A stretch of DNA of 64,000 bases from Malachius bipustulatus (taxonomy: Eukaryota; Arthropoda; Insecta; Coleoptera; Melyridae): positions 43,592,210 to 43,656,209 of the forward strand of contig OU342633.1 of NCBI GenBank assembly GCA_910589415.1, read 5' to 3'. The number at the start of each line of letters is the position of its first letter. The first letter of the stretch is position 1. Of this stretch, positions 1-64,000 are shown piece by piece. Made by a program: the position numbers and the translations under genes. Below the pieces are notes generated by a model, which was given only the letters and a program-made list of their open reading frames with translations, was not told where the DNA came from and ran no database searches.

Positions 1-111
1 TCTTGTAATAATTATGTATACAGGGTGAACCATATATCGTTCTGTATATTGCTACAGGGTCGGTTAAACTCGACAAAAAGATGCGCAATTTTGTGGCCAT
101 CTCGAATCAGT

Positions 112-852
112 CAAGACATGCAAAATATCTTTGACCGTTGCTGAAATATCCTGAAAAAACTGAAAAATCGAGATTTCTTATTTTCTCCATATTTTTTTTA
201 TTATTGGAGATTAATAAATAATTTTTTGTGGGCTTACATAAGTCGGCAAGAGCTACCCATCTGACATTTCAAAAATTTTCAAAGCCGACTAGATCCCAGG
301 ATTTTCATAGTCAACTTTAGTTTTTCTTATGGCCACCATATTGTTTCTTTATGTTGTCTGGTATAAAAAATCATAAAAACAAAAAATTGTTACAAAAAAA
401 GACTTTTCTTTACAAAAAAAGACAACTTTTAGACCGAATTTCATAGATAAATTAAAAAAAACATAAGGCAAGCACTATTTCGGCGTATTTTACAAATGTT
501 GACGTTTTTAGACTATTTTTTTTTAGGTTTTTCTTTGAAAAAAGAAGAATAAAAATTTAAAAAAACTTTTTTTGAAGTTTATTAATTTTTGGTTTCCATT
601 ATTTTTTTCATATCGAACGACATAAAAAAATTATATGGCGGCCATATGAAAAACGAAAGTTGACTGTGAAAACTCTTGGATTTAGTAGGGCTTGAAAATT
701 TTTGTAATGACAGACGATTTATGTAAGCCTACAAAAAATTATTTATTAATTTTTAATAATAAGCAAGATATGGCAAAAATAAGAAATCTCGATTTTTCAG
801 TTTTTTCAGGATATTTCAGGAGCAGTCATGCACAGATATCTTGCATGGCATG
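112..852. repeat. Imperfect inverted-repeat (fold-back) element
   Basis: The left arm (about 112-350) and right arm (about 630-852) are diverged reverse complements. The words CTGAAATATCCTGAAAAAAC near 140 and GTTTTTTCAGGATATTTCAG near 802 pair almost exactly, and so do the stretches around 'ggcttacata' (230) and 'tatgtaagcc' (721). No transposase-like ORF lies between them. ACAGGGT motifs at about 20-60 sit just outside the left arm and may be its older terminus. Class inferred: old non-autonomous DNA element. Confidence 0.7.
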
Positions 853-2724
853 AATTAAAAACATTCAAACAAATTTTATTCTTGATGCGTTTTTGTAGTC
901 ATCAAAGTAAGAATCTTATCATTTCTCTTTAAGTTAAGGGAAACTGCATTTTTGTTCCGTAAAATCTGGATCCCTTCATTTCGTAAAAATAAAAATAATT
1001 TCACTGTAAATTTTTTATTGTAAAAATGACACAGACATCGACACCACAATGTGCAGAAGCTATTTGGCAAGACATTTCACTGTAAAATATTAAAGCAGCA
1101 TCTGTCTGAAATATTCCAGGTTTCAGGGGAAAGCTTATAAAAAAATAAAACAAATGCTCTCCTTTCAGATGACGACAGCTTTGCTCGCGAATATCGTTAT
1201 TTTATTATTTCTCATTTCAACACCGAGTTCTGTACATAATAGCAAATATGCTTTAAAAATCTACTGATATGTTAAAAATCTACTGCAAAAATTTTTTCGG
1301 TTTCTTCTTAATAGAAAATGAAACTAATATAGTGAATAAATTGAATTAGGTAATAGAAAGCTGAGTCAAAATTTTCCTAATATTATTAGATTCTTCAGTT
1401 ATTAGAACAGTAGGTAGCTAATAATAGAAGGTTCATTATAAGGAAATTCCGGCTTCAAATCTTTCCACGATTGAATCAGCCCTTAATTTCTATTAAGTGG
1501 GCACTAATATTGAATAAATCATTAAGCAGAAGAAAAATGTACCTACATTATGAGTAAATTTGAATTATGTTCCTTCATCAACTTGCTCGTTCCTGACAAG
1601 AGCAGAAATTAGTTTTTATCATTTCGCCCTTTTTCATCAAAAACATGAATAGTATCACAAAACATAACTTTTCGGCTCGCTTTTCGGTGAACACAGAGAA
1701 AGGGAAAAGGGAAAATTTTCAGTTTTCGATCGTCTATTATTATTAAAATAATAAAAAATTAAAAAGTAAGTAAAAAATAATATTTTTTTTTAAAGTGAAT
1801 CAAAAATTTAATGTTTTTGAGCTCTTATTGGACTATTGCGTGAGCTGCAAATGATCATGCACGCGATATACCTACACTGTGTTCAAAATAAGAATGAACA
1901 GCATAAGGATCTTGGAAACCGTGGAAGATATAAGGTCGCTTAAATGAGGAAAAAGTTGGAAGTTGGATTTTTAGAAAAATTTTGAAACGTTTCAGATAAG
2001 AAAGTTATCAACTCATAATTTGCAGCTAATTGGTTGTTTCATTGTTTGAACAATAAAAAACAGATTTTTTTGCAATGTTAGAAAAAATTACAATTTAAAA
2101 ATGGCAAACCCAATTCGTCTTTTCTGCAATTTATTTTTTTTATAGAAAACTTAAAAGCATTTTGACCAAAAATAACATTTTTGAAAATATCTAAAGAATG
2201 TAAATAAGGGTGCTTCAAAAGGACCCACCCCGCACATAAAAATATTATGTAATTAATTGGTAAGGGAAAGAGTTCGAGTAGAAATAAATTCCCGTTCGTT
2301 CCATTCGTCTGAAAGAGCTCTACCTTTATTCAATTATCGATGCTCAGTTTTGAATGTGACCAAAAAATTACATTACTTGTTCATCCTTCAAGGTGCTATT
2401 CTTATCAGCTCTTGCCTTGTAAAAAAGCATTTCGCTCTTGAGTCTAAATCCTGGAATACGGTTCTCTTTGATCTATTTCTGGACTCGATACTTCAATAAA
2501 TCCAGTCATATTGTCTCGTGGAAACTGTTCTTTATTATTATCCTAGGAAATTTCTCAAAAATATTTTGTTGCTTGGTCTTTTGTGCTTATCAATATTTGT
2601 GCTTCTTGTACCAGAAATCGAACCTTTATTTAATTTTACCCTCCCCCCTCGTATAATTATAAAAAATCCTCCAATGGGGCTTTTTGTATTCTACCTGCAT
2701 CCAATTTTTGTTCTGTCTAGATAG
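853..2724. other. AT-rich non-coding stretch, no gene seen
   Basis: Only short chance ORFs (under about 80 codons) without recognisable protein character. No splice-bounded exon could be recognised. Upstream tachykinin-receptor exons (TM1-TM5) were looked for here and not found. Confidence 0.5.
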
Positions 2725-3066
2725 ACATCAGCTCGATAATTCGTTTTTTTGAGAAAATCTGGTCAGCTCGATTTTTATTAGAAATGTCCCGTTTGACAGA
2801 CTCAAAAGAAAAGCTCGAATTTCCTGACTGAGCCGGCTTTGCGAACCAAAAAAAACCGAATCTGCGGGATTTTGAAAAATCGAATTTCGAGATTACCAGA
2901 CTTTGTCTAACCGGATTTAGCTACAAAAAAATCGAGCTAGCCGGACTTTGCGAGAATCGATTTTTCGAGCTGACCTGACTTAGTCCAGATTGTCGTAGAA
3001 AAAACAAATTGAAATCGAGCTAACTGGAATTTCCAAAAATTGAATTTTAGAGCTGACCGGACTTTG
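2725..3066. repeat. Degenerate short tandem repeat
   Basis: About seven diverged repetitions of a roughly 40-50 bp unit built around 'tcgagctagccggactttg' followed by an A-rich 'aaaaatcga' segment, for example near 2760, 2820, 2890, 2930, 2960, 3020 and 3050. It could be a decayed minisatellite or debris of a TIR element. No coding content. Confidence 0.5.
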
Positions 3067-3703
3067 TCTTGTGTAAAATCTACATTTCACAAATTTTGCA
3101 ATCCACGAGCCGCCGCTGCTGGGCATGGATATAGAACAAGAGGAACAATTACGCCTAAATTATTGTTAGATTCATGTAAATTGTCATTAAAGTAGGAGAT
3201 TATTCGGACGTTGAAATTTCATGTCAGCTACCTACCCGTTATATCCAAAGTGAATTAGAGAAGTGCAGTACAATGGATATATGTATTATGATCCTTGAAG
3301 CCTTGTTCTAAAATCCTTGATTAAACAATGATTTTATGAGGTTTCCCCCTATTCTACCCCTCCCAATTCATTAAAATCCCCCCCTCTCTTTATTCCCGTT
3401 TGCTTCAGATCAGGTTCATTTCCCTGAAGAACTTTTTATAATAACTTTCAGCTTTTTATATTCGCCATTTCTATTTCGCAATACTTAAGTCAAAAATAAA
3501 TCCGGGTACAATATAAAGGAATAATAGATTTGACAACATGGCTGGGCAATTAATAATAAAACAATGCATATTTTAGTGTTCATTCTCATCCAGCAAAATT
3601 TTATAATGTAGACATGTCGAATTACCTTATTGTGCCGTTTATACATCTGCATGGGATAACAATCAGGACCCTCGCTGCTTAGTATAGTGCTGGGCTTCAT
3701 ATT

Positions 3704-4391
3704 GTTACGGGTCTCACAATTATAAAATCACTACTAAAGTCTGCAAATGTCTTTATTCTCTAACACAAATACAATTTATAACAGTAATTACTAAATCTAA
3801 ATAATCAGCTGTCCTCTTGTTTCCACACACAGATATTACACCACTTGTCTATTATACTTCACTCTATTTTCTACTTCATACTTCACAATTGACTGTCACT
3901 AAATACTACTACTGACTACTCTGTGTCTTCCTTCCTCTGTGATACCTCAGCTTTCGCATTCTGGGTATGACTAACTCCTAGAGCCCCGACAGCTCCGCGT
4001 TTATATCCTTGGCCGTGGATTCTGGAAATGTCAGATAGTTCACGAAGAGTAGAACGCGAAACAATTCTGGTGATTAGTAGAACTGGTCACATTGGCCGTC
4101 AATGTGTCATTCCTGTCGTATAACTAGAATTGTCGCGAAAGTGTTTCATTTCCATGAATGGCTGAGTCATTATAAAAATTGAGGAAATGAGCAAACAAAT
4201 ACGTGTCTGGAATTGTTCGCGTACAACGATTTTTAGTTTTGACAGATTATCAGTTTTTTCTAAGCATTATGGGAGCAGCTGATATTTTTTCAATCTTCAA
4301 ATGTGCGGGATTAAAAGACATGATTATCATTACGGAAGTTTTGAACCTTTGACGTCCTTTCACCGTGCACCAAAAAATGGTGCACCCTGTA
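3704..4391. repeat. Dispersed repeat, copy 1
   Basis: Starts TGTTAC and ends CACCCTGTA. It shares an ordered set of words with 8063-8690: TACTACTGA...CTGACTAC, an 'attctgg' block, 'tcattcctgtc' followed by 'gtaac/gtata', and the terminal CACCCTGTA. The two are therefore diverged copies of one family of about 0.6-0.7 kb. It is LTR-sized and has a TATA-like word, but there are no clean TG...CA ends or target duplications, so the class is left open. Confidence 0.45.
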
Positions 4392-5379
4392 TGTACCTAA
4401 TACACTTTCGTCTTAGAAAAATGTTATATTTTCACTTTATCCCTAGACAACCTTTCTGGTAATAATTCTTGATTCTTTCTTGGTAACTTTAGGCACTAAT
4501 ACCTACCTACTTATTCTACTCGTGAATATTTGAATCGATTCTAAGTCATAAGCCCAAATCCTTGTTTGTTTTTAAGCTGTAAGCCATTAAAAACTCCTTA
4601 TTTATTTAGTCATGTTCAGAAAAAATTGCAAACTGTAAGTTTCTACCTTTTCGAGCCAGTCGGAATATAATCTTACTTTTTTTTGTCATTTTTATAAATA
4701 TAAAGAGACGCATGAACATTAAACCTTCGCATCGCTAGCCTAGGTTGTGTATATTTAAAATAATGCATTGAACCCTTTTTTTAGATGTATGTAACTAATG
4801 CACGGCTGTCTTCAATGGAAATCATAGTCGATTCCGAACTGTTGATTCCGTGGTCTATGGAGATTTGCTCCGAACGTTTCGTCTACAACTGCGGTAGACA
4901 TGCATCAGCGGTTATGACATGCGCAAACGATAAGACGACTGGTAAAGCGCTCCTATTTACAGGGTGATGGTCTGGTGACGTCATACCCCCTCCACAACAG
5001 CAACGACCCGTCTCTCCGATGATGTCATAGGTCCCTAAGTCAGACGCCGACTGATTTGGGTCTGACGTAACGCGGCCTATTGAAATTATTTGGATGTACT
5101 ACTTACATTTTAACAACTGCAAGCTTTTCTTGGGAACGTTTCCACAGCGCAACACCCACTACTCTTCGTCGACTCATAATGCCCGCAAACCAATAAAGCG
5201 TAAAGAAAAAAAAATCGTTGGCACAAACTACTTCATGCGAGCAAGGCCGTTTGATACACGACATGAAGCATTACCTCAACGAACAACCGACGAAGAACTG
5301 CGCAACTAATATATGGCGGAGTGAGTTTTTGTACCGGTACCTCTAGAAAAGTTCTATAATTTTTCAAGGTTCAAAGGAC

Positions 5380-6102
5380 TGTTAAGGAACGACAAAAAGC
5401 AAAGACGTTGAAGAGAAAATCGCAGCTAAGAAGGGCTTTCTAAAGACCTGGCAAGCACCGCAGAGCTTGAAAATATACGCTAAACGTGAGGTTGAATGTG
5501 CTAGAGCTGCATGTGGTAGACTGGAAGCAGCTAGAAATGAGCTTTTTAGGATTGTAAAGCCGAGACATGACAACAGTTTGAATGAAAGACCACTAAATCC
5601 ATTAAAAATCATCATGGCCAACTGCTAACCTCGAATTTGGATATAAATTGAATAAGTTGAGAATTTTTCTTAACTTCTGGATGAGACATACCCATTTCAA
5701 GAACCAGCTACGATTTTTACTCCCGATTTAGATTTAACTTCACCATTGGGGTTTTTGTCAGAAGGGACCTCTCCTGCCAACGTGAGTTTTTGGCTTGGAG
5801 TGAGTTGGTGAGTGGCCGACTTGGAGCCTTTGACGTCATGTGACTTAGGATAGCAGACCACCAAATGACTAGATTTATCTCTTGCTGCTTATACCGACCA
5901 CCAAGCGATAACAACTTTTTTGTCCCTTCACAGAAAAATAAATCATCCTAAAGCCGAGATAGCAATCTTGGGAGACTTCAATGTCCATAACACAAAAAGG
6001 CTTAAACATTATAATTTTAATGACGAAGAAGGCCGTGAAGCGGATTCGTTTGCGATCAGCTGTGGTTTTACCCAGCTTGTTGACGAACCAACCCACGAAT
6101 AG
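5380..6102 (+). pseudogene. Decayed non-LTR retrotransposon fragments
   Basis: The segment 5920-6102 translates to an APE-type endonuclease piece with the hallmark ILGDFNVHN, followed by FAISCGFTQLVDEPTHE. In another frame just upstream (about 5880-5910) is LYRPPSDNN, so a frameshift separates them. A Lys/Arg/Glu-rich stretch around 5430-5570 (AKKGFLKTWQ..., EVECARAACGRLEAARNEL) resembles the linker between endonuclease and reverse transcriptase in RTE-like LINEs. It lies before the endonuclease piece rather than after it, so there may be two fragments or a rearrangement. No reverse transcriptase core is present. Confidence 0.6.
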
Positions 6103-8062
6103 TACTCAGTAATAAAATAAAACCGTCCGGAGTTCGATCTTAGTCGTAAAAGGCTCTACCAGGTATAGATTCACTATTTATTACGTAAGCAGTAGTCGAT
6201 TCAAACAAATTAAAGCGTCACTCAGAACACCATCCGTGCGATTTATTATTAGTCAGAATATTGTTCTGTCTCCCGTAATAAATTTCCTTACGCAACCGTT
6301 TAATAATATAACCGAAATACTAGATTGAATGAACCGCTAATACCGTTTCACTGGTTATCCCGACGTAACCGTAACCCTCATCCGTATCATTGATAGTCAC
6401 AATTATTGTCCCCGCCTACATTGTATGAATAAACCCGTAATGTTTGAATATCACATTCATTTAGTAGAGTCAAGTGGTGTGATTGAAAGAGACCCCTGGT
6501 TATTAGAATAATTTCTCCACTCCGGGTAATCCGTGTTCAAGTAACGGCCGCCGGTGATCAACGTCGACGTACGGGTCTCTGAAAGTATTGTTTTCGTAGG
6601 TCCTGAAATTGATAGGGTCACTTTGTACAAGCAAGAGGGACAAAAAGGCATTAAAAATGATTTTTCATACAAGAGACGAATGACATATTGCCAAACAATA
6701 TGACATTCATTGATTCACGGGTTGAAATTGTAGACACTTGTTTTGCCCTAATTGGGACTCTTCAGTACAATGTATCTTACTGACAAACAATACAACCTTG
6801 ATCACTTAACCTTGGTGAGAGGAATTGATAAAAAAGAATAAAAGAAAATACTTAGTGGGTTCGGCTTGCGCTATAGAATGCACCCCAGACAGATACACAA
6901 AACTCATACCAACAACTGAGTGCAGTGCGTGGAAGTAGGTGATGGCCTACCAGCCATTATTAGACAAGAGATTAATGGTTTTTTGTGTAAAAATAATTTA
7001 TAGTAAAGTAGAACTTATAGATAGTCAGATTGAAATATTCAGTTTGTCTGAAAATGACGAAAAAATGACGTTAGAGTGAAGTCATAAACATCACGTCGAA
7101 ATGACGACATAATCACGTGATTTTTTGGTAATATGTCGTCTGGGGCCAAAAATGACTAAAACATGACGTCATTATTACGTGAATGCGCTGCCTGGATACA
7201 CAGGCGGGCAATTATTTTCAACCAGCATAGCTTGAGCTGGAGCTTCTTGAATAACGAATTTATTTAAATCTGACAAAGTTCCCGGCTGACCTTACAGATA
7301 GATTTTATCCGAACGAATTCAATAAAAATTCATCTGAATTTTGAACGAACGACGAGCCAACGACGTAATTTATTTTACGAGGACGCAGTGCCAGTAAGAT
7401 TTAACGAGACCGAGTAATTAATCGTCGAAGAGTCTAAAACGCAGTTCTTCTTTAAAAGGAGCGGAACGGGCTCTTGGTTTCCATTACTGTGAGTGTCTTG
7501 CTGCAGGAATTAATGAAATGGAAAAGTACCCTGCTGATTACTCACGCAGATGCCGTTGTTTTCTGCTTATTTTGATAAGTCCTGGTGACTTGGAAGGGAA
7601 CTGCTTCGGGCTATGCAATCGTTGATTGCCTCATTTCCCAAGACTTGAAGAGCATTTAAAATTATGAACACCCACGATAACGTGGCGAAATTCAACTTGA
7701 GCTCTTTTTGGTTTATTTATTTGACAAGTAGTAGTGGAAGAAGTCAAAGAAGTGCTTACCTACGTTCTCATCAGATTTTTATATAGCTTTGATTATCTTG
7801 GGTAATTAATTTTTTAATTTATCGCTTCTATAAGAACCCCTCTAACTGCGGAACTTGATTAAAGAGCTGGAGAAAATGATAAGAAAACAAGTATGGAGAA
7901 TTTTTAGATTTCCCTTGTCCCATTATACTAATAAGTCGACCGCTAGCGCAGAAACACTCTTTAAATTAATTAGCCCCTTTTGAAGCAAGAACAATATCAA
8001 AAGAAATCAAAAACTAATGTAGATAAAATATCTGAAGATCTCAAAATTGACTTAAATTACGC
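6103..8062. other. Non-coding stretch, no gene seen
   Basis: No recognisable exon. Around 7050-7190 there is a cluster of ACGT-core words (TGACGTCA, CACGTGA, repeated ATGACG), which may be part of a repeat. Nothing else could be assigned. Confidence 0.4.
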
Positions 8063-8690
8063 TGTTACACTTTATTAATTCCAAATTAAAAGTCTTACAA
8101 AATTCTGTACTACTAACACAACAACTATACTCTTTCACTTCACTTATCGCAATCACTTCAGCTCTCATCTACTTCCAAACTACTACTGAACTGACTACAC
8201 GTAAGCTCTAACACCACCAACCGTTCTCGAATACGCGCAGAACGTGGAACCGTTCTGGAATTTAGTAAAATTTAAGTTAATCCGGCCTGGCAATATATCA
8301 TTCCTGTCATGTAACGATAGAAATATCGCCAATTGGCTAGTAATCATAATAATTGTCGAGAAGGTAAACAAATCCAGATCCGGAATACTTCGCCAGTGTT
8401 CTTTCGTTGCAGCAATATTTCTTGCAGCTTCAGTAAAATCGATTACCCCCGAAATGTTGGAAATATCTGCTATAGATCCCGGCAAGCGCTAAAGTGCCCG
8501 GCAAATAACCGTTCTCAAGTTATTATGCCCTCTATTCATGACATTTTGATTATAACTTCGGGTCCTTGGGATATCGTTAAAATAAGTTGGGACTCAAAGG
8601 CACCACAGAGCCAACCCTGGATTAATTATCATGATCTTATTTAGAGATCCGAAACATTAATATCTTATCTCCACTGACACCCTGTATTAT
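8063..8690. repeat. Dispersed repeat, copy 2
   Basis: Diverged copy of the repeat at 3704-4391 in the same orientation: begins TGTTAC, carries 'actactactgaactgacta', 'ccgttctggaattta' and 'atcattcctgtcatgtaac', and ends with CACCCTGTA. Two overlapping ORFs of 80-100 codons inside it show no protein character. Confidence 0.45.
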
Positions 8691-9193
8691 AGGGACCAGG
8701 ACATTACCCAGTCATCCTGAATTGTCTCATCTGATGTCTGATGACAACCCTCGCTCGAAAACTTACAATTTTTTGTATTCTTTTTATACCACAATCAAAT
8801 CGTGAGTAAAAGACGTTACTTTCTCTACGAAGAAAGAGCTTACAAATTTTTAATGTTCTTTAGATCGTTCATAAACTAAAATTAGCAACATATAATGAAC
8901 TTTTTGTTCAATAGTCGTCGAGAAAAACTTTTATTGAATACAAGAGAAAAGCCGTTTCATACTTCTATTACTCTGCTAAGATTGTCTATCTTATTTTCTT
9001 CCATTGATAAATATGTTGGCGAAATGTTGAGGCTTTTATGTTAGTTAGATTAATAAAGTAAATATCATGTAAATAAAAAAATAAAAACACAACGTAGGGC
9101 ACGGTTCATTTTAGATCAATCTGATTACTTCCTCCTTATGCTTGCCTGGTTATAGAAAAAAAATCTGTCGCGAACTCATGGTAAAAATCACGC

Positions 9194-9215
9194 GAGAGAG
9201 AGAGAGAGAGAGAGA
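9194..9215. repeat. (GA)n microsatellite
   Basis: Uninterrupted GA dinucleotide run of about 11 units in the presumed intron upstream of the first receptor exon in the window. Confidence 0.9.
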
Positions 9216-9483
9216 AAAGACTCCATTTCGATGTAATTTTTCGTAAGGATACCCTTTGTGATTGACCCAATAATTCAGCATCTGCTCTCGCTCTAAGAAA
9301 ATCAAGGAGGTGTTGTTATAGTATATAGTTTACTAGGTAAACGGAGAATGGGAAAGGAGACTTTCAAATTTGAGCGTGGCAGTGGGGGTGAACTAGTACT
9401 AGTACTTTACAGACAAGGCAATGAAAAGAACAGCTACCCTAGTAACTTATAAATAATAATAACAGTTAACTTTTTTTTAACAG

Positions 9484-9680
9484 GTAGTGAAGATGATGAT
9501 AGTGGTAGTCATAATATTTGCCGTATGCTGGCTCCCCTACCATCTCTACTTCATCGTGACGTCTTACTTCCCAGACATTACCAACTCTCAATACATCCAG
9601 GAGACCTTCTTAGCTTTCTATTGGCTGGCCATGAGTAACTGCATGTATAATCCGATTATATATTGCTGGATGAACGCTAG
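9484..9680 (+). CDS. TkR99D: Tachykinin receptor exon: TM6-TM7
   Basis: Preceded by a T-rich tract and CAG acceptor (9481-9483); begins in phase 0 with VVKMMIVVV and ends AACGCTAG before donor GTAAGT at 9681. It carries the CWLP and NPIIY motifs. Confidence 0.92.
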
Positions 9681-12600
9681 GTAAGTAACTTTTTTGAGTA
9701 AAATAAGGAAAAATTACGATTTTGGGCGTTAGCTTCACAGTATTTTTCCATCTTAAGATGTGAAGTTTCCACACCTGATACCACTAGCTCGAGACCATTT
9801 TTTGGCAATATTCGTGACAAAAAGCTACCAAGTGGTGAAAAACAAATTTTGCCTGATTCTATTCCTTTTATACAGGGTGTTTGGTAACTATTATGGATAG
9901 CCAAAATCGAAATTCATGTATAAAATCGTATTTTAAGCATAGCTAAAAGAATAACTTTTTGCAAGATCAGGCCTCGTTTAGGAAATATTTCCAAAATTTT
10001 TATTGCAGCCTTAGTTTTACATTTTTTGAGATATTTCCTTAACAAGGCCTGATCTTGAAAAAAGTATTCTTTCTTTTATGCTTAAAATACGATTTTATAC
10101 ATGACGTTCGATTTTGACTGTTCAGTTACTATATTTCTTAGTTTTACATTTTTCGAAATATTTCCTAAACGAGGCCGGATCTTGAAAAAAGTTATTCTAT
10201 CTTTCATGCTTTAAATAAGATTTTATACACGATGTTTCATTTTAACTGCCCAGTTACTAAACATTTTTTTTTTAGCAGCCTTAGTTTTAAATTTTGGAAG
10301 ATATTTCTTAAACGAGGCCTGATCTTGAAAAAAACTATTCTTTCTTTTATGCTTAAAATACGATTTTATACATGGCGTTTAATTTTGGCTGTCCAGTTAC
10401 TAAAAAAACATATTTTTAGCAGCCTTAGTTTCACATTTTTGTAAATATTCCATAAACGAGACCCAATTTTGAAAAAATCCATTCTTTCTTTTATGCTTTA
10501 AATACGATTTTATACATGATGTTCGATTTTGACTGTTCAGTTACTAAAAAACTATATTTTTTAGCAGCCTTAGTTTTACATTTTGGAAGATATTTTTTAA
10601 ACGAGGCCTGATCTTGAAAAAAACTATTCTCTCTTTTATGCTTAAAATACGATTTTATACATGGCGTTCAATTTTGGCTGTCCAGTTACTAAAAAAACAT
10701 ATTTTTAGCAGCCTTAGTTTCACATTTTTGTAAATATTCCATAAACGAGACCCAATTTTGAAAAAATCCATTCTATCTTTTATGCTTTAAATACGATTTT
10801 ATACATGACGTTCGATTTTGACTGTTCAGTTACTAAAAAACTATATTTTTTAGCAGCCTTAGTTTTACATTTTTCGAGATATTTCCTAAACGAGGCGTGA
10901 TCTTGAAAAAAGTTATTCTTTCTTTTATGCTTAAAATACGATTTTATATATGGCGTTCGATTTTGGTTGTCCAGTTACTAAAAAAAACATATTTTTAGCA
11001 GCCTTAGTTTCACATTTTTGTAAATATTCCATAAACGAGACCCGATTTTGAAAAAATCCATTCTTTCTGTTATGCTTTAAATACGATTATATACATGACG
11101 TTCGATTTTGACTGTTCAGTTACTAAAAAACTATATTTTTTAGCAGCCTTAGTTTTACATTTTTCGAAATATTTCCTAAACGAGGCCTGAACTTGAAAAA
11201 AGTTATTCTTTTTTCATGCTTAAAATACGATTTTATACATGATGTTTCATTTTAACTGCCCAGTTACTATTTTTTTTTTTTTTAGCAGCCTTAGTTTTAC
11301 ATTTTGGAAGATATTTGTTAAACGATGCATCATCGTGAAAAAAGTTATTCTCTCTTTTATGCTTTAAATACGATTTTATACACGAAGTTCGATTTTGGAA
11401 AGTAAAGTCGTCTTCAGGGTAAAGTTTTTTTTTTTATTTCATCAAATCGTTTTTTTGAAATATGTTGCTTTACCCTTCTTTTGTATTCTTTCTTGTGTTA
11501 TGGCGTCAAACCGTTCCGCATGAACCTGATGAAAGTCATGATCGCTCACTACTAAATTCATTTCCCTTCAAATAACTTTTTTTTTCAAATAACATAGTCT
11601 TTCAAAATTGATGGATTTAGGGGGAGAGAATTCCTTATTTGAAAATTCTTGTAGTGGCAGATTCTAAATGTTTAAATGGAAATCCATTTAACGCAAACAT
11701 TCGCAAATTACAATCATCTTATTAGAACCTTTAGAGAATTTTAATGGCTTTGTTTCAGGCCAAGTTAGTGAAATTTGCATGTAAAATGAACGTCTATCTT
11801 GGCCCATTCGTAATGAAGTATACACTTCAAGTTTAATGGTAGAACTTCGACTCCTCTGTGTTCACTAAATTGTACTTTATGCAAACTTCGATTAGAAATG
11901 AACTTATGCCGATCAGAGGGACAGACTGGAGTTACAACTTCATACCGAGGGCGTTCTAATATCAATGTCGTCAACGCAATTCAATTAGGAGCAAGGGAAG
12001 TTCAATGCATCTATTCTTGGATAATCGAATGCAGTTAATAGTTACTAGAACTGGAAGTCAAGTTTGCTGCTCATATTGCTTTTATTATATTATTATTATT
12101 ATCCAGCTTCATTTTTGCGATGTTTTTTTTCCTGACGGTTCATACTTGCAGTCAGTTAGGGGGATCCCCGAATCTCACCCTAAAACAAGGGGAACCTTCA
12201 TATAGGTACCTTCTTAAGACCACGGGAAATTCGAATCCCTCCATAAAACTAGGAGAACTCCCGAATCCCGCTGAAAAAGTAGGGAAACCCCATATATCTT
12301 ATCAAAGCTAGGGGAGCCCCAAGATCCCGCTTTAAAACTTGGGGAACCCCACAACCTTCCCAAAGCTAGGGGAATCTTAGCTTTTGCTAGAAAAGCTTCA
12401 TTGTAGTGTCAATTTTTCCAAATCTTCAAGAATAACGTCAATAAACAAGAAAAGCTAAAATGGAATATTTTTAATGGAGCACATTAATAAATTATTCACT
12501 AAAAAAAACTACTTCTCGGGTAAGGGGGAAAGTATAAAAAACAATTCCTCTCTAGGAAATAGTCGTATTAGTGAGCAATCAAATGGATCTCAATCGCGCG

Positions 12601-15600
12601 AAAAATGTGAATATTAATTAAGAGAAGAAAAATATCTCAAAGACGATGAAAGGTGATAAAATTTAAAACAGCGTAACGAGATTTAAGAAAAATGTAAATC
12701 GCAACAATTAGTATTCATAAGAAATTCAAATCGGGCTAATTGACAACATGAAGTCACCCCGTCCCCGTAAATTTTTCGGACAAATTCTAGCCAGGTGGTG
12801 TTATTTTGCAGTGTCATCAGTCACTTCAATGGAAAGCCAATTTGCCGGTGTAATTTATTTATGGCACATTGTAAGTCGCTTTGGGAATTGCGGACGGCAC
12901 AGATTTCAGTTTTACATCTCGCCTTTAAATCGAATTTTCTTCACAACCGGCTCGTCCGCATCAGCCTCACTTTGATACTTCCTCCTTTTTATTTCTCCAT
13001 TGTGTTGTGAAAGGTTCTGTAATTCATTCTCGTGAAAACTCAAATCCCATTATCGCCTCTCGACAAGTACTACCTCGCTGCTGTCTTTAAATCGATTACC
13101 AGTTAATTCCTTTAAAATCCACCTCCGGGCTACTCTTCCATGTCTGAACCAATTCTAAATCGAAATATATACCTGCCTGCGCCTTTGACACCCCTGAATA
13201 AATCGCTCACACTGTACTACCTGTTGGCTTACGTATGGTAAACTTATTTTTTAGGTTCCGAAGAGGATTCAAACAGTTCTTTTCGTGTCTACCGTTTGTG
13301 CATGTCAGTCCTGCTGTACTTACTAGACGAGAAGTCTTCACCAGCAGACGGAGGTCATATTCAGGATCACCTGACAGGAACAGGATTGTTAGGAACGGTA
13401 AGTCCAATAAAGTTTTATTGCATTTTTTTTCTTAATAAGCCTTAGTGATAAAAAGAATGGTGAAACGCGAATATAAGGTTCTACAAAGCTGCAGATGAAA
13501 ACTCACTAATCACTCTACTACAGCTGGAAAAAAAAAGCGTTTCTATTGTTCATACAATAATGTTTTATTAAAAATGAAGAGACCTTGTGCGTTGTGTTGT
13601 ATTAACCCACTTTGTTCGTTCGTAGTATCAACGATACGAAAATACTCAAGTTAGCCAATGGTTGGGAGAAAGGAGATATTATTAAAAACAATACTTTTCC
13701 GCTATGAAATGAAATCAACCATTTATTATAATATTCATTATAACCCCCTCCCAAATGGCGGGTTCGGTGCAACTAATCAGATCAGAGAAAGAACCCTTGT
13801 AAAGAAAACTCTGAAACATTGAATACAAATGACACAGCACATAAAACAATCACCGTTTTGGTGTAAATTGGAATTAATAAACAAAACAAGAACTGCAAAA
13901 CCGGCAGTCATCAAAAACAATTGTAAAATCAAAAAAACAAAAAAATAGTGCATGAATAAATTATCAAATCAATTATTAAATATTAAAGAAATCAAATACG
14001 TTTATAAGTTTCAAAAAACCTTCTTGCGCATCAATCGCAGAAACAGTGTATTTTTATGCGATTCAACTATGAAAATTTTTGCCGCCTTTTAAATTGGCTT
14101 TCTGAATTTTTCAATAGTCAGGTCGAATTTGCGTAGTGGTTTACTGTGAAAATTTCATTTCATTTCGTTTGAAAGCGTGCCATAAAATAGATTTTTACAT
14201 AATAAACAAAAAAAAAAATTGGCAAAATTTAACAATTTCGTCTCTTGTCCTATATACCCGCCACTGACTTTACACAGAGTAACTTTAAAAAGTTACAGGC
14301 GAGTTCTGAAAACCGAACATTTGAAATTTTAGAGAAATAAACATCATGTAAAAAAATTCGAATAACTCCGCCATTTCTCTTATTTGCTTCTTTAAATTTT
14401 GGAGAGTTACAAGCTATTAGTGTAGTTGTCTACTCCGAAAATTTCAGGTAAATTCCCTCAAAAATGTGCTCATAATCAATTAAAGAAATTTAGCCATTTT
14501 TACCATTTTCTTACCAACGCCACTAGCTTACTAATGAAAATAATAAAAATTTTATTGCATTAATTCAAATTTCAAATCATTTTAGTCCAATCTTGTTAAT
14601 ACAGGTTTGTAGGAGTTTTTATTTTCTGCAATTGGGGTTGGCAGGAGCAGTCATATCTGCATGGGTGGTCCCGCCCGAGCCGAGCGCGATGAAAACGGTG
14701 CGCTGGTCTGGTGCTGGTGCTGGTTTTAAATCAAGCAGTCCCGGGTCTGAATATTACATTCAATCGTTAAGTTATTAAACAAGCCTTTAATTGTCATCCT
14801 CATTATTTTGTTGTGAAAAGTTTTCTTTCTATATTGCTTATACAGGGACTAAAAAATAGCCTTTTTCCCTAAAATTCAAAAAGCCGCCATTTTGAAATGG
14901 CTCGATCGATTTTGCTCAAAAAATGCAATACCAGACCACTACTTGTGGATAATGTCTTCCTCTCATAAAAATTTCAGCCTCCTAGATTGAAAACTGCTAC
15001 CAGAAAACCGTGCCACAGGACCGGATGTTTCGAAATTTTGAAGGACACCCTGTAGAAGTAACGCGACTTTTGAAAAAATTTTCAACTAAAATTTAACGTC
15101 ATCCCGAAGTTTCACAAGAGTAAAAAATTACTTCCACTAATCTGGAAAGATGAAGCTACTAGAGCGTTTTTAAAATTTTAGAGAAATTTACATCATGTAA
15201 AATAAATTTCAATATCTCCGCCATTTTTTCTATTTGATCCTTGAAATTTTTGAAGATTAAAGAGTATTAGTATAGTTGTCTACTGTAAAATTTTAGTTCA
15301 ATTCCTTCAAAAATGTGCTCAAAAACTGTTATAGAAATTAAGGCATTTTCACTCTTTTCCTACCCACGCCACTGGCTTATTAATGGAAAAAATTCAAATT
15401 TTTTTGCATTAACTCAAATTTCAATTAATTTTCTTTCAATCCTGTTAACTTGATGTGAAAGTTTTTTTGCCATCTTGCTCATACAGGGAATCAAAAAATA
15501 GTAAATTTTCAGCAAATTCAAATAGCCGCCATTTTGAAATGGCTCGGCCGATTTTGCTCAAGTGCAATACCAGACCACTCCTTGTGAACATCTTACTCTC

Positions 15601-18600
15601 ACAAAAATTTCAGTCTCCTAGATTGAAAACTGCGGCCAGAAACCGTGCCTCAAAGTCCGGATTTGGGGAACTTTGAAAGGACACCCTGTAGAAGTAACGT
15701 GACTTTTGGAAATTTTTTCAACGAAAATCTAAAGTCATTCCTCAGCTTTACAAGAATCCAAAATTTCGTTCACTAATCTTGAAAGATAAAGCTACAGAAG
15801 CGTTTTGAAACTCGAAAAATCGTGATTTTGGAGAAATAAATATATATATATATATAAAAAAGTGGAGCGTTATTCGAGCCAAGTACATATAGTAAAAAGA
15901 AGACGTTTGTTTGAGCCCTAGAACCCAAACAAACGTCTTCTTTTTACTATATATATATATATACAGTGCTTCCCAAAAGTAACGGATAAATTCGATAAAA
16001 CGGAGAGGGCTGTTTTTTTGAAAAAATAAAAAAACAGGTCGATTTTTTTTTTGAGTTGTTCAACTTTTGACATAATATTTGGGTATACAGGGTGATGCGC
16101 GAAAAAGTGGTGACGTCATCGGCATTTTTTTAAATGGCAACCCTTATTTTTTATTCCATTTTTTGATACTTAATTTAATTGCCAGTATGGTAATGTAATC
16201 AATTTGTAACCTTAAATAAGGAAATTTCTGAGAAACAGCTTGTGAGTCGAAATTGTGCACTTTTTACTGATGTGAAAATCGGAACATTAACGATAAAAAT
16301 AAAAAAATATCAAATAAAAATTACTGTTTCCATGGTAATTTTATAAGATCTGTCTATTAAATTAAGTCTATCAAATTGAATCTGTTAAATTAAATTAAAT
16401 TAAATCTATTAAATCTGTCGAAATTAAGTTATTTTCTCCGAAATTTCCTTTATAAACGTTACAAAATGATTACATTACCGTATTGGCAATTGGATGAAGT
16501 ATCAAAAAATTTAATAAAAAATAAGAGTTGCCATTTAAAAAAATGCCGATGACGTCACCACTTTTTCGTGCATCACCCTGTATACCCAAATATTATGTCA
16601 AAAGTTGAACAACTCAAAAACAAAATCGACCTGTTTTTTTATTTTTTCAAAAAAACAGCCCTCTCCGTTTTATCGAATTTATCCGTTACTTTTGGGAAGC
16701 ACTGTATATATAAATATATATATTAATGGAAAATTGTTAAGGGCTATAGGCAAAAGTCTTTTCTTAAAGTGTGGTCTTTATTATAATATCAACGTTTCGA
16801 CCGAACAATTTGGGTCATCTTCGGGATTCTAAAATGACAAAAAGGAAACAGTTAACGGTATAGCAGCTACTTACTAAAGATTACTTACAATAATTTGACC
16901 AATTCAATAGGTCTGGAAACATTTGGTAATTAAAAGAATTAAAAAATTTGTAATTTCTCGTCAACTATTTTCTTTGACAGATGTTTTGTCATTGAAAATT
17001 TATAATAATTATTACATAATAGTAGGTATTAAGACTAGGAACAATTGAAATAATATAAATATAATAATTACAGAATTTTTGATTGATATTATTGTTTAAA
17101 AAATTGTAATTGTAAATAAAAGTAAAAATTAGCTAGGTAGTTAATTTTTGTTCATTGTTTTTTGAGAATTTTTGTTATGTATGTCTGTTAATTTTGTTGT
17201 CATATAATAATATGGAGTTGTAAATAATGTTAAGTTCGTTTATATCTGATTTGGTGTTAATGGAATTACTATCTTCATTTATATAACACATCTCAAGAAA
17301 AATTCTTTTTTGAAAATGTTTTTCTTCTGTGAGTACAGAAATGTCTTCAAAGTTGGATTTAAGAAAATCTTAATTCAAATTTAAGAAAAGACTTTTGCCT
17401 ATAGCCCTTAACAATTTTCCATTAATATATTTATTTGGCAATTACTTCTATTATAATAAATATATATATATATAAATATATATATATATAAATATATATA
17501 TATATCGTGGGCAGGTGAATTTTGGAAAACCACTTTTTCGTAATCTGGGGGTCATGATCGGTGGACATTTGATGAGTTTGGGTGATTTTTGGAAAGTGAT
17601 GTCGTCCTCAATAGTGTATTTTTTTGTTAAAAAATACACTAATAACGCTTGGGATTACGAACCTACTGCATCTACGTTTACAGTTCAGATAACTTCATCG
17701 TTAGCCCTGTACCCCATACACACACATAAAAATATAAATGAACAGCGGGGGAAAATAACACGCCTTGATGGTGTCCTGCTATCACGACTTGGCACAGTGA
17801 CGTTGAATTAGGAGACGTAAAATTGGCTACAGACATAATTAAAAGGCAAGCGAACGGTCACCGATAAGGTGAACCAAACCATAGATTACAGTTACAAACA
17901 AATTACCCCAGCGTTAACTCATCGTTGTAAATCGTTTAAATAGCAACTGCAGTAGACGAATAATTGAATTAAATAATTATTAATGATCATAATCCCAAAT
18001 GAATTAATTTTCCCAAAATCAATTTAAATTAAAGATCATAAAGTTTACGAATACAACACCCAAGCAGGCATGAGTGAAATTCGAAAAAGACGCGTTAAAG
18101 TAGTGTTAAACATACTAAACTCCTGGAAAAATCTCGTCATCAGCCTTGTAGAACCTCGCACCCACCAAAGTAACGATATGACTATTTATGGTAATCTAAC
18201 GATCTAATAAATTCAAAACGACTTTAATTTAATATCTCAGGGATGTGAAATTAATATTTTGATTTCGTACCTAATTTTGCTATGTTTGGTGTTTTTTGGC
18301 ACTTTTGGCACTAGAATCAGCACGCTTTATACTTAATTTAATTAATAATACTGCACTCGATTTAAATCGGTAGTAGATTGTAAGGTACTTACCATCTGGC
18401 CCTCAAAGATTGGTTAATAAATCATTTTTTGAGGACTTATCTCTCTTATCAACAGGCTACGAATTCTACATTGAATAGAAAGGGACTAAAAGCAGAATTA
18501 GCCTCAAGTATCATCTATGAAGAGTGTTAACCTTGCAACATTTTTTGATATTTATTAATATTTAATAAAAGTCTTTTAAGCTTAATTAGGTAATATATTT

Positions 18601-20618
18601 AACTATAGCTACTATAATAGACGATTACATAATGTGTTTATCCTGAAATCTGAAGTGTAAAAGCAATTTAAGGGATGGCTTAAAGGGCGTGAAATGAGTT
18701 AATAATAATAACAACAGAACGACTTTAATTTCACATTCCTCATCACACACACACCGCTCACACTTTGTTTTCACGCTTTATTTTTGTGTGAGCCGCTTTT
18801 TGAAATTTTTAGGTGGAATTGTGAGGAAAAAAGTCTGGACTAAATGGACTGAAGAGGGAAATTAGAACCACAAAATCGGACTTTTACTTCTTTAGGTAAT
18901 TTGGCTTATCTTTATATGTTACGCTTTATTTGTATTTTATTAGATGATTATTGTAAATTTTACATTTTTGAAATTGTTCTCTTTTTTCTCGCATAAAATT
19001 TTTTGATATTTTATACTATATAGACGCTTATTCCTTGTGATTTGATGTTTAATAATAGTTGTTTCGTAAATAGAAAAGCACGCTATTTAAGCCATTTCTT
19101 TCATCATTCCATCTAGAGACCTATATATACCTACAATGGTGAGGATGAGGTACTTATTTAATCGAGGATGTGTCTAAATTACATGCTCGTACTTTAGAGT
19201 TCGTGTAGTTGGTAGATTCTGAGAAAACAAGAACTCAACCAGCCGACTAATGCGGGATATAAATGATCAGTTTCAAGTGTGCGAGGGTAGAGCACAAGAA
19301 ATGATTTTTCTCAAAGAGAAAAACTGGCTTGTCTCTTTACTTCATTTTGCAAAACGGTTTAACTCTAACTACTATTGCTGAACTACTATGCGAGATTACT
19401 TTTTATAGCCTTACTGTTTGTTGAGAATCAAGAAAAAATAAACTTTGAAGTATCAGCATGTAATTGAGCTAGATATATAACCAATCATCCTGTAGACCTT
19501 GCTAGAAATAATAACGAAGTTTCCTCGGAATTTTCTAATTCAGGTTCAAGTTCAAGGTAAGTCGTCTTAGTCTTAGAAGGACATTTCAATTCGGCTAGTC
19601 GAGTCTGAAAATTGATTTAATTCAAGTGAAGTTGGAGAGTATTATTCTGCTCAGGAGTACCAAAACTTAAATGTCTCCGCACATAATTAGCAGGCTAATT
19701 GAATCATGGCAGAGGCGGCCGCCGAAATTGTTTACCAAATTCCAGCCGATATTAATTTAGAGCCTCAAAGTCTTATCTTAATTAACTAATTTATCATCGA
19801 TCAGCGGGGAAATAATTTACACGCCAGTCACGTAATAAAATGTGACACATGTCACCATCAAGCCGACATACACGCCGTGAATATGTTTTTATTCAACCCT
19901 TTATATGCGGGAACCGATAGGGAAGCTGGTGAACGATGATGTATGACAAGATTTCAGATAACTTCATTACGAAATAAAACGTGATTTTCCGGGGAGGGGG
20001 GAGGAGGGATTTCCGCCGTAGTACTCCGGGATCAAACTTCTACTTGAACTTCGTTCATAAAACTATTTGTAAAAGAATTAACAGCCTTAAAAGCTTGAAT
20101 TGCACCAGCGTCTTTAATGATACCGAAAAATAAAATTTAAGTGCACCATTTTTATGGAGGACTTTCAAATTAATTTTTTATGACATTCCCTAAATTTACT
20201 TACTGCTTTTTGCTGTCATTGCATCCTTTGCTGGGACACATCATTTTTGGGAACTTGTATTTCTCTAAAAACGCACACAAATCTCATCGACATTTACTTT
20301 AGGGTGCCATGAAAAACACAAATATTCTGGCATACGTACATCAAAGTGACATATGATTTTGACATGCCGAAATGGTTGATATAATGAACAAGGTTCCAAA
20401 GAAGCAGCATTTATAGTTATTAGTGTATTAGTGTCGTTAATTATTATTAGTGTTCTTGCTGTATTGTTTCATATAAAGAGTGATATATTATTACGTGTAA
20501 TTTTTCAGGTACGATGCGCATGAACTACATGAACATGCCCCGTCCCAGTCCGCCCTCCTCGAGCAACACTGGTTGCACGACGGTGCAAGAGGAAGCCTGG
20601 CGGGGGCGACCGGCCTGA
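9484..20618 (+). CDS. TkR99D: Tachykinin-like peptide receptor (TkR99D type), C-terminal exons
   Basis: Class A GPCR for tachykinin-related neuropeptides, acting at the plasma membrane. Three exons are visible: 9484-9680, 13255-13397 and 20509-20618 (stop TGA 20616-20618). The first covers TM6 with CWLP ([18 protein letters not shown]) and TM7 with NPIIY ([20 protein letters not shown]). The second gives helix 8 and the start of the tail (FRRGFKQFF, then [14 protein letters not shown]), which matches the fly TkR99D tail pattern and not TkR86C. The last encodes a short Pro/Ser-rich tail. Junctions are in frame: AG|G gives Arg and G|GT gives Gly. TM1-TM5 are not found in the window and should lie upstream. 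The introns (3.6 and 7.1 kb) are full of repeats. Family assignment is firm; orthology is inferred from remembered motif similarity. Confidence 0.9.
9872..11400. repeat. 145-bp tandem array with inverted terminal half-unit
   Basis: About ten head-to-tail units with the landmark AGCAGCCTTAG at 10274, 10418, 10563, 10707, 10852, 10997, 11142 and 11284 (spacing 142-145 bp), plus two degenerate first units at about 10003 and 10137. From 10274 to 11141 two variants alternate (a 'cctgatcttg' type and a 'cccaattttg' type), a 290-bp dimeric period. At about 9914-9998 part of the unit lies in inverted orientation, so the array start can fold back. An ACAGGGTGTT terminus at 9872 suggests the array is internal to a DNA element with fold-back ends. 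Confidence 0.85.
12157..12376. repeat. Degenerate minisatellite (about 30 bp unit)
   Basis: Seven or so repeats of a pattern like AAAACTAGGGGAACCCC followed by a variable 'aatcccgctt' segment. Each unit has a GGGG...CCCC dyad able to form a small hairpin. It lies in the receptor intron 9681-13254. Confidence 0.7.
13255..13397 (+). CDS. TkR99D: Tachykinin receptor exon: helix 8 and proximal tail
   Basis: Acceptor TTAG at 13251-13254 and donor GTAAGT at 13398. Reads (R)FRRGFKQFF, then [19 protein letters not shown] and RNRIVRN. The Ser/Arg-rich segment is a likely kinase and arrestin region by analogy with GPCR tails. Confidence 0.9.
14841..15692. repeat. Two direct copies of a ~210-bp repeat plus related flanks
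   Basis: Segments 14841-15055 and 15482-15692 share ACAGGGA starts, the words 'gccgccattttgaaatgg', 'tgcaataccagaccact' and 'ctagattgaaaactgc', and ACACCCTGTAGAAGTAACG ends. Flanking words ('tctccgccattt', 'aaaatgtgctca', 'cgccact.gcttaytaatg') also occur near 14370-14540 and 15210-15390. The whole block is thus a diverged tandem of roughly 0.65-0.85 kb units in a receptor intron. Confidence 0.7.
15887..15952. repeat. 26-bp perfect inverted repeat (hairpin, 14-nt loop)
   Basis: Arm 15887-15912 (ATATAGTAAAAAGAAGACGT plus TTGTTT) is exactly repeated in reverse complement at 15927-15952, with loop GAGCCCTAGAACCC. AT dinucleotide runs flank both sides. It adjoins the TIR element starting at 15964. 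Confidence 0.9.
15964..16704. mobile_element. TA-flanked composite MITE with ~270-bp inverted arms
   Basis: Ends CAGTGCTTCCCAAAAGTAAC and its reverse complement, each bordered by TA, as for Tc1/mariner-like elements. Within both arms a second terminus appears at the palindrome centre: GGGTATACAGGGTGATG at about 16080 and CATCACCCTGTATACCC at about 16572. A second inverted-repeat element therefore seems inserted in the middle of the first. No transposase. Confidence 0.8.
16721..17428. mobile_element. MITE with ~48-bp TIRs
   Basis: The left end (TATTAATGGAAAATTGTTAA, then GGGCTATAGGCAAAAGTCTT) is repeated in reverse complement at about 17381-17428. The 0.6-kb interior has no ORF. A short relative lies at 21480-21562. 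Confidence 0.8.
17459..17505. repeat. AT-rich microsatellite
   Basis: Runs of (TA)n broken by TAAA, adjoining the MITE right end. Confidence 0.8.
17812..20508. other. Receptor intron sequence without further gene
   Basis: Remainder of the 13398-20508 intron. No exon-like ORF with splice sites and no strong repeat structure were recognised. Confidence 0.5.
20509..20618 (+). CDS. TkR99D: Tachykinin receptor terminal coding exon
   Basis: Acceptor TTTTTCAG at 20501-20508. Continues the frame as (G)[19 protein letters not shown] and [16 protein letters not shown], then TGA. The exon is much more GC-rich than the surrounding introns. AATAAA words near 21005-21012 are candidate polyadenylation signals. 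The reading frame is set by the phase of the previous donor, but this tail was not matched to a known protein. Confidence 0.75.
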
Positions 20619-21479
20619 CGGCGAAACCCGCGGGCGGCGGACACCGCCAAGGAATCTTCCGGTCAGCGCAAGACGTGGATATAGGGAACGGCGTCCGGGG
20701 GACTCCCCTGGACGCAAGAGGAAGATGAAGGACAGGATGCGGTGATCGAGACTAGGATGTAGTAGTGAAGACTAAAAGACTGTGAAGAAGCGACTTTTAC
20801 TATTGTTGTTAAGTATTTATTGGAACGAGACTATTTCTTGAAGCAGGCTATTGCTACTCGTTTTAATAATATTTATGTCTGGTGTAAAGATTGTTTAAAA
20901 ATTGAATATATTTCTGTCTCTAGAAACAGGGTACAAGCAAGAAGTACTTTAACTTATTAGGATTAGATAGGTGAATTTAAATTTTATAAAGCCATATAGG
21001 ATTTATAAATAAATGTAACATATCTTAGCTAATTATTTAATTCTAAAATTATGTGGACCTAACGTTGTCTTCAGTTTGTTGAAATTTAGACGCCGTCTGT
21101 ATATCACCGCTTACGATCTTCTAGATCTGAACGCAGATTGTACTGAAATTTACTTATTTTTTTTACTTTTGTGATTTACAAAATGAGATAAAATAATAAC
21201 TACATTATTAAGATTTCATATTTCTGACGCAACCGCGCATTATTTGTAGTCAAAATGCATTGTCTGGCTGAAGATTACAAAAAACTCGAGGGTTGAAAAC
21301 CATGCTGTGTGAAAGAGCTTTAATGGACTAGAATAATTGAAGGGGTAAGAAGCAAAAGGGTTCAAGTGACAAAAAATGGAAAAATGAGATAAGTACGTTT
21401 TTGAGTACTGAAAAGTAGCAATTTGTTGGTATATACAATACATATATTATAAAGTAAGTAATTGCCAAAAAATTATATT

Positions 21480-21562
21480 AATTGAAAATTGCTAAGTTTC
21501 TTATAATAAAGACCACACTTTAAGAAGAGACTTTTTGCCTATAGCCCTTAGCAATTTTCAAT
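21480..21562. mobile_element. Short internal-deletion relative of the 16721 MITE
   Basis: Ends ATTGAAAATTGCTAAG and CTTAGCAATTTTCAAT. It keeps 'gcctatagccctta' and 'aataaagaccacacttta' from the larger element, but only about 83 bp long. Confidence 0.65.
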
Positions 21563-21724
21563 GAATATAATACATATATATATTATATAAATATATATAT
21601 ATATAATACTAAATGCAATTAGCACGCAAAACACGCTTTAGAAAATACTCAAAGAAAGTTTAGGACTCATTTACTCCATTTCTATAGTATTGCACTTGAA
21701 CCCGTTTGCTTCTTACCCCTTCAA

Positions 21725-22092
21725 TTGTTATTAGAATGGTATTATTATTATTAGTCCTTCCTGATTTTCTATTATCTAAGGTGCAAGCAACAACCTCAAA
21801 TTTCAGTAATGATGGTTGCTGTAGGGCACAATATATTTTTTGATTGGTATCAGTTTTTAAATTTTTTAAAGAGCAGGTTTGTTCCAACATTTCCTTCTGA
21901 ACGAGCTTCACTTTTGATTTGAGCTGTAATTAGATGAAAACTGCATTGACAGGCTGTTTTTAGTGATTCTGAATATGGTATTATTATAGCCTTTCCTGAT
22001 GTTCTATTATCTAAGGTGCAAGCAATAACCTTACAATTTCAGTATAATGGTTGCTGTAGGGCACAATATTTTTTATTGGGTACTATAACTTT
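21725..22092. repeat. Direct duplication of a ~115-bp segment
   Basis: About 21727-21842 and 21972-22085 share 'ttctattatctaaggtgcaa' and 'atggttgctgtagggcacaa' in order, roughly 245 bp apart, with about ten percent difference by eye. No coding signal. Confidence 0.65.
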
Positions 22093-23715
22093 TTGAATTT
22101 TTTAAGTTTTCCTCAAACTCATGGTTCAAATAATAAGAGTACCTGTATATTTGACGATGGTATTATTAAAAAAAAAAACAGTCTAATATTCTCAGATGTA
22201 GCTTTGATATATGTCTCAATAAAAATGATGTCTCTTGTTTGCATAAGGATAATGTGAATGCGCACAATAATGATATTTGCTTACCTACGTAAATTACCGA
22301 CCGCCCATTTTTTACAAATAAAATTTTACAACAGTTTGTTCTGAAATATAAGATCGTAATTGGTAAATTTGTAAACTTTATAAACTATTTATACGTATAT
22401 AAGATCGAACCTAGGTAGGCTAGATAAGTGAATCATTGCAGATTTTTATTCATCACTGGGAAAACACAAACGCTTTCAAAACTAATTCAATCTCAGACAT
22501 TGGGTCATTTCTTCTCTTTCTCTACAATTAATGTTTAATACATCTCGAGAACATTGTTTGCGCTCATTTATTCTCTTTCTATGTCCTTCCCACATTACCA
22601 ACACAGAAGGACTGCATAAAAATGAAAAACCAGAAAAGTCGAACTAAATCTCAAATCGATGTTTTTTAATAGATACCATGACATGAATATTTTCATATAT
22701 GCTTGTGTAATGTAATTATCTCCTGTATGTAAATAGATACATATAAGTTATTTTAATTTAATGTGAATCCAAACGACCAATTGTGTGATACAAAAAAATA
22801 TTAAATACATCAGAGTTACCTATATAATAATTATATAAATAAATGAATATATTAATAATATAGGTGTGGGGTGTGCTACTATTAGAATATACTAGTATGA
22901 TTATTCAAAACAATGGATAGTCTTTATTTAACTTCTCTATTATTATTAATGAACTAAAGATTCAGGTTGTCTCAATCACAATGATAGATGCGCGCGATAT
23001 AATGCGCGTTTTTGCGTTGACATTGAAGAGAATAAGTAGGAACCAAAATAATTACTTTTATTTTAAATTTTGACTGGAACAAATACAACTGTAAAATAAT
23101 AACCACTTATTGCTAACTGAGAAGACTTAATTATTGTTTTGATTAATCCAAACTTATTGTACATATTGCAACAGGATTTATGTTACAAAAACTGTATTGG
23201 ACTTGCGTTAAGTATACCTATTCATGATGAAATCATGATGAGACACGTTATTAAAATCATTGTGATTACTTTGTAAATGTGATGGGTTTGTAAGCCCAAA
23301 AAGCCATCACCTCATCTGTAAGCCAAAAGTAAAGTCATATACTCTAATTACTCATTCTGAACTGTGAAAAAACAATTAGTGAGGATTGGGCAAGTGGCGC
23401 AGTCGATAGGATTATGTAATTCTCTACCGTGTCAGCAAATGAAGACTTTCATAATTTTGGTCGGAGTTGAAAGAAATTTCATGTCTCAGATTTAACTTGT
23501 ATCTAAAACCAATATTTATATCTATGATTGTTTTTTGTAAAATTGTAAAATGGAAGATTTTTTATTTTTTTCAAAAGCCTACCTAAATTATAATCACACG
23601 AAATTATGATTTCTCTCACAAGTAACTGCCTAGGTACACAATATCTTAACGACTTTCAATTTATCCTCCAATTAGTTTTACAGAATTTAATAATAATTTT
23701 ACAGCCTATACTTAA
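22093..23715. other. Intergenic, no gene seen
   Basis: AT-rich sequence between the receptor 3' region and the BEL insertion. No supported ORF or RNA gene. Confidence 0.5.
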
Positions 23716-24233
23716 TGTTGCAGATTGAGCTGCTTTTAAATTAGTTAAATCGTGTAGACACTGTCTATGTGTATGTAGACACAGTTTAGGATGAAGAAGA
23801 ACTGAAATGTCGAAGTTTCTGTTAAATATCGATCCGGGAGATGCACTTCTTAGGTGGTCTTCGTGGAATAGGGAAAAAGTAAAAATGTAACCCCTGCTTG
23901 CCTGCGTCAGGTGTGCAAAGCAAGATTCGCTTTTCGTTCGTTGACCAGGACAGAAGTCCTGCTGTCTCTAATATTCGTATTATTTCGTATCGTTCGTTCG
24001 TCAGACTAAATAAATACCTACATACCTACTCCGACTTAATTCAAATTATTCATCTTACTAAATCGTTTAATCATATTATAATCGTCTACATATAATTAGA
24101 AATTACCTTTAAATTGATTGGTTGTTCTACAGCATTGTGTAAAATTACTAGTTTTGCATTAAAAGATTAATTTAATGTGTGTCTATTAATTTATACAGTT
24201 CATTATTCGTTCTTTGTGTACCTAAACCGTACA
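23716..24233 (+). repeat. BEL element 5' LTR
   Basis: Starts TGTTGCAGATTGAGC and ends CTAAACCGTACA (TG...CA). 518 bp, with no difference seen from the 3' copy. Confidence 0.95.
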
Positions 24234-24239
24234 TAAAAG

Positions 24240-24257
24240 TGGTCCTTCGAGCCGGAT
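24240..24257 (+). promoter_or_regulatory. Primer-binding site, tRNA-Tyr type
   Basis: Six bases after the 5' LTR, TGGTCCTTCGAGCCGGAT is complementary to a 3' end ATCCGGCTCGAAGGACCA. That agrees with the conserved acceptor and T-arm of eukaryotic tRNA-Tyr (recalled). It would prime minus-strand cDNA synthesis. Confidence 0.75.
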
Positions 24258-24430
24258 TGTAACTGAATTTAGTGCAAATGGAAATTAATGGAAGTTGCTG
24301 GTGTACCATGGATGCAGTAAATACGTCGTTAAACAAAATTGTGCAGTTTTAAGTGTCCAAAATCGTTCATTGTCGAGTACAAGTGTTTCGTGTTTCGTGT
24401 TGGATGGTTGTTGCAGAGAAACTTCTGTAC

Positions 24431-24556
24431 GAGCGCCTGGGTTGCAGACAAGTCCCTGGAGTCCACAAAGACGAGCACCTGGATTGCAGACAAGGCCCTG
24501 GAGTCCACAAAAACGAGGTCCTGGATTGCAGAGAAGTTCCTGGATTCCACCAAACT
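24431..24556 (+). repeat. Three 42-bp tandem units in the BEL leader
   Basis: Units at 24431-24472, 24473-24514 and 24515-24556, each GAG-x-CCTGG-TTGCAGA-AAG...CCTGGA-TCCAC. The unit length is a multiple of three and several frames on both strands stay open, giving apparent ORFs with 14-residue repeats. They are probably a by-product of the repeat rather than genes. Confidence 0.85.
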
Positions 24557-24954
24557 GAGTAACGTACCTCTTCATTTATTATTCGAGGAAAGTTTCTTAT
24601 TTCCTATTTCGTTATCGCAACAAAATTGCATATTAATCGTTCGAAGCCTAATTCGTCAGCTGATGAGTCGAAAGAAGCACTCAGACCCACCTACCTAATT
24701 AAATTCGTCGGTTTGGTTGATGTACCTACCTACTATTCGTGAATTCGTGAATAATACTAAAGTTGATAACTTTGATCGTAAAAATATAAATAATTGTAAT
24801 TTCGTTCGTGTTTATAATATTAATATACCTGTAATTATCGTATGTCATATCGTAAGTACCTAAATGTTCGTCAGTCGTACCATTGTATGAAAAATCGTTT
24901 ATTATATTATTCTGTGTTATAAAAATATCGTTTGTTAAGTAATATTGTAAAAAG

Positions 24955-27900
24955 ATGGATAATTTGAAGAAAAAGAGGGGTTACGCGAAAGGATTAATTA
25001 CAAAAATCGAAACGTGGGTTGAGGAGAATTTAAAAAATGAAAATAATAAAAATCAAATCGAAATTCGCAAAAGAAATTTAATAGCAGCTTATCAGAGTTA
25101 TGTAAATATACAAGAATCGATCGCAGAGATTAAAGAAGATGCCACTAAAGATAGTGAGGATGTAGAAAGTAAATTTTGTAATTTGTTTTCGAAGTTAGAA
25201 AACAAAATTGAAGAGTTAACTAGTCTAAGCACCCAACAACCTAGATTAGATGGAAACGTAGAATTTCAGAATTTCGTATCGAATTTACAACAATCGAATA
25301 AAGAATTTGTAGCCGAATTAGTTCAGGGTGTTACGACAAGTATAAATACAAAGGGTGCAAATTCTCAAACAGTTAAGCTGCCCGAAATCAAAATTCCAAT
25401 TTTTTCAGGTGATGCTGCAGAGTGGAATAGTTTTCATGATCTGTTTACTAAACTCATCATAAATAATGAGGATTTAGATAATATCGAAAAACTAATTTAT
25501 CTTAAGGGATATTTGAGAGGCGAAGCACTGTCTTTAATACAGAATTTGTCGTTGGTAAGCTCGAATTTACAATCTGCAATTAAGTTGTTAGAAAATAGAT
25601 ATAAAAACACGTATGCGATAATCGAGGCGCACATCACCAATTTATTCGAAAACTTACCTAATTTATTGAAGCCAAAGGCTCAAAACCTGAGGGAGTTCTT
25701 AACTCATATTAATCAAAATATCGAAAGTTTGGAAAATTTAAATGTACCCGTAGATTCTTGGGACTTAATTTTAATTCACATTTTTTCCAAGAAATTGGAT
25801 TTTCAATTGCAAAAGGCTTATTGCTTACATCGAGATACCAAGAACCTACCAACGTTAAAAGAATTTATTAATTTTTTAGAAAAGCAATGCAAAGCATTAG
25901 AGGAAATAGATGCAACAAAAGGCACTAGTCCTACACCGATTAGGAAAGTTAATCATTTTATTAGTTCAACTCATAATTCGAATCAACAACAGACAGGAAA
26001 GGCGACAGGAAATCAATCCTATTTAATTTGTAATTTTTGCTCAGAGCATCATTCGATTTATCAATGCTATAAATTCAAACAATTAACTATTCAGGAAAGA
26101 AACAACTTTATAACCTCTCGAGGTTTTTGCAAAATATGTCTGTTTAGGAAACATTCGTTCGATGATACTTGCACTGGGAATAATTGTTGGCAATGTGGCA
26201 AAAGGCATAATACTCTACTTCATATCAATTTTGATCGAGAAGTTCATTCAAATCCTAGCAATTTTCAAATTCGTCGCACAGAAAGTCGCAGCCAGTGGCA
26301 GGATCTCCATAAACCTAATTCAGGCACAATTAATCGTCAATTTAATCGTCAAAATCGTACGTATGGTTTAAACGAGGGTGTAAACCAATATCAAAATAAA
26401 CATTATTCAACTAATAATAATGCAAGTCGATTAACGCCAGAAAATAAAGAATCGGGACAAATCGTAAATCAAAAGAATTCGAGTCAATTAGAACCAAGGT
26501 CGCAAGACGGTCCCAAGCAAAAAAGTATCGTAAATGAAAATGAAAATAAAGAAAATAAGCCCGAAAGTTCGTTATCGTTTTCCACTTATTCGGAAAATAA
26601 TTCGCAAATCGTACTAGCCACAGCAGTGGTAACAATTTATAGTCGCAACGGCGATCCAGTTTCGGCTAGGTGCTTACTGGATTCGGCAAGTCAGATTAGC
26701 ATGTGCACAAAAGAATTGCTAGACAAATTAAATTCGAATACTTATCGTAAAGAATTGCAAATATCAGGAATCTCGCAAATAAATGCTCAATCAAATGAGA
26801 TGGTTGATTTAACCATTAAGTCAAACGTTTATAGAAAAAATTCGTTCAAAGTTTCGTGTGCAGTATTGGAAAATATAACTTGCGAACTACCGCAAACTAC
26901 TCTAAACGTATCAAATTTAAAAATACCGGATCACATTATGTTAGCTGATCCAAATTTTTATATCTCTTCGAAAATCGACATCTTGCTAGGAGCAGACGTC
27001 TATTATGATTTAATCGTTCCAGGAGTGATTAAATTAGGAGCGGATATGCCAACCCTTTTTAGTACACTCTTAGGATATGTCGTCGGCGGTAAATTGGCAA
27101 ATAATAAGCCAAAGCATTCTAATATTAATTCGTATAATGATCTAGGGAATAGTTCACCCAATTGTTGTTCTTTTTTAAATACGTCATCGAGTAGCGATGA
27201 ACTGTTACAAAAATTTTGGGAGATAGAAGACATCGAAGAGAAAACAATTTTAAGTCCCGAAAATGCAAAATCGGAAGAAATTTTTAAAGAAACGACGATT
27301 CGATTAGAAAATGGACGATTTCAAATAAATTTTCCATTTAAAAACCAAGAAAATAAATCGTGTAATTTAGGTGAATCGTTTTTGCAAGCAAGAAAACGAT
27401 TTGCTGGTCTCGAAAAACGATTTCTAAGAGACCCAAATTTAAAATTGAAATATAAACAATTTATCGATGAATATGTAAACTTAAATCATGCAAAAATCGT
27501 CCCTCTAAGTTCTCATAATGAGAAAGGAGAAAATAAATATTTTATGCCGCATCACGCAGTTATACGTGAAGATAGTGAAACAACAAAATTGCGTGTTGTT
27601 TTTGACGCTTCGATGAAAACTTCATCGGGTTTATCGCTTAATGATATTTTATTAAAAGGCTATACGGTACAACCGGAATTATTCGATATCATATGTAGAT
27701 TTCGGATAGGTACTTTCGTAGTCATTGCGGACATTGAAAAAATGTACCGTCAGATTCGTGTAAATCCGAATCACACATTTTTACAGAACATCCTGTGGCG
27801 TGAAAATGAAAATGAACCTTTACAATGTTTAGAGTTATTAACAATCACGTATGGCACGAATTTCGCGCCCTTTGCTGCCACTAGATGTTTAAAAGAACTG

Positions 27901-28917
27901 GCTGAAAAAGAATCGCAAAATTACCCGCTTGCATCAAAAATGTTACTTTCGCAAACATACGTCGATGATGTGCTCGTCAGTTCAAATTCGAAAAATGAAT
28001 TAATCGAAACTTCTTCACAATTAATTAGTTTATTAAATACCGCAGGATTTAAGTTACATAAGTGGCATTCAAATGTCAAAGATTTTTCTACAGAGTTCAA
28101 TGAAAATAATTCGAATGAGGATTTCCAAGCTGATTCAAATCAAAATAATTCGAAAAATAATTACGACATTCAAAATGAAAGTTCGTCTAGTAAGGTGCTT
28201 GGCTTGCAATGGAATTCTCATGAAGACTTTCTCGTAATGACACTGCCCGAATTTAAGGAAATTAAAAATTACACAAAAAGAGAAGTTCTGTCGAAAATTG
28301 CTTCAATCTTCGATCCTATTGGATTGTTAGGTCCCGTCGTAGTAACTGCAAAATTAATTATGCAGAAAATATGGATCAGTAAAATCGAGTGGGATGATAA
28401 TCTCCCAGATAATTTAATGTCGGAATGGAATAAATTTTTCTTCTCGCTACCGTGTCTAAAAGAGGTGAAGATTCCGAAGAATCTAACTTTAAATTTGTCA
28501 ATCGAAAGTATCGAAATCCACGGATTTTGTGACGCCAGCTTAAAAGCTTATGGCGCCTGCGTATATTTGCGTGTATTATATTCAAAAAAGGATGTTTCGC
28601 ATATAAAATTAAATCGATTATCACAATGGCAACATTGCATTAAAATTCAACATGATTTCTGGAAACGGTGGTCAGTTGAGTATTTAAATCGGTTACAAAA
28701 TCGTCCGAAGTGGTTAAACCCTTCAGAAAATTTAAAAAATAACGATCTCGTTTTAATAAAAGAAGAAAATACTCCTCCATTGAAATGGCCAAGAGCTAGA
28801 ATTATAGAGCTCGTCCCTGGTGCTGACGGCAAAGTTCGAATGGTTAAATTAAAAACTCAGGGGGGAAATTTCATAAGAAGTATTTCAAAGGTTTGCCCTC
28901 TGCCAAATCAAGATTAA
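24955..28917 (+). CDS. BEL/Pao gag-pol polyprotein with in-frame deletion
   Basis: 1,320 codons, uninterrupted. Residues ~140-320: DUF1759-type Gag (LPEIKIPIFSGDAAEW). ~358-425: Cys/His clusters (CNFCSEHHSIYQC; CWQCGKRHNTLLH) for RNA binding. ~570: aspartic protease CLLDSASQ. ~860-1040: reverse transcriptase with YVDD at about 1002-1005. ~1100-1200: peptidase A17-type region (SIFDPIGLLGP; HGFCDASLKAYGACVY), where RNase H begins. Then, within about 20 residues (nt ~28570-28620), the text jumps to the DUF5641-type end (LSQWQHCIKIQHDFWKRW). The remaining RNase H, the integrase zinc finger and the D,D(35)E core are absent without a frameshift. Start ATG chosen as the first in frame after the leader. 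Confidence 0.93.
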   Translation: MDNLKKKRGYAKGLITKIETWVEENLKNENNKNQIEIRKRNLIAAYQSYVNIQESIAEIKEDATKDSEDVESKFCNLFSKLENKIEELTSLSTQQPRLDGNVEFQNFVSNLQQSNKEFVAELVQGVTTSINTKGANSQTVKLPEIKIPIFSGDAAEWNSFHDLFTKLIINNEDLDNIEKLIYLKGYLRGEALSLIQNLSLVSSNLQSAIKLLENRYKNTYAIIEAHITNLFENLPNLLKPKAQNLREFLTHINQNIESLENLNVPVDSWDLILIHIFSKKLDFQLQKAYCLHRDTKNLPTLKEFINFLEKQCKALEEIDATKGTSPTPIRKVNHFISSTHNSNQQQTGKATGNQSYLICNFCSEHHSIYQCYKFKQLTIQERNNFITSRGFCKICLFRKHSFDDTCTGNNCWQCGKRHNTLLHINFDREVHSNPSNFQIRRTESRSQWQDLHKPNSGTINRQFNRQNRTYGLNEGVNQYQNKHYSTNNNASRLTPENKESGQIVNQKNSSQLEPRSQDGPKQKSIVNENENKENKPESSLSFSTYSENNSQIVLATAVVTIYSRNGDPVSARCLLDSASQISMCTKELLDKLNSNTYRKELQISGISQINAQSNEMVDLTIKSNVYRKNSFKVSCAVLENITCELPQTTLNVSNLKIPDHIMLADPNFYISSKIDILLGADVYYDLIVPGVIKLGADMPTLFSTLLGYVVGGKLANNKPKHSNINSYNDLGNSSPNCCSFLNTSSSSDELLQKFWEIEDIEEKTILSPENAKSEEIFKETTIRLENGRFQINFPFKNQENKSCNLGESFLQARKRFAGLEKRFLRDPNLKLKYKQFIDEYVNLNHAKIVPLSSHNEKGENKYFMPHHAVIREDSETTKLRVVFDASMKTSSGLSLNDILLKGYTVQPELFDIICRFRIGTFVVIADIEKMYRQIRVNPNHTFLQNILWRENENEPLQCLELLTITYGTNFAPFAATRCLKELAEKESQNYPLASKMLLSQTYVDDVLVSSNSKNELIETSSQLISLLNTAGFKLHKWHSNVKDFSTEFNENNSNEDFQADSNQNNSKNNYDIQNESSSSKVLGLQWNSHEDFLVMTLPEFKEIKNYTKREVLSKIASIFDPIGLLGPVVVTAKLIMQKIWISKIEWDDNLPDNLMSEWNKFFFSLPCLKEVKIPKNLTLNLSIESIEIHGFCDASLKAYGACVYLRVLYSKKDVSHIKLNRLSQWQHCIKIQHDFWKRWSVEYLNRLQNRPKWLNPSENLKNNDLVLIKEENTPPLKWPRARIIELVPGADGKVRMVKLKTQGGNFIRSISKVCPLPNQD

Positions 28918-29090
28918 CAATGCAAGTAATAATTTCGAGACTATTTGTCTATTCGTTCGACGATTTAAAAATAAGAAAAAAATATTATTATTTCGTTCGA
29001 GAGAGAACCGAAATTATAATTATGTTGAAAATTTTCGTATGAGAAAAAAAAAAAAAAATTTATTTAGTGTTATTGAAGTCAGAGACTCCA

Positions 29091-29100
29091 AGGGGGGGAA
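29091..29100 (+). promoter_or_regulatory. Polypurine tract
   Basis: AGGGGGGGAA two bases before the 3' LTR; expected plus-strand primer. Confidence 0.85.
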
Positions 29101-29102
29101 TA

Positions 29103-29620
29103 TGTTGCAGATTGAGCTGCTTTTAAATTAGTTAAATCGTGTAGACACTGTCTATGTGTATGTAGACACAGTTTAGGATGAAGAAGAACTGAAATGTCGA
29201 AGTTTCTGTTAAATATCGATCCGGGAGATGCACTTCTTAGGTGGTCTTCGTGGAATAGGGAAAAAGTAAAAATGTAACCCCTGCTTGCCTGCGTCAGGTG
29301 TGCAAAGCAAGATTCGCTTTTCGTTCGTTGACCAGGACAGAAGTCCTGCTGTCTCTAATATTCGTATTATTTCGTATCGTTCGTTCGTCAGACTAAATAA
29401 ATACCTACATACCTACTCCGACTTAATTCAAATTATTCATCTTACTAAATCGTTTAATCATATTATAATCGTCTACATATAATTAGAAATTACCTTTAAA
29501 TTGATTGGTTGTTCTACAGCATTGTGTAAAATTACTAGTTTTGCATTAAAAGATTAATTTAATGTGTGTCTATTAATTTATACAGTTCATTATTCGTTCT
29601 TTGTGTACCTAAACCGTACA
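29103..29620 (+). repeat. BEL element 3' LTR
   Basis: Same 518 bp as the 5' LTR; followed directly by the CTTAA target duplication. Confidence 0.95.
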
Positions 29621-29625
29621 CTTAA

Positions 29626-31212
29626 CACAAGAAAAAAAAAGTCTTTATACCAGTCTCTTCCACGACACATCTTCTACATCTATTATTCCTCACTACTTAT
29701 ACTCTGCGAATAGACTACTTCGATAGACACGTCCAAAACTTTAACAATTAAAATTAAAAAAAAACTCTGGTATGAATATAATAAAAGAACCAAGTATACA
29801 TTATAATGGTGTTTAGTAAAAAATAAATTGAAAGTACTGGAGGGCGCTACTTCTCAATTTCCTACAAATCAAATTAATTGTTAACATTAATTTAAATATT
29901 GATTCTTAAAATAAATGTCCATGGCTGATAAAATTATATGTGGCACGATTGTGTACATGTTTTAGGTATCTATATATTGTTACCAGTCGGTTGTAATTTT
30001 AAAATAATTAGTGTTTCGCTTTAACCATCATTACATACATATGTCCATCAATTTGAAGCGATCCTTTAAGTAAAATTACCTACATCTCGGTACCCCAGAG
30101 CCATTAGTCCAAATTTCATATTTTTCTATATAAATATGTAAAGTCGCATATCTTTGGTATACTTTTAACGGTATATGTAGGGATATTCATCATTTCAGCT
30201 TCAAATGGTTATTCATAATAAAAGTTCTACTAGAGAAATGACGTTTCGAACTTAACACAATTTGGCTCTGCGGTATACACTGACAGACATGAATGTATTT
30301 TTTACTCATAAAGTAAATCATAATGAATGTTTGCATCGCCCAACAAAACATTATAATATAGAAATGTGATGGTTTTATTGTCTCTTCCTTGTAAATAAGT
30401 AATTTTTGGATCATCCGCCAGAGTTGTAACGATATTGAATGTTTTTTTTTTATTTATTTGTTATGAAGCAAAAAAATCTAATATTTGTGAGAAAATATAT
30501 GTGCAAAATTATGAATTGCTATTTTATTCGTCACCATACCCCATTAAATATACCTGCTAATAATTATACACGATAAATAATAATGAGGCATATAGCTAAA
30601 TAACTTATGTGATTATAATTTAAATTCAAAATATTTGGCGCACTTTGCACAGCCAATATAAAATGCCCCATTCGAAAAGTCTCCTAGCTATAGTCCAATA
30701 AAGTCTAAAAAGTCATACGTATCGATTAAGAATACACATCCTTTTGATAGTTCGATTTATTTTGTTTCATGTACGTGTTTTTATAGTAACCGTCCAGTTT
30801 GTCTAAACACTCCATCCCGCATAAATAAGTATACGTCAACATTGGGTTTGAATGAGAATTAAATGCACAACACAGAGGATAGAATGTCATTACGTGAATA
30901 AATTTTATGTAGTTGTCAGTGGCTCTCAAACTGACGTAAGCGGTTCAATTCATTTTTTGAATGATTCCTTCAATAATAATTACGCTCGTTCACAACTTGA
31001 CAATTAACTTTTGACATTTTCTGGTGAAATTAAAAATATTAATTCGGACGGTTAGTAAGACGTCACATCTGACTTTTTAAAGTTAATCCTACTATAAACA
31101 CTAAATAGCTACACTTGAATTATTTTACAACTAGTCTGCCAAGGTCATATTAAATATCAGCATTGATGCCATATCTTAAATTTCGTAGGTGCAATGAGCA
31201 ATCTCGAAATAG
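29626..31212. other. Intergenic, no gene seen
   Basis: AT-rich, only short ORFs, no clear repeat structure. Confidence 0.5.
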
Positions 31213-33597
31213 ACATGGGTGTCCCAACACTAGTGTCCACCCTCTAAATAGAGCTTAATTTTAAAGATAAAAAATTGAAACTTTGAGGATTTGTGTACTT
31301 GATATAGGACCACGGAATGGCATAATCAGTTCAATTAAAAGAAAATTAGTTCGGGCGCCAGCGATAAAAAACTGTGATATGGTGGTAAATTGTCGAAAAA
31401 AAAATCGATTTTTTTCAATACATAGGTAGAAATCGATTAATAAAATCAAAATCGCTTGAAAAAAATGTGAAAAAACTAATTATAAGGCTTTAATTAAATA
31501 AAATATAATTATATAGCAATGACAGGTAGAGATTTGATTTATGATGTGCAATAGAATGATCAATATAAACTGAAAACGGTAGATGCAATAAAATTTTATG
31601 ACAAAGTAAATAAGGCCTAAATAAATAGAAAGACGATCTTGCTGGACTAGCCCACACACTGAACCTGCATTGGACAGTGTCGTATTATGGAGTCCTGAAA
31701 AAGGTGCATTATTAAAAATCTAAAATAAATATAATTATTTCAAATTTATAGGCTCTTATTTTTAACTTATGTAATATAATATTACATTAACGTGATTTTA
31801 GGAACATATATTATGATAATCATAAAACATTACAGAATTACAGATAGGTAGGTATACTCAAGGTATGTGAGATATTATTCATCAACTAGGTATAATTCTT
31901 TCGACAACCTAATACTATTTGATTATTTTGTTTATTAATCTCTTAACAATTATTATAAATAAAATATGGATAAATGTTACACCTAAAGCAAATATCCACT
32001 TTAACAACACTCAGATGCGCACGATAATTTGACAATTAAACACAAAGCTGAAAGGTTTGGATTCGTACAAGACCTTTCTTGTTTCAAAGTAAAACTTTGA
32101 CTAAACTAGGACATAATAATAGTAAGTAGGTACCTACCTACAAACACCATAAACTCCTGAAAGGCATTCTGCTACGCATGAGTATGGGCAAGAAATGTCA
32201 ACAATACTTAAGTTTGGTATTAGGGAATTCCAGGAATTCCCTAATACCAAACTTAAGTATTAATTCCAGGAATAAACCTATTAGTGAATTCCAGAAGGAA
32301 ACCTTCTACTTTGCGAGATTTTTAAAATCCTCTTAGGTACGGTATGTTTTCCAAGCTGCATAATTTAAATATTTCTTACCTATCAACAGACATCTATTTT
32401 CATTGTCCTTCTAAAGTTGCATTAATGACCTGTCCGGTTAAACAGGTTGTAAAGTTGAGGAACACAAGAAAAATTTTCACTCTAAGAATATTTTAAGCCC
32501 CCTTGGGCCTGCTGATCTTTAACAAATTTCTGCTGATCTTTTATGCTTAAATACGATTTTTACATGACGTTTTATTCGGTTGTCCACTTACCAAACAGCC
32601 TGTTAAATATGAGTTTTATTTGATATTAAAATCTCCTCATTTTTTCATCCATTTTGATATTACCTATTAATCCATTTCTACAGATTTATGCGAAAAATTG
32701 AATTTTTTTTTACCACTTTATTATAAAATTGCATTTTTATCACTGTTGCCTGAAAAAAAAAATTAAACTGATCAAGCCATTCCGCGGTCCTAATCAAAAC
32801 ACAAATCCTCAAAGTTTCATTTTTTTACCTATAAAATTAATCTCAAATTTGGAGGTGGATATTTGTTTAGGTGAGCCATTTATTCATATTTTATTTATAA
32901 TTGTTAAGAGATTAATAAACAAAATAATTAAATAGTATTAAGTTGTCGGAACAATTACCTAGTTGATGAATAATATCTCACATACCTTGATTACCTACCT
33001 ATCTGGAATTCTGTAATGTTTTATGATTATTGATTACACAATTTAAAGGATAAGAGTTCATAAATTTGAAATAATTATATTTATTTTACATTTTTAATAA
33101 TCACCTTTTTCAGGACTCCATAATACGACACTGCGTCCAGTGCTCCAGGTTCACAGCATGTTCCCTTAGTCCAGAAAGAGCCATTCTTCTATATTTATTT
33201 AGGGCTTGTTTACTTTGTAATAAAACTTTATTGGGCCTACTATTATATTGATGACTCTATTGCACATCATAAATCAAATCTCTACCTGTCATTGCTATAT
33301 AATTATATTTTATTTAATTAAAGCCTTATAATTAGTTTTTTCACATTTTTTTCAAGCGATTTTGATTTTATTAATCGATTTCTACCTATGTATTGAAAAA
33401 AATCGATTTTTTTTTCGACAATTTACCACCATATTACAGTTTTTTATCGCTGGCGCCCGAACTAATTTTCTTTTAATTGAACTGATTATGCCATTCCGTG
33501 GTCCTATATCAAGTACACAAATCCTCAAAGTTTCAATTTTTTATCTTTAAAATTAAGCTCTATTTAGGGGGTGGACACTAGTGTTGGGACACCCTGT
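31213..33597. mobile_element. 2.4-kb fold-back element, no transposase
   Basis: Ends ACATGGGTGTCCCAACACTA and its reverse complement (…TAGTGTTGGGACACCCTGT). The arms extend inward about 0.7-0.8 kb (to about 31990 and from about 32880), with indels. The outer parts are so alike that the same 62-codon chance ORF occurs on opposite strands at 31261-31449 and 33362-33550. A third partial copy of the terminal segment sits at about 32757-32870 in right-arm orientation, so one element end may be nested or duplicated. No transposase-like protein. Confidence 0.8.
32203..32261. repeat. Perfect palindrome, 29-bp arms with 1-nt centre
   Basis: AATACTTAAGTTTGGTATTA then GGGAATTCC, A, and the exact reverse complement. 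It lies in the central region of the 31213-33597 element. Further partial copies of 'aattccagga' follow at 32261-32295. Confidence 0.92.
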
Positions 33598-34378
33598 ACA
33601 GGGTAATTTTTTTCAATTTTTAGTAAAGAGATATCTCGAAAAATACTCCAGTTAAACGAACTGTTAAATGGGGAAAGTAGTGCAGTTTTATGAGCTTAGT
33701 TTGAAGCATCTTTTGTTTTTTCAAAATCTTCATGGGTATCTAGATATTTGATAAAAACAAAATTTCATTAATTCTTTACACTGAGATAGCGATCTAATTA
33801 TTGGGATTAGAGAACAATACTAAGGAAAAATGTTTTATTAAATGATTTCAAAACCAATAAAACGGCGCTATAATTTTATCTTTATTTGTCATGCCATTTT
33901 CGAGTTATGACATAAACATGTGTTTTTTAAGTGTAACAATCGTCCTAACTTCTTATTTCTAGGAAATACCATATCGAGTTTTATATCGTCATATTTAGAA
34001 AAAAAAAGACATATCGAATGATGTCATAGTCAACTATGACTTACATTTAAAAAAACACAAGTTTATGTCATAACTCGAAAATGACAGGACAAATAAAAAA
34101 AAATGTAACGCCGTTTTATTGCTTATAAAATCGTCTAAAATGTTTTCCTTTACGACTTTTCTCTAATTCCAATAATAAAGACTGCTATATCAATATAAAG
34201 AAATTTCCGGAATTTACGAATAAAATATCTAGGAACCCATGGAGATTTTCAAAAAAGAAAACAAAAGTGGTTTGGAATTAAGTTCATAAAGCTGCACTAC
34301 TTTCCCCATTTAACCCTTCCTCTAACTGCAGTAGTTTACGAGATCCTTGTACTAAACATTGAAAAAAACTCACCCTGT
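33598..34378. mobile_element. Fold-back element abutting the previous one
   Basis: Begins ACAGGGTAATTTTTTTCAAT directly after the preceding element's ACCCTGT and ends 'aaaaaaactcaccctgt'. The halves are diverged reverse complements throughout ('aaatggggaaagtagtgcag' near 33667 pairs with 'ctgcactactttccccattt' near 34293). No ORF. Confidence 0.8.
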
Positions 34379-34596
34379 ATAGCCAAGCAAAACTCAATAA
34401 TCAAAAAATATTTTTGAACTTAATTAACGCTTCTAAAATCAAGTCAAAAGATCTCGAAAACTTCGATTAGTTGATCTGAGAAATGACGTGCGTGTTCCAT
34501 TCATTTATCTTATAATGAATTTGTCGTTCGTGCGTTCACATTGCGTCCATTATTATATGAACGGTTTATCACTTCACCATATCCTAACATTTCTAA

Positions 34597-35317
34597 CGCC
34601 GTGTCCTAGCTGCATCCGGGTAATGCGTTGCGTGCGATGCGGGGAACGCACGCAACGCAAACTCGCACGAGAAATTTTGAGTGTGTCCTAACTGAATGCG
34701 TGCGGTGCGGGCGAGAAAATGGTTTCCAATCCAACTATTTCTGGTGCAGCTTCAGATTAAATACGTTTTAATTTGGAAACCAGTAGGTTGTTGGAGCTTG
34801 AAAGACTTGAAAATCACAGAAAGAAACATGTTACTTAAGAGAAAGAAACAATAAGACGCAAGTAATCTATAGAAATAGGTATAGATTTGATAGATAGATA
34901 AATAGCAGGTAGGTTAAATATAAAAAGGTCTACAATAGAAGTTAATAGACCTCATACTTACTTTAAAAACCTAAATTCGAGACATTTTCACATTCCCAGT
35001 GTACCTTGACTCTTGTTCTTGTAAAATAGATTTCTCTTATTGCACAAAATGTTTCGCTTTGGCACGAAGGCAATCGAAATTAAAAAAATTTCCGGCCCGC
35101 CGCAAAAATCGCAAGATTTTGACAGATGAAAAAACTAAATATTTCAATTTAAAACAATGCGTGCGTTGCGGTGTCGTTTTATCGTACGACTTTGCGGGCA
35201 AACGCGTCTACTGAGGACACTCCCATTGCTTTGCATGTGTTTTATTTTAATCGTTCCCCGCAACGCACGCACGCAACGCACGCAACGCAGTCCCCGGATG
35301 CAGCTAGGACGCGGCGT
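34597..35317. mobile_element. TIR element with GC-rich subterminal repeats
   Basis: The left end CGCCGTGTCCTAGCTGCATC pairs with the right end GATGCAGCTAGGACGCGGCG. Just inside both ends are clusters of GCGTTGCGTGCG-type words (34624-34664 and 35255-35290). The sequence outside each end, CATTTCTA and CATTCCTA, could be an 8-bp target duplication with one difference, as for hAT elements, but the terminal bases are not fully symmetric. No transposase. Confidence 0.65.
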
Positions 35318-35951
35318 AACATTCCTAACCCCTTCTGGCGGTCGCAGATTTTTGAACACTATAGTCCTTCCGGATGTTCTATACTCAAAAACTACCGCAG
35401 AAAAGTTTGGTTTGGTTTGGATTGTCAGTTGTCACTGCACATCACTGACGGACGACACTGACGTCGACCCACCGAACTAGCTCTACGGCTACGGCTAGCC
35501 ATGGAGATAGCAAACGGCGAGGGGCGAGGGCCAATGTTTAATTTTTTTAAGGAGGATAGAGGAGATGAAAGTCTAAACATTATTGATAACATTTAAATAT
35601 CGTTGCATTATTAATAAACAATTTGTGAGTTTAATAATAATAATAAGTGTCAGCGCTGGCTTAACAAAACTATACAAGGAGTTTCACTAATAAAAGCAAG
35701 AGGTGTGTGTGGTTTTGAAAGTGTTTTGAAAGTATTTCCTAATTTGTGTTATCTGTTAATAATATTTGACTCGTCATAGTCATTATCATATTGGTAATTA
35801 TTTTTCGTTTTTCATAATTAAAACGATTAGTATTTGTATTCCGTTCACGTAATTACATTCTAATAAATGTCTAAAGATAGTGTGCAATAATTGGTGAATC
35901 AATAATTATAGTTAAGATACCTTGCAACCTTCACAACTGAAACCCATCATA

Positions 35952-37302
35952 ATGGTATGCATTTCATTAGTTATTATTTTCATTAGTTTCCAATTGTCAT
36001 CCAGCTTTCATTAGTTATTATTCACCACTAAGTACCACATCTCTCCTAAGATGATCAAAAATAGTTCTGTCTGAATAAAAACTTAATTTTCAGGTCTACA
36101 AGAATTTATTAGCCGTAACATCACTCTCAATAAAGCAACTAAGACTTAAACCTTCAATAATACTCGCAAACATCCGTACAATGTCGTCTTCAGGTCAGAA
36201 CGAAGTATTGTTTGACGAAATCAAAAACAAAGGTGTCATCACCCTTAACCGACCTAAAGCCCTAAATGCTTTGAATCTATCAATGGTACAAAAAATCTAC
36301 CCGGTGTTGAAGAAATGGGAATCGGAGAAGTCGTTTGTCATAATTAAAGGAACAGGAGAAAAAGCGTTTTGCGCCGGGGGTGATGTCCGGGCAGTAGTAG
36401 AAGCCGGATTAAGGGGCGATACACTTGGACACGATTTCTTTAAAATAGAATACACCACCAATGGGCTAATAGGAAATTATAAAATCCCCTACGTTGCTCT
36501 TATCGACGGAATCGTTATGGGCGGAGGTGTAGGGTTGTCGGTGCACGGACGATATAGAATTGCAACCGAGAGGACTCTATTTGCTATGCCCGAGACGATC
36601 ATCGGTCTGTTCCCCGACGTCGGGGCTTCTTATACGTTACCCCGATTGGAAGGAAGTCTCGGAGTTTATCTGGCTCTTACCGGACATCGTCTGAAAGGAG
36701 CCGATGTTGTCCTGGCAGGAATCGGGACTCATTATATTAAGAGCGAGAAAATAAAGCAGCTGGAGAGTAGCTTGATTGATAATTGCAATAACGATGATGA
36801 TATTAAAAATACTCTTACAAAGCTATGTGATAAAATCGATACTCAGTTCTCTTTGTCTCCGTACATGGATCAAATTAACAAGCACTTCTCTGCGAGATCA
36901 GTGGAAGAAATATTCAAGAGCTTGGAAAGCGATACGTCAGCTTTTGCTCAAGAGACGCTGGATACTTTGAAGAAAATGTCACCGACCAGTTTGAAAGTAT
37001 CACTGAGGGAACTGGAATATGGGAAAAATATGAGTCTGAACGAGTGCTTAAGAATGGAATACCGAATAGCTGTTAATTGTCTTGCTAATAAAGATTTTTA
37101 TGAAGGTCGGTCTGGTTTCTTTTGTTTCCGCTTTCAATTGTTCATAATTATTTTAATTATTGCAGGTGTGAGAGCGCTGCTGATCGACAAGGACAAGACA
37201 CCGAAATGGAATCCTGCCAGTCTTTCAGGAGTTACTTCTCAGTATGTCGATAGTTATTTTTCTAAATTACCTGAAGACCAAGAATTGAAGCATAAGCTGT
37301 GA
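35952..37302 (+). CDS. HIBCH: 3-hydroxyisobutyryl-CoA hydrolase, mitochondrial
   Basis: Hydrolyses 3-hydroxyisobutyryl-CoA in valine catabolism in the mitochondrial matrix. Exons: 35952-35954, 36094-37105 and 37166-37302. Exon one holds only the ATG. Joining it across a GT-AG intron opens 29 codons (MVYKNLLAVTSLSIKQLRLK...) rich in K/R and free of acids, a typical mitochondrial presequence, before the internal Met at 36181. Crotonase-fold signatures follow: LNRPKALNALN, FCAGGDVRA, oxyanion-hole MGGGVGLS, and AMPETIIGLFPDVGAS with the catalytic-type Glu at about 168. Removing the 60-bp intron 37106-37165 restores DFYEGVRALLIDKDKTPKW. The product is 383 residues against 386 in human. AATAAA signals at 37317-37326. 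Identification firm; exon one inferred from phase and targeting character. Confidence 0.92.
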
Positions 37303-37326
37303 TATTGTTACTGAAAAATAAATAAA

Positions 37327-38008
37327 TTTTAACGATCGTTAATGTTGAATTAGTTCTCAGGTGTTTCATTCGGAAATAAATTTCGAATAGATTCTCTTAT
37401 TAATCAAACAACAAGTAGTGTCATCATTCAATCTATTAAATGAAATATTACATTCACTGCTCACAAAGACATATATTACAGAAACGTGTCGTCAGTCAAA
37501 TTGATGGAGTAAACAGAGAATGCCCCCATGTTTGATTTGATTCTGAAATTGTGAAATACAAAGTAGAAAATAAATTTTTAAAAGGTCGTGCAGGGAGACC
37601 TGAAGACCTTGCAAAATTAAAGACCCGAACTATAGAGAAATTATTTATTCTCATAAATCATAAATAAGTACTTTGTTAAATAGAACACTAACAAATTCTT
37701 CTCCAACAAGTAAGAACCGTGACGAATTGTTCTGGAATAAGAATTTTGAAGTTTATGTTAACATTGTAGATAGAAGTTATAAGAAACTCATCTGTTGGTA
37801 AAATATCTGTCTGTTAAATGGGACACTCTTCAGCTGTTCTGACTTTTGTTGCCGTTCAAGAATAACTCAAAAATATACTTATTTTTTCAGATTGAAATCG
37901 ACCAACAATAAAATACATCAAGTTTTTGACAAAAAACTTTACTTCGGAATGTTTTGATAGGACTTTTCTGAAAGAACTTGTCTCACGAATCTGATAAATG
38001 TCTAACGG
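37327..38008. other. Intergenic, no gene seen
   Basis: AT-rich, nothing recognised. Confidence 0.5.
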
Positions 38009-38213
38009 TGGGTATTATAAAGGCCCATTAGCTTAACGGGCAGTTTTCTGTGGCCAATTCTGAACAAGGTATCGAGTCAAGTGGAACATTTTTCAACTTA
38101 TCTGTTCTTGAAATGAAAGTGATTATAAAAATTGTTCTCCGTTGATAATAGCTTTAAAAACTGACAGAGAAAACTGCCCGTTAACTTAATGAGCTTTTAT
38201 AATCCCATTCTAA
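38009..38213. mobile_element. Small MITE with ~40-bp TIRs
   Basis: Left 'ttataaaggcccattagctt' plus AACGGGCAGTTTTCT pairs with right AGAAAACTGCCCGTT plus 'aacttaatgagcttttataa'. About 205 bp, non-coding. Confidence 0.75.
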
Positions 38214-38935
38214 TAAGCCTTTTCAAGATTTTCATGAAAATTTTCGCTTATTGCAATATGAAACAGCTGTTAGTTGTGCCTGCACTATTATTTTTAGTGT
38301 ATGCACCATTTTTTTGGCGAATATACTTCCTAAACAATTTTTTTCTGTAGTAAAAAGTGATCCTTAATTTCCTAGTATGCAGCTAGCCCGTCATCAAAGC
38401 TTCCATCTTGACAATTCTTATCTTCAGCAACTCAACTGTTTTATCAAGAAATAGGAAGGGCAACAAAAATAATTATACAGGATGATCAGAAACTCCCGCA
38501 TTCCGAATACAGGGCATTATAGAGTTCCATTAATGAAGAATCTACAGAAAAAAAAATGAATAAGATGGTTAGTTTTCGAGTAACAATAGAGGTTCCCTCA
38601 TTAAAGTTTGAAGCTAATTAATTACCACGATGAAAATAAGTGAATAATTCAGTCCGCTACAGTATCTGGATCAACTACTTCATGATGCAAGTTTTTTCCC
38701 ACAAACCTCTATTACAGAGAAATTGAAAGTGTTAAAAGTTAACAACATACCTAAATCTGACAGAAATTTAAAGTCTGGCAACCATGCAATTTCACCTTGG
38801 TGTATAAAATATTGAAAATTGAACTTGAACTTATTCACATGTTCAATGCTGTGTTGCCACTTTAATTTTTACAAAAATTGTAATATCTTTGGAAAAAAGC
38901 ACTTAGGTACAACACTGCAGTAAGAAAATTTACTA

Positions 38936-40069
38936 CAGTGAAAACCGATTATAACGACATCGTTTAGTACGACGTTCTGGATATAACGACCAAATGTTGA
39001 AGTCCCAGTTTAGTCTCATAAAAATCACCTTACATAGAAACCGTTTAGTACGACATCGCTTATTACGACGTATCGGTAATAGCGACGTAGTGATCTTGGA
39101 TTTTTCACGGAATCGTGTCGGTTATAACGACCGACGGATGTTTATGCTGTAAATTCTGAATTTTACGCTTCCCGTCGTCGGGCGAGGGCCTGTTTTTATT
39201 TGGTTTTTTATTGCGTGATCGGACAATGAAGGTGATTTAGGTATCTCAGAACATGATAAAAAATTAAAATTGTACACACCTACCTGTATCCTCAAAAATC
39301 AATAAATTTTTGGTAGATAATTATGTATTTGAAAATTGTGATGCCTTTATACATGGTGTCCAGGTATGAGTGTAAAAGCTACACGTGGCGACCTTCCTTG
39401 GACTATTTTGAGTAAAAAATCTTAATACAAAAATGCTCTAAATGTCTTCACGGTGCCACAGGAGGTCATCAAAGTTAGAAATTCTGGGTCACAAATATGC
39501 ATATTATTGAACTTCTATTTCCTTTTGCAGTTACGGTTAACATTTTCAAAGACTTTTGGAAAGTCTTATTTCATTTAATTTTCATAACAGTGCAATTATT
39601 AACTTTTTTTAAATTTTCTAATTTTTTTTTTTAGAAATGTTAAAAAAGTTAATAATTGCACTGTTACGAAAATTAAATGAAATAAGACTTTGCAAAAGTC
39701 TTTGAAAATGTTAACCGTAACTGCAAAAGGAAATAGAAGTTCAATAATATGCATATTTGTGACCCAGAATTTCTAACTTTGATGACCTCCTGTGGCACCG
39801 TGAAGACATTTAGAGCATTTTTGTATTAAGATTTTTTACTCAAAATAGTCCAAGGAAGGTCGCCACGTGTAGCTTTTACACTCATACCTGGACACCCTGT
39901 ATACGTATTATTCATTTAAACCTCTTAATCCTTTGAATTTACATACATAATATCATGTGGTATGTGGTGTCAGTTAGTAAAAAATGCATTTAATTGCCTA
40001 TAACGACTATCGGCTATAACGACCGCATATTGTTGGTCCCCTCAATGTCGTTATATCCGGTTTTCACTG
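38936..40069. mobile_element. pogo/Tigger-like non-autonomous element (host of a nested element)
   Basis: Ends CAGTGAAAACCGATTATAAC and the complement of 'ttatatccggttttcactg', each bordered by TA. Subterminal 'tataacgac' and 'gtacgac' words repeat in both ends. This style of TIR is known from pogo/Tigger elements of the Tc1/mariner superfamily. It is split by the fold-back at 39351-39901. No transposase ORF, so probably a MITE. Confidence 0.75.
39351..39901. mobile_element. Nearly perfect 551-bp fold-back nested in the pogo-like element
   Basis: Arms of about 260 bp (39351-~39608 and ~39642-39901) differ at only a few positions by eye. The ends are ACATGGTGTCCAGGTATGAG and its complement with ACCCTGT. 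The short centre is T-rich. High arm identity suggests recent insertion or ongoing arm homogenisation. Confidence 0.9.
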
Positions 40070-40078
40070 TACTCTTAA

Positions 40079-40792
40079 CACATTCACTGCCGGGACCGCC
40101 CCAGAGGCGGTCACCCGACTTCTCTAAAAACTCCGCCACCGCCCGAGAGGCGTTCATGTATACCTTCAATACAACGTTGGATAATTTCATGAGGACAGTT
40201 TGGATCGGTTCGTTCTATTAAGAGGAGGTTTTAGTAAAGTCTAAACTTCCACATGTTGAGTTTGGTTTCTTGTTACAGGTGTCGGGGCATATTGTAGAGG
40301 ACTTGTATTGAAAAAAATTGCCCATTATGTATTTTTGTTGTTTATATTATACAATCAATGTTTAGCCTGTTTTTAGTTTTAAAATCTTTAGTTTTAAAAT
40401 ACATTTTTGGCAAAAAATATTTCAAAACATTAAAACAAACAAAAATATGATGTTGACCGCCCGAGTGGCGTTGACCGGCACATGGCACAGAACGCCTATG
40501 CGAGTGCTATAATACAGATGTGAGACGTCGCGAACGCCTCAGTCCGTTTATAGCATACACCGTGCAATATTTAAAAAATTTTTGAACAGAAATATCAGGC
40601 CGTATAATAAGCAAATTACTTGTCCTGTGCCGGCACCGCCCCTGGGGCGTTCTTACTTTTTTTTGCAAAAAACGCTATATTTCAACTTAGTTTAGTGTCT
40701 ACTAGCTAAAACAAACATTGCATTAGCAGGTTACAAGAAAAAAAAAGGCGGCACATTGTCAACCGTCACCAATATGCTCTGGCAGTAATGTG
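40079..40792. mobile_element. piggyBac-like MITE flanked by TTAA
   Basis: TTAA occurs at 40075-40078 and 40793-40796, just outside CACATTCACTGCCGGGACCG and the complement CTCTGGCAGTAATGTG. TTAA target duplication is the mark of piggyBac. Inside are repeated ACCGCCC-x-GAGGCG-type words (40095, 40136, 40459, 40635) that stand out in AT-rich DNA. No transposase. Confidence 0.75.
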
Positions 40793-41267
40793 TTAAAAAG
40801 TGAAATTTATATTGTTTCTTTATTCTGTGACTATGCTCTAGAGTGTAAGAGATCACCCTGTCCCTGTTATTGAACTTTGCAGCAACCTGGAAACAAGAAA
40901 CAATAATTTTCTGGTGAGTATTGATTTTTTTGCAAACAGTGAACCTTCCCAAGTATGCAGCAGTCATCAAAACTACTCCAATTCCATTTTTATTTTGGTA
41001 ACTATGACTAGTGACTACTAGGACCATTGTTCTCTTAAACCCTTAAATACTGAACTGATGGCACTGTCCTGTCATGGTAGGAAGAAATTGGTCAAATTTG
41101 GCAGAAACAAACTGATTGTCTCTTGTCATTAATGTCATTTAATGTCAGTGGGCGGGGCTAAACATTTTTCACTGTTGCAGGGTTGCCAGTTTCACTGTAA
41201 ATTTGTCCTCAATGAATCTTCACACTGATGGCGTCTATTAGAACACTAAAACTCTATTAGAACTGAT

Positions 41268-41501
41268 ACTGCCCTGTTAATTGAAAAGGGCGTATCTACG
41301 AAAACCTTGTTTTGAGATATTCGCATTTTTCTAATTTAATAAGATAAGCCCTTCCTATTTTTCAATTTAAAGACCTTGCTGTTTGTAGTTAAGACTTCTG
41401 TAACTAATAAAAAGACACCTTGGGCTTCAGGCTTTCTGATGCATATTGTCTCAAAAAATGACCAGAAATGTAGATACGCCCTTTTCAATTAACAGGGCAG
41501 T
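41268..41501. mobile_element. 234-bp MITE with perfect 32-bp TIRs
   Basis: ACTGCCCTGTTAATTGAAAA plus GGGCGTATCTAC at 41268-41299 is exactly reverse-complemented at 41470-41501. No ORF. Confidence 0.9.
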
Positions 41502-42270
41502 GAAGTCCCCCATTATTTTGAGTGTTCAACATTATTCGAGAGACCCTGTGATAATCTTTTATAAATTCATCATTTTACTCATCCTAGACGACATTCAGTA
41601 CCAATTTTGGTCTGAATAATTATTGAAATAAGCAAATATTTAGACCCCGAGCGATTCGTTTATAGAGAAATGGAAAATATGACGGCATCTAGCAAATTTT
41701 GTATAGGATTATTATTGTAACTTTAAAAGGGTTTCTAAGAATAAAGTGAATGAAATATTTATATATCATACAGAAATTAAAAAAAAAAATACAAAGAAAT
41801 TAAAAAAGGCTGAAGTCTTTATTGCTATATGGAATAATAATCATTAATAAATGTAAATGTAATGTAAACAATAGCTGAAACACAATAATTCCATGTTTAT
41901 TTCATATATTTGACGCAAGATGCCAACAATCCATTAGGCTGTTTTCGAAGGAAGGAAAAGTCCTCAACATTTTACTGTAACTTGTAACCAGACCACTGGG
42001 GAACAAAATCAAGACCGTTGTTACAAGTTATAACAATGTAGGAAATGCAAATATTGTACAAAATCATAAAACAATAACTTACAACAAAAAATACAAAGCT
42101 AAAACAGGTTTTTTATAATTAATTTATACACGCACGTACGACTGTTCCCTTAAATAAACATTATTATCTGCAATGTTTAGCAATAATAATAATAATAATA
42201 ATAAATTGTTTAAATTTCACGTGTTAAAGTCCAGCTCTGTATAAAAGACACAAAGAGAATTGAAGCCTAT

Positions 42271-45200
42271 TCAGTCGATGTACTGGGCGAGCCAACGGAA
42301 ACCCTCACCGTAGCCTTGTCTCTTCAAGATGGAGCACATGAACAGTTCTAACGGGCGCCCGCGCAGATCAGACAGTGGTACTTTGCCCTGAAAACAATTA
42401 CTTTAAACTTGCGAGTCTCGTCGAGCTTATCGAAAAGTACCTTTCCGGTAGTTTGTTCGAACAGAGCGTAGTACATCCTCAGCTCGTCCTCGGAAGCCGC
42501 TCCGGGCAGATCGATCTTGTTCCCCAGGATGAGAACGGGACAGTTGGACAACGTCTCGTCCGTCAGGAGGGAATCCAGTTCTCGTTTGCTCTCTTCGAAT
42601 CTCGGCCGGTCGTTGGCGTCTATTAGGAACACTATCGCGTCCACCGCCGGGAAATAATCCTTCCACACTCTCCTCGCTAAGGGAAAAACAATGAAAAAAA
42701 ATTCAAACTTGTAATAAATGGGATTTTGGAAACTTACCTTGAGAGTGACCACCGAGATCGAACGTCGTGAACCTCATATTACCGATCGATAGCTCCTCTG
42801 AAGCTGTAAAATACAATTAATTAATAATTTATATTAACGAACAGAGTACAGTTAGTTAATTTCTCATGCATATCATCACTGGTTGACAGATGGGTTTATA
42901 ATAAAATAAATTTTATTAGTCAAAACCTTTTAATTCAAACATAAACTTTGCACAAAAAACTAGCACCTTGAAATAATTTATTAGATTGACATGGTGGCAT
43001 AAATATCGGCGCCTATTTTCCCTCCCTATCTTTTACGCTTTCAAATTTCTTGTAATTACAAAATCGGGTTTCAACTTCAACTGCTTCATTTTAGAACAAA
43101 ATCTTTTTTTATCAATTTTTTTTCAATATAAAATTTTACAAATGAAATCCGTACGTTGTAATCCATCTTAAATCTGGATCGTTGCTATTCCTAGGCCGAT
43201 ATTCCAAACCTATCCAGTCTTCATATCCGCTTGCTGCTAGGAAATTAAGAACATACTGATAATCTATTTCACCGGGAACATTTGGTTCATGCCTGTTAGG
43301 TACTTGAGCTATCTGTACGTGTCCTACGAACGGCAAGAGGCTTGTAATGGAATTAGTTATATCACCTCTGATTTGCTGCAAATGGAATATATCCAACATT
43401 ATCTTTAAACTGGTACTATCAATCTTCTTAACAAAGTCCAGAGCTTTTGTGTAGCAATTCATGTAGTAATTCGGAAGTGAATATTTATTGATTGGTTCAA
43501 TCAGTCCGATTATGTCGTCTTTTTCGAATAAACTTACAGCGTATCGAAGGTTTTTTTCGAATACTTCGTCGTGATCGTTTGTTATTCCTTCATTGACTAC
43601 ACCGGACATTATATGGATCTTCTTTACTTTCAAACATTTAGCATAATTTAGAGTTTTATTTATACTCTCTTTGAACTCGTTTTCTTTTCCTGGAAGTGCT
43701 GCAAATCCAAACTCTCCTTTAAGGGCGTTCCCTGAGTAAGTGTTAATGAGAATTTGCTGCACTTTAGCCGCAGTCCTTGCATTGACTACTTCATCCAGGG
43801 TGAGTGAGTCAGGCGGGAACCCGCTCTCTACCGCTTTGAATCCTGCTCTTGCGGCGTGTTCATATCTTTGTATGAAAGGCACTTCCGTGAACATAAAACT
43901 CAAGTTGGCACAAAACTTTGCCATTTCATCAATTAAATTAATTACACTGAGAAATTGTAATAGTCGCTTCTAGACTGACACTATTATCTAATTGTTGTGA
44001 TAAGATAATAATTATTGTTTGTTACTACTCATTATTATAAGTTGTATGTATACCATTGTATAGTCCAAGTACCTTAATAAGATACATACTTAATAATCGT
44101 TTTCATTGTTGTTGATTCAATAAAGAAATTCAATTAACGAATTAATATACTAGAAAATCGTTTTATTGTTAAATTTAACAGTCTTTATCAACAAATCATT
44201 AAAGGCCGCTTTGGGGTTATAAAAAGTTTTCTTGGTAATCCTGTACAATCTGTCGCTAAATTTTACCCTACCATACCTATAAATAAAAATAAATGCGTCG
44301 TAAGTCAGGTCTTTGGTCAGGGTAGGGTTTTTTTTCCTTAAAATGGCCTTGAAATGAAAAAAAAAAACTACCCTGACCAAAGACCTGACTTACCGAACCG
44401 GAATTTGGAGGATTTATTTTTATTTATATGGTAGAGTAAAATTTAGCGACAGATTGTACAGGATTACCGTTTTCTTTAATTTTTTACTACAATGTTTTTC
44501 TCAGGTAATGTTGTGCCATTTACAATGTTTCGTATTTGCACTAAAGTCAGTGTCTTAAAAATAAAGAGGGAAAAGGGGCGCCAACCCTGAATATCTACGC
44601 CACTGGAAGATATCTACAAAACCTGCAATAGCCAAATTAAAGATCTCTGCTTGTTTATTGTTGATGCCAAGTTTCATCAAAATCGGTTTAAATATACACC
44701 AGTTAGAATAACCAAAAACTGTTATTTTTTTACACCTTGACACCCTGTATCATTTAAACGTATATTTTATGAGCAGTCTCTTTAAATTTGACCCTATATC
44801 ATTGAAACACCCTGTATAATAATTATTTCTACATTACTTTTTTTGTATCAATTTAAAAACAAAAACATCTTTAAACCGGTAAAAAAATTCAAAAATTAAA
44901 TATCACGGTCTCTGGATGTTATGATTAAATTGCAAACTTGGCAACAACAAAGTTTCTAGTTCCTGTAAGGGTTCATGAAGCGGTATTGCCAACTGTTAAA
45001 CAATCCAAGCATCAGCAATGATAGGCAGTGAAATTTTTATAATCAACTACTCAGACAACATTTAACTTGAATTAATAAGTAACAGGTAGCTGAAACTATT
45101 AATGATTTTTAAACTAAACTATCAACAATAAACAATAATAATATAAAATCGTTAGTGGAAATTGATATCTTACTGGGATGAAGCGTAGGAAGATGCTGCG

Positions 45201-46594
45201 CTAGCCTGTCGTCCTTGAGCATGTGCAACAGGGTCGTCTTTCCGGCATTGTCCAGCCCCAGGAAGAGCAGCTTCCCAGACTTCTTCCACAGGCCTGCACA
45301 GACGTGCAAAAGTATTAGTCATAATAATCGCTCGAATCACTAACCTCTGTACTTGAAACCCTCTAGGGTGTCGGACGAGTACACGGTATGGCCGGGCGTC
45401 GGACTTATCATCCCCTCTTCGAGCAACAATTGCACCAGGGAAGCCTTGCCCGCACCTGGCAGACCGAGGAAGATGTATCTTCCTTTCGTTTTTAACAAAC
45501 CTGACAAAAGACATGTGAGCCATATGGTTCAGAATGTTGCTGATTTTTCAAAATATAATTACCAGAAGTTTTGGAATTTAGCTAATTAAATTAACCAACT
45601 ATAATATCTATCCGATTTATTGAATATATTTCACAATCTTGCTTCAATTCGAAATGATACATTTTGATTTTTGCCCAATTAAATAGCTCTTGTGAATGAT
45701 CTACATATTCATTAGCAACTAGAGAATATTTATTTCAAAGGTATCAATAACTTGCAGCGACTTGAAAATTTGCTAGAGGACAGGCAATTAAGAAACTGTA
45801 AGCGAATTTATCCTTCGAATTCGAGTTCTCGAGGTATGGCCGTTCAAAATTGGAAATTAGTCGTTTTTTAGCTTTTCAAAATGTTTTCCTCATTTTGTGA
45901 GAAAAGTGAGGACATTACAGAAATTCAGTTTTATAGTATCAATTGAATGAAATCGATTAGTCTAAAATAATATGATTGGTACAGCTGAGTGAATATTATC
46001 TTCCCTAAACGTTTTGGAGAGAAATGTTAAATGAATCATATCATTTGTTAAAACTGAAAAGCCATTTCTGTTGCTATAGTTAGATTTGAAGTTGTTCAAG
46101 TCATTGTGATAAAAATGGGAAGAATGTTTTCTGAATCTTTACTGAATAAAATTAATATTATTTATCAAACTGATGTGAATTATGTTTCATTAGATGAATT
46201 ACTGGATTTTTGAATTTTTAGCATTCTCAATTCGAGCTAATTTGTAAACATTCTCCCTGGGAGCTCCAGGTTGGCCTTTCTCCTCCTTACTATTATTAAT
46301 CCATTAAAATTTGTGACATCAGCCATTATAAATCAAGAAGGCATCAAGGTTCCATTCCATAGCCTACTGTTTTTATTTTGTCTGGAGTTATTTTTTCTCA
46401 TCATTATGGGATGATAAAATAATAATAATTGGTAGGTACTTATATTATAATAGGTAGCTAGTACAATATTAATTTTTAAGCTGGCATGTCTCTTATTATT
46501 AAAATGTAGGTACATAAAGATAGACAGAGCATAATTACATAAATTACTCACCCAAGTATCCTAAAACGCCAGTAAACCAATCCCAGATGAACAT
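42271..46594 (-). CDS. Sar1: Sar1 small GTPase (COPII coat initiator)
   Basis: Arf-family GTPase that inserts in the ER membrane and recruits Sec23/24 for COPII vesicles. Coding exons in transcript order: 46594-46552, 45293-45174, 42803-42738, 42676-42441 and 42387-42271 (TGA), total 582 nt, 193 residues, the length recalled for fly Sar1. Motifs: amphipathic start [16 protein letters not shown]1 [10 protein letters not shown]3 TTFDLGGH; G4 LGNKID; C-terminal [21 protein letters not shown]. All junctions keep frame. An acceptor two bases before the ATG implies a 5' non-coding exon; GTAAGT at 46911 on this strand is a candidate donor. AATAAA at 41901-41896 and 41823-41818 may end the transcript. 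The intron between the second and third listed exons contains the HYI-like gene. Confidence 0.95.
43136..43924 (-). CDS. Gip: Hydroxypyruvate isomerase-like protein
   Basis: 262 codons, single exon. TIM-barrel sugar isomerase of the xylose isomerase/AP endonuclease-2 superfamily, whose animal members are named putative hydroxypyruvate isomerase (HYI; Gip in fly). The reaction would be hydroxypyruvate to tartronate semialdehyde, by homology only. Signatures: [17 protein letters not shown] at the N-terminus, HIMSGVV, LIEPIN with a candidate metal/acid Glu143, [32 protein letters not shown] and GLEYRP near the end. Length fits the family (about 260-277). It lies wholly inside the Sar1 intron 42804-45173, on the same strand. 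TTTATT at 42977-42982 (AATAAA on the minus strand) is a possible poly(A) signal. It needs its own promoter; none is obvious. Confidence 0.92.
   Translation of the reverse strand: MAKFCANLSFMFTEVPFIQRYEHAARAGFKAVESGFPPDSLTLDEVVNARTAAKVQQILINTYSGNALKGEFGFAALPGKENEFKESINKTLNYAKCLKVKKIHIMSGVVNEGITNDHDEVFEKNLRYAVSLFEKDDIIGLIEPINKYSLPNYYMNCYTKALDFVKKIDSTSLKIMLDIFHLQQIRGDITNSITSLLPFVGHVQIAQVPNRHEPNVPGEIDYQYVLNFLAASGYEDWIGLEYRPRNSNDPDLRWITTYGFHL
44223..44477. mobile_element. ~255-bp fold-back MITE in the Sar1 intron
   Basis: Arms pair over their length: 'ggtaatcctgtacaatctgt' (44234) with 'acagattgtacaggattacc' (44448), and 'gtcaggtctttggtcagggt' with 'accctgaccaaagacctgac' near the centre. Non-coding, upstream of the nested HYI-like gene. 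Confidence 0.85.
44735..44820. repeat. Two CACCCTGTAT termini
   Basis: 'ttgacaccctgtatcattta' (about 44737) and 'gaaacaccctgtataataat' (about 44805) resemble right ends of the ACAGGGTG-type elements found elsewhere in the window. Their left partners were not found, so these are probably truncated copies. Confidence 0.45.
45345..45500 (-). CDS. Sar1: Extra, diverged P-loop exon of Sar1
   Basis: Between Sar1 coding exon one and the canonical P-loop exon is a 156-nt open segment with acceptor TTTTGTCAG and donor GTTAGT. It begins [20 protein letters not shown] and continues [19 protein letters not shown], then [13 protein letters not shown]. It aligns with the normal exon ([20 protein letters not shown]) at GL.K..G...FLGL..AGK. 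The residue after GK is Ala instead of the Mg2+-binding Thr39 of Sar1. Both exons are phase 1-1, so replacement (205 aa) or double inclusion (245 aa) stays in frame. Only 51 bp separate the two. Inferred: a duplicated cassette, perhaps mutually exclusive; transcript use unknown. Confidence 0.75.
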
Positions 46595-46912
46595 ATCTGT
46601 AAATAGAAAAAACTCACTTTGTTTTCGATTTTTTTATTAACCACACCACAAAGACCAGAGCTCAAAGGTTGGATGGGTACATAATGATGTAATAATAATT
46701 AAAACGCCAGAGATCGGAACTAAATGCTAATACAAATTATAGAAAGTTATTTTGCAAATCATTACCCAGAATAATTTAAATATGCTACTAATGAATGAAC
46801 CTTTAACCCATGTTTGACGTAGCCTTTCTTCTATGAAAGAAGACTGCCCAAGACCGACGAAAGAAAAATTCGGGAACTATTGCGAGAAATATCGAGGTGA
46901 AGTTTACTTACT

Positions 46913-48701
46913 TAATTTTTATACAAAAAACACTAATTTTAGAACTTTTACTTTATAAAAAATAATTTTTGGAATTGGATCAAAATTTAACACTATAACC
47001 GGACAGATGTTGGCATTTGAAAGGAGATGACGTTTGACGTTTAAGCGCTACGTAACCACCAGCAATTAGATGACGTAATACCAAATGAAAGCTGTCAAAT
47101 CAGTCAGTATGATATCTAATTATAGCTCAAGCTTTCAAAAACTAAAAGCTCGTCCGCGCTGCACATGACGTCACTATGGTGATTGCAATTCAAGCGCTAA
47201 CCAAAGTTGAAAATATCTTAAGGTAGTATAGTTTGTGAATTGTAATAATTAAAAATGCTTAATATGATATTTTCTAATATCATATACATATATAATTACA
47301 TATGCTCACTTGTCGCACAACATAATCATTTTTGCCGTCAGACGGTCAGGTACTTAAGTCAAACTATTTAAAATTACTGCAACATCTACAAACGTCGTTA
47401 TTAGCAATTAAATCGCGGTTTGACGTTGTTATCAATGGCGAGTTTCATGTAGCAAGTAGTTTTCACCTGACTGACGTTACAGATTGCGCGCTGAAATAAT
47501 AATATTATGTTTGACTGTTCATAAATATATAGTTTTCAAGCTGATCTCCCGAACTCACGACAATTCAGTTGCAGCCAGTGATGTGTCTTTCTTTATGTGT
47601 AAAGAATTCATTCCTTACGTTTGATATAAATAATACGTATATAAGTATGTAAAGAATACGTAAAGAATGTAAAAAGACATAAAAAATGTAAATATTGGAA
47701 AATATAGGGTTATGTTAAATATTGTTTTGGTTTTGTTTTGTTACTTTTATAATAATAATTGTTGATATTATTTAGTGTTTATGTAAATTGGAATTCCACA
47801 CCGCACCGCACGATAGATTTATGGTTGGCAGAAGTAAAAACTTTTCATTGCTTACATTCTTTACATCATTCTTTAGATTATTTACAATATTATTTGACCT
47901 TAAAAAAGGTCATGTAAAGAATGAATTCTTTACCGATAAAGAATCGCGTAAAGAATAGAGGTATAAACGTCAAAATAAAATATTTCTTTGATTATAAATA
48001 ATTTATTTGGAGATTATTAAACCTAAAAACTGTTTCTAAAACTGTAAAAACACTTCTAAAAACTGTTTTGCGGATATATATTTTTTCCAGTCTTAATTTG
48101 TTGATTTAATATGTTTCCAGTTCCACACATTTGAGCATGCGCTTTCATAGTAGCTGCGAGTGATATTTAATCACCCACCAAGCAAACAAGCAACAAAAGG
48201 GGGGATTACTGAAACCATAGCAACAGTGGTTACCATGCACAACAAACATTTGTTTTAGTTATCATCCGCTAACTTGAAATATTATTCAAAAGGGAATAAA
48301 TATACCTACTATAATTTATAATAGCCACATAATACCAGCAGAAAAAAGTTTGGTAGTTTATGAGTTGATGATAATGGAAATGATTTCGGCTGCCAAAACG
48401 ATGAGCAACAAAAACTTAACTTTTTTTCTTCTAATAAAAGATTAAAATTCAAGTATTGATTTTTTACGCAGTTGAACCTAAATAAAAATAATCAATACCC
48501 TACCGTTATCCCACTTAAATTGTAAACGATAAGCGTTTATGTGGGTAGAATCAGATCAACAACGTCATTCTTATAAGCTTTGTTGTCATAATCTGGTCCA
48601 CTTTTCGTCAAACTAAATCGAACCGAAAATGAATACTGGAATATCATCGACCCATATCAGTTCTCCAACTAATCAGCTAAAAATTTCAGTGAAATTAAAG
48701 C
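46913..48701. promoter_or_regulatory. Intergenic region between divergent Sar1 and FAM149-like genes
   Basis: Sar1 reads left and the FAM149-like gene reads right, so both promoters and Sar1's 5' exon should lie here. TATA-like and AT-rich words are abundant, but none can be singled out. 'gtaaagaat' recurs around 47600-47680 and 47917-47957. Confidence 0.4.
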
Positions 48702-50278
48702 ATGTCTAAGAAGAAGAACCGTTGCGTCAAGACTTTACCTAAATCCGTGAGTAGCATTTCCGGTTTCCCACCACCAGACCCGCCTCCCGCACCAAAAATA
48801 GAAGACCCAAACGGCTATTTTGGAGAGAAAATCGCTTCCCCCTCGCCCTATTCGCAGTTTTATGATAAATTCTGGGACCCTTCAAATGGAGACAGCATTG
48901 ACAGTGTTATCAGTGGAATTAGGAACCTCGGGGGCGGGTACTCGAAGAGCTCTTCCAGCTCGGTGAGTTGGGGGGATGAATATGAGACTGAGAGTGCTAA
49001 TAAAATTCAGTGTGAATTGGAACTGATTGATAGAGTCTTGGATGGAGAAGAACCTGTACCTGATTATTACGACCAAGATGAATTTAAGGAATGGTTAAAT
49101 ACGTTTCCGGATGTACGGTGAGTGGTTTTTTCGTTATTGTTTATTTTTGTAATTAAAATAATTTCTGGTATATCTTTAAAACCAATATTTCGTCTTTTAA
49201 GCTGAAATTATAATATTGCGCGATCTAAATTAATTATTTAAAAATTGCGCGTGTCAAAAAAGCGCATGATTTTTAGCCCTTTTACATTATTTTAGGGCCA
49301 GCCTATTAAAAAATAAAATCACATGTATAGCGCATGCTCAGATAAATGTCAACACGTTGACGTTGACTTATCAACAAAGTAAACGCTGGATCGATCATCC
49401 TCACGACTGACATTGTTGACATTGTTGAGTATTGCAGCTTATTGTAACTCACTCAAATTTAAATATTTGGCGGTTTTTTTATGAAATTCAATTTCCTTTC
49501 CAGAATTTTCAAAAAACATCCACCATCGTCAGAATCGAGAACTATCAGCGAGAAAAGTGCCGATATTTCACTCAACTCAATCTATAGCATAAAAATCAAT
49601 CCAAGTACTGAAAAACCGCTCGGGGAATTAAGAATACCAGCGCAAAATCAACGGAAATCAATTCTCAAAAATTCTGCAAAAACTGCAACCGAAAACATAA
49701 ACATAACATACAAAGAAGAGCTCACTTACCAAAATACCCAAAAGAAATTGCCAATTAGAAATTTAAGCAGTAACACTAGAAATAACCGTAATAATTGCGG
49801 TTTGGACCTGAGCGATTATTTAAAGGTGTCTCCAGTTTTCGAACGAAGAGACCTACACAACTGGAAGAACGGAAACGACCAGTCCGTGAAGTCCTTGATA
49901 AATTCTTTTTCCAGCTCAGCGAAGTGGCTCAAGTCCGATTCTCCAGACTTCAACTCATTGCCGTTCTTAGCGGAAGAATTGTCCAAGAAAAGTGAACCCG
50001 ATAGAAGTCAACGGAGAAGCGGAAATTTCAAGAGGAAAAGCAGGGAGTCCATAGTCTTACCGCCCATCACGACGGGAAGAATGCTTGGTAAAGGGAACGG
50101 ATTTAGATCTGTTTCAGCGATTCCGAGGCAAAAGAGTCATTATTCGTCTCCTCTCAATTCAAGCAAAGCTCAGATAAGAACTTATCATCAAGCAGCGAAA
50201 GTTGAACCTGCGCTGAGCGTTAGACCGTCTTCGAGAATTCCAAGAATTTATAAAAGTTGGGATAGTGTGGACGGCTGA
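48702..50278 (+). CDS. FAM149 / DUF3719-like protein
   Basis: Two exons, 48702-49117 and 49504-50278, joined CG|A (Arg) in frame; intron 386 bp with donor GTGAGT and acceptor TTTCCAG. The product is 396 residues. Residues about 88-145 (VSWGDEYETESANKIQ..., ELELIDRVLDGEEP, EFKEWLNTFPDVRIFKK) look like the DUF3719 domain of the FAM149 family (acidic WxDEY start, EWxxxFP end), which spans the splice junction. The rest is low-complexity, Ser/Lys/Arg-rich, with SIVLPPI at about residue 325. Vertebrate FAM149B1 is a ciliary protein linked to Joubert syndrome (recalled), so a ciliary role is a hypothesis. AATAAA near 50325. The family call rests on pattern recognition only. Confidence 0.7.
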
Positions 50279-50339
50279 TTAAAAGGAATAATCCTTGAAT
50301 TATTTTCGTTTATTAAATTTTGTAATAAAAGTTTCACTG

Positions 50340-51676
50340 TTTGTTAGTTGTTTTATTTCTCAGTTCATTTCTTTAGTTTGTATAACTTTTTTCTTGGTTA
50401 TAGTGCGAACCAAAAACAAAATTTGAAACATAGCGTTTAAATGTGTCAAAAACTTTATTTACAAAATTAGGCTCCGTCCTGTTGGACCAAAGTATGCCGA
50501 TTGATTTTCATTTGGATTGTCATCAGCAGGAATGTTATTGGAATAAAAAAATGGATCAAAATATTTATAGATTTACAGATACACCGGGGGTCCCGTTAAG
50601 GTAACGTGGGACCTGGAGCCTGATTTTCTTAATTTGATTTTACTTTATTTTATGTCTTAAAAAAATGTTTTGATGCTCTGGGAACAATAGCTGCCAAGAT
50701 ATATGGCCGGTGATCAACCTTAAAAGGACACGCAGTGTAGATGACAATAAGTCTATTCTTATTATCCCACTTCTGATTTTGTTCGAAACTTCATTGAACC
50801 AATTGTAAAATAAAACGAAAATTTATTTCAAATAGAGCTTATTTTATTTTCGAATTTCGCACATATTATGTACAATTTGAATCTTTATTTAACAATTATT
50901 TATATAACATCAACAATTACATTTTTAATTGCTCAGTGCAACATACATTTGTTGAATTTTTTTCTTTTATTTAGAGCACATAATTTTATATATTTTTAGG
51001 TATCACTGTTATGTAGAAAATGGTATTAAAATATCTAAAAAAGCCTTAGGTAATACCTGGGTAGCAGATATCAGATTATGCTTTATATTATATTATAATC
51101 CATATACCTAATACTTGAATATTACTTAATATTAATTAATATGAATGATTTTTAATGAACTCTTTTACTATATCTGATAACAATCTGAAACAAAACTGAT
51201 TGTTCAAGCGTTAGTTATAAAATCCTGCATAATAAGTTATAAAAACGATGAACAAAGTTGAGAAGAATGTTTCAATTATTATCATTGACCACAACAGAAA
51301 CTTTACTTTTCTGATACCTAATTTATCAAGTTTAATAAATTTCATGATTTTAATAATTTAATAATTTGCATACCTAATGGAAATTTTAGTTTTATTTGAT
51401 AAAATTGATTAAAAAAAAAATTGATAAAATCAGTTCTTGACAGTTCACTATTTGAATGGACAAAAATTGCCTTACTATATGCACAAGATACGAAGATCAA
51501 TAATCAATAAATAATAAAAAAAGAAGAAAAACAATGACAACTAATTTGTCAATGTCATTTGTTGACGCTGGTGATAAAATCATTAAGGTGCGTTCTGAAA
51601 AATCTAGAACTCTACTGATGTAACGTATTTATGATTATTCGTGATGCGCACAACCCTAAATTATTTACTCAGGTAT
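50340..51676. other. Intergenic, no gene seen
   Basis: AT-rich with short ORFs only; no convincing repeat. Confidence 0.5.
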
Positions 51677-52755
51677 ACAGGGTCAACCTTTGGGAGCTGA
51701 TACCATTTATATAGGCTAAACTGTCAGTTTGACAGTTCCCATTTTTTGTGTATCTGTGTTTTAGGAAAAACTCAACATTTTAAAAACATTTTCAGCACAA
51801 CACCACTTCCGGTTATACCGGAAGTGGACACGAACTTCGTTATTTTAAATGGTTTTTTTATGGATTCATGTTCCTCATCAAAAATTAAGTGACTTTAGTA
51901 ATACAACATAATATCGATCTTCACTTGTTTTTGAGTTGTTTGGATTTTTATGAATTTTTTGACACTTGCAGAGTCTCACTAAAACCGTGTTATCTACGAA
52001 ACTGTATGACATAAACTGATGAAATAAATTTTAGTTCACTAAAAAATTAACAAGTTATCACACAAAATTCGAGAAATTGGAAGAAACGAGCAAAAAATGA
52101 TTGAAAATTACTTTTGAAATTTCGAATTTTACAACTAAAAAAAAATCATTTTTTCAAATAGCATTACTTATTTGAAAAATGAAAAAATATCATTCCCTTG
52201 AAAAAAAACTAAATAAAATCGATGTGCATGATAAGGGAATGATATTTTTTCATTTTTCAAATAAGTAATGCTATTTGAATAAATGATTTTTTTTTTAGTT
52301 GTAAAATTCGAAATTTCAAAAGTAATTTTCAATCACTTTTTGCGCGTTTCTTCTGATTTCTCGAATTTTGTGTCATAACTTGTTAATTTTTTAGTGAACT
52401 AAAATTTATTTCATCAATTTATGTCATACAGTTTCGTAGATAACACGGTTTTAGTGAGACTCTGAAAGTGTCAAAAAATTCATAAAAGTCGAAATAACTG
52501 AAAAACAATTGAAGATCGATATTATGTTGTATTACTAAAGTCACTTAATTTTTGATGAGGAACATGAATCCACAAAAAAACATTTAAAATAACGAAGTTC
52601 GTGTCCACTTCCGGTATAACCGGAAGTGGTGTTGTGCTGAAAATATTTTTAAAATGTTGAGTTTTTCCTAAAACACAGATACACAAAAAATGGGAACTGT
52701 CAAACTGACAGTTTAGCCTATATAAATGGTATCAGCTTCCAAAGGTTGACCCTGT
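51677..52755. mobile_element. 1,079-bp fold-back with 523-bp arms
   Basis: The left arm 51677-52199 and right arm 52233-52755 are equal in length and nearly perfect reverse complements around a 33-bp spacer. The ends are ACAGGGTCAACCTTTGGGAG and its near-complement (CTTCCAAAGGTTGACCCTGT). Each arm also contains a smaller palindrome around CACTTCCGGTTATACCGGAA (51804 and mirrored near 52605). Non-coding; it shares the ACAGGGT end with several other elements here. Confidence 0.92.
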
Positions 52756-55700
52756 ATTTTAGAATCTACTAAAACTTAATAACTTATTGTATCTGCCAAA
52801 ATTCCTAAAACACATACAGCATAGGGAACTAATAAGACAAACTAAAAATTCCATTGTGGTATTTAAAAATCTACAGTTTCCCCAGTCATTACAAGATAGT
52901 AGTGAGCAGCAAAAAGACTGACTGTAGGCCAGGGAAGAGTGCGATGCGACAGTGGCTTATTTGAAGCTAAACACCGGCGCACGCTCTTAGACTCATATAT
53001 GCGAGTAGGAAATCTTTCAAAGGAGAGAATACCTACATAATAAGTGGCAATAATCCGCCAGGTTAAAAAAAAAAGAATATAAAACGCGTCCCAGTTTTTT
53101 TTCCAATTAGGATTAGGATTTGTATGTCGATTTACCTACCTATACGTTACAAAAGTCATTACCTACTGTCTGTGTTTTTTATGCTCTTTTTTATAATAAA
53201 TTATTTACGTGTTTAAATTGAAACATTCTAGTCCTGATCTCGATTCTAAAAAATGAGAAAATGAGGAAAATTTAGCAAGACACATGCGAGATTGTAACTA
53301 TTCGAGGATTATAAATCTTATCAATGTATGAACGATTATAAAATTCTCGATCCGAGCAGAGATGGGACCTAACAGTGCAGGAAACATTGAAAACTTATAT
53401 TACTTCCTAACAAAGCACTTATGTTTACCTATAATTTTCAAAAAGATTTTGGTGTATTTACTTATCTTAGTCACGATATATTGCCAAATAAGATAAAATT
53501 GTACCTATCACTAAAAATCAACAATACTATTATTATACTTACTCTCATTATACAATCGTGTACTCGTATAAATCAGAAAATCTCTAACAACTAATTATTT
53601 ACAATATCACAATTTAAATATTTGTAATGTACACGTCATATATCTTACAATTCCTATTATATTATAATATACTTTAATAATTTTTCTTTATATAAAAACA
53701 TCTCAAACAAACAATATCCTTCTAGTAATGAATGATTGTGACAGTTTCAGTTCATTAAGATGCGATCAAGGGCCGAAAATAATTATTATTGTTATAATTT
53801 GAGGATGAAACTAGACAGGGATCTAGAGCCGGATTTTTCTGATACCATATTATTATAAGTAACAAGTCTTTATAGTTTTGTTAGAGCTAGATATTCAAAA
53901 GCAAGTTTTGAAGCGAAAAATTTTTAATGAAAATTAAGGGGTTAACTACACAGACATTTTGAACCAAACTTCAACCTGAAGATACGTGAAGTTACCCCAA
54001 ACAAGTAGTTTATCAAAAATTTCAACTCGAACGAAATTTTAGCAGGAAAACAAAAAAAGATTAATAAATATTTCTTCCTTAGATAACAGTAAATGAAAAA
54101 TCAGGGCTCTGGATCCAGGCTGTATCAATCCACTGCACCCCATTTATGACTTTTAGTAAAGAATTATCAGATAGTCATGTCACAATAATTTATATAACAA
54201 TATTTATATACGAGTTGTCCTAAAAATTTTGCATCCTTAATTGTGAAGTTGCCACAAAAAATAAATTCATGTGAACATGTTCTGGTTATAAATTTATTAT
54301 ATAAAGCGCATTTGTATCCATTTCACTCGCTTATCGTGGTTTTATGGTAGGTAATAAAATAATCATAGTACCTTTTCACACAGTGATGCATAACTTTTGT
54401 TACATCCAGTATATAAGAAAAATGATTTATCGATAACAACAAATAATATACCCATCTCTGTATGTATATAAATATTCTAACAGTAATTCTAAACATTTAC
54501 ACCATATAAAAAGCACCGCATTCATTCATTTTACTAAAAAAATTTCACTGTCATTTCACATTTGCTATTAAAACAAATTTAATAAATTGTCCATTGTAAC
54601 ATTGAATAGTCGATGTAGCAGCATAAATTATAGGCAATTTATGCACACACAGTCATTATTAAGCACTATGCATTTTTAGTAATTAGCACATGGAACAATC
54701 AATAATTACTATAATTTAATTATTTATAATAATTATTACAAATTATTCCATGATAGCAACTATAGCAATAATTACTTTCTTTGTGTATGTATGTATGTAG
54801 GTATATGTATAAGTGTAGCAAAGAGTAGTAATGATATAAATTTATTAAATTTATACATTGCTACCCTTTGGTTTATTATACGTACGAATAGTTAGGAGAT
54901 TGATGTCTTCTTGTATTATACTCGCATCATGAACTTTCACCCATTAATTATTTAACGCATTGTTAAATAATTAACGAACCAGTCATAGTTATATAATTAA
55001 TTTAATCTTGCAACGCCCTTACGTTAGTATAAAAACACCCACTTAAGAAAACATTGAATCGAAAACATCAAGTTAGGTTTTGTTAGATTAAAGATGTGAA
55101 AAACGCACCCAACCTTCTACCACTTCCAACTACTTATAAATACTTGCCTCATCAGTGCTGGCGCAGTAGGTAGGTATAAGGTAGTTGAAAATAATAAACA
55201 ATCGGGCAAATAATGTTATAACCTCCGCAATAGTGACAAACCATAGAGGAGAAACAACAAACAGCAAACAACAAATCACAGGGAGTGCACCACATTTAAA
55301 GCACTTATTTTGAAAGCCTGAGCGGATTGAAAGAATATTTTGGTTTTACAGCTCATAAACAATTTGCGCAAACATAATCTTTTTTTATTAATTATTATTA
55401 ATTTAATTAAAATTTTTAGAGAAAAAGTCATATCCCACTTCTGATATTTTTCGAATCTATTAATTCATTCTTTTTAATTTTTTTTACAATAATTAGAAGG
55501 TTCTTTTGATTTCGGATTTATGTTTTTATGCGCCTCAGGGACATTTTGTGGAAGAATGATGAACAATTTTAATTTTTTTGATCTCAAAAATTCTTGTTCA
55601 TTAGCTGTGAATCCAAAATTCTTATATAACTTCAGCTGATTTTTTTGACAGGTAAAGTATTAATTCCAAACTCAATATTTTGTTTATTAAAAATATTTAT

Positions 55701-56429
55701 TAATTTTATATTGCGTGTGAAAATCCAGTTACATAATATAACAATATGTATGTTGTTTAAAATGATTTGAGATGTTGGTATGTAAGCATTTTTAAATCTT
55801 TAGGCCCCTTTTGTAGATTTTTCTCTTTGTTATTTGTATTTATAGTTGCTTGCTTATTTTTTTTTTTGTTATAATTAAGTAAGCCTGAATTTACTAGAAG
55901 CAGGCACAAAAATCAGGCAATTTTTCGCCAAATATACAGGTAGGTATTAGGACAGGTACATTATATAATATATAGATAAATTCAAAATATATATAATATG
56001 TATATATACACGATAAATGATATGATATTGCATAAATAATTGCATCGTTTTTCAATAGGAAATATTGTTCTACTCTATAATTATTAATTGACCTATTATG
56101 CACGGTGGTTATAGCATTTAGGGATAAAGATAAAACACACAACAATCATTATTTATATAAATTTACAAGACGTAATATTGGATAATACTCCAAATACTGA
56201 AAGAAGAGGTAAATGAAAAAAAGAACGAAATGAAACTTATCTACATAAGTAATAAAAGTCACACAACGTGTTATAAAAAGGGATAAAACGAAGATAAACG
56301 TCATAACACATCGCATATTTGTATAAATAATTAAGGGTAGAAAATGGGTTTGGAATGGTGGGTAAATGGGTCCCCGATCCTTTAGATGTAAGAATAGGGA
56401 CCATCTGTAAGAGCGCTACAAAGCAATAG
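52756..56429. other. AT-rich region downstream of slowpoke; possible long 3' UTR
   Basis: No protein-coding exon recognised. As slowpoke ends at 56430 on the minus strand, part of this stretch may be its 3' UTR; neuronal channel genes often have long ones. Several AATAAA and TTTATT words occur, so the end cannot be placed. Confidence 0.4.
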
Positions 56430-59400
56430 TCAGGAATTGTCGTCTTTATTAGTTCCTCCTCCCCCAGTTCCACTGCCTTGGCCGGTACGCCCTTTCACTT
56501 GCTTGTATTCCAGACCAGGATCGAATTGCATTAGAACAAATACCTGCGAACGGGAAAGGAAATTTTATTTTCACAATAATTACCCAAACTGTAATTGATC
56601 TAGCCCCATTCCTATTTTATAAGGTGCTAAAACGCATAATGAATTTTTTACTCTGGGCTAAATTTATCTGAGAATAACAAAAAAACAATTTTCCGCACCC
56701 TTTGCTTCAAGGTTGAACCTTCGAGCCAGGGTTGCGTCAGCCCTGGTTGTCGATCACCTTTCTTAAAAAAGTCCCCTCCCCCATGAAAAATTTATTTTCG
56801 CAAAAGTCAATTTTATACCCCTTTTAGAGGTGGAATCAAGGGGTGGGGATGTTTGGGGGGAGAGGGGGGCGAACCGATTCCAGTATTGTCAAATTGACTG
56901 ACGACAACTGAAATTAAAGTTTCGAATTTTTAAAACCATCATCAGAGTTGTAAACAAAAAGCTAAATTATAGGAGAACCAGATTTACTTGGTGTCTGTAC
57001 TTCTTCTATTTCTGTACACAAATGTGGCATTAAACACAACAAACAAAAATACAACCCCCACCATGAATAACATGAAAACTAGTTACTGGCGCTATAATTT
57101 TTTCCCTTACTATTTTTATGAAAAGAAGTCTTCTCCTCCCTCATGCTTGTACAAGTGCTCCTATCAATTTCTCATCGGACTTAGTCTTGTTATTACTACA
57201 TTTCAGAATAAAAGTAAATATTTTTTTGAAATGAAATTGCCACGAACCTGGTCAGTTGGAAGTAGCAAAAAATCATCAGGTGGATTTGTGATGACATATC
57301 TTTTACTGCTGGCATCACAAGAGGAGCTCGTGTCTCTAAATCGATACAACCCGATGCACAGCATCCCGAATTGTTTTAGAGCGGCCACGAACAGGTCGCC
57401 GTACTTCCCAGTTTCTCCGAAATGAGCTAAGGGACCATCGAACAACGATATTTGACCCACTCGGCATCTGTCTCTGTTCGCTAAGCTTTCATTTGTACTG
57501 AAAAAACAAAAACAAAATTAGCAATTCCAGCTCCATGATAAAACAACAATCACACCTACCTGTAACCTCCTCTAAGTCCGGCACCTTCAGCGAGAATTAA
57601 TTCTAATTCGGGAGTAGCACCGCCGGTTATCAATGAACGAATCAGAGTTAAGGCATTTTGATTGAAGTATGTCTAGAAATGAAACTTCTAAAGTAATGAA
57701 ATGATTCCCTTATTCGGGATACTCACAGTAGACATTAGAGAGTCCAGAACACTTACAGCGAAAGCTGTACCGCAAGCGAAAGGCTGCGTAAGGTACAGCT
57801 CGGTATCAGGATCATCATCATCATCCTGATCCAAGAATTGAACATTGCTGTCATTCACCAGTTCTAAAGAAAACAATAATCAATCGCTCATCATGAAAGA
57901 AACAGCAGGAAATCTCACCAGTGATCATGGGTACGTTGGCTCCATAGACGGACCCTCTTCTTTGCAGAATGATGGGACTGCCTACAGGTGTTCCCCCTTC
58001 CCCATTTGCCTGACTGAGGACGCCTATCGTGTCGTCGAAGGTCATAGCTTTTATGTTAAGGGATGCTAGAATCGCTTCCTTATCTGCTAGAGTAGGATCA
58101 TCATTGCTTGGCACTTTAGCTGATAATATGCAGCACATATCACATAGATTTACGTTCACAGCTCGAAGGTCAGCTCTACTCAACGGTGAGCCCTGAAATT
58201 TTTACTCGTTTAGTTGTATAAATATGCCAAATATTAGGGGATAAATAACTACTTACATTTAGGACTGATATTTTGGGTAGATTTTGTAACATTTTCCATT
58301 CTCTTCTAATATAGTCTACAGAACCCACTATCACAACGTGTTTGAGCTCGTGATAGTGAAAGTTACTAGCTCTCAACGGCATTACTAAATTCCTCAACCC
58401 TATCAGCGGCGAATCTGGATCGGCGAACAAACAGACCACCACATGCCCGTTCAAGACTGTCATAGCTGCTTGATTGCGGTCCTAAAACAAAATTCAGTTA
58501 ATTCCCGGAACCTCTCGAGGGAGAATTTGCTACCAGAATGCACTCCTCCAAGTTTCTGGCAGGTCCCCAGTGAAACATTCCCGTACTGTCGTATTTCATT
58601 TCAGTCTTCTCAAAGTCGAAATCTTTCGCTTGATCATCGGCTAAACCAACAGGCAAGGCAACTCCGTTATTGTTTTGGTTGGTCCCACCACTGCTTCTGC
58701 TGGTTGGCCTGTAAGGGGATCATCGTTAGACTTGTCCCTGTAGTTATAGTAGCTGCGGGTAGGTACAAACTTGCAAAAGCCTCTGCTACGAGAAACAATT
58801 ACAAAACTTCGAGCTACAAAGGAGGGGGTTCCATGGGTAAAAAATAATTTAATGTCCAAACGGGTCAAAAAGCATCAACACTATGGTGAAGTTTGGAGAC
58901 AATTGTACATTTGTAGACACTATTTAAAAAAAAATAAAATAAACCAAAATACATGCTGGGACTTTTAAAAATTCAAAATGTAATTTTGGGCGCCTCTTCT
59001 ATTGAATCTACGTAATGATTTCATTAACAGGAGAAATACGTGGGCTTTTTTCATGCCACAAATCAATGAAAATAAACTACTTACAAAAGGAAAATGATTA
59101 AACACCTATAAGAAATTAAATGACGAAATACTCAAGCCGAGTTTACAAATTACACAAATCATGCAACATAAAGAATGTCTTCATAATTATTTTGCAGCCC
59201 AAGGAAAACCAAATTTATCTGACAAAGGGTAAGAAAATTTCCATGACCATAACAAATGGAACTCCAAGCTCCAAGAAAAAAATTGATGGCTTTAAATTTA
59301 TTTTTGTTCCAAGGATACAATCCTAGACCTGTGTTACGGACACTTACGCTTGTCAGTGTCGGTAATGCAGGTCCCCTATACAATCCATTTACAATAGTAA

Positions 59401-59605
59401 AATTGAGGCTTAAAATGATTGGTTTTCCATGGGAAAGCTTGTAAAAGTATTAGTTACATTAACATTTAAGACATCTTGTAAGATAAGACAAGCAATAGCA
59501 GGCAAGAATAGAAAAGGTAAGTATTAGGCTAAAGCGTACATGAGTTTTTTGACTTCATAGGCAAGATGGTAGCCGGCATAATTGGTAGAATCCTGTTCAG
59601 GTGGT
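56430..59605 (-). CDS. slo: Slowpoke calcium-activated K+ channel (BK), C-terminal exons
   Basis: Large-conductance Ca2+- and voltage-gated K+ channel alpha subunit; this part is the cytoplasmic RCK2 half of the gating ring. Eight coding exons in transcript order: 59605-59540, 58708-58534, 58481-58257, 58192-57919, 57863-57727, 57672-57560, 57497-57248 and 56543-56430 (TGA). They join in frame to about 450 residues. Landmarks: [73 protein letters not shown], the calcium bowl [46 protein letters not shown] and [15 protein letters not shown]. Introns run from 52 to 831 bp. The donors after LEECIL (GTAGCA) and KKLM (GTACGC) are weak, common at regulated slo splice sites. Pore exons must lie upstream, beyond 59605. 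Confidence 0.95.
56544..57247 (-). other. slo: Last slowpoke intron
   Basis: 704 bp. Contains a 145-codon ORF on the opposite strand whose right half is only the complement of the neighbouring slo exon. No alternative terminal exon could be recognised. Confidence 0.5.
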
Positions 59606-59977
59606 CTGGAAACAGCACACAGCAGATAGCACACAACATATCAAACAATAATTGAACGAAATTACAAATATTCTGTCCGAGAGCTACCGCGCAGTAGCGA
59701 CCAGCTGGCCACGCGGCCACTTGTTTACCTAAACTTCCCAGTGCCAAAATTAATTTCATTACTTCTTCATTGATATTAACGTGACTACTGCACCTCTGTG
59801 ACTCCACCTTGGCCAGGTCGCTAGTGCGTGAAAGCTCTAATAATACTGTCAATTTATTTATTGTTTAGCTTGTCAAAATTAAATTTACCTGACGTTTTTA
59901 TTATTATTAAAAAATAAATAAATTTGTTCTTGCTATGCTGCCTATTCTCCAAGTACTAGTGCTAGTGCTAGTAACTT

Positions 59978-61248
59978 ATGTTAATAGTTCTGGGATTACT
60001 ATTAATATTGCTTCAATTGACTCCTTCTGAAGATACGCGTTCGAAAATAATCAATGGAAAACCTTGTGAAGCAGCAACGTTCCCTTTTGTGGTACAAATT
60101 AGGAGGAACTACGACATGAGAGCGCATTGCGGAGGTTCCTTGCTTAATGCCAGAAATGTACTAACAGCAGCACATTGTTACAGGAGTGAAGCAATTTTTT
60201 TTGTTATTGCTGGTCAATCCAATCTTGGCAGGAAAGACGAAAATGTTCAAATCGCAATGGTGGACAGAGTCATCCTTCATCCCTATTTTGGGGATCATAC
60301 CATGAACAACGATCTGGCTATTTTTAAACTCGCTACTGAAATATTAGAAACACCATCTACAAGGTTAGCCATTTTAATTTTCCCCATTTACTCCTCTTCT
60401 CCCAGTTTTTTGAGATACCAGCAAAAAGTTTTCTGAACCATTGCGAGTTCTGGTCACCTTTTTAGAGCGTCAAAAAGAATGTATTTGCGATTTTTCAGTT
60501 TATTTTTTGTCTTAAGTGCCTTGCTTATCTATTTTTTCTACTCTAAGAGATGCAAATTTTGTTTAATGATGAGCAAAAGCAAGACCAACACCATGAGATA
60601 GTCTTGGTCTTGGTCTTATTGAAAGTCGAGTATTGGTCTGCAGGTAGTTTTTTTTTGCAAGACCGAGACCCAAGCTCATCTGATCAAGAGCATTTAGCAT
60701 CTATTTTGATTGAGCGATCTTCAATGATCTTCAACGATCAGTTACAATCAAACTTAGATTAATTCCTCTCCAGATACGTGAAATTGCCGCCAACAGCAGG
60801 ACCTCCGTGCAAGGTAGCCGCGACGGCTGGTTGGGGTATCATGGACTTCGAAAAATTTCTCCTCCCCCTCCAGCTACAATGCACCGATCTCAAGGTCCTG
60901 GACAGAAAAGAGTGTCGTATGTATTACAGCAACATATTCAAAGGCATCTGCACCACCCCTTTAGATTTCCAGGAATATACAGGGGTTTGCTTTGGGGACT
61001 CAGGTGGACCGTTGATGTGCAACGAGACTCAATATGGGATAGTTTCTTGGGGACGTAATTGCAATAATACAGAACCTCCGCAAGTGTTTGTCGAGGTATC
61101 GGCTTATAATGGGTTTATATTTAATTACGCCTTTGAGTATGACGAATGGAGGGATTTTCGTAATACTTCTGTCGAAATTAGGCGCAATGCCTGGATAATG
61201 GTTATTTTATTCATTTTCGGTTTGTATTTTTCCCGCATGTCATTCTAG
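59978..61248 (+). CDS. Chymotrypsin-family (S1A) serine protease with C-terminal hydrophobic tail
   Basis: Two exons, 59978-60363 and 60774-61248, joined AG|A (Arg); intron 410 bp. 286 residues. Signal peptide MLIVLGLLLILLQLTPSEDT, short propeptide, activation site RSK|IINGKP. Triad: LTAAHC with His66, NNDLAIFKL with Asp112, FGDSGGP with Ser205. Six residues before the Ser is Gly, not Asp, so trypsin specificity is unlikely; chymotrypsin- or elastase-like is inferred. After the protease domain is a charged stretch and then WIMVILFIFGLYFSRMSF, a hydrophobic end that could be a membrane anchor or GPI signal. Secreted or surface-tethered. It lies opposite to slo, whose next upstream exon was not found in the window, so it is probably nested in a slo intron. 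Confidence 0.88.
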
Positions 61249-61494
61249 CCATTTACATGCAGTCCGTCATTTTTGATTTTTGAATTCATATATTTCTTGG
61301 ATTTTATCATAATCCAGAATTCCTTAAAAAAAGACTGCGCCGCGGTGCAATGCGCATTATTGTCTACACCAATCAAAACAATAACGATGAATTTTTAGAT
61401 CAGTAGGTAGTAGCTTTGACAATTAAAAAAAATCAGTGAGTTAGCTGCGCTGGCGAGTTGCAGAAAGAAGACGCCTTGTGTTTTAAATACATGT

Positions 61495-62420
61495 ACAGGT
61501 GTCCCAAATTTTCTTAATCAAGAGATATCCCCGTTATTTCAAACCTAAGGTTTAGCGACTGCACCTTCAATACAGATTTACGCCGTTCAACCTCCAAGTC
61601 ACCTTTCAAGCCCACGTAACCATCCCCTACTGTTTTTTTCTTCTTCAATTTACACCCCCAATTTTTTTGTTAAGTGGTTAAATGACTTTACTTACTCTAC
61701 TGTTCTCGTAAATATGAATGGTGCTAAGTATGTCACTATATGAATGATCCTATTTGCCTCCTGATATTATTCACTTATTGGTTTCCGTCCTCATCATATG
61801 CATAGGTAATACAATGACCTACCAGCAGTATTGTAGGTCACTTACCGGACAGGGTTAGAATCTTTGAAGCGAGAGGGAATGATACAGTAACTTACTCGTT
61901 GGCACATAAGACGGAGAGAGAAAATAGAGGGCATCGAAGTTTCATTCGAGATCATGGTGATGGAATGCAAGGTTGCCAAGTGAGATTATTTGTCGTAGGT
62001 AGTTCAGGGACTGATCTGAAATTTATTGGAATATTACCCAGGAACGCTGAAATGAAAACTTAAATTTGCAAATACTCGGACGGTACTTGAGAACGTGATC
62101 TCTACCATTTTTCCAGGAAAGGGATACGGTAAATTGCAAGAGTAATGTTTTATCAAAGGGGGTGGAGCGAACTCTTCACTTCCTCAAGGGAAACTTTTTC
62201 GTTAGTTTCCGCTCGACCTAACAAAATAAAGACAATAAAAGTGACGCGTAGCCGTCACACCACGTTTCGGGTTGAGAAGAATAGGGGAGTAATTTGAAGA
62301 AAACAAGTAGGGGATGGTTGAAAGGCGAAAAGTTGTATTGAGGGCGCACTCAAATTTTATTTGTTTCTGTTTTGAAATAACGCAAACATCCCTTGATTAA
62401 GAAAATTTGGAACACCCTGT
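61495..62420. mobile_element. 926-bp inverted-repeat element
   Basis: The left end ACAGGTGTCCCAAATTTTCT plus TAATCAAG pairs with right CTTGATTAAGAAAATTTGGA plus ACACCCTGT. 'tttcaagcccacgtaaccat' and 'ccatcccctac' near 61596-61632 pair with 'gtaggggatggttgaaaggc' near 62307, with indels. The centre is about 0.65 kb of non-coding DNA. No transposase. Confidence 0.75.
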
Positions 62421-62813
62421 ATAACATCGTAGTTAATAAAATCATTGCTATTAGTAACGTGAAAAGAATTGAATTGTGAAAGAACATGCAGTACTGAAAA
62501 CTGAAAATAGGAATAATTATTGATTATATTGATTGAGAAATAATTGTAAACGTTAACATTAGTTAACTGAAGAATTGTTAATTCGTGTCCGTTTTCATAA
62601 AGAAATTAACATTGCGTTAATTTGACATTTGACTTGTTAAAATTTGTGTTCTATCCAAGATTTTTCCAAGAAGATCCAAGAGATGGAGCTAAAGATCAAA
62701 AGTCATGGTGATTTCTTTGTGAACACGGACATCAGTCCATAATTTGTAATAGTAAAATTGTTAATTAAGATACAATAGTGAAATTTAGAATTAATTTAGC
62801 ACATAAGCGGTAA

Positions 62814-63017
62814 ATGTATTACATAAATCCACACCATTCCTACCTTGTATTATATCCTGGAGAAGTTATGTGGTCGTTATGTGTCCTTGTAACATTTGGC
62901 TTCACTTTGTTGACTTGTTTAGTGGAGTTGATCAAGTTCGCTGTGGGAACCGTGCTATTCCTGTGGTTTGTTTGTCGATGTGCTACTACAAAAATTAATT
63001 TCTCTCTTAAAAAATAA
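62814..63017 (+). CDS. Uncertain small hydrophobic ORF
   Basis: 67 codons with two hydrophobic segments (MWSLCVLVTFGFTLLTCLV and FAVGTVLFLWFVC) and a basic end TKINFSLKK. It is not recognised as any family. A chance ORF in AT-rich DNA is the default view; the two membrane-like segments are the only reason to list it. Confidence 0.15.
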   Translation: MYYINPHHSYLVLYPGEVMWSLCVLVTFGFTLLTCLVELIKFAVGTVLFLWFVCRCATTKINFSLKK

Positions 63018-64000
63018 TCGCTTTCGTTCTGGTGCTAGTTCAGGACAAAGATCAGGATTCGAGATAATACCCAAAATGTGGAGTTTCTATTGCTAGTGTA
63101 CTGGGTATCTATAGGACATGGAAAATTAATTTTTCGATCAAAGTCGATCAAACAGAAAAAAATTGCTGTTCAATAATATAATGACAATAAAAATGTGGCT
63201 ATTTATGGAAAGCGTGAGTGGGCGTACAACACGATTTAGAAAAAGTTGGATAAATCAAAGATATTTGGGGGGATGGAGTAGTAAAGAGTGAAGTAGACCA
63301 CCTCAATAATATTTATGGCTTAAAATATGGCTAAAGGAATGTACGAAACGTGTTATGCCTTAGACCAAAAAAGAACGATTTACTCAAACTCTACCAAAAC
63401 ATCTAAACGTATAAATACACTAACCGTTTAACTGATTCGGATGTATGTATAAATGTATGCCATATCTCCCCGATCGACCTACTGCAATATGACGTGTTTA
63501 TATAAGGGGAGAGCGTAAATTAAGTTAATCAATTTGATAAGGTTGTCAATACTCGAGTTCGTGGGAATGGAACGATCACAGGAGATCGTTCTCATGCAAA
63601 CTTCTCATTAGAACATTCCGCACTATGTTGATCGCGTATTCTTGAACACGCGCGAACTGGTACCATCGACTACTTCTAGCGAGAACTTCATCTGCAATTT
63701 TGCCAAGCTTCTGTTCAGATTTTCATCAATTTTATTGTGATTTCAGGACTTCATTGTGTTAATTATTGTTCTCTATTCCATTCCCAAGAAAGCGACTCCC
63801 ACGGAACTCGAGAATTTCCGTCAAGACAGTCAAACAGTAGCCGGGGAGTTCCCCTATTTTAGACAATCAATGTATAATAGATAGCAACGTCATCAAAAAT
63901 ATTCAACCACATCTAATTTCAAATGGATGAAATTAATTCAACTTAAAGTATTATTCTAGTCAAGTAAAGTGACTATATAGACACTATAGACCAATAGGTC
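63018..64000. other. No feature recognised
   Basis: Presumed slowpoke intron or intergenic. A short dyad (AACGATCACAGGAGATCGTT, about 63571-63590) is the only structure noted. Confidence 0.4.

Follow-up and report, generated by a model that had tools for sequence, protein, structure and literature searches.

The single-copy Sar1 gene of the beetle Malachius bipustulatus, located in the 64,000-nucleotide stretch of DNA analysed here (the window), carries a second, diverged P-loop exon (exon A) beside the canonical one (exon B), and its sequence makes it almost certain that exon A is a real coding exon. It is best read as the product of an ancient tandem duplication of the P-loop exon and very probably serves as a replacement for exon B, a usage seen as annotated gene models. 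As the switch protein that initiates export from the endoplasmic reticulum (ER), Sar1 triggers secretion universally and hardly varies, and the altered protein that would result may restrain this step. The gene is laid out as follows, the positions of the three single codons having been counted by hand:

46552..46594, minus strand: Sar1 exon 1, with the start codon and the N-terminal membrane segment; phase 1 at its end
45345..45500, minus strand: exon A, predicted alternative P-loop exon of Sar1; 156 nt, 52 codons; GLPGAGKAS; variable tail; 61.4-bit profile match
45457..45459, minus strand: Pro codon CCA in exon A, in place of Asp34 of canonical Sar1
45442..45444, minus strand: Ala codon GCT in exon A, in place of Thr39 of canonical Sar1 (GKT to GKA)
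45391..45393, minus strand: Gly codon GGC in exon A, in place of the switch-I Thr56 (ungapped register)
45294..45344, minus strand: intron between exons A and B; 51 nt; a CTAAT resembling a branch point lies 21 nt upstream of its 3' splice site
45174..45293, minus strand: exon B, canonical P-loop exon of Sar1; 120 nt, 40 codons; GLDNAGKTT
42738..42803, minus strand: Sar1 exon 3, with switch II and DLGGH
42441..42676, minus strand: Sar1 exon 4, with the NKID motif
42271..42387, minus strand: Sar1 exon 5, up to the stop codon

Exon A is flanked by GT-AG splice sites (acceptor ...tgtcag, donor gttagt) and lies 51 bp upstream of exon B, both exons being phase 1-1; the coordinates, strand, splice sites, phases and lengths given in a preliminary description of this DNA were confirmed on the sequence. 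Its proposal that exon A can replace exon B in frame also holds, as exon 1, exon A and exons 3 to 5 form an open frame of 205 amino acids, compared with 193 when exon B is used and 245 when both are included. No second copy of exon A was found in the same genome.

The open frame by itself is weak evidence for an exon, since 8.7% of 20,000 base shuffles of exon A remain open, a figure that a dead duplicate left open by chance would have in its favour. Among the 2046 six-frame segments of the window, exon A is matched with 61.4 bits (E 4.6e-18) by a profile of 21 other exon As and with 23.7 bits by an exon B profile built from other Sar1 proteins; the maxima in 20 block-shuffled windows were 9.0 and 9.7 bits, respectively. 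Over 31 core columns, the 22 exon As (the window copy and the 21 others) have a mean pairwise identity of 0.50, versus 0.079 after shuffling. The register was anchored on the motif [SAC]G[KR], the conservation of those three columns being partly by construction, and without them identity still amounts to 0.465 versus 0.078 shuffled (maximum 0.089). The Gly preceding the motif in the Acanthoscelides model comes from exon 1; it was kept in the first identity test and removed in the anchor-free repeat. Furthermore, the A and B exons separate in a tree with support of 100/99, and the tail that follows the core of exon A ranges from 3 to 18 residues across the 22 copies. Conservation of the core across insect orders, together with annotated isoforms, leads us to reject the dead duplicate, and the third-position G+C of exon A (0.67), close to that of exons 3-5 (0.68; exon B, 0.77), also argues against it; we regard this reading as hardly conceivable. 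Nor do relatives lack the exon, an absence that the preliminary description would have taken as the mark of a dead duplicate: copies were found in other insects.

They are from beetles, Hymenoptera, stick insects and a katydid, with a crab (Scylla) as a possible addition. The tree places the Scylla exon with exon A, but its placement beside exon B survives the AU test (p 0.43, 31 columns), so we do not claim a single origin of exon A at the insect-crustacean level. The proteins were drawn from the best 120 of 2863 matches of a full-length search and the best 120 of 229 matches of a profile search, which scored only the 7996 candidates with most words in common and in which the shared C-terminus was X-masked so that exon A set the ranking. 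The profile search added 4 of the 21 exon As (P0121, P0123, P0128 and P0153), and two members of the profile, P0038 and P0119, are absent from its best 120 of 229. When the Orussus, Scylla or Acanthoscelides copy was omitted under the mask used, it ranked among canonical proteins; distant exon As may thus have been missed. Of the remaining 133 proteins among the matches listed, 131 contain the canonical GLDNAGKTT; the other two, from plants, lack this stretch. No exon A is assigned to a named fly, moth or bug among these matches, which does not prove its absence there.

Exon A could alternatively be an RNA splicing decoy that tunes the output of canonical Sar1, its protein being irrelevant. 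Its place directly upstream of exon B, across a short intron, would suit such a function, as would the observation that none of the 154 proteins in the matches listed carries exon A on a transcript-like short contig, where many canonical ones occur; the only contig-derived exon A among them, P0153, is a genomic-type read-through. However, protein residues are conserved in one frame and inclusion of the exon preserves that frame, which makes a decoy very improbable.

Replacement of exon B is instead what most gene models portray. Gene models depict one exon per mRNA in six species with annotated isoform pairs, identical outside the A/B swap, and in 15 other relatives with A-only models, versus five models that join A to B (Molorchus, two Timema species, Anabrus and Trichomalopsis). 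Like the members of a mutually exclusive pair, exons A and B are neighbouring homologues that share a phase; the similar length that serves as a predictor in PMC3228551 is absent, the exons measuring 156 and 120 nt. Joint inclusion, which would yield a Sar1 of 245 residues containing two P-loops in tandem, is permitted by the phases and has the joined models on its side, but it is improbable in view of the 15 A-only relatives and the six clean swaps, and the structure model of the joined Molorchus protein, built from a shallow alignment, is of low quality (mean pLDDT 52, residues 17-137 below 50). The preliminary description had further suggested that the 51-bp intron enforces mutual exclusion. 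We do not take such a steric effect as demonstrated: downstream of the choice this gene contains two introns of 53 and 61 bp, so the length of 51 bp is no evidence for it, and the five joined models speak against enforcement. Separately, judging from the protein letters of the P0153 read-through, worked through by hand, another beetle may have an A-B intron of about 45 nt; a length of this kind would, if anything, favour the steric proposal.

In the window, exon A reads GLPGAGKAS where exon B reads GLDNAGKTT, with Pro for Asp34, GKA for GKT and Ser for Thr40. The losses of Thr39 and Asp34 and the longer switch-I side (52 versus 40 codons) reported earlier are therefore present; Ala39, however, does not carry over from the window copy to the whole set, in which Thr39 is kept in 3 of 22 copies and gives way to Ala, His, Cys, Tyr, Val or Phe in the other 19. 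The constant losses are Asp34 and, in the ungapped register, the switch-I Thr56, neither of which occurs in any of the 22 copies. The window and Scylla copies have Pro-Thr two residues before the expected place of Thr56, and a shifted switch-I Thr is possible in both. Position 38 is Lys in 18 of 22 copies and Arg in four; the three hymenopteran copies have Arg-His at 38-39, and those of Onthophagus and Scylla retain both Lys38 and Thr39. Residues that persist throughout are Ser or Thr at position 40 (22/22), Gly32 (all 21 copies covering the position) and Gly37, which is part of the anchor and is invariant too in an unanchored alignment of 18. The P-loop signature GxxxxGK[ST], with the Asp of Arf/Arl/Sar, is not found in exon A of the window (GLPGAGKA), and family membership is evident outside this exon, the A isoform matching PF00025 with E 5e-46. 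Judged by sequence, the A isoform comes from a Sar1 gene yet lacks the nucleotide-site signature of the Sar1/Arf family.

A structure model of the Aethina A isoform, from an alignment of 29 rows (14 A isoforms and 15 canonical proteins), is weak, with a mean pLDDT of 62 and residues 1-13 and 52-91 below 50; it has the strand, the P-loop and the helix in their proper positions. The fold it matches best is that of Sar1-GDP (E 8e-16), which is expected from the shared sequence alone, and the model says nothing on nucleotide binding.

Used in place of exon B, exon A would yield a second Sar1 from the single gene. This protein would keep the N-terminus that binds membranes, the glycines of the P-loop, switch II and the guanine-binding motifs, and would lack Asp34, Thr56 and usually Thr39, with a longer and variable switch I. 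From these losses, its Mg-GTP site is probably defective, and we infer that it would be unable to hold Mg-GTP or to close switch I on Sec23/Sec24. On the ER membrane it might then compete for Sec12 or membrane sites, and could act as a brake on COPII budding that is set by splicing. In this it would resemble T39N, a laboratory mutant termed GDP-restricted in PMC1262696. An inhibitory role, proposed by analogy with that mutant, is tentative. The whole chain, from alternative P-loop exon through Mg-GTP-defective Sar1 to COPII brake, is the best explanation that we can offer, and we hold the chances for and against it to be even.

A rather unlikely alternative is an active Sar1 with altered kinetics, such as weak Mg binding and fast nucleotide exchange, which would serve special cargo, for example cuticle or matrix proteins, and would not block export. 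The constancy of the P-loop glycines and of Ser/Thr40 suggests that selection still maintains phosphate binding, which would suit an altered yet functional GTPase as well as a dead one, and the frequent Lys38 likewise favours activity, as do the guanine-binding motifs, all encoded in shared exons. The pocket might be Mg-competent in Onthophagus and Scylla, since Lys38 and Thr39 are retained there. Moreover, Arl8, whose P-loop carries Gln where the Asp would be, is nonetheless treated as a GTPase in PMC3012027, so that losing Asp34 need not by itself abolish activity. Against an active protein stand the absence of both Asp34 and Thr56 (ungapped) from every copy, the replacement of Thr39 in most of them and the hymenopteran Arg-His.

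Under the preferred explanation, a COPII brake, insects may have kept for some 350-400 million years a splice-made pseudo-GTPase Sar1 that has neither the Mg-coordinating Thr pair nor the P-loop Asp, retains the phosphate loop and throttles COPII export as a natural counterpart of T39N; we put this forward as a possibility, short of an expectation.

No alternative Sar1 exon was found in the titles and abstract openings of the openly available papers covered. The main text of an ARF family survey (PMC8358228) contains neither 'splic' nor 'isoform', and 'sar1' does not occur in the text of PMC3303723, PMC3228551 or PMC9741552. Isoforms with exon A are, for their part, already in databases as predicted models. 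If the explanation is true, insects would set ER export by a splicing choice between a working and an altered Sar1, and the 22 copies of exon A offer natural variation for asking what a G domain needs once Mg coordination has been given up.

PseudoGTPases, such as those of p190RhoGAP, combine a GTPase fold with degraded nucleotide-site motifs, and by its sequence the A isoform appears to do the same; unlike them, it would be made by alternative splicing of the active gene itself. With canonical Sar1 it shares all other exons, the N-terminal segment, DLGGH, NKID and PF00025, and differs from it by the loss of Asp34, Thr39 and Thr56, the change of Thr40 to Ser and the longer switch-I side. It has in common with T39N (PMC1262696) the loss of the same P-loop threonine, but comes from a natural exon, bears several further changes and mostly has Ala instead of Asn, and its inhibition is a prediction. 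SarB, described in PMC8358228 as an ancient Sar1-like paralogue of protists, is likewise a second Sar1-type protein alongside Sar1; it is a separate gene, whereas exon A is an exon within a single Sar1 gene. Finally, tandem-duplicated exons that are mutually exclusive are described for insect muscle myosin heavy chain, N-cadherin and Dscam. Exons A and B resemble them in being adjacent, homologous, of the same phase and exchangeable in frame, and differ in that they are of unequal length and that the swap concerns a small GTPase, whose P-loop is exchanged and whose Mg and switch residues are lost.

The complete Sar1 gene spans 46594 to 42271 on the minus strand, with GT-AG at every junction, and carries two P-loop exons, both of phase 1-1: the canonical exon B (GLDNAGKTT) and an alternative exon A (GLPGAGKAS), whose coordinates and motif, first given in the preliminary description, were confirmed by re-reading of the minus strand.

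Exons of Sar1 in the window
46594-46552, minus strand, E1
45500-45345, minus strand, exon A
45293-45174, minus strand, exon B
42803-42738, minus strand, E3
42676-42441, minus strand, E4
42387-42271, minus strand, E5

The product with exon B has 193 residues and is 96% identical to the canonical Sar1 of Aethina, which points to a beetle source for the window, and that with exon A in its place (the A isoform) has 205 residues and matches solved Sar1 structures with an E of 6e-70, against 5e-46 for the Arf family. The 2370-nt intron separating exons B and 3 also harbors, on the same strand, an intronless ORF of 262 residues (43136-43924) encoding a xylose-isomerase-like TIM barrel (PF01261, E 1e-35), resembling a hydroxypyruvate isomerase, as well as two nested inverted repeats (44234-44468; arms of 57 nt, 89% complementary, and 36 nt, 94% complementary), perhaps a small palindromic mobile element. 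The species' own genome (544 Mb) contains one high-identity Sar1 locus (82-98% by exon), the other matches listed being at most 44% identical, and a search of it for a second copy of exon A found none, the only other match being exon B. A choice made in splicing would hence affect the species' only Sar1.

Since an open frame of this length has an 8.7% chance given the composition of exon A, its openness by itself is little proof. Judged by profile scores, homology, unlike openness, indicates that exon A is not a product of chance. Indeed, when the whole window was searched in six-frame translation, the canonical exon B profile gave 101.5 bits for exon B, 23.7 for exon A, and 8.9 for the next match, while a profile built solely from 21 exon As from elsewhere gave 61.4 bits (E 4.6e-18) for the exon A of the window, 28.4 for exon B, and 6.1 for the next match; the top score among 20 block-shuffled control windows was 9.7 bits. 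Third-position G+C is 0.67 in exon A, near that of exons 3-5 (0.68), and 0.77 in exon B. Over 31 core columns, the mean pairwise identity of the 22 copies (that of the window and the 21 others) is 0.50 versus 0.079 for within-sequence shuffles. Because the copies were registered on the motif [SAC]G[KR], the test was repeated without these three columns, giving 0.465 versus 0.078 (maximum 0.089 in 300 shuffles). In the tree, exon As and exon Bs fall on either side of a branch with 100/99 support, and the AU test does not reject a grouping of the Scylla copy with exon B (p 0.43), both results resting on few columns (31).

A search for exon A in related insects, foreseen in the preliminary description, found at least 21 copies at the protein level (best 120 of 2863 matches to the full-length A isoform and best 120 of 229 to a masked profile): 15 A-only proteins, five models with A plus B, and one read-through frame. 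Their sources, whose orders are assumed except for that of Aethina, are beetles (Aethina, Leptinotarsa, Harmonia, Dendroctonus, Cryptolaemus, Onthophagus, Tribolium, Euwallacea, Sitophilus, Hypothenemus, Zophobas, Acanthoscelides, and Molorchus), Hymenoptera (Orussus, Cephus, and Trichomalopsis), two Timema stick insects, the katydid Anabrus, the crab Scylla, and an assembled-contig protein judged weevil-like (P0153). Of the remaining 133 of the 154 proteins among the matches listed, 131 carry the canonical P-loop stretch, which is lacking in the other two, both from plants. Exon A is real, ancient, and common to several insect orders. Isoforms of this type already figure in databases as predicted variants; no description of them was found, by title or abstract start, among the freely accessible papers listed, and the main text of an ARF family survey (PMC8358228) contains neither "splic" nor "isoform."

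Both isoforms are present in Aethina, Harmonia, Cryptolaemus, Euwallacea, Zophobas, and Cephus, where the swapped exon is the sole difference: the 15-residue N terminus is identical, as is the stretch from SEELS to the end (138/138 residues in five species, 116/116 in Cephus). These six clean swaps favor replacement of exon B by exon A over inclusion of both in one Sar1, an alternative left open by five relatives' models that join A to B. In the preliminary description, mutual exclusion was proposed to be enforced by the 51-nt intron separating A from B. Introns located downstream in this gene measure 53 and 61 nt, and the frame is kept with exon A, exon B, or both, so that neither intron length nor nonsense-mediated decay stands as an established cause of exclusion. 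In P0153, an open frame runs from exon A through the intervening intron and on into exon B, suggesting that this intron is about 45 nt long there (worked out by hand). The Acanthoscelides model (P0038) splices exon 1 into mid exon A and so lacks the first residues of the latter; either another acceptor is used or the model is wrong.

Residues were numbered as in human Sar1, by hand count on an alignment to solved structures. Exon B is almost invariant (19 distinct versions in 125 proteins matching a fixed exon-B pattern). Among the 22 exon As, none has Asp34; position 38 is Lys in 18 and Arg in 4, position 39 is Ala in 12 and Thr in 3, position 40 is always Ser or Thr, and position 56, in ungapped register, is Tyr in 13 and never Thr. 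Lys38 and Thr39 are kept together in Onthophagus and Scylla only. All three hymenopteran copies (P0080, P0123, and P0128) have Arg-His at these places and have lost the P-loop lysine. Gly32 is found in 21/21 copies covering it, and, with Gly37, which belongs to the anchor motif, is invariant also in an unanchored alignment of 18. The tail beyond the core is anywhere between 3 and 18 residues long, making the switch-I side the least constrained part of exon A. As Pro-Thr occurs two residues ahead of its expected switch-I place in the window and Scylla copies, a shifted switch-I threonine may exist in these two.

In the Sar1-type fold, Mg has two protein ligands, Thr39 and Thr56. The A isoform is predicted to keep the membrane segment, switch II, and the base-binding motifs while being devoid of Asp34, Thr39, and Thr56; it would be expected to bind nucleotide weakly or in the absence of Mg and not to adopt the closed switch I to which Sec23 binds, and could thereby slow COPII by competition, as a brake. 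A role as inhibitor or non-GTPase, as initially proposed, is plausible; the retained P-loop glycines and Ser/Thr40 would also suit a rival reading, an isoform able to bind nucleotide and to go through an altered cycle. In favor of a brake, Sar1 T39N is termed GDP-restricted in PMC1262696. According to PMC3012027, Arf/Arl/Sar proteins have a distinctive network of salt bridges anchored by Asp34, and in Arl8, whose mechanism probably differs, a Gln replaces this P-loop Asp. Loss of Asp34 alone need therefore not end activity.
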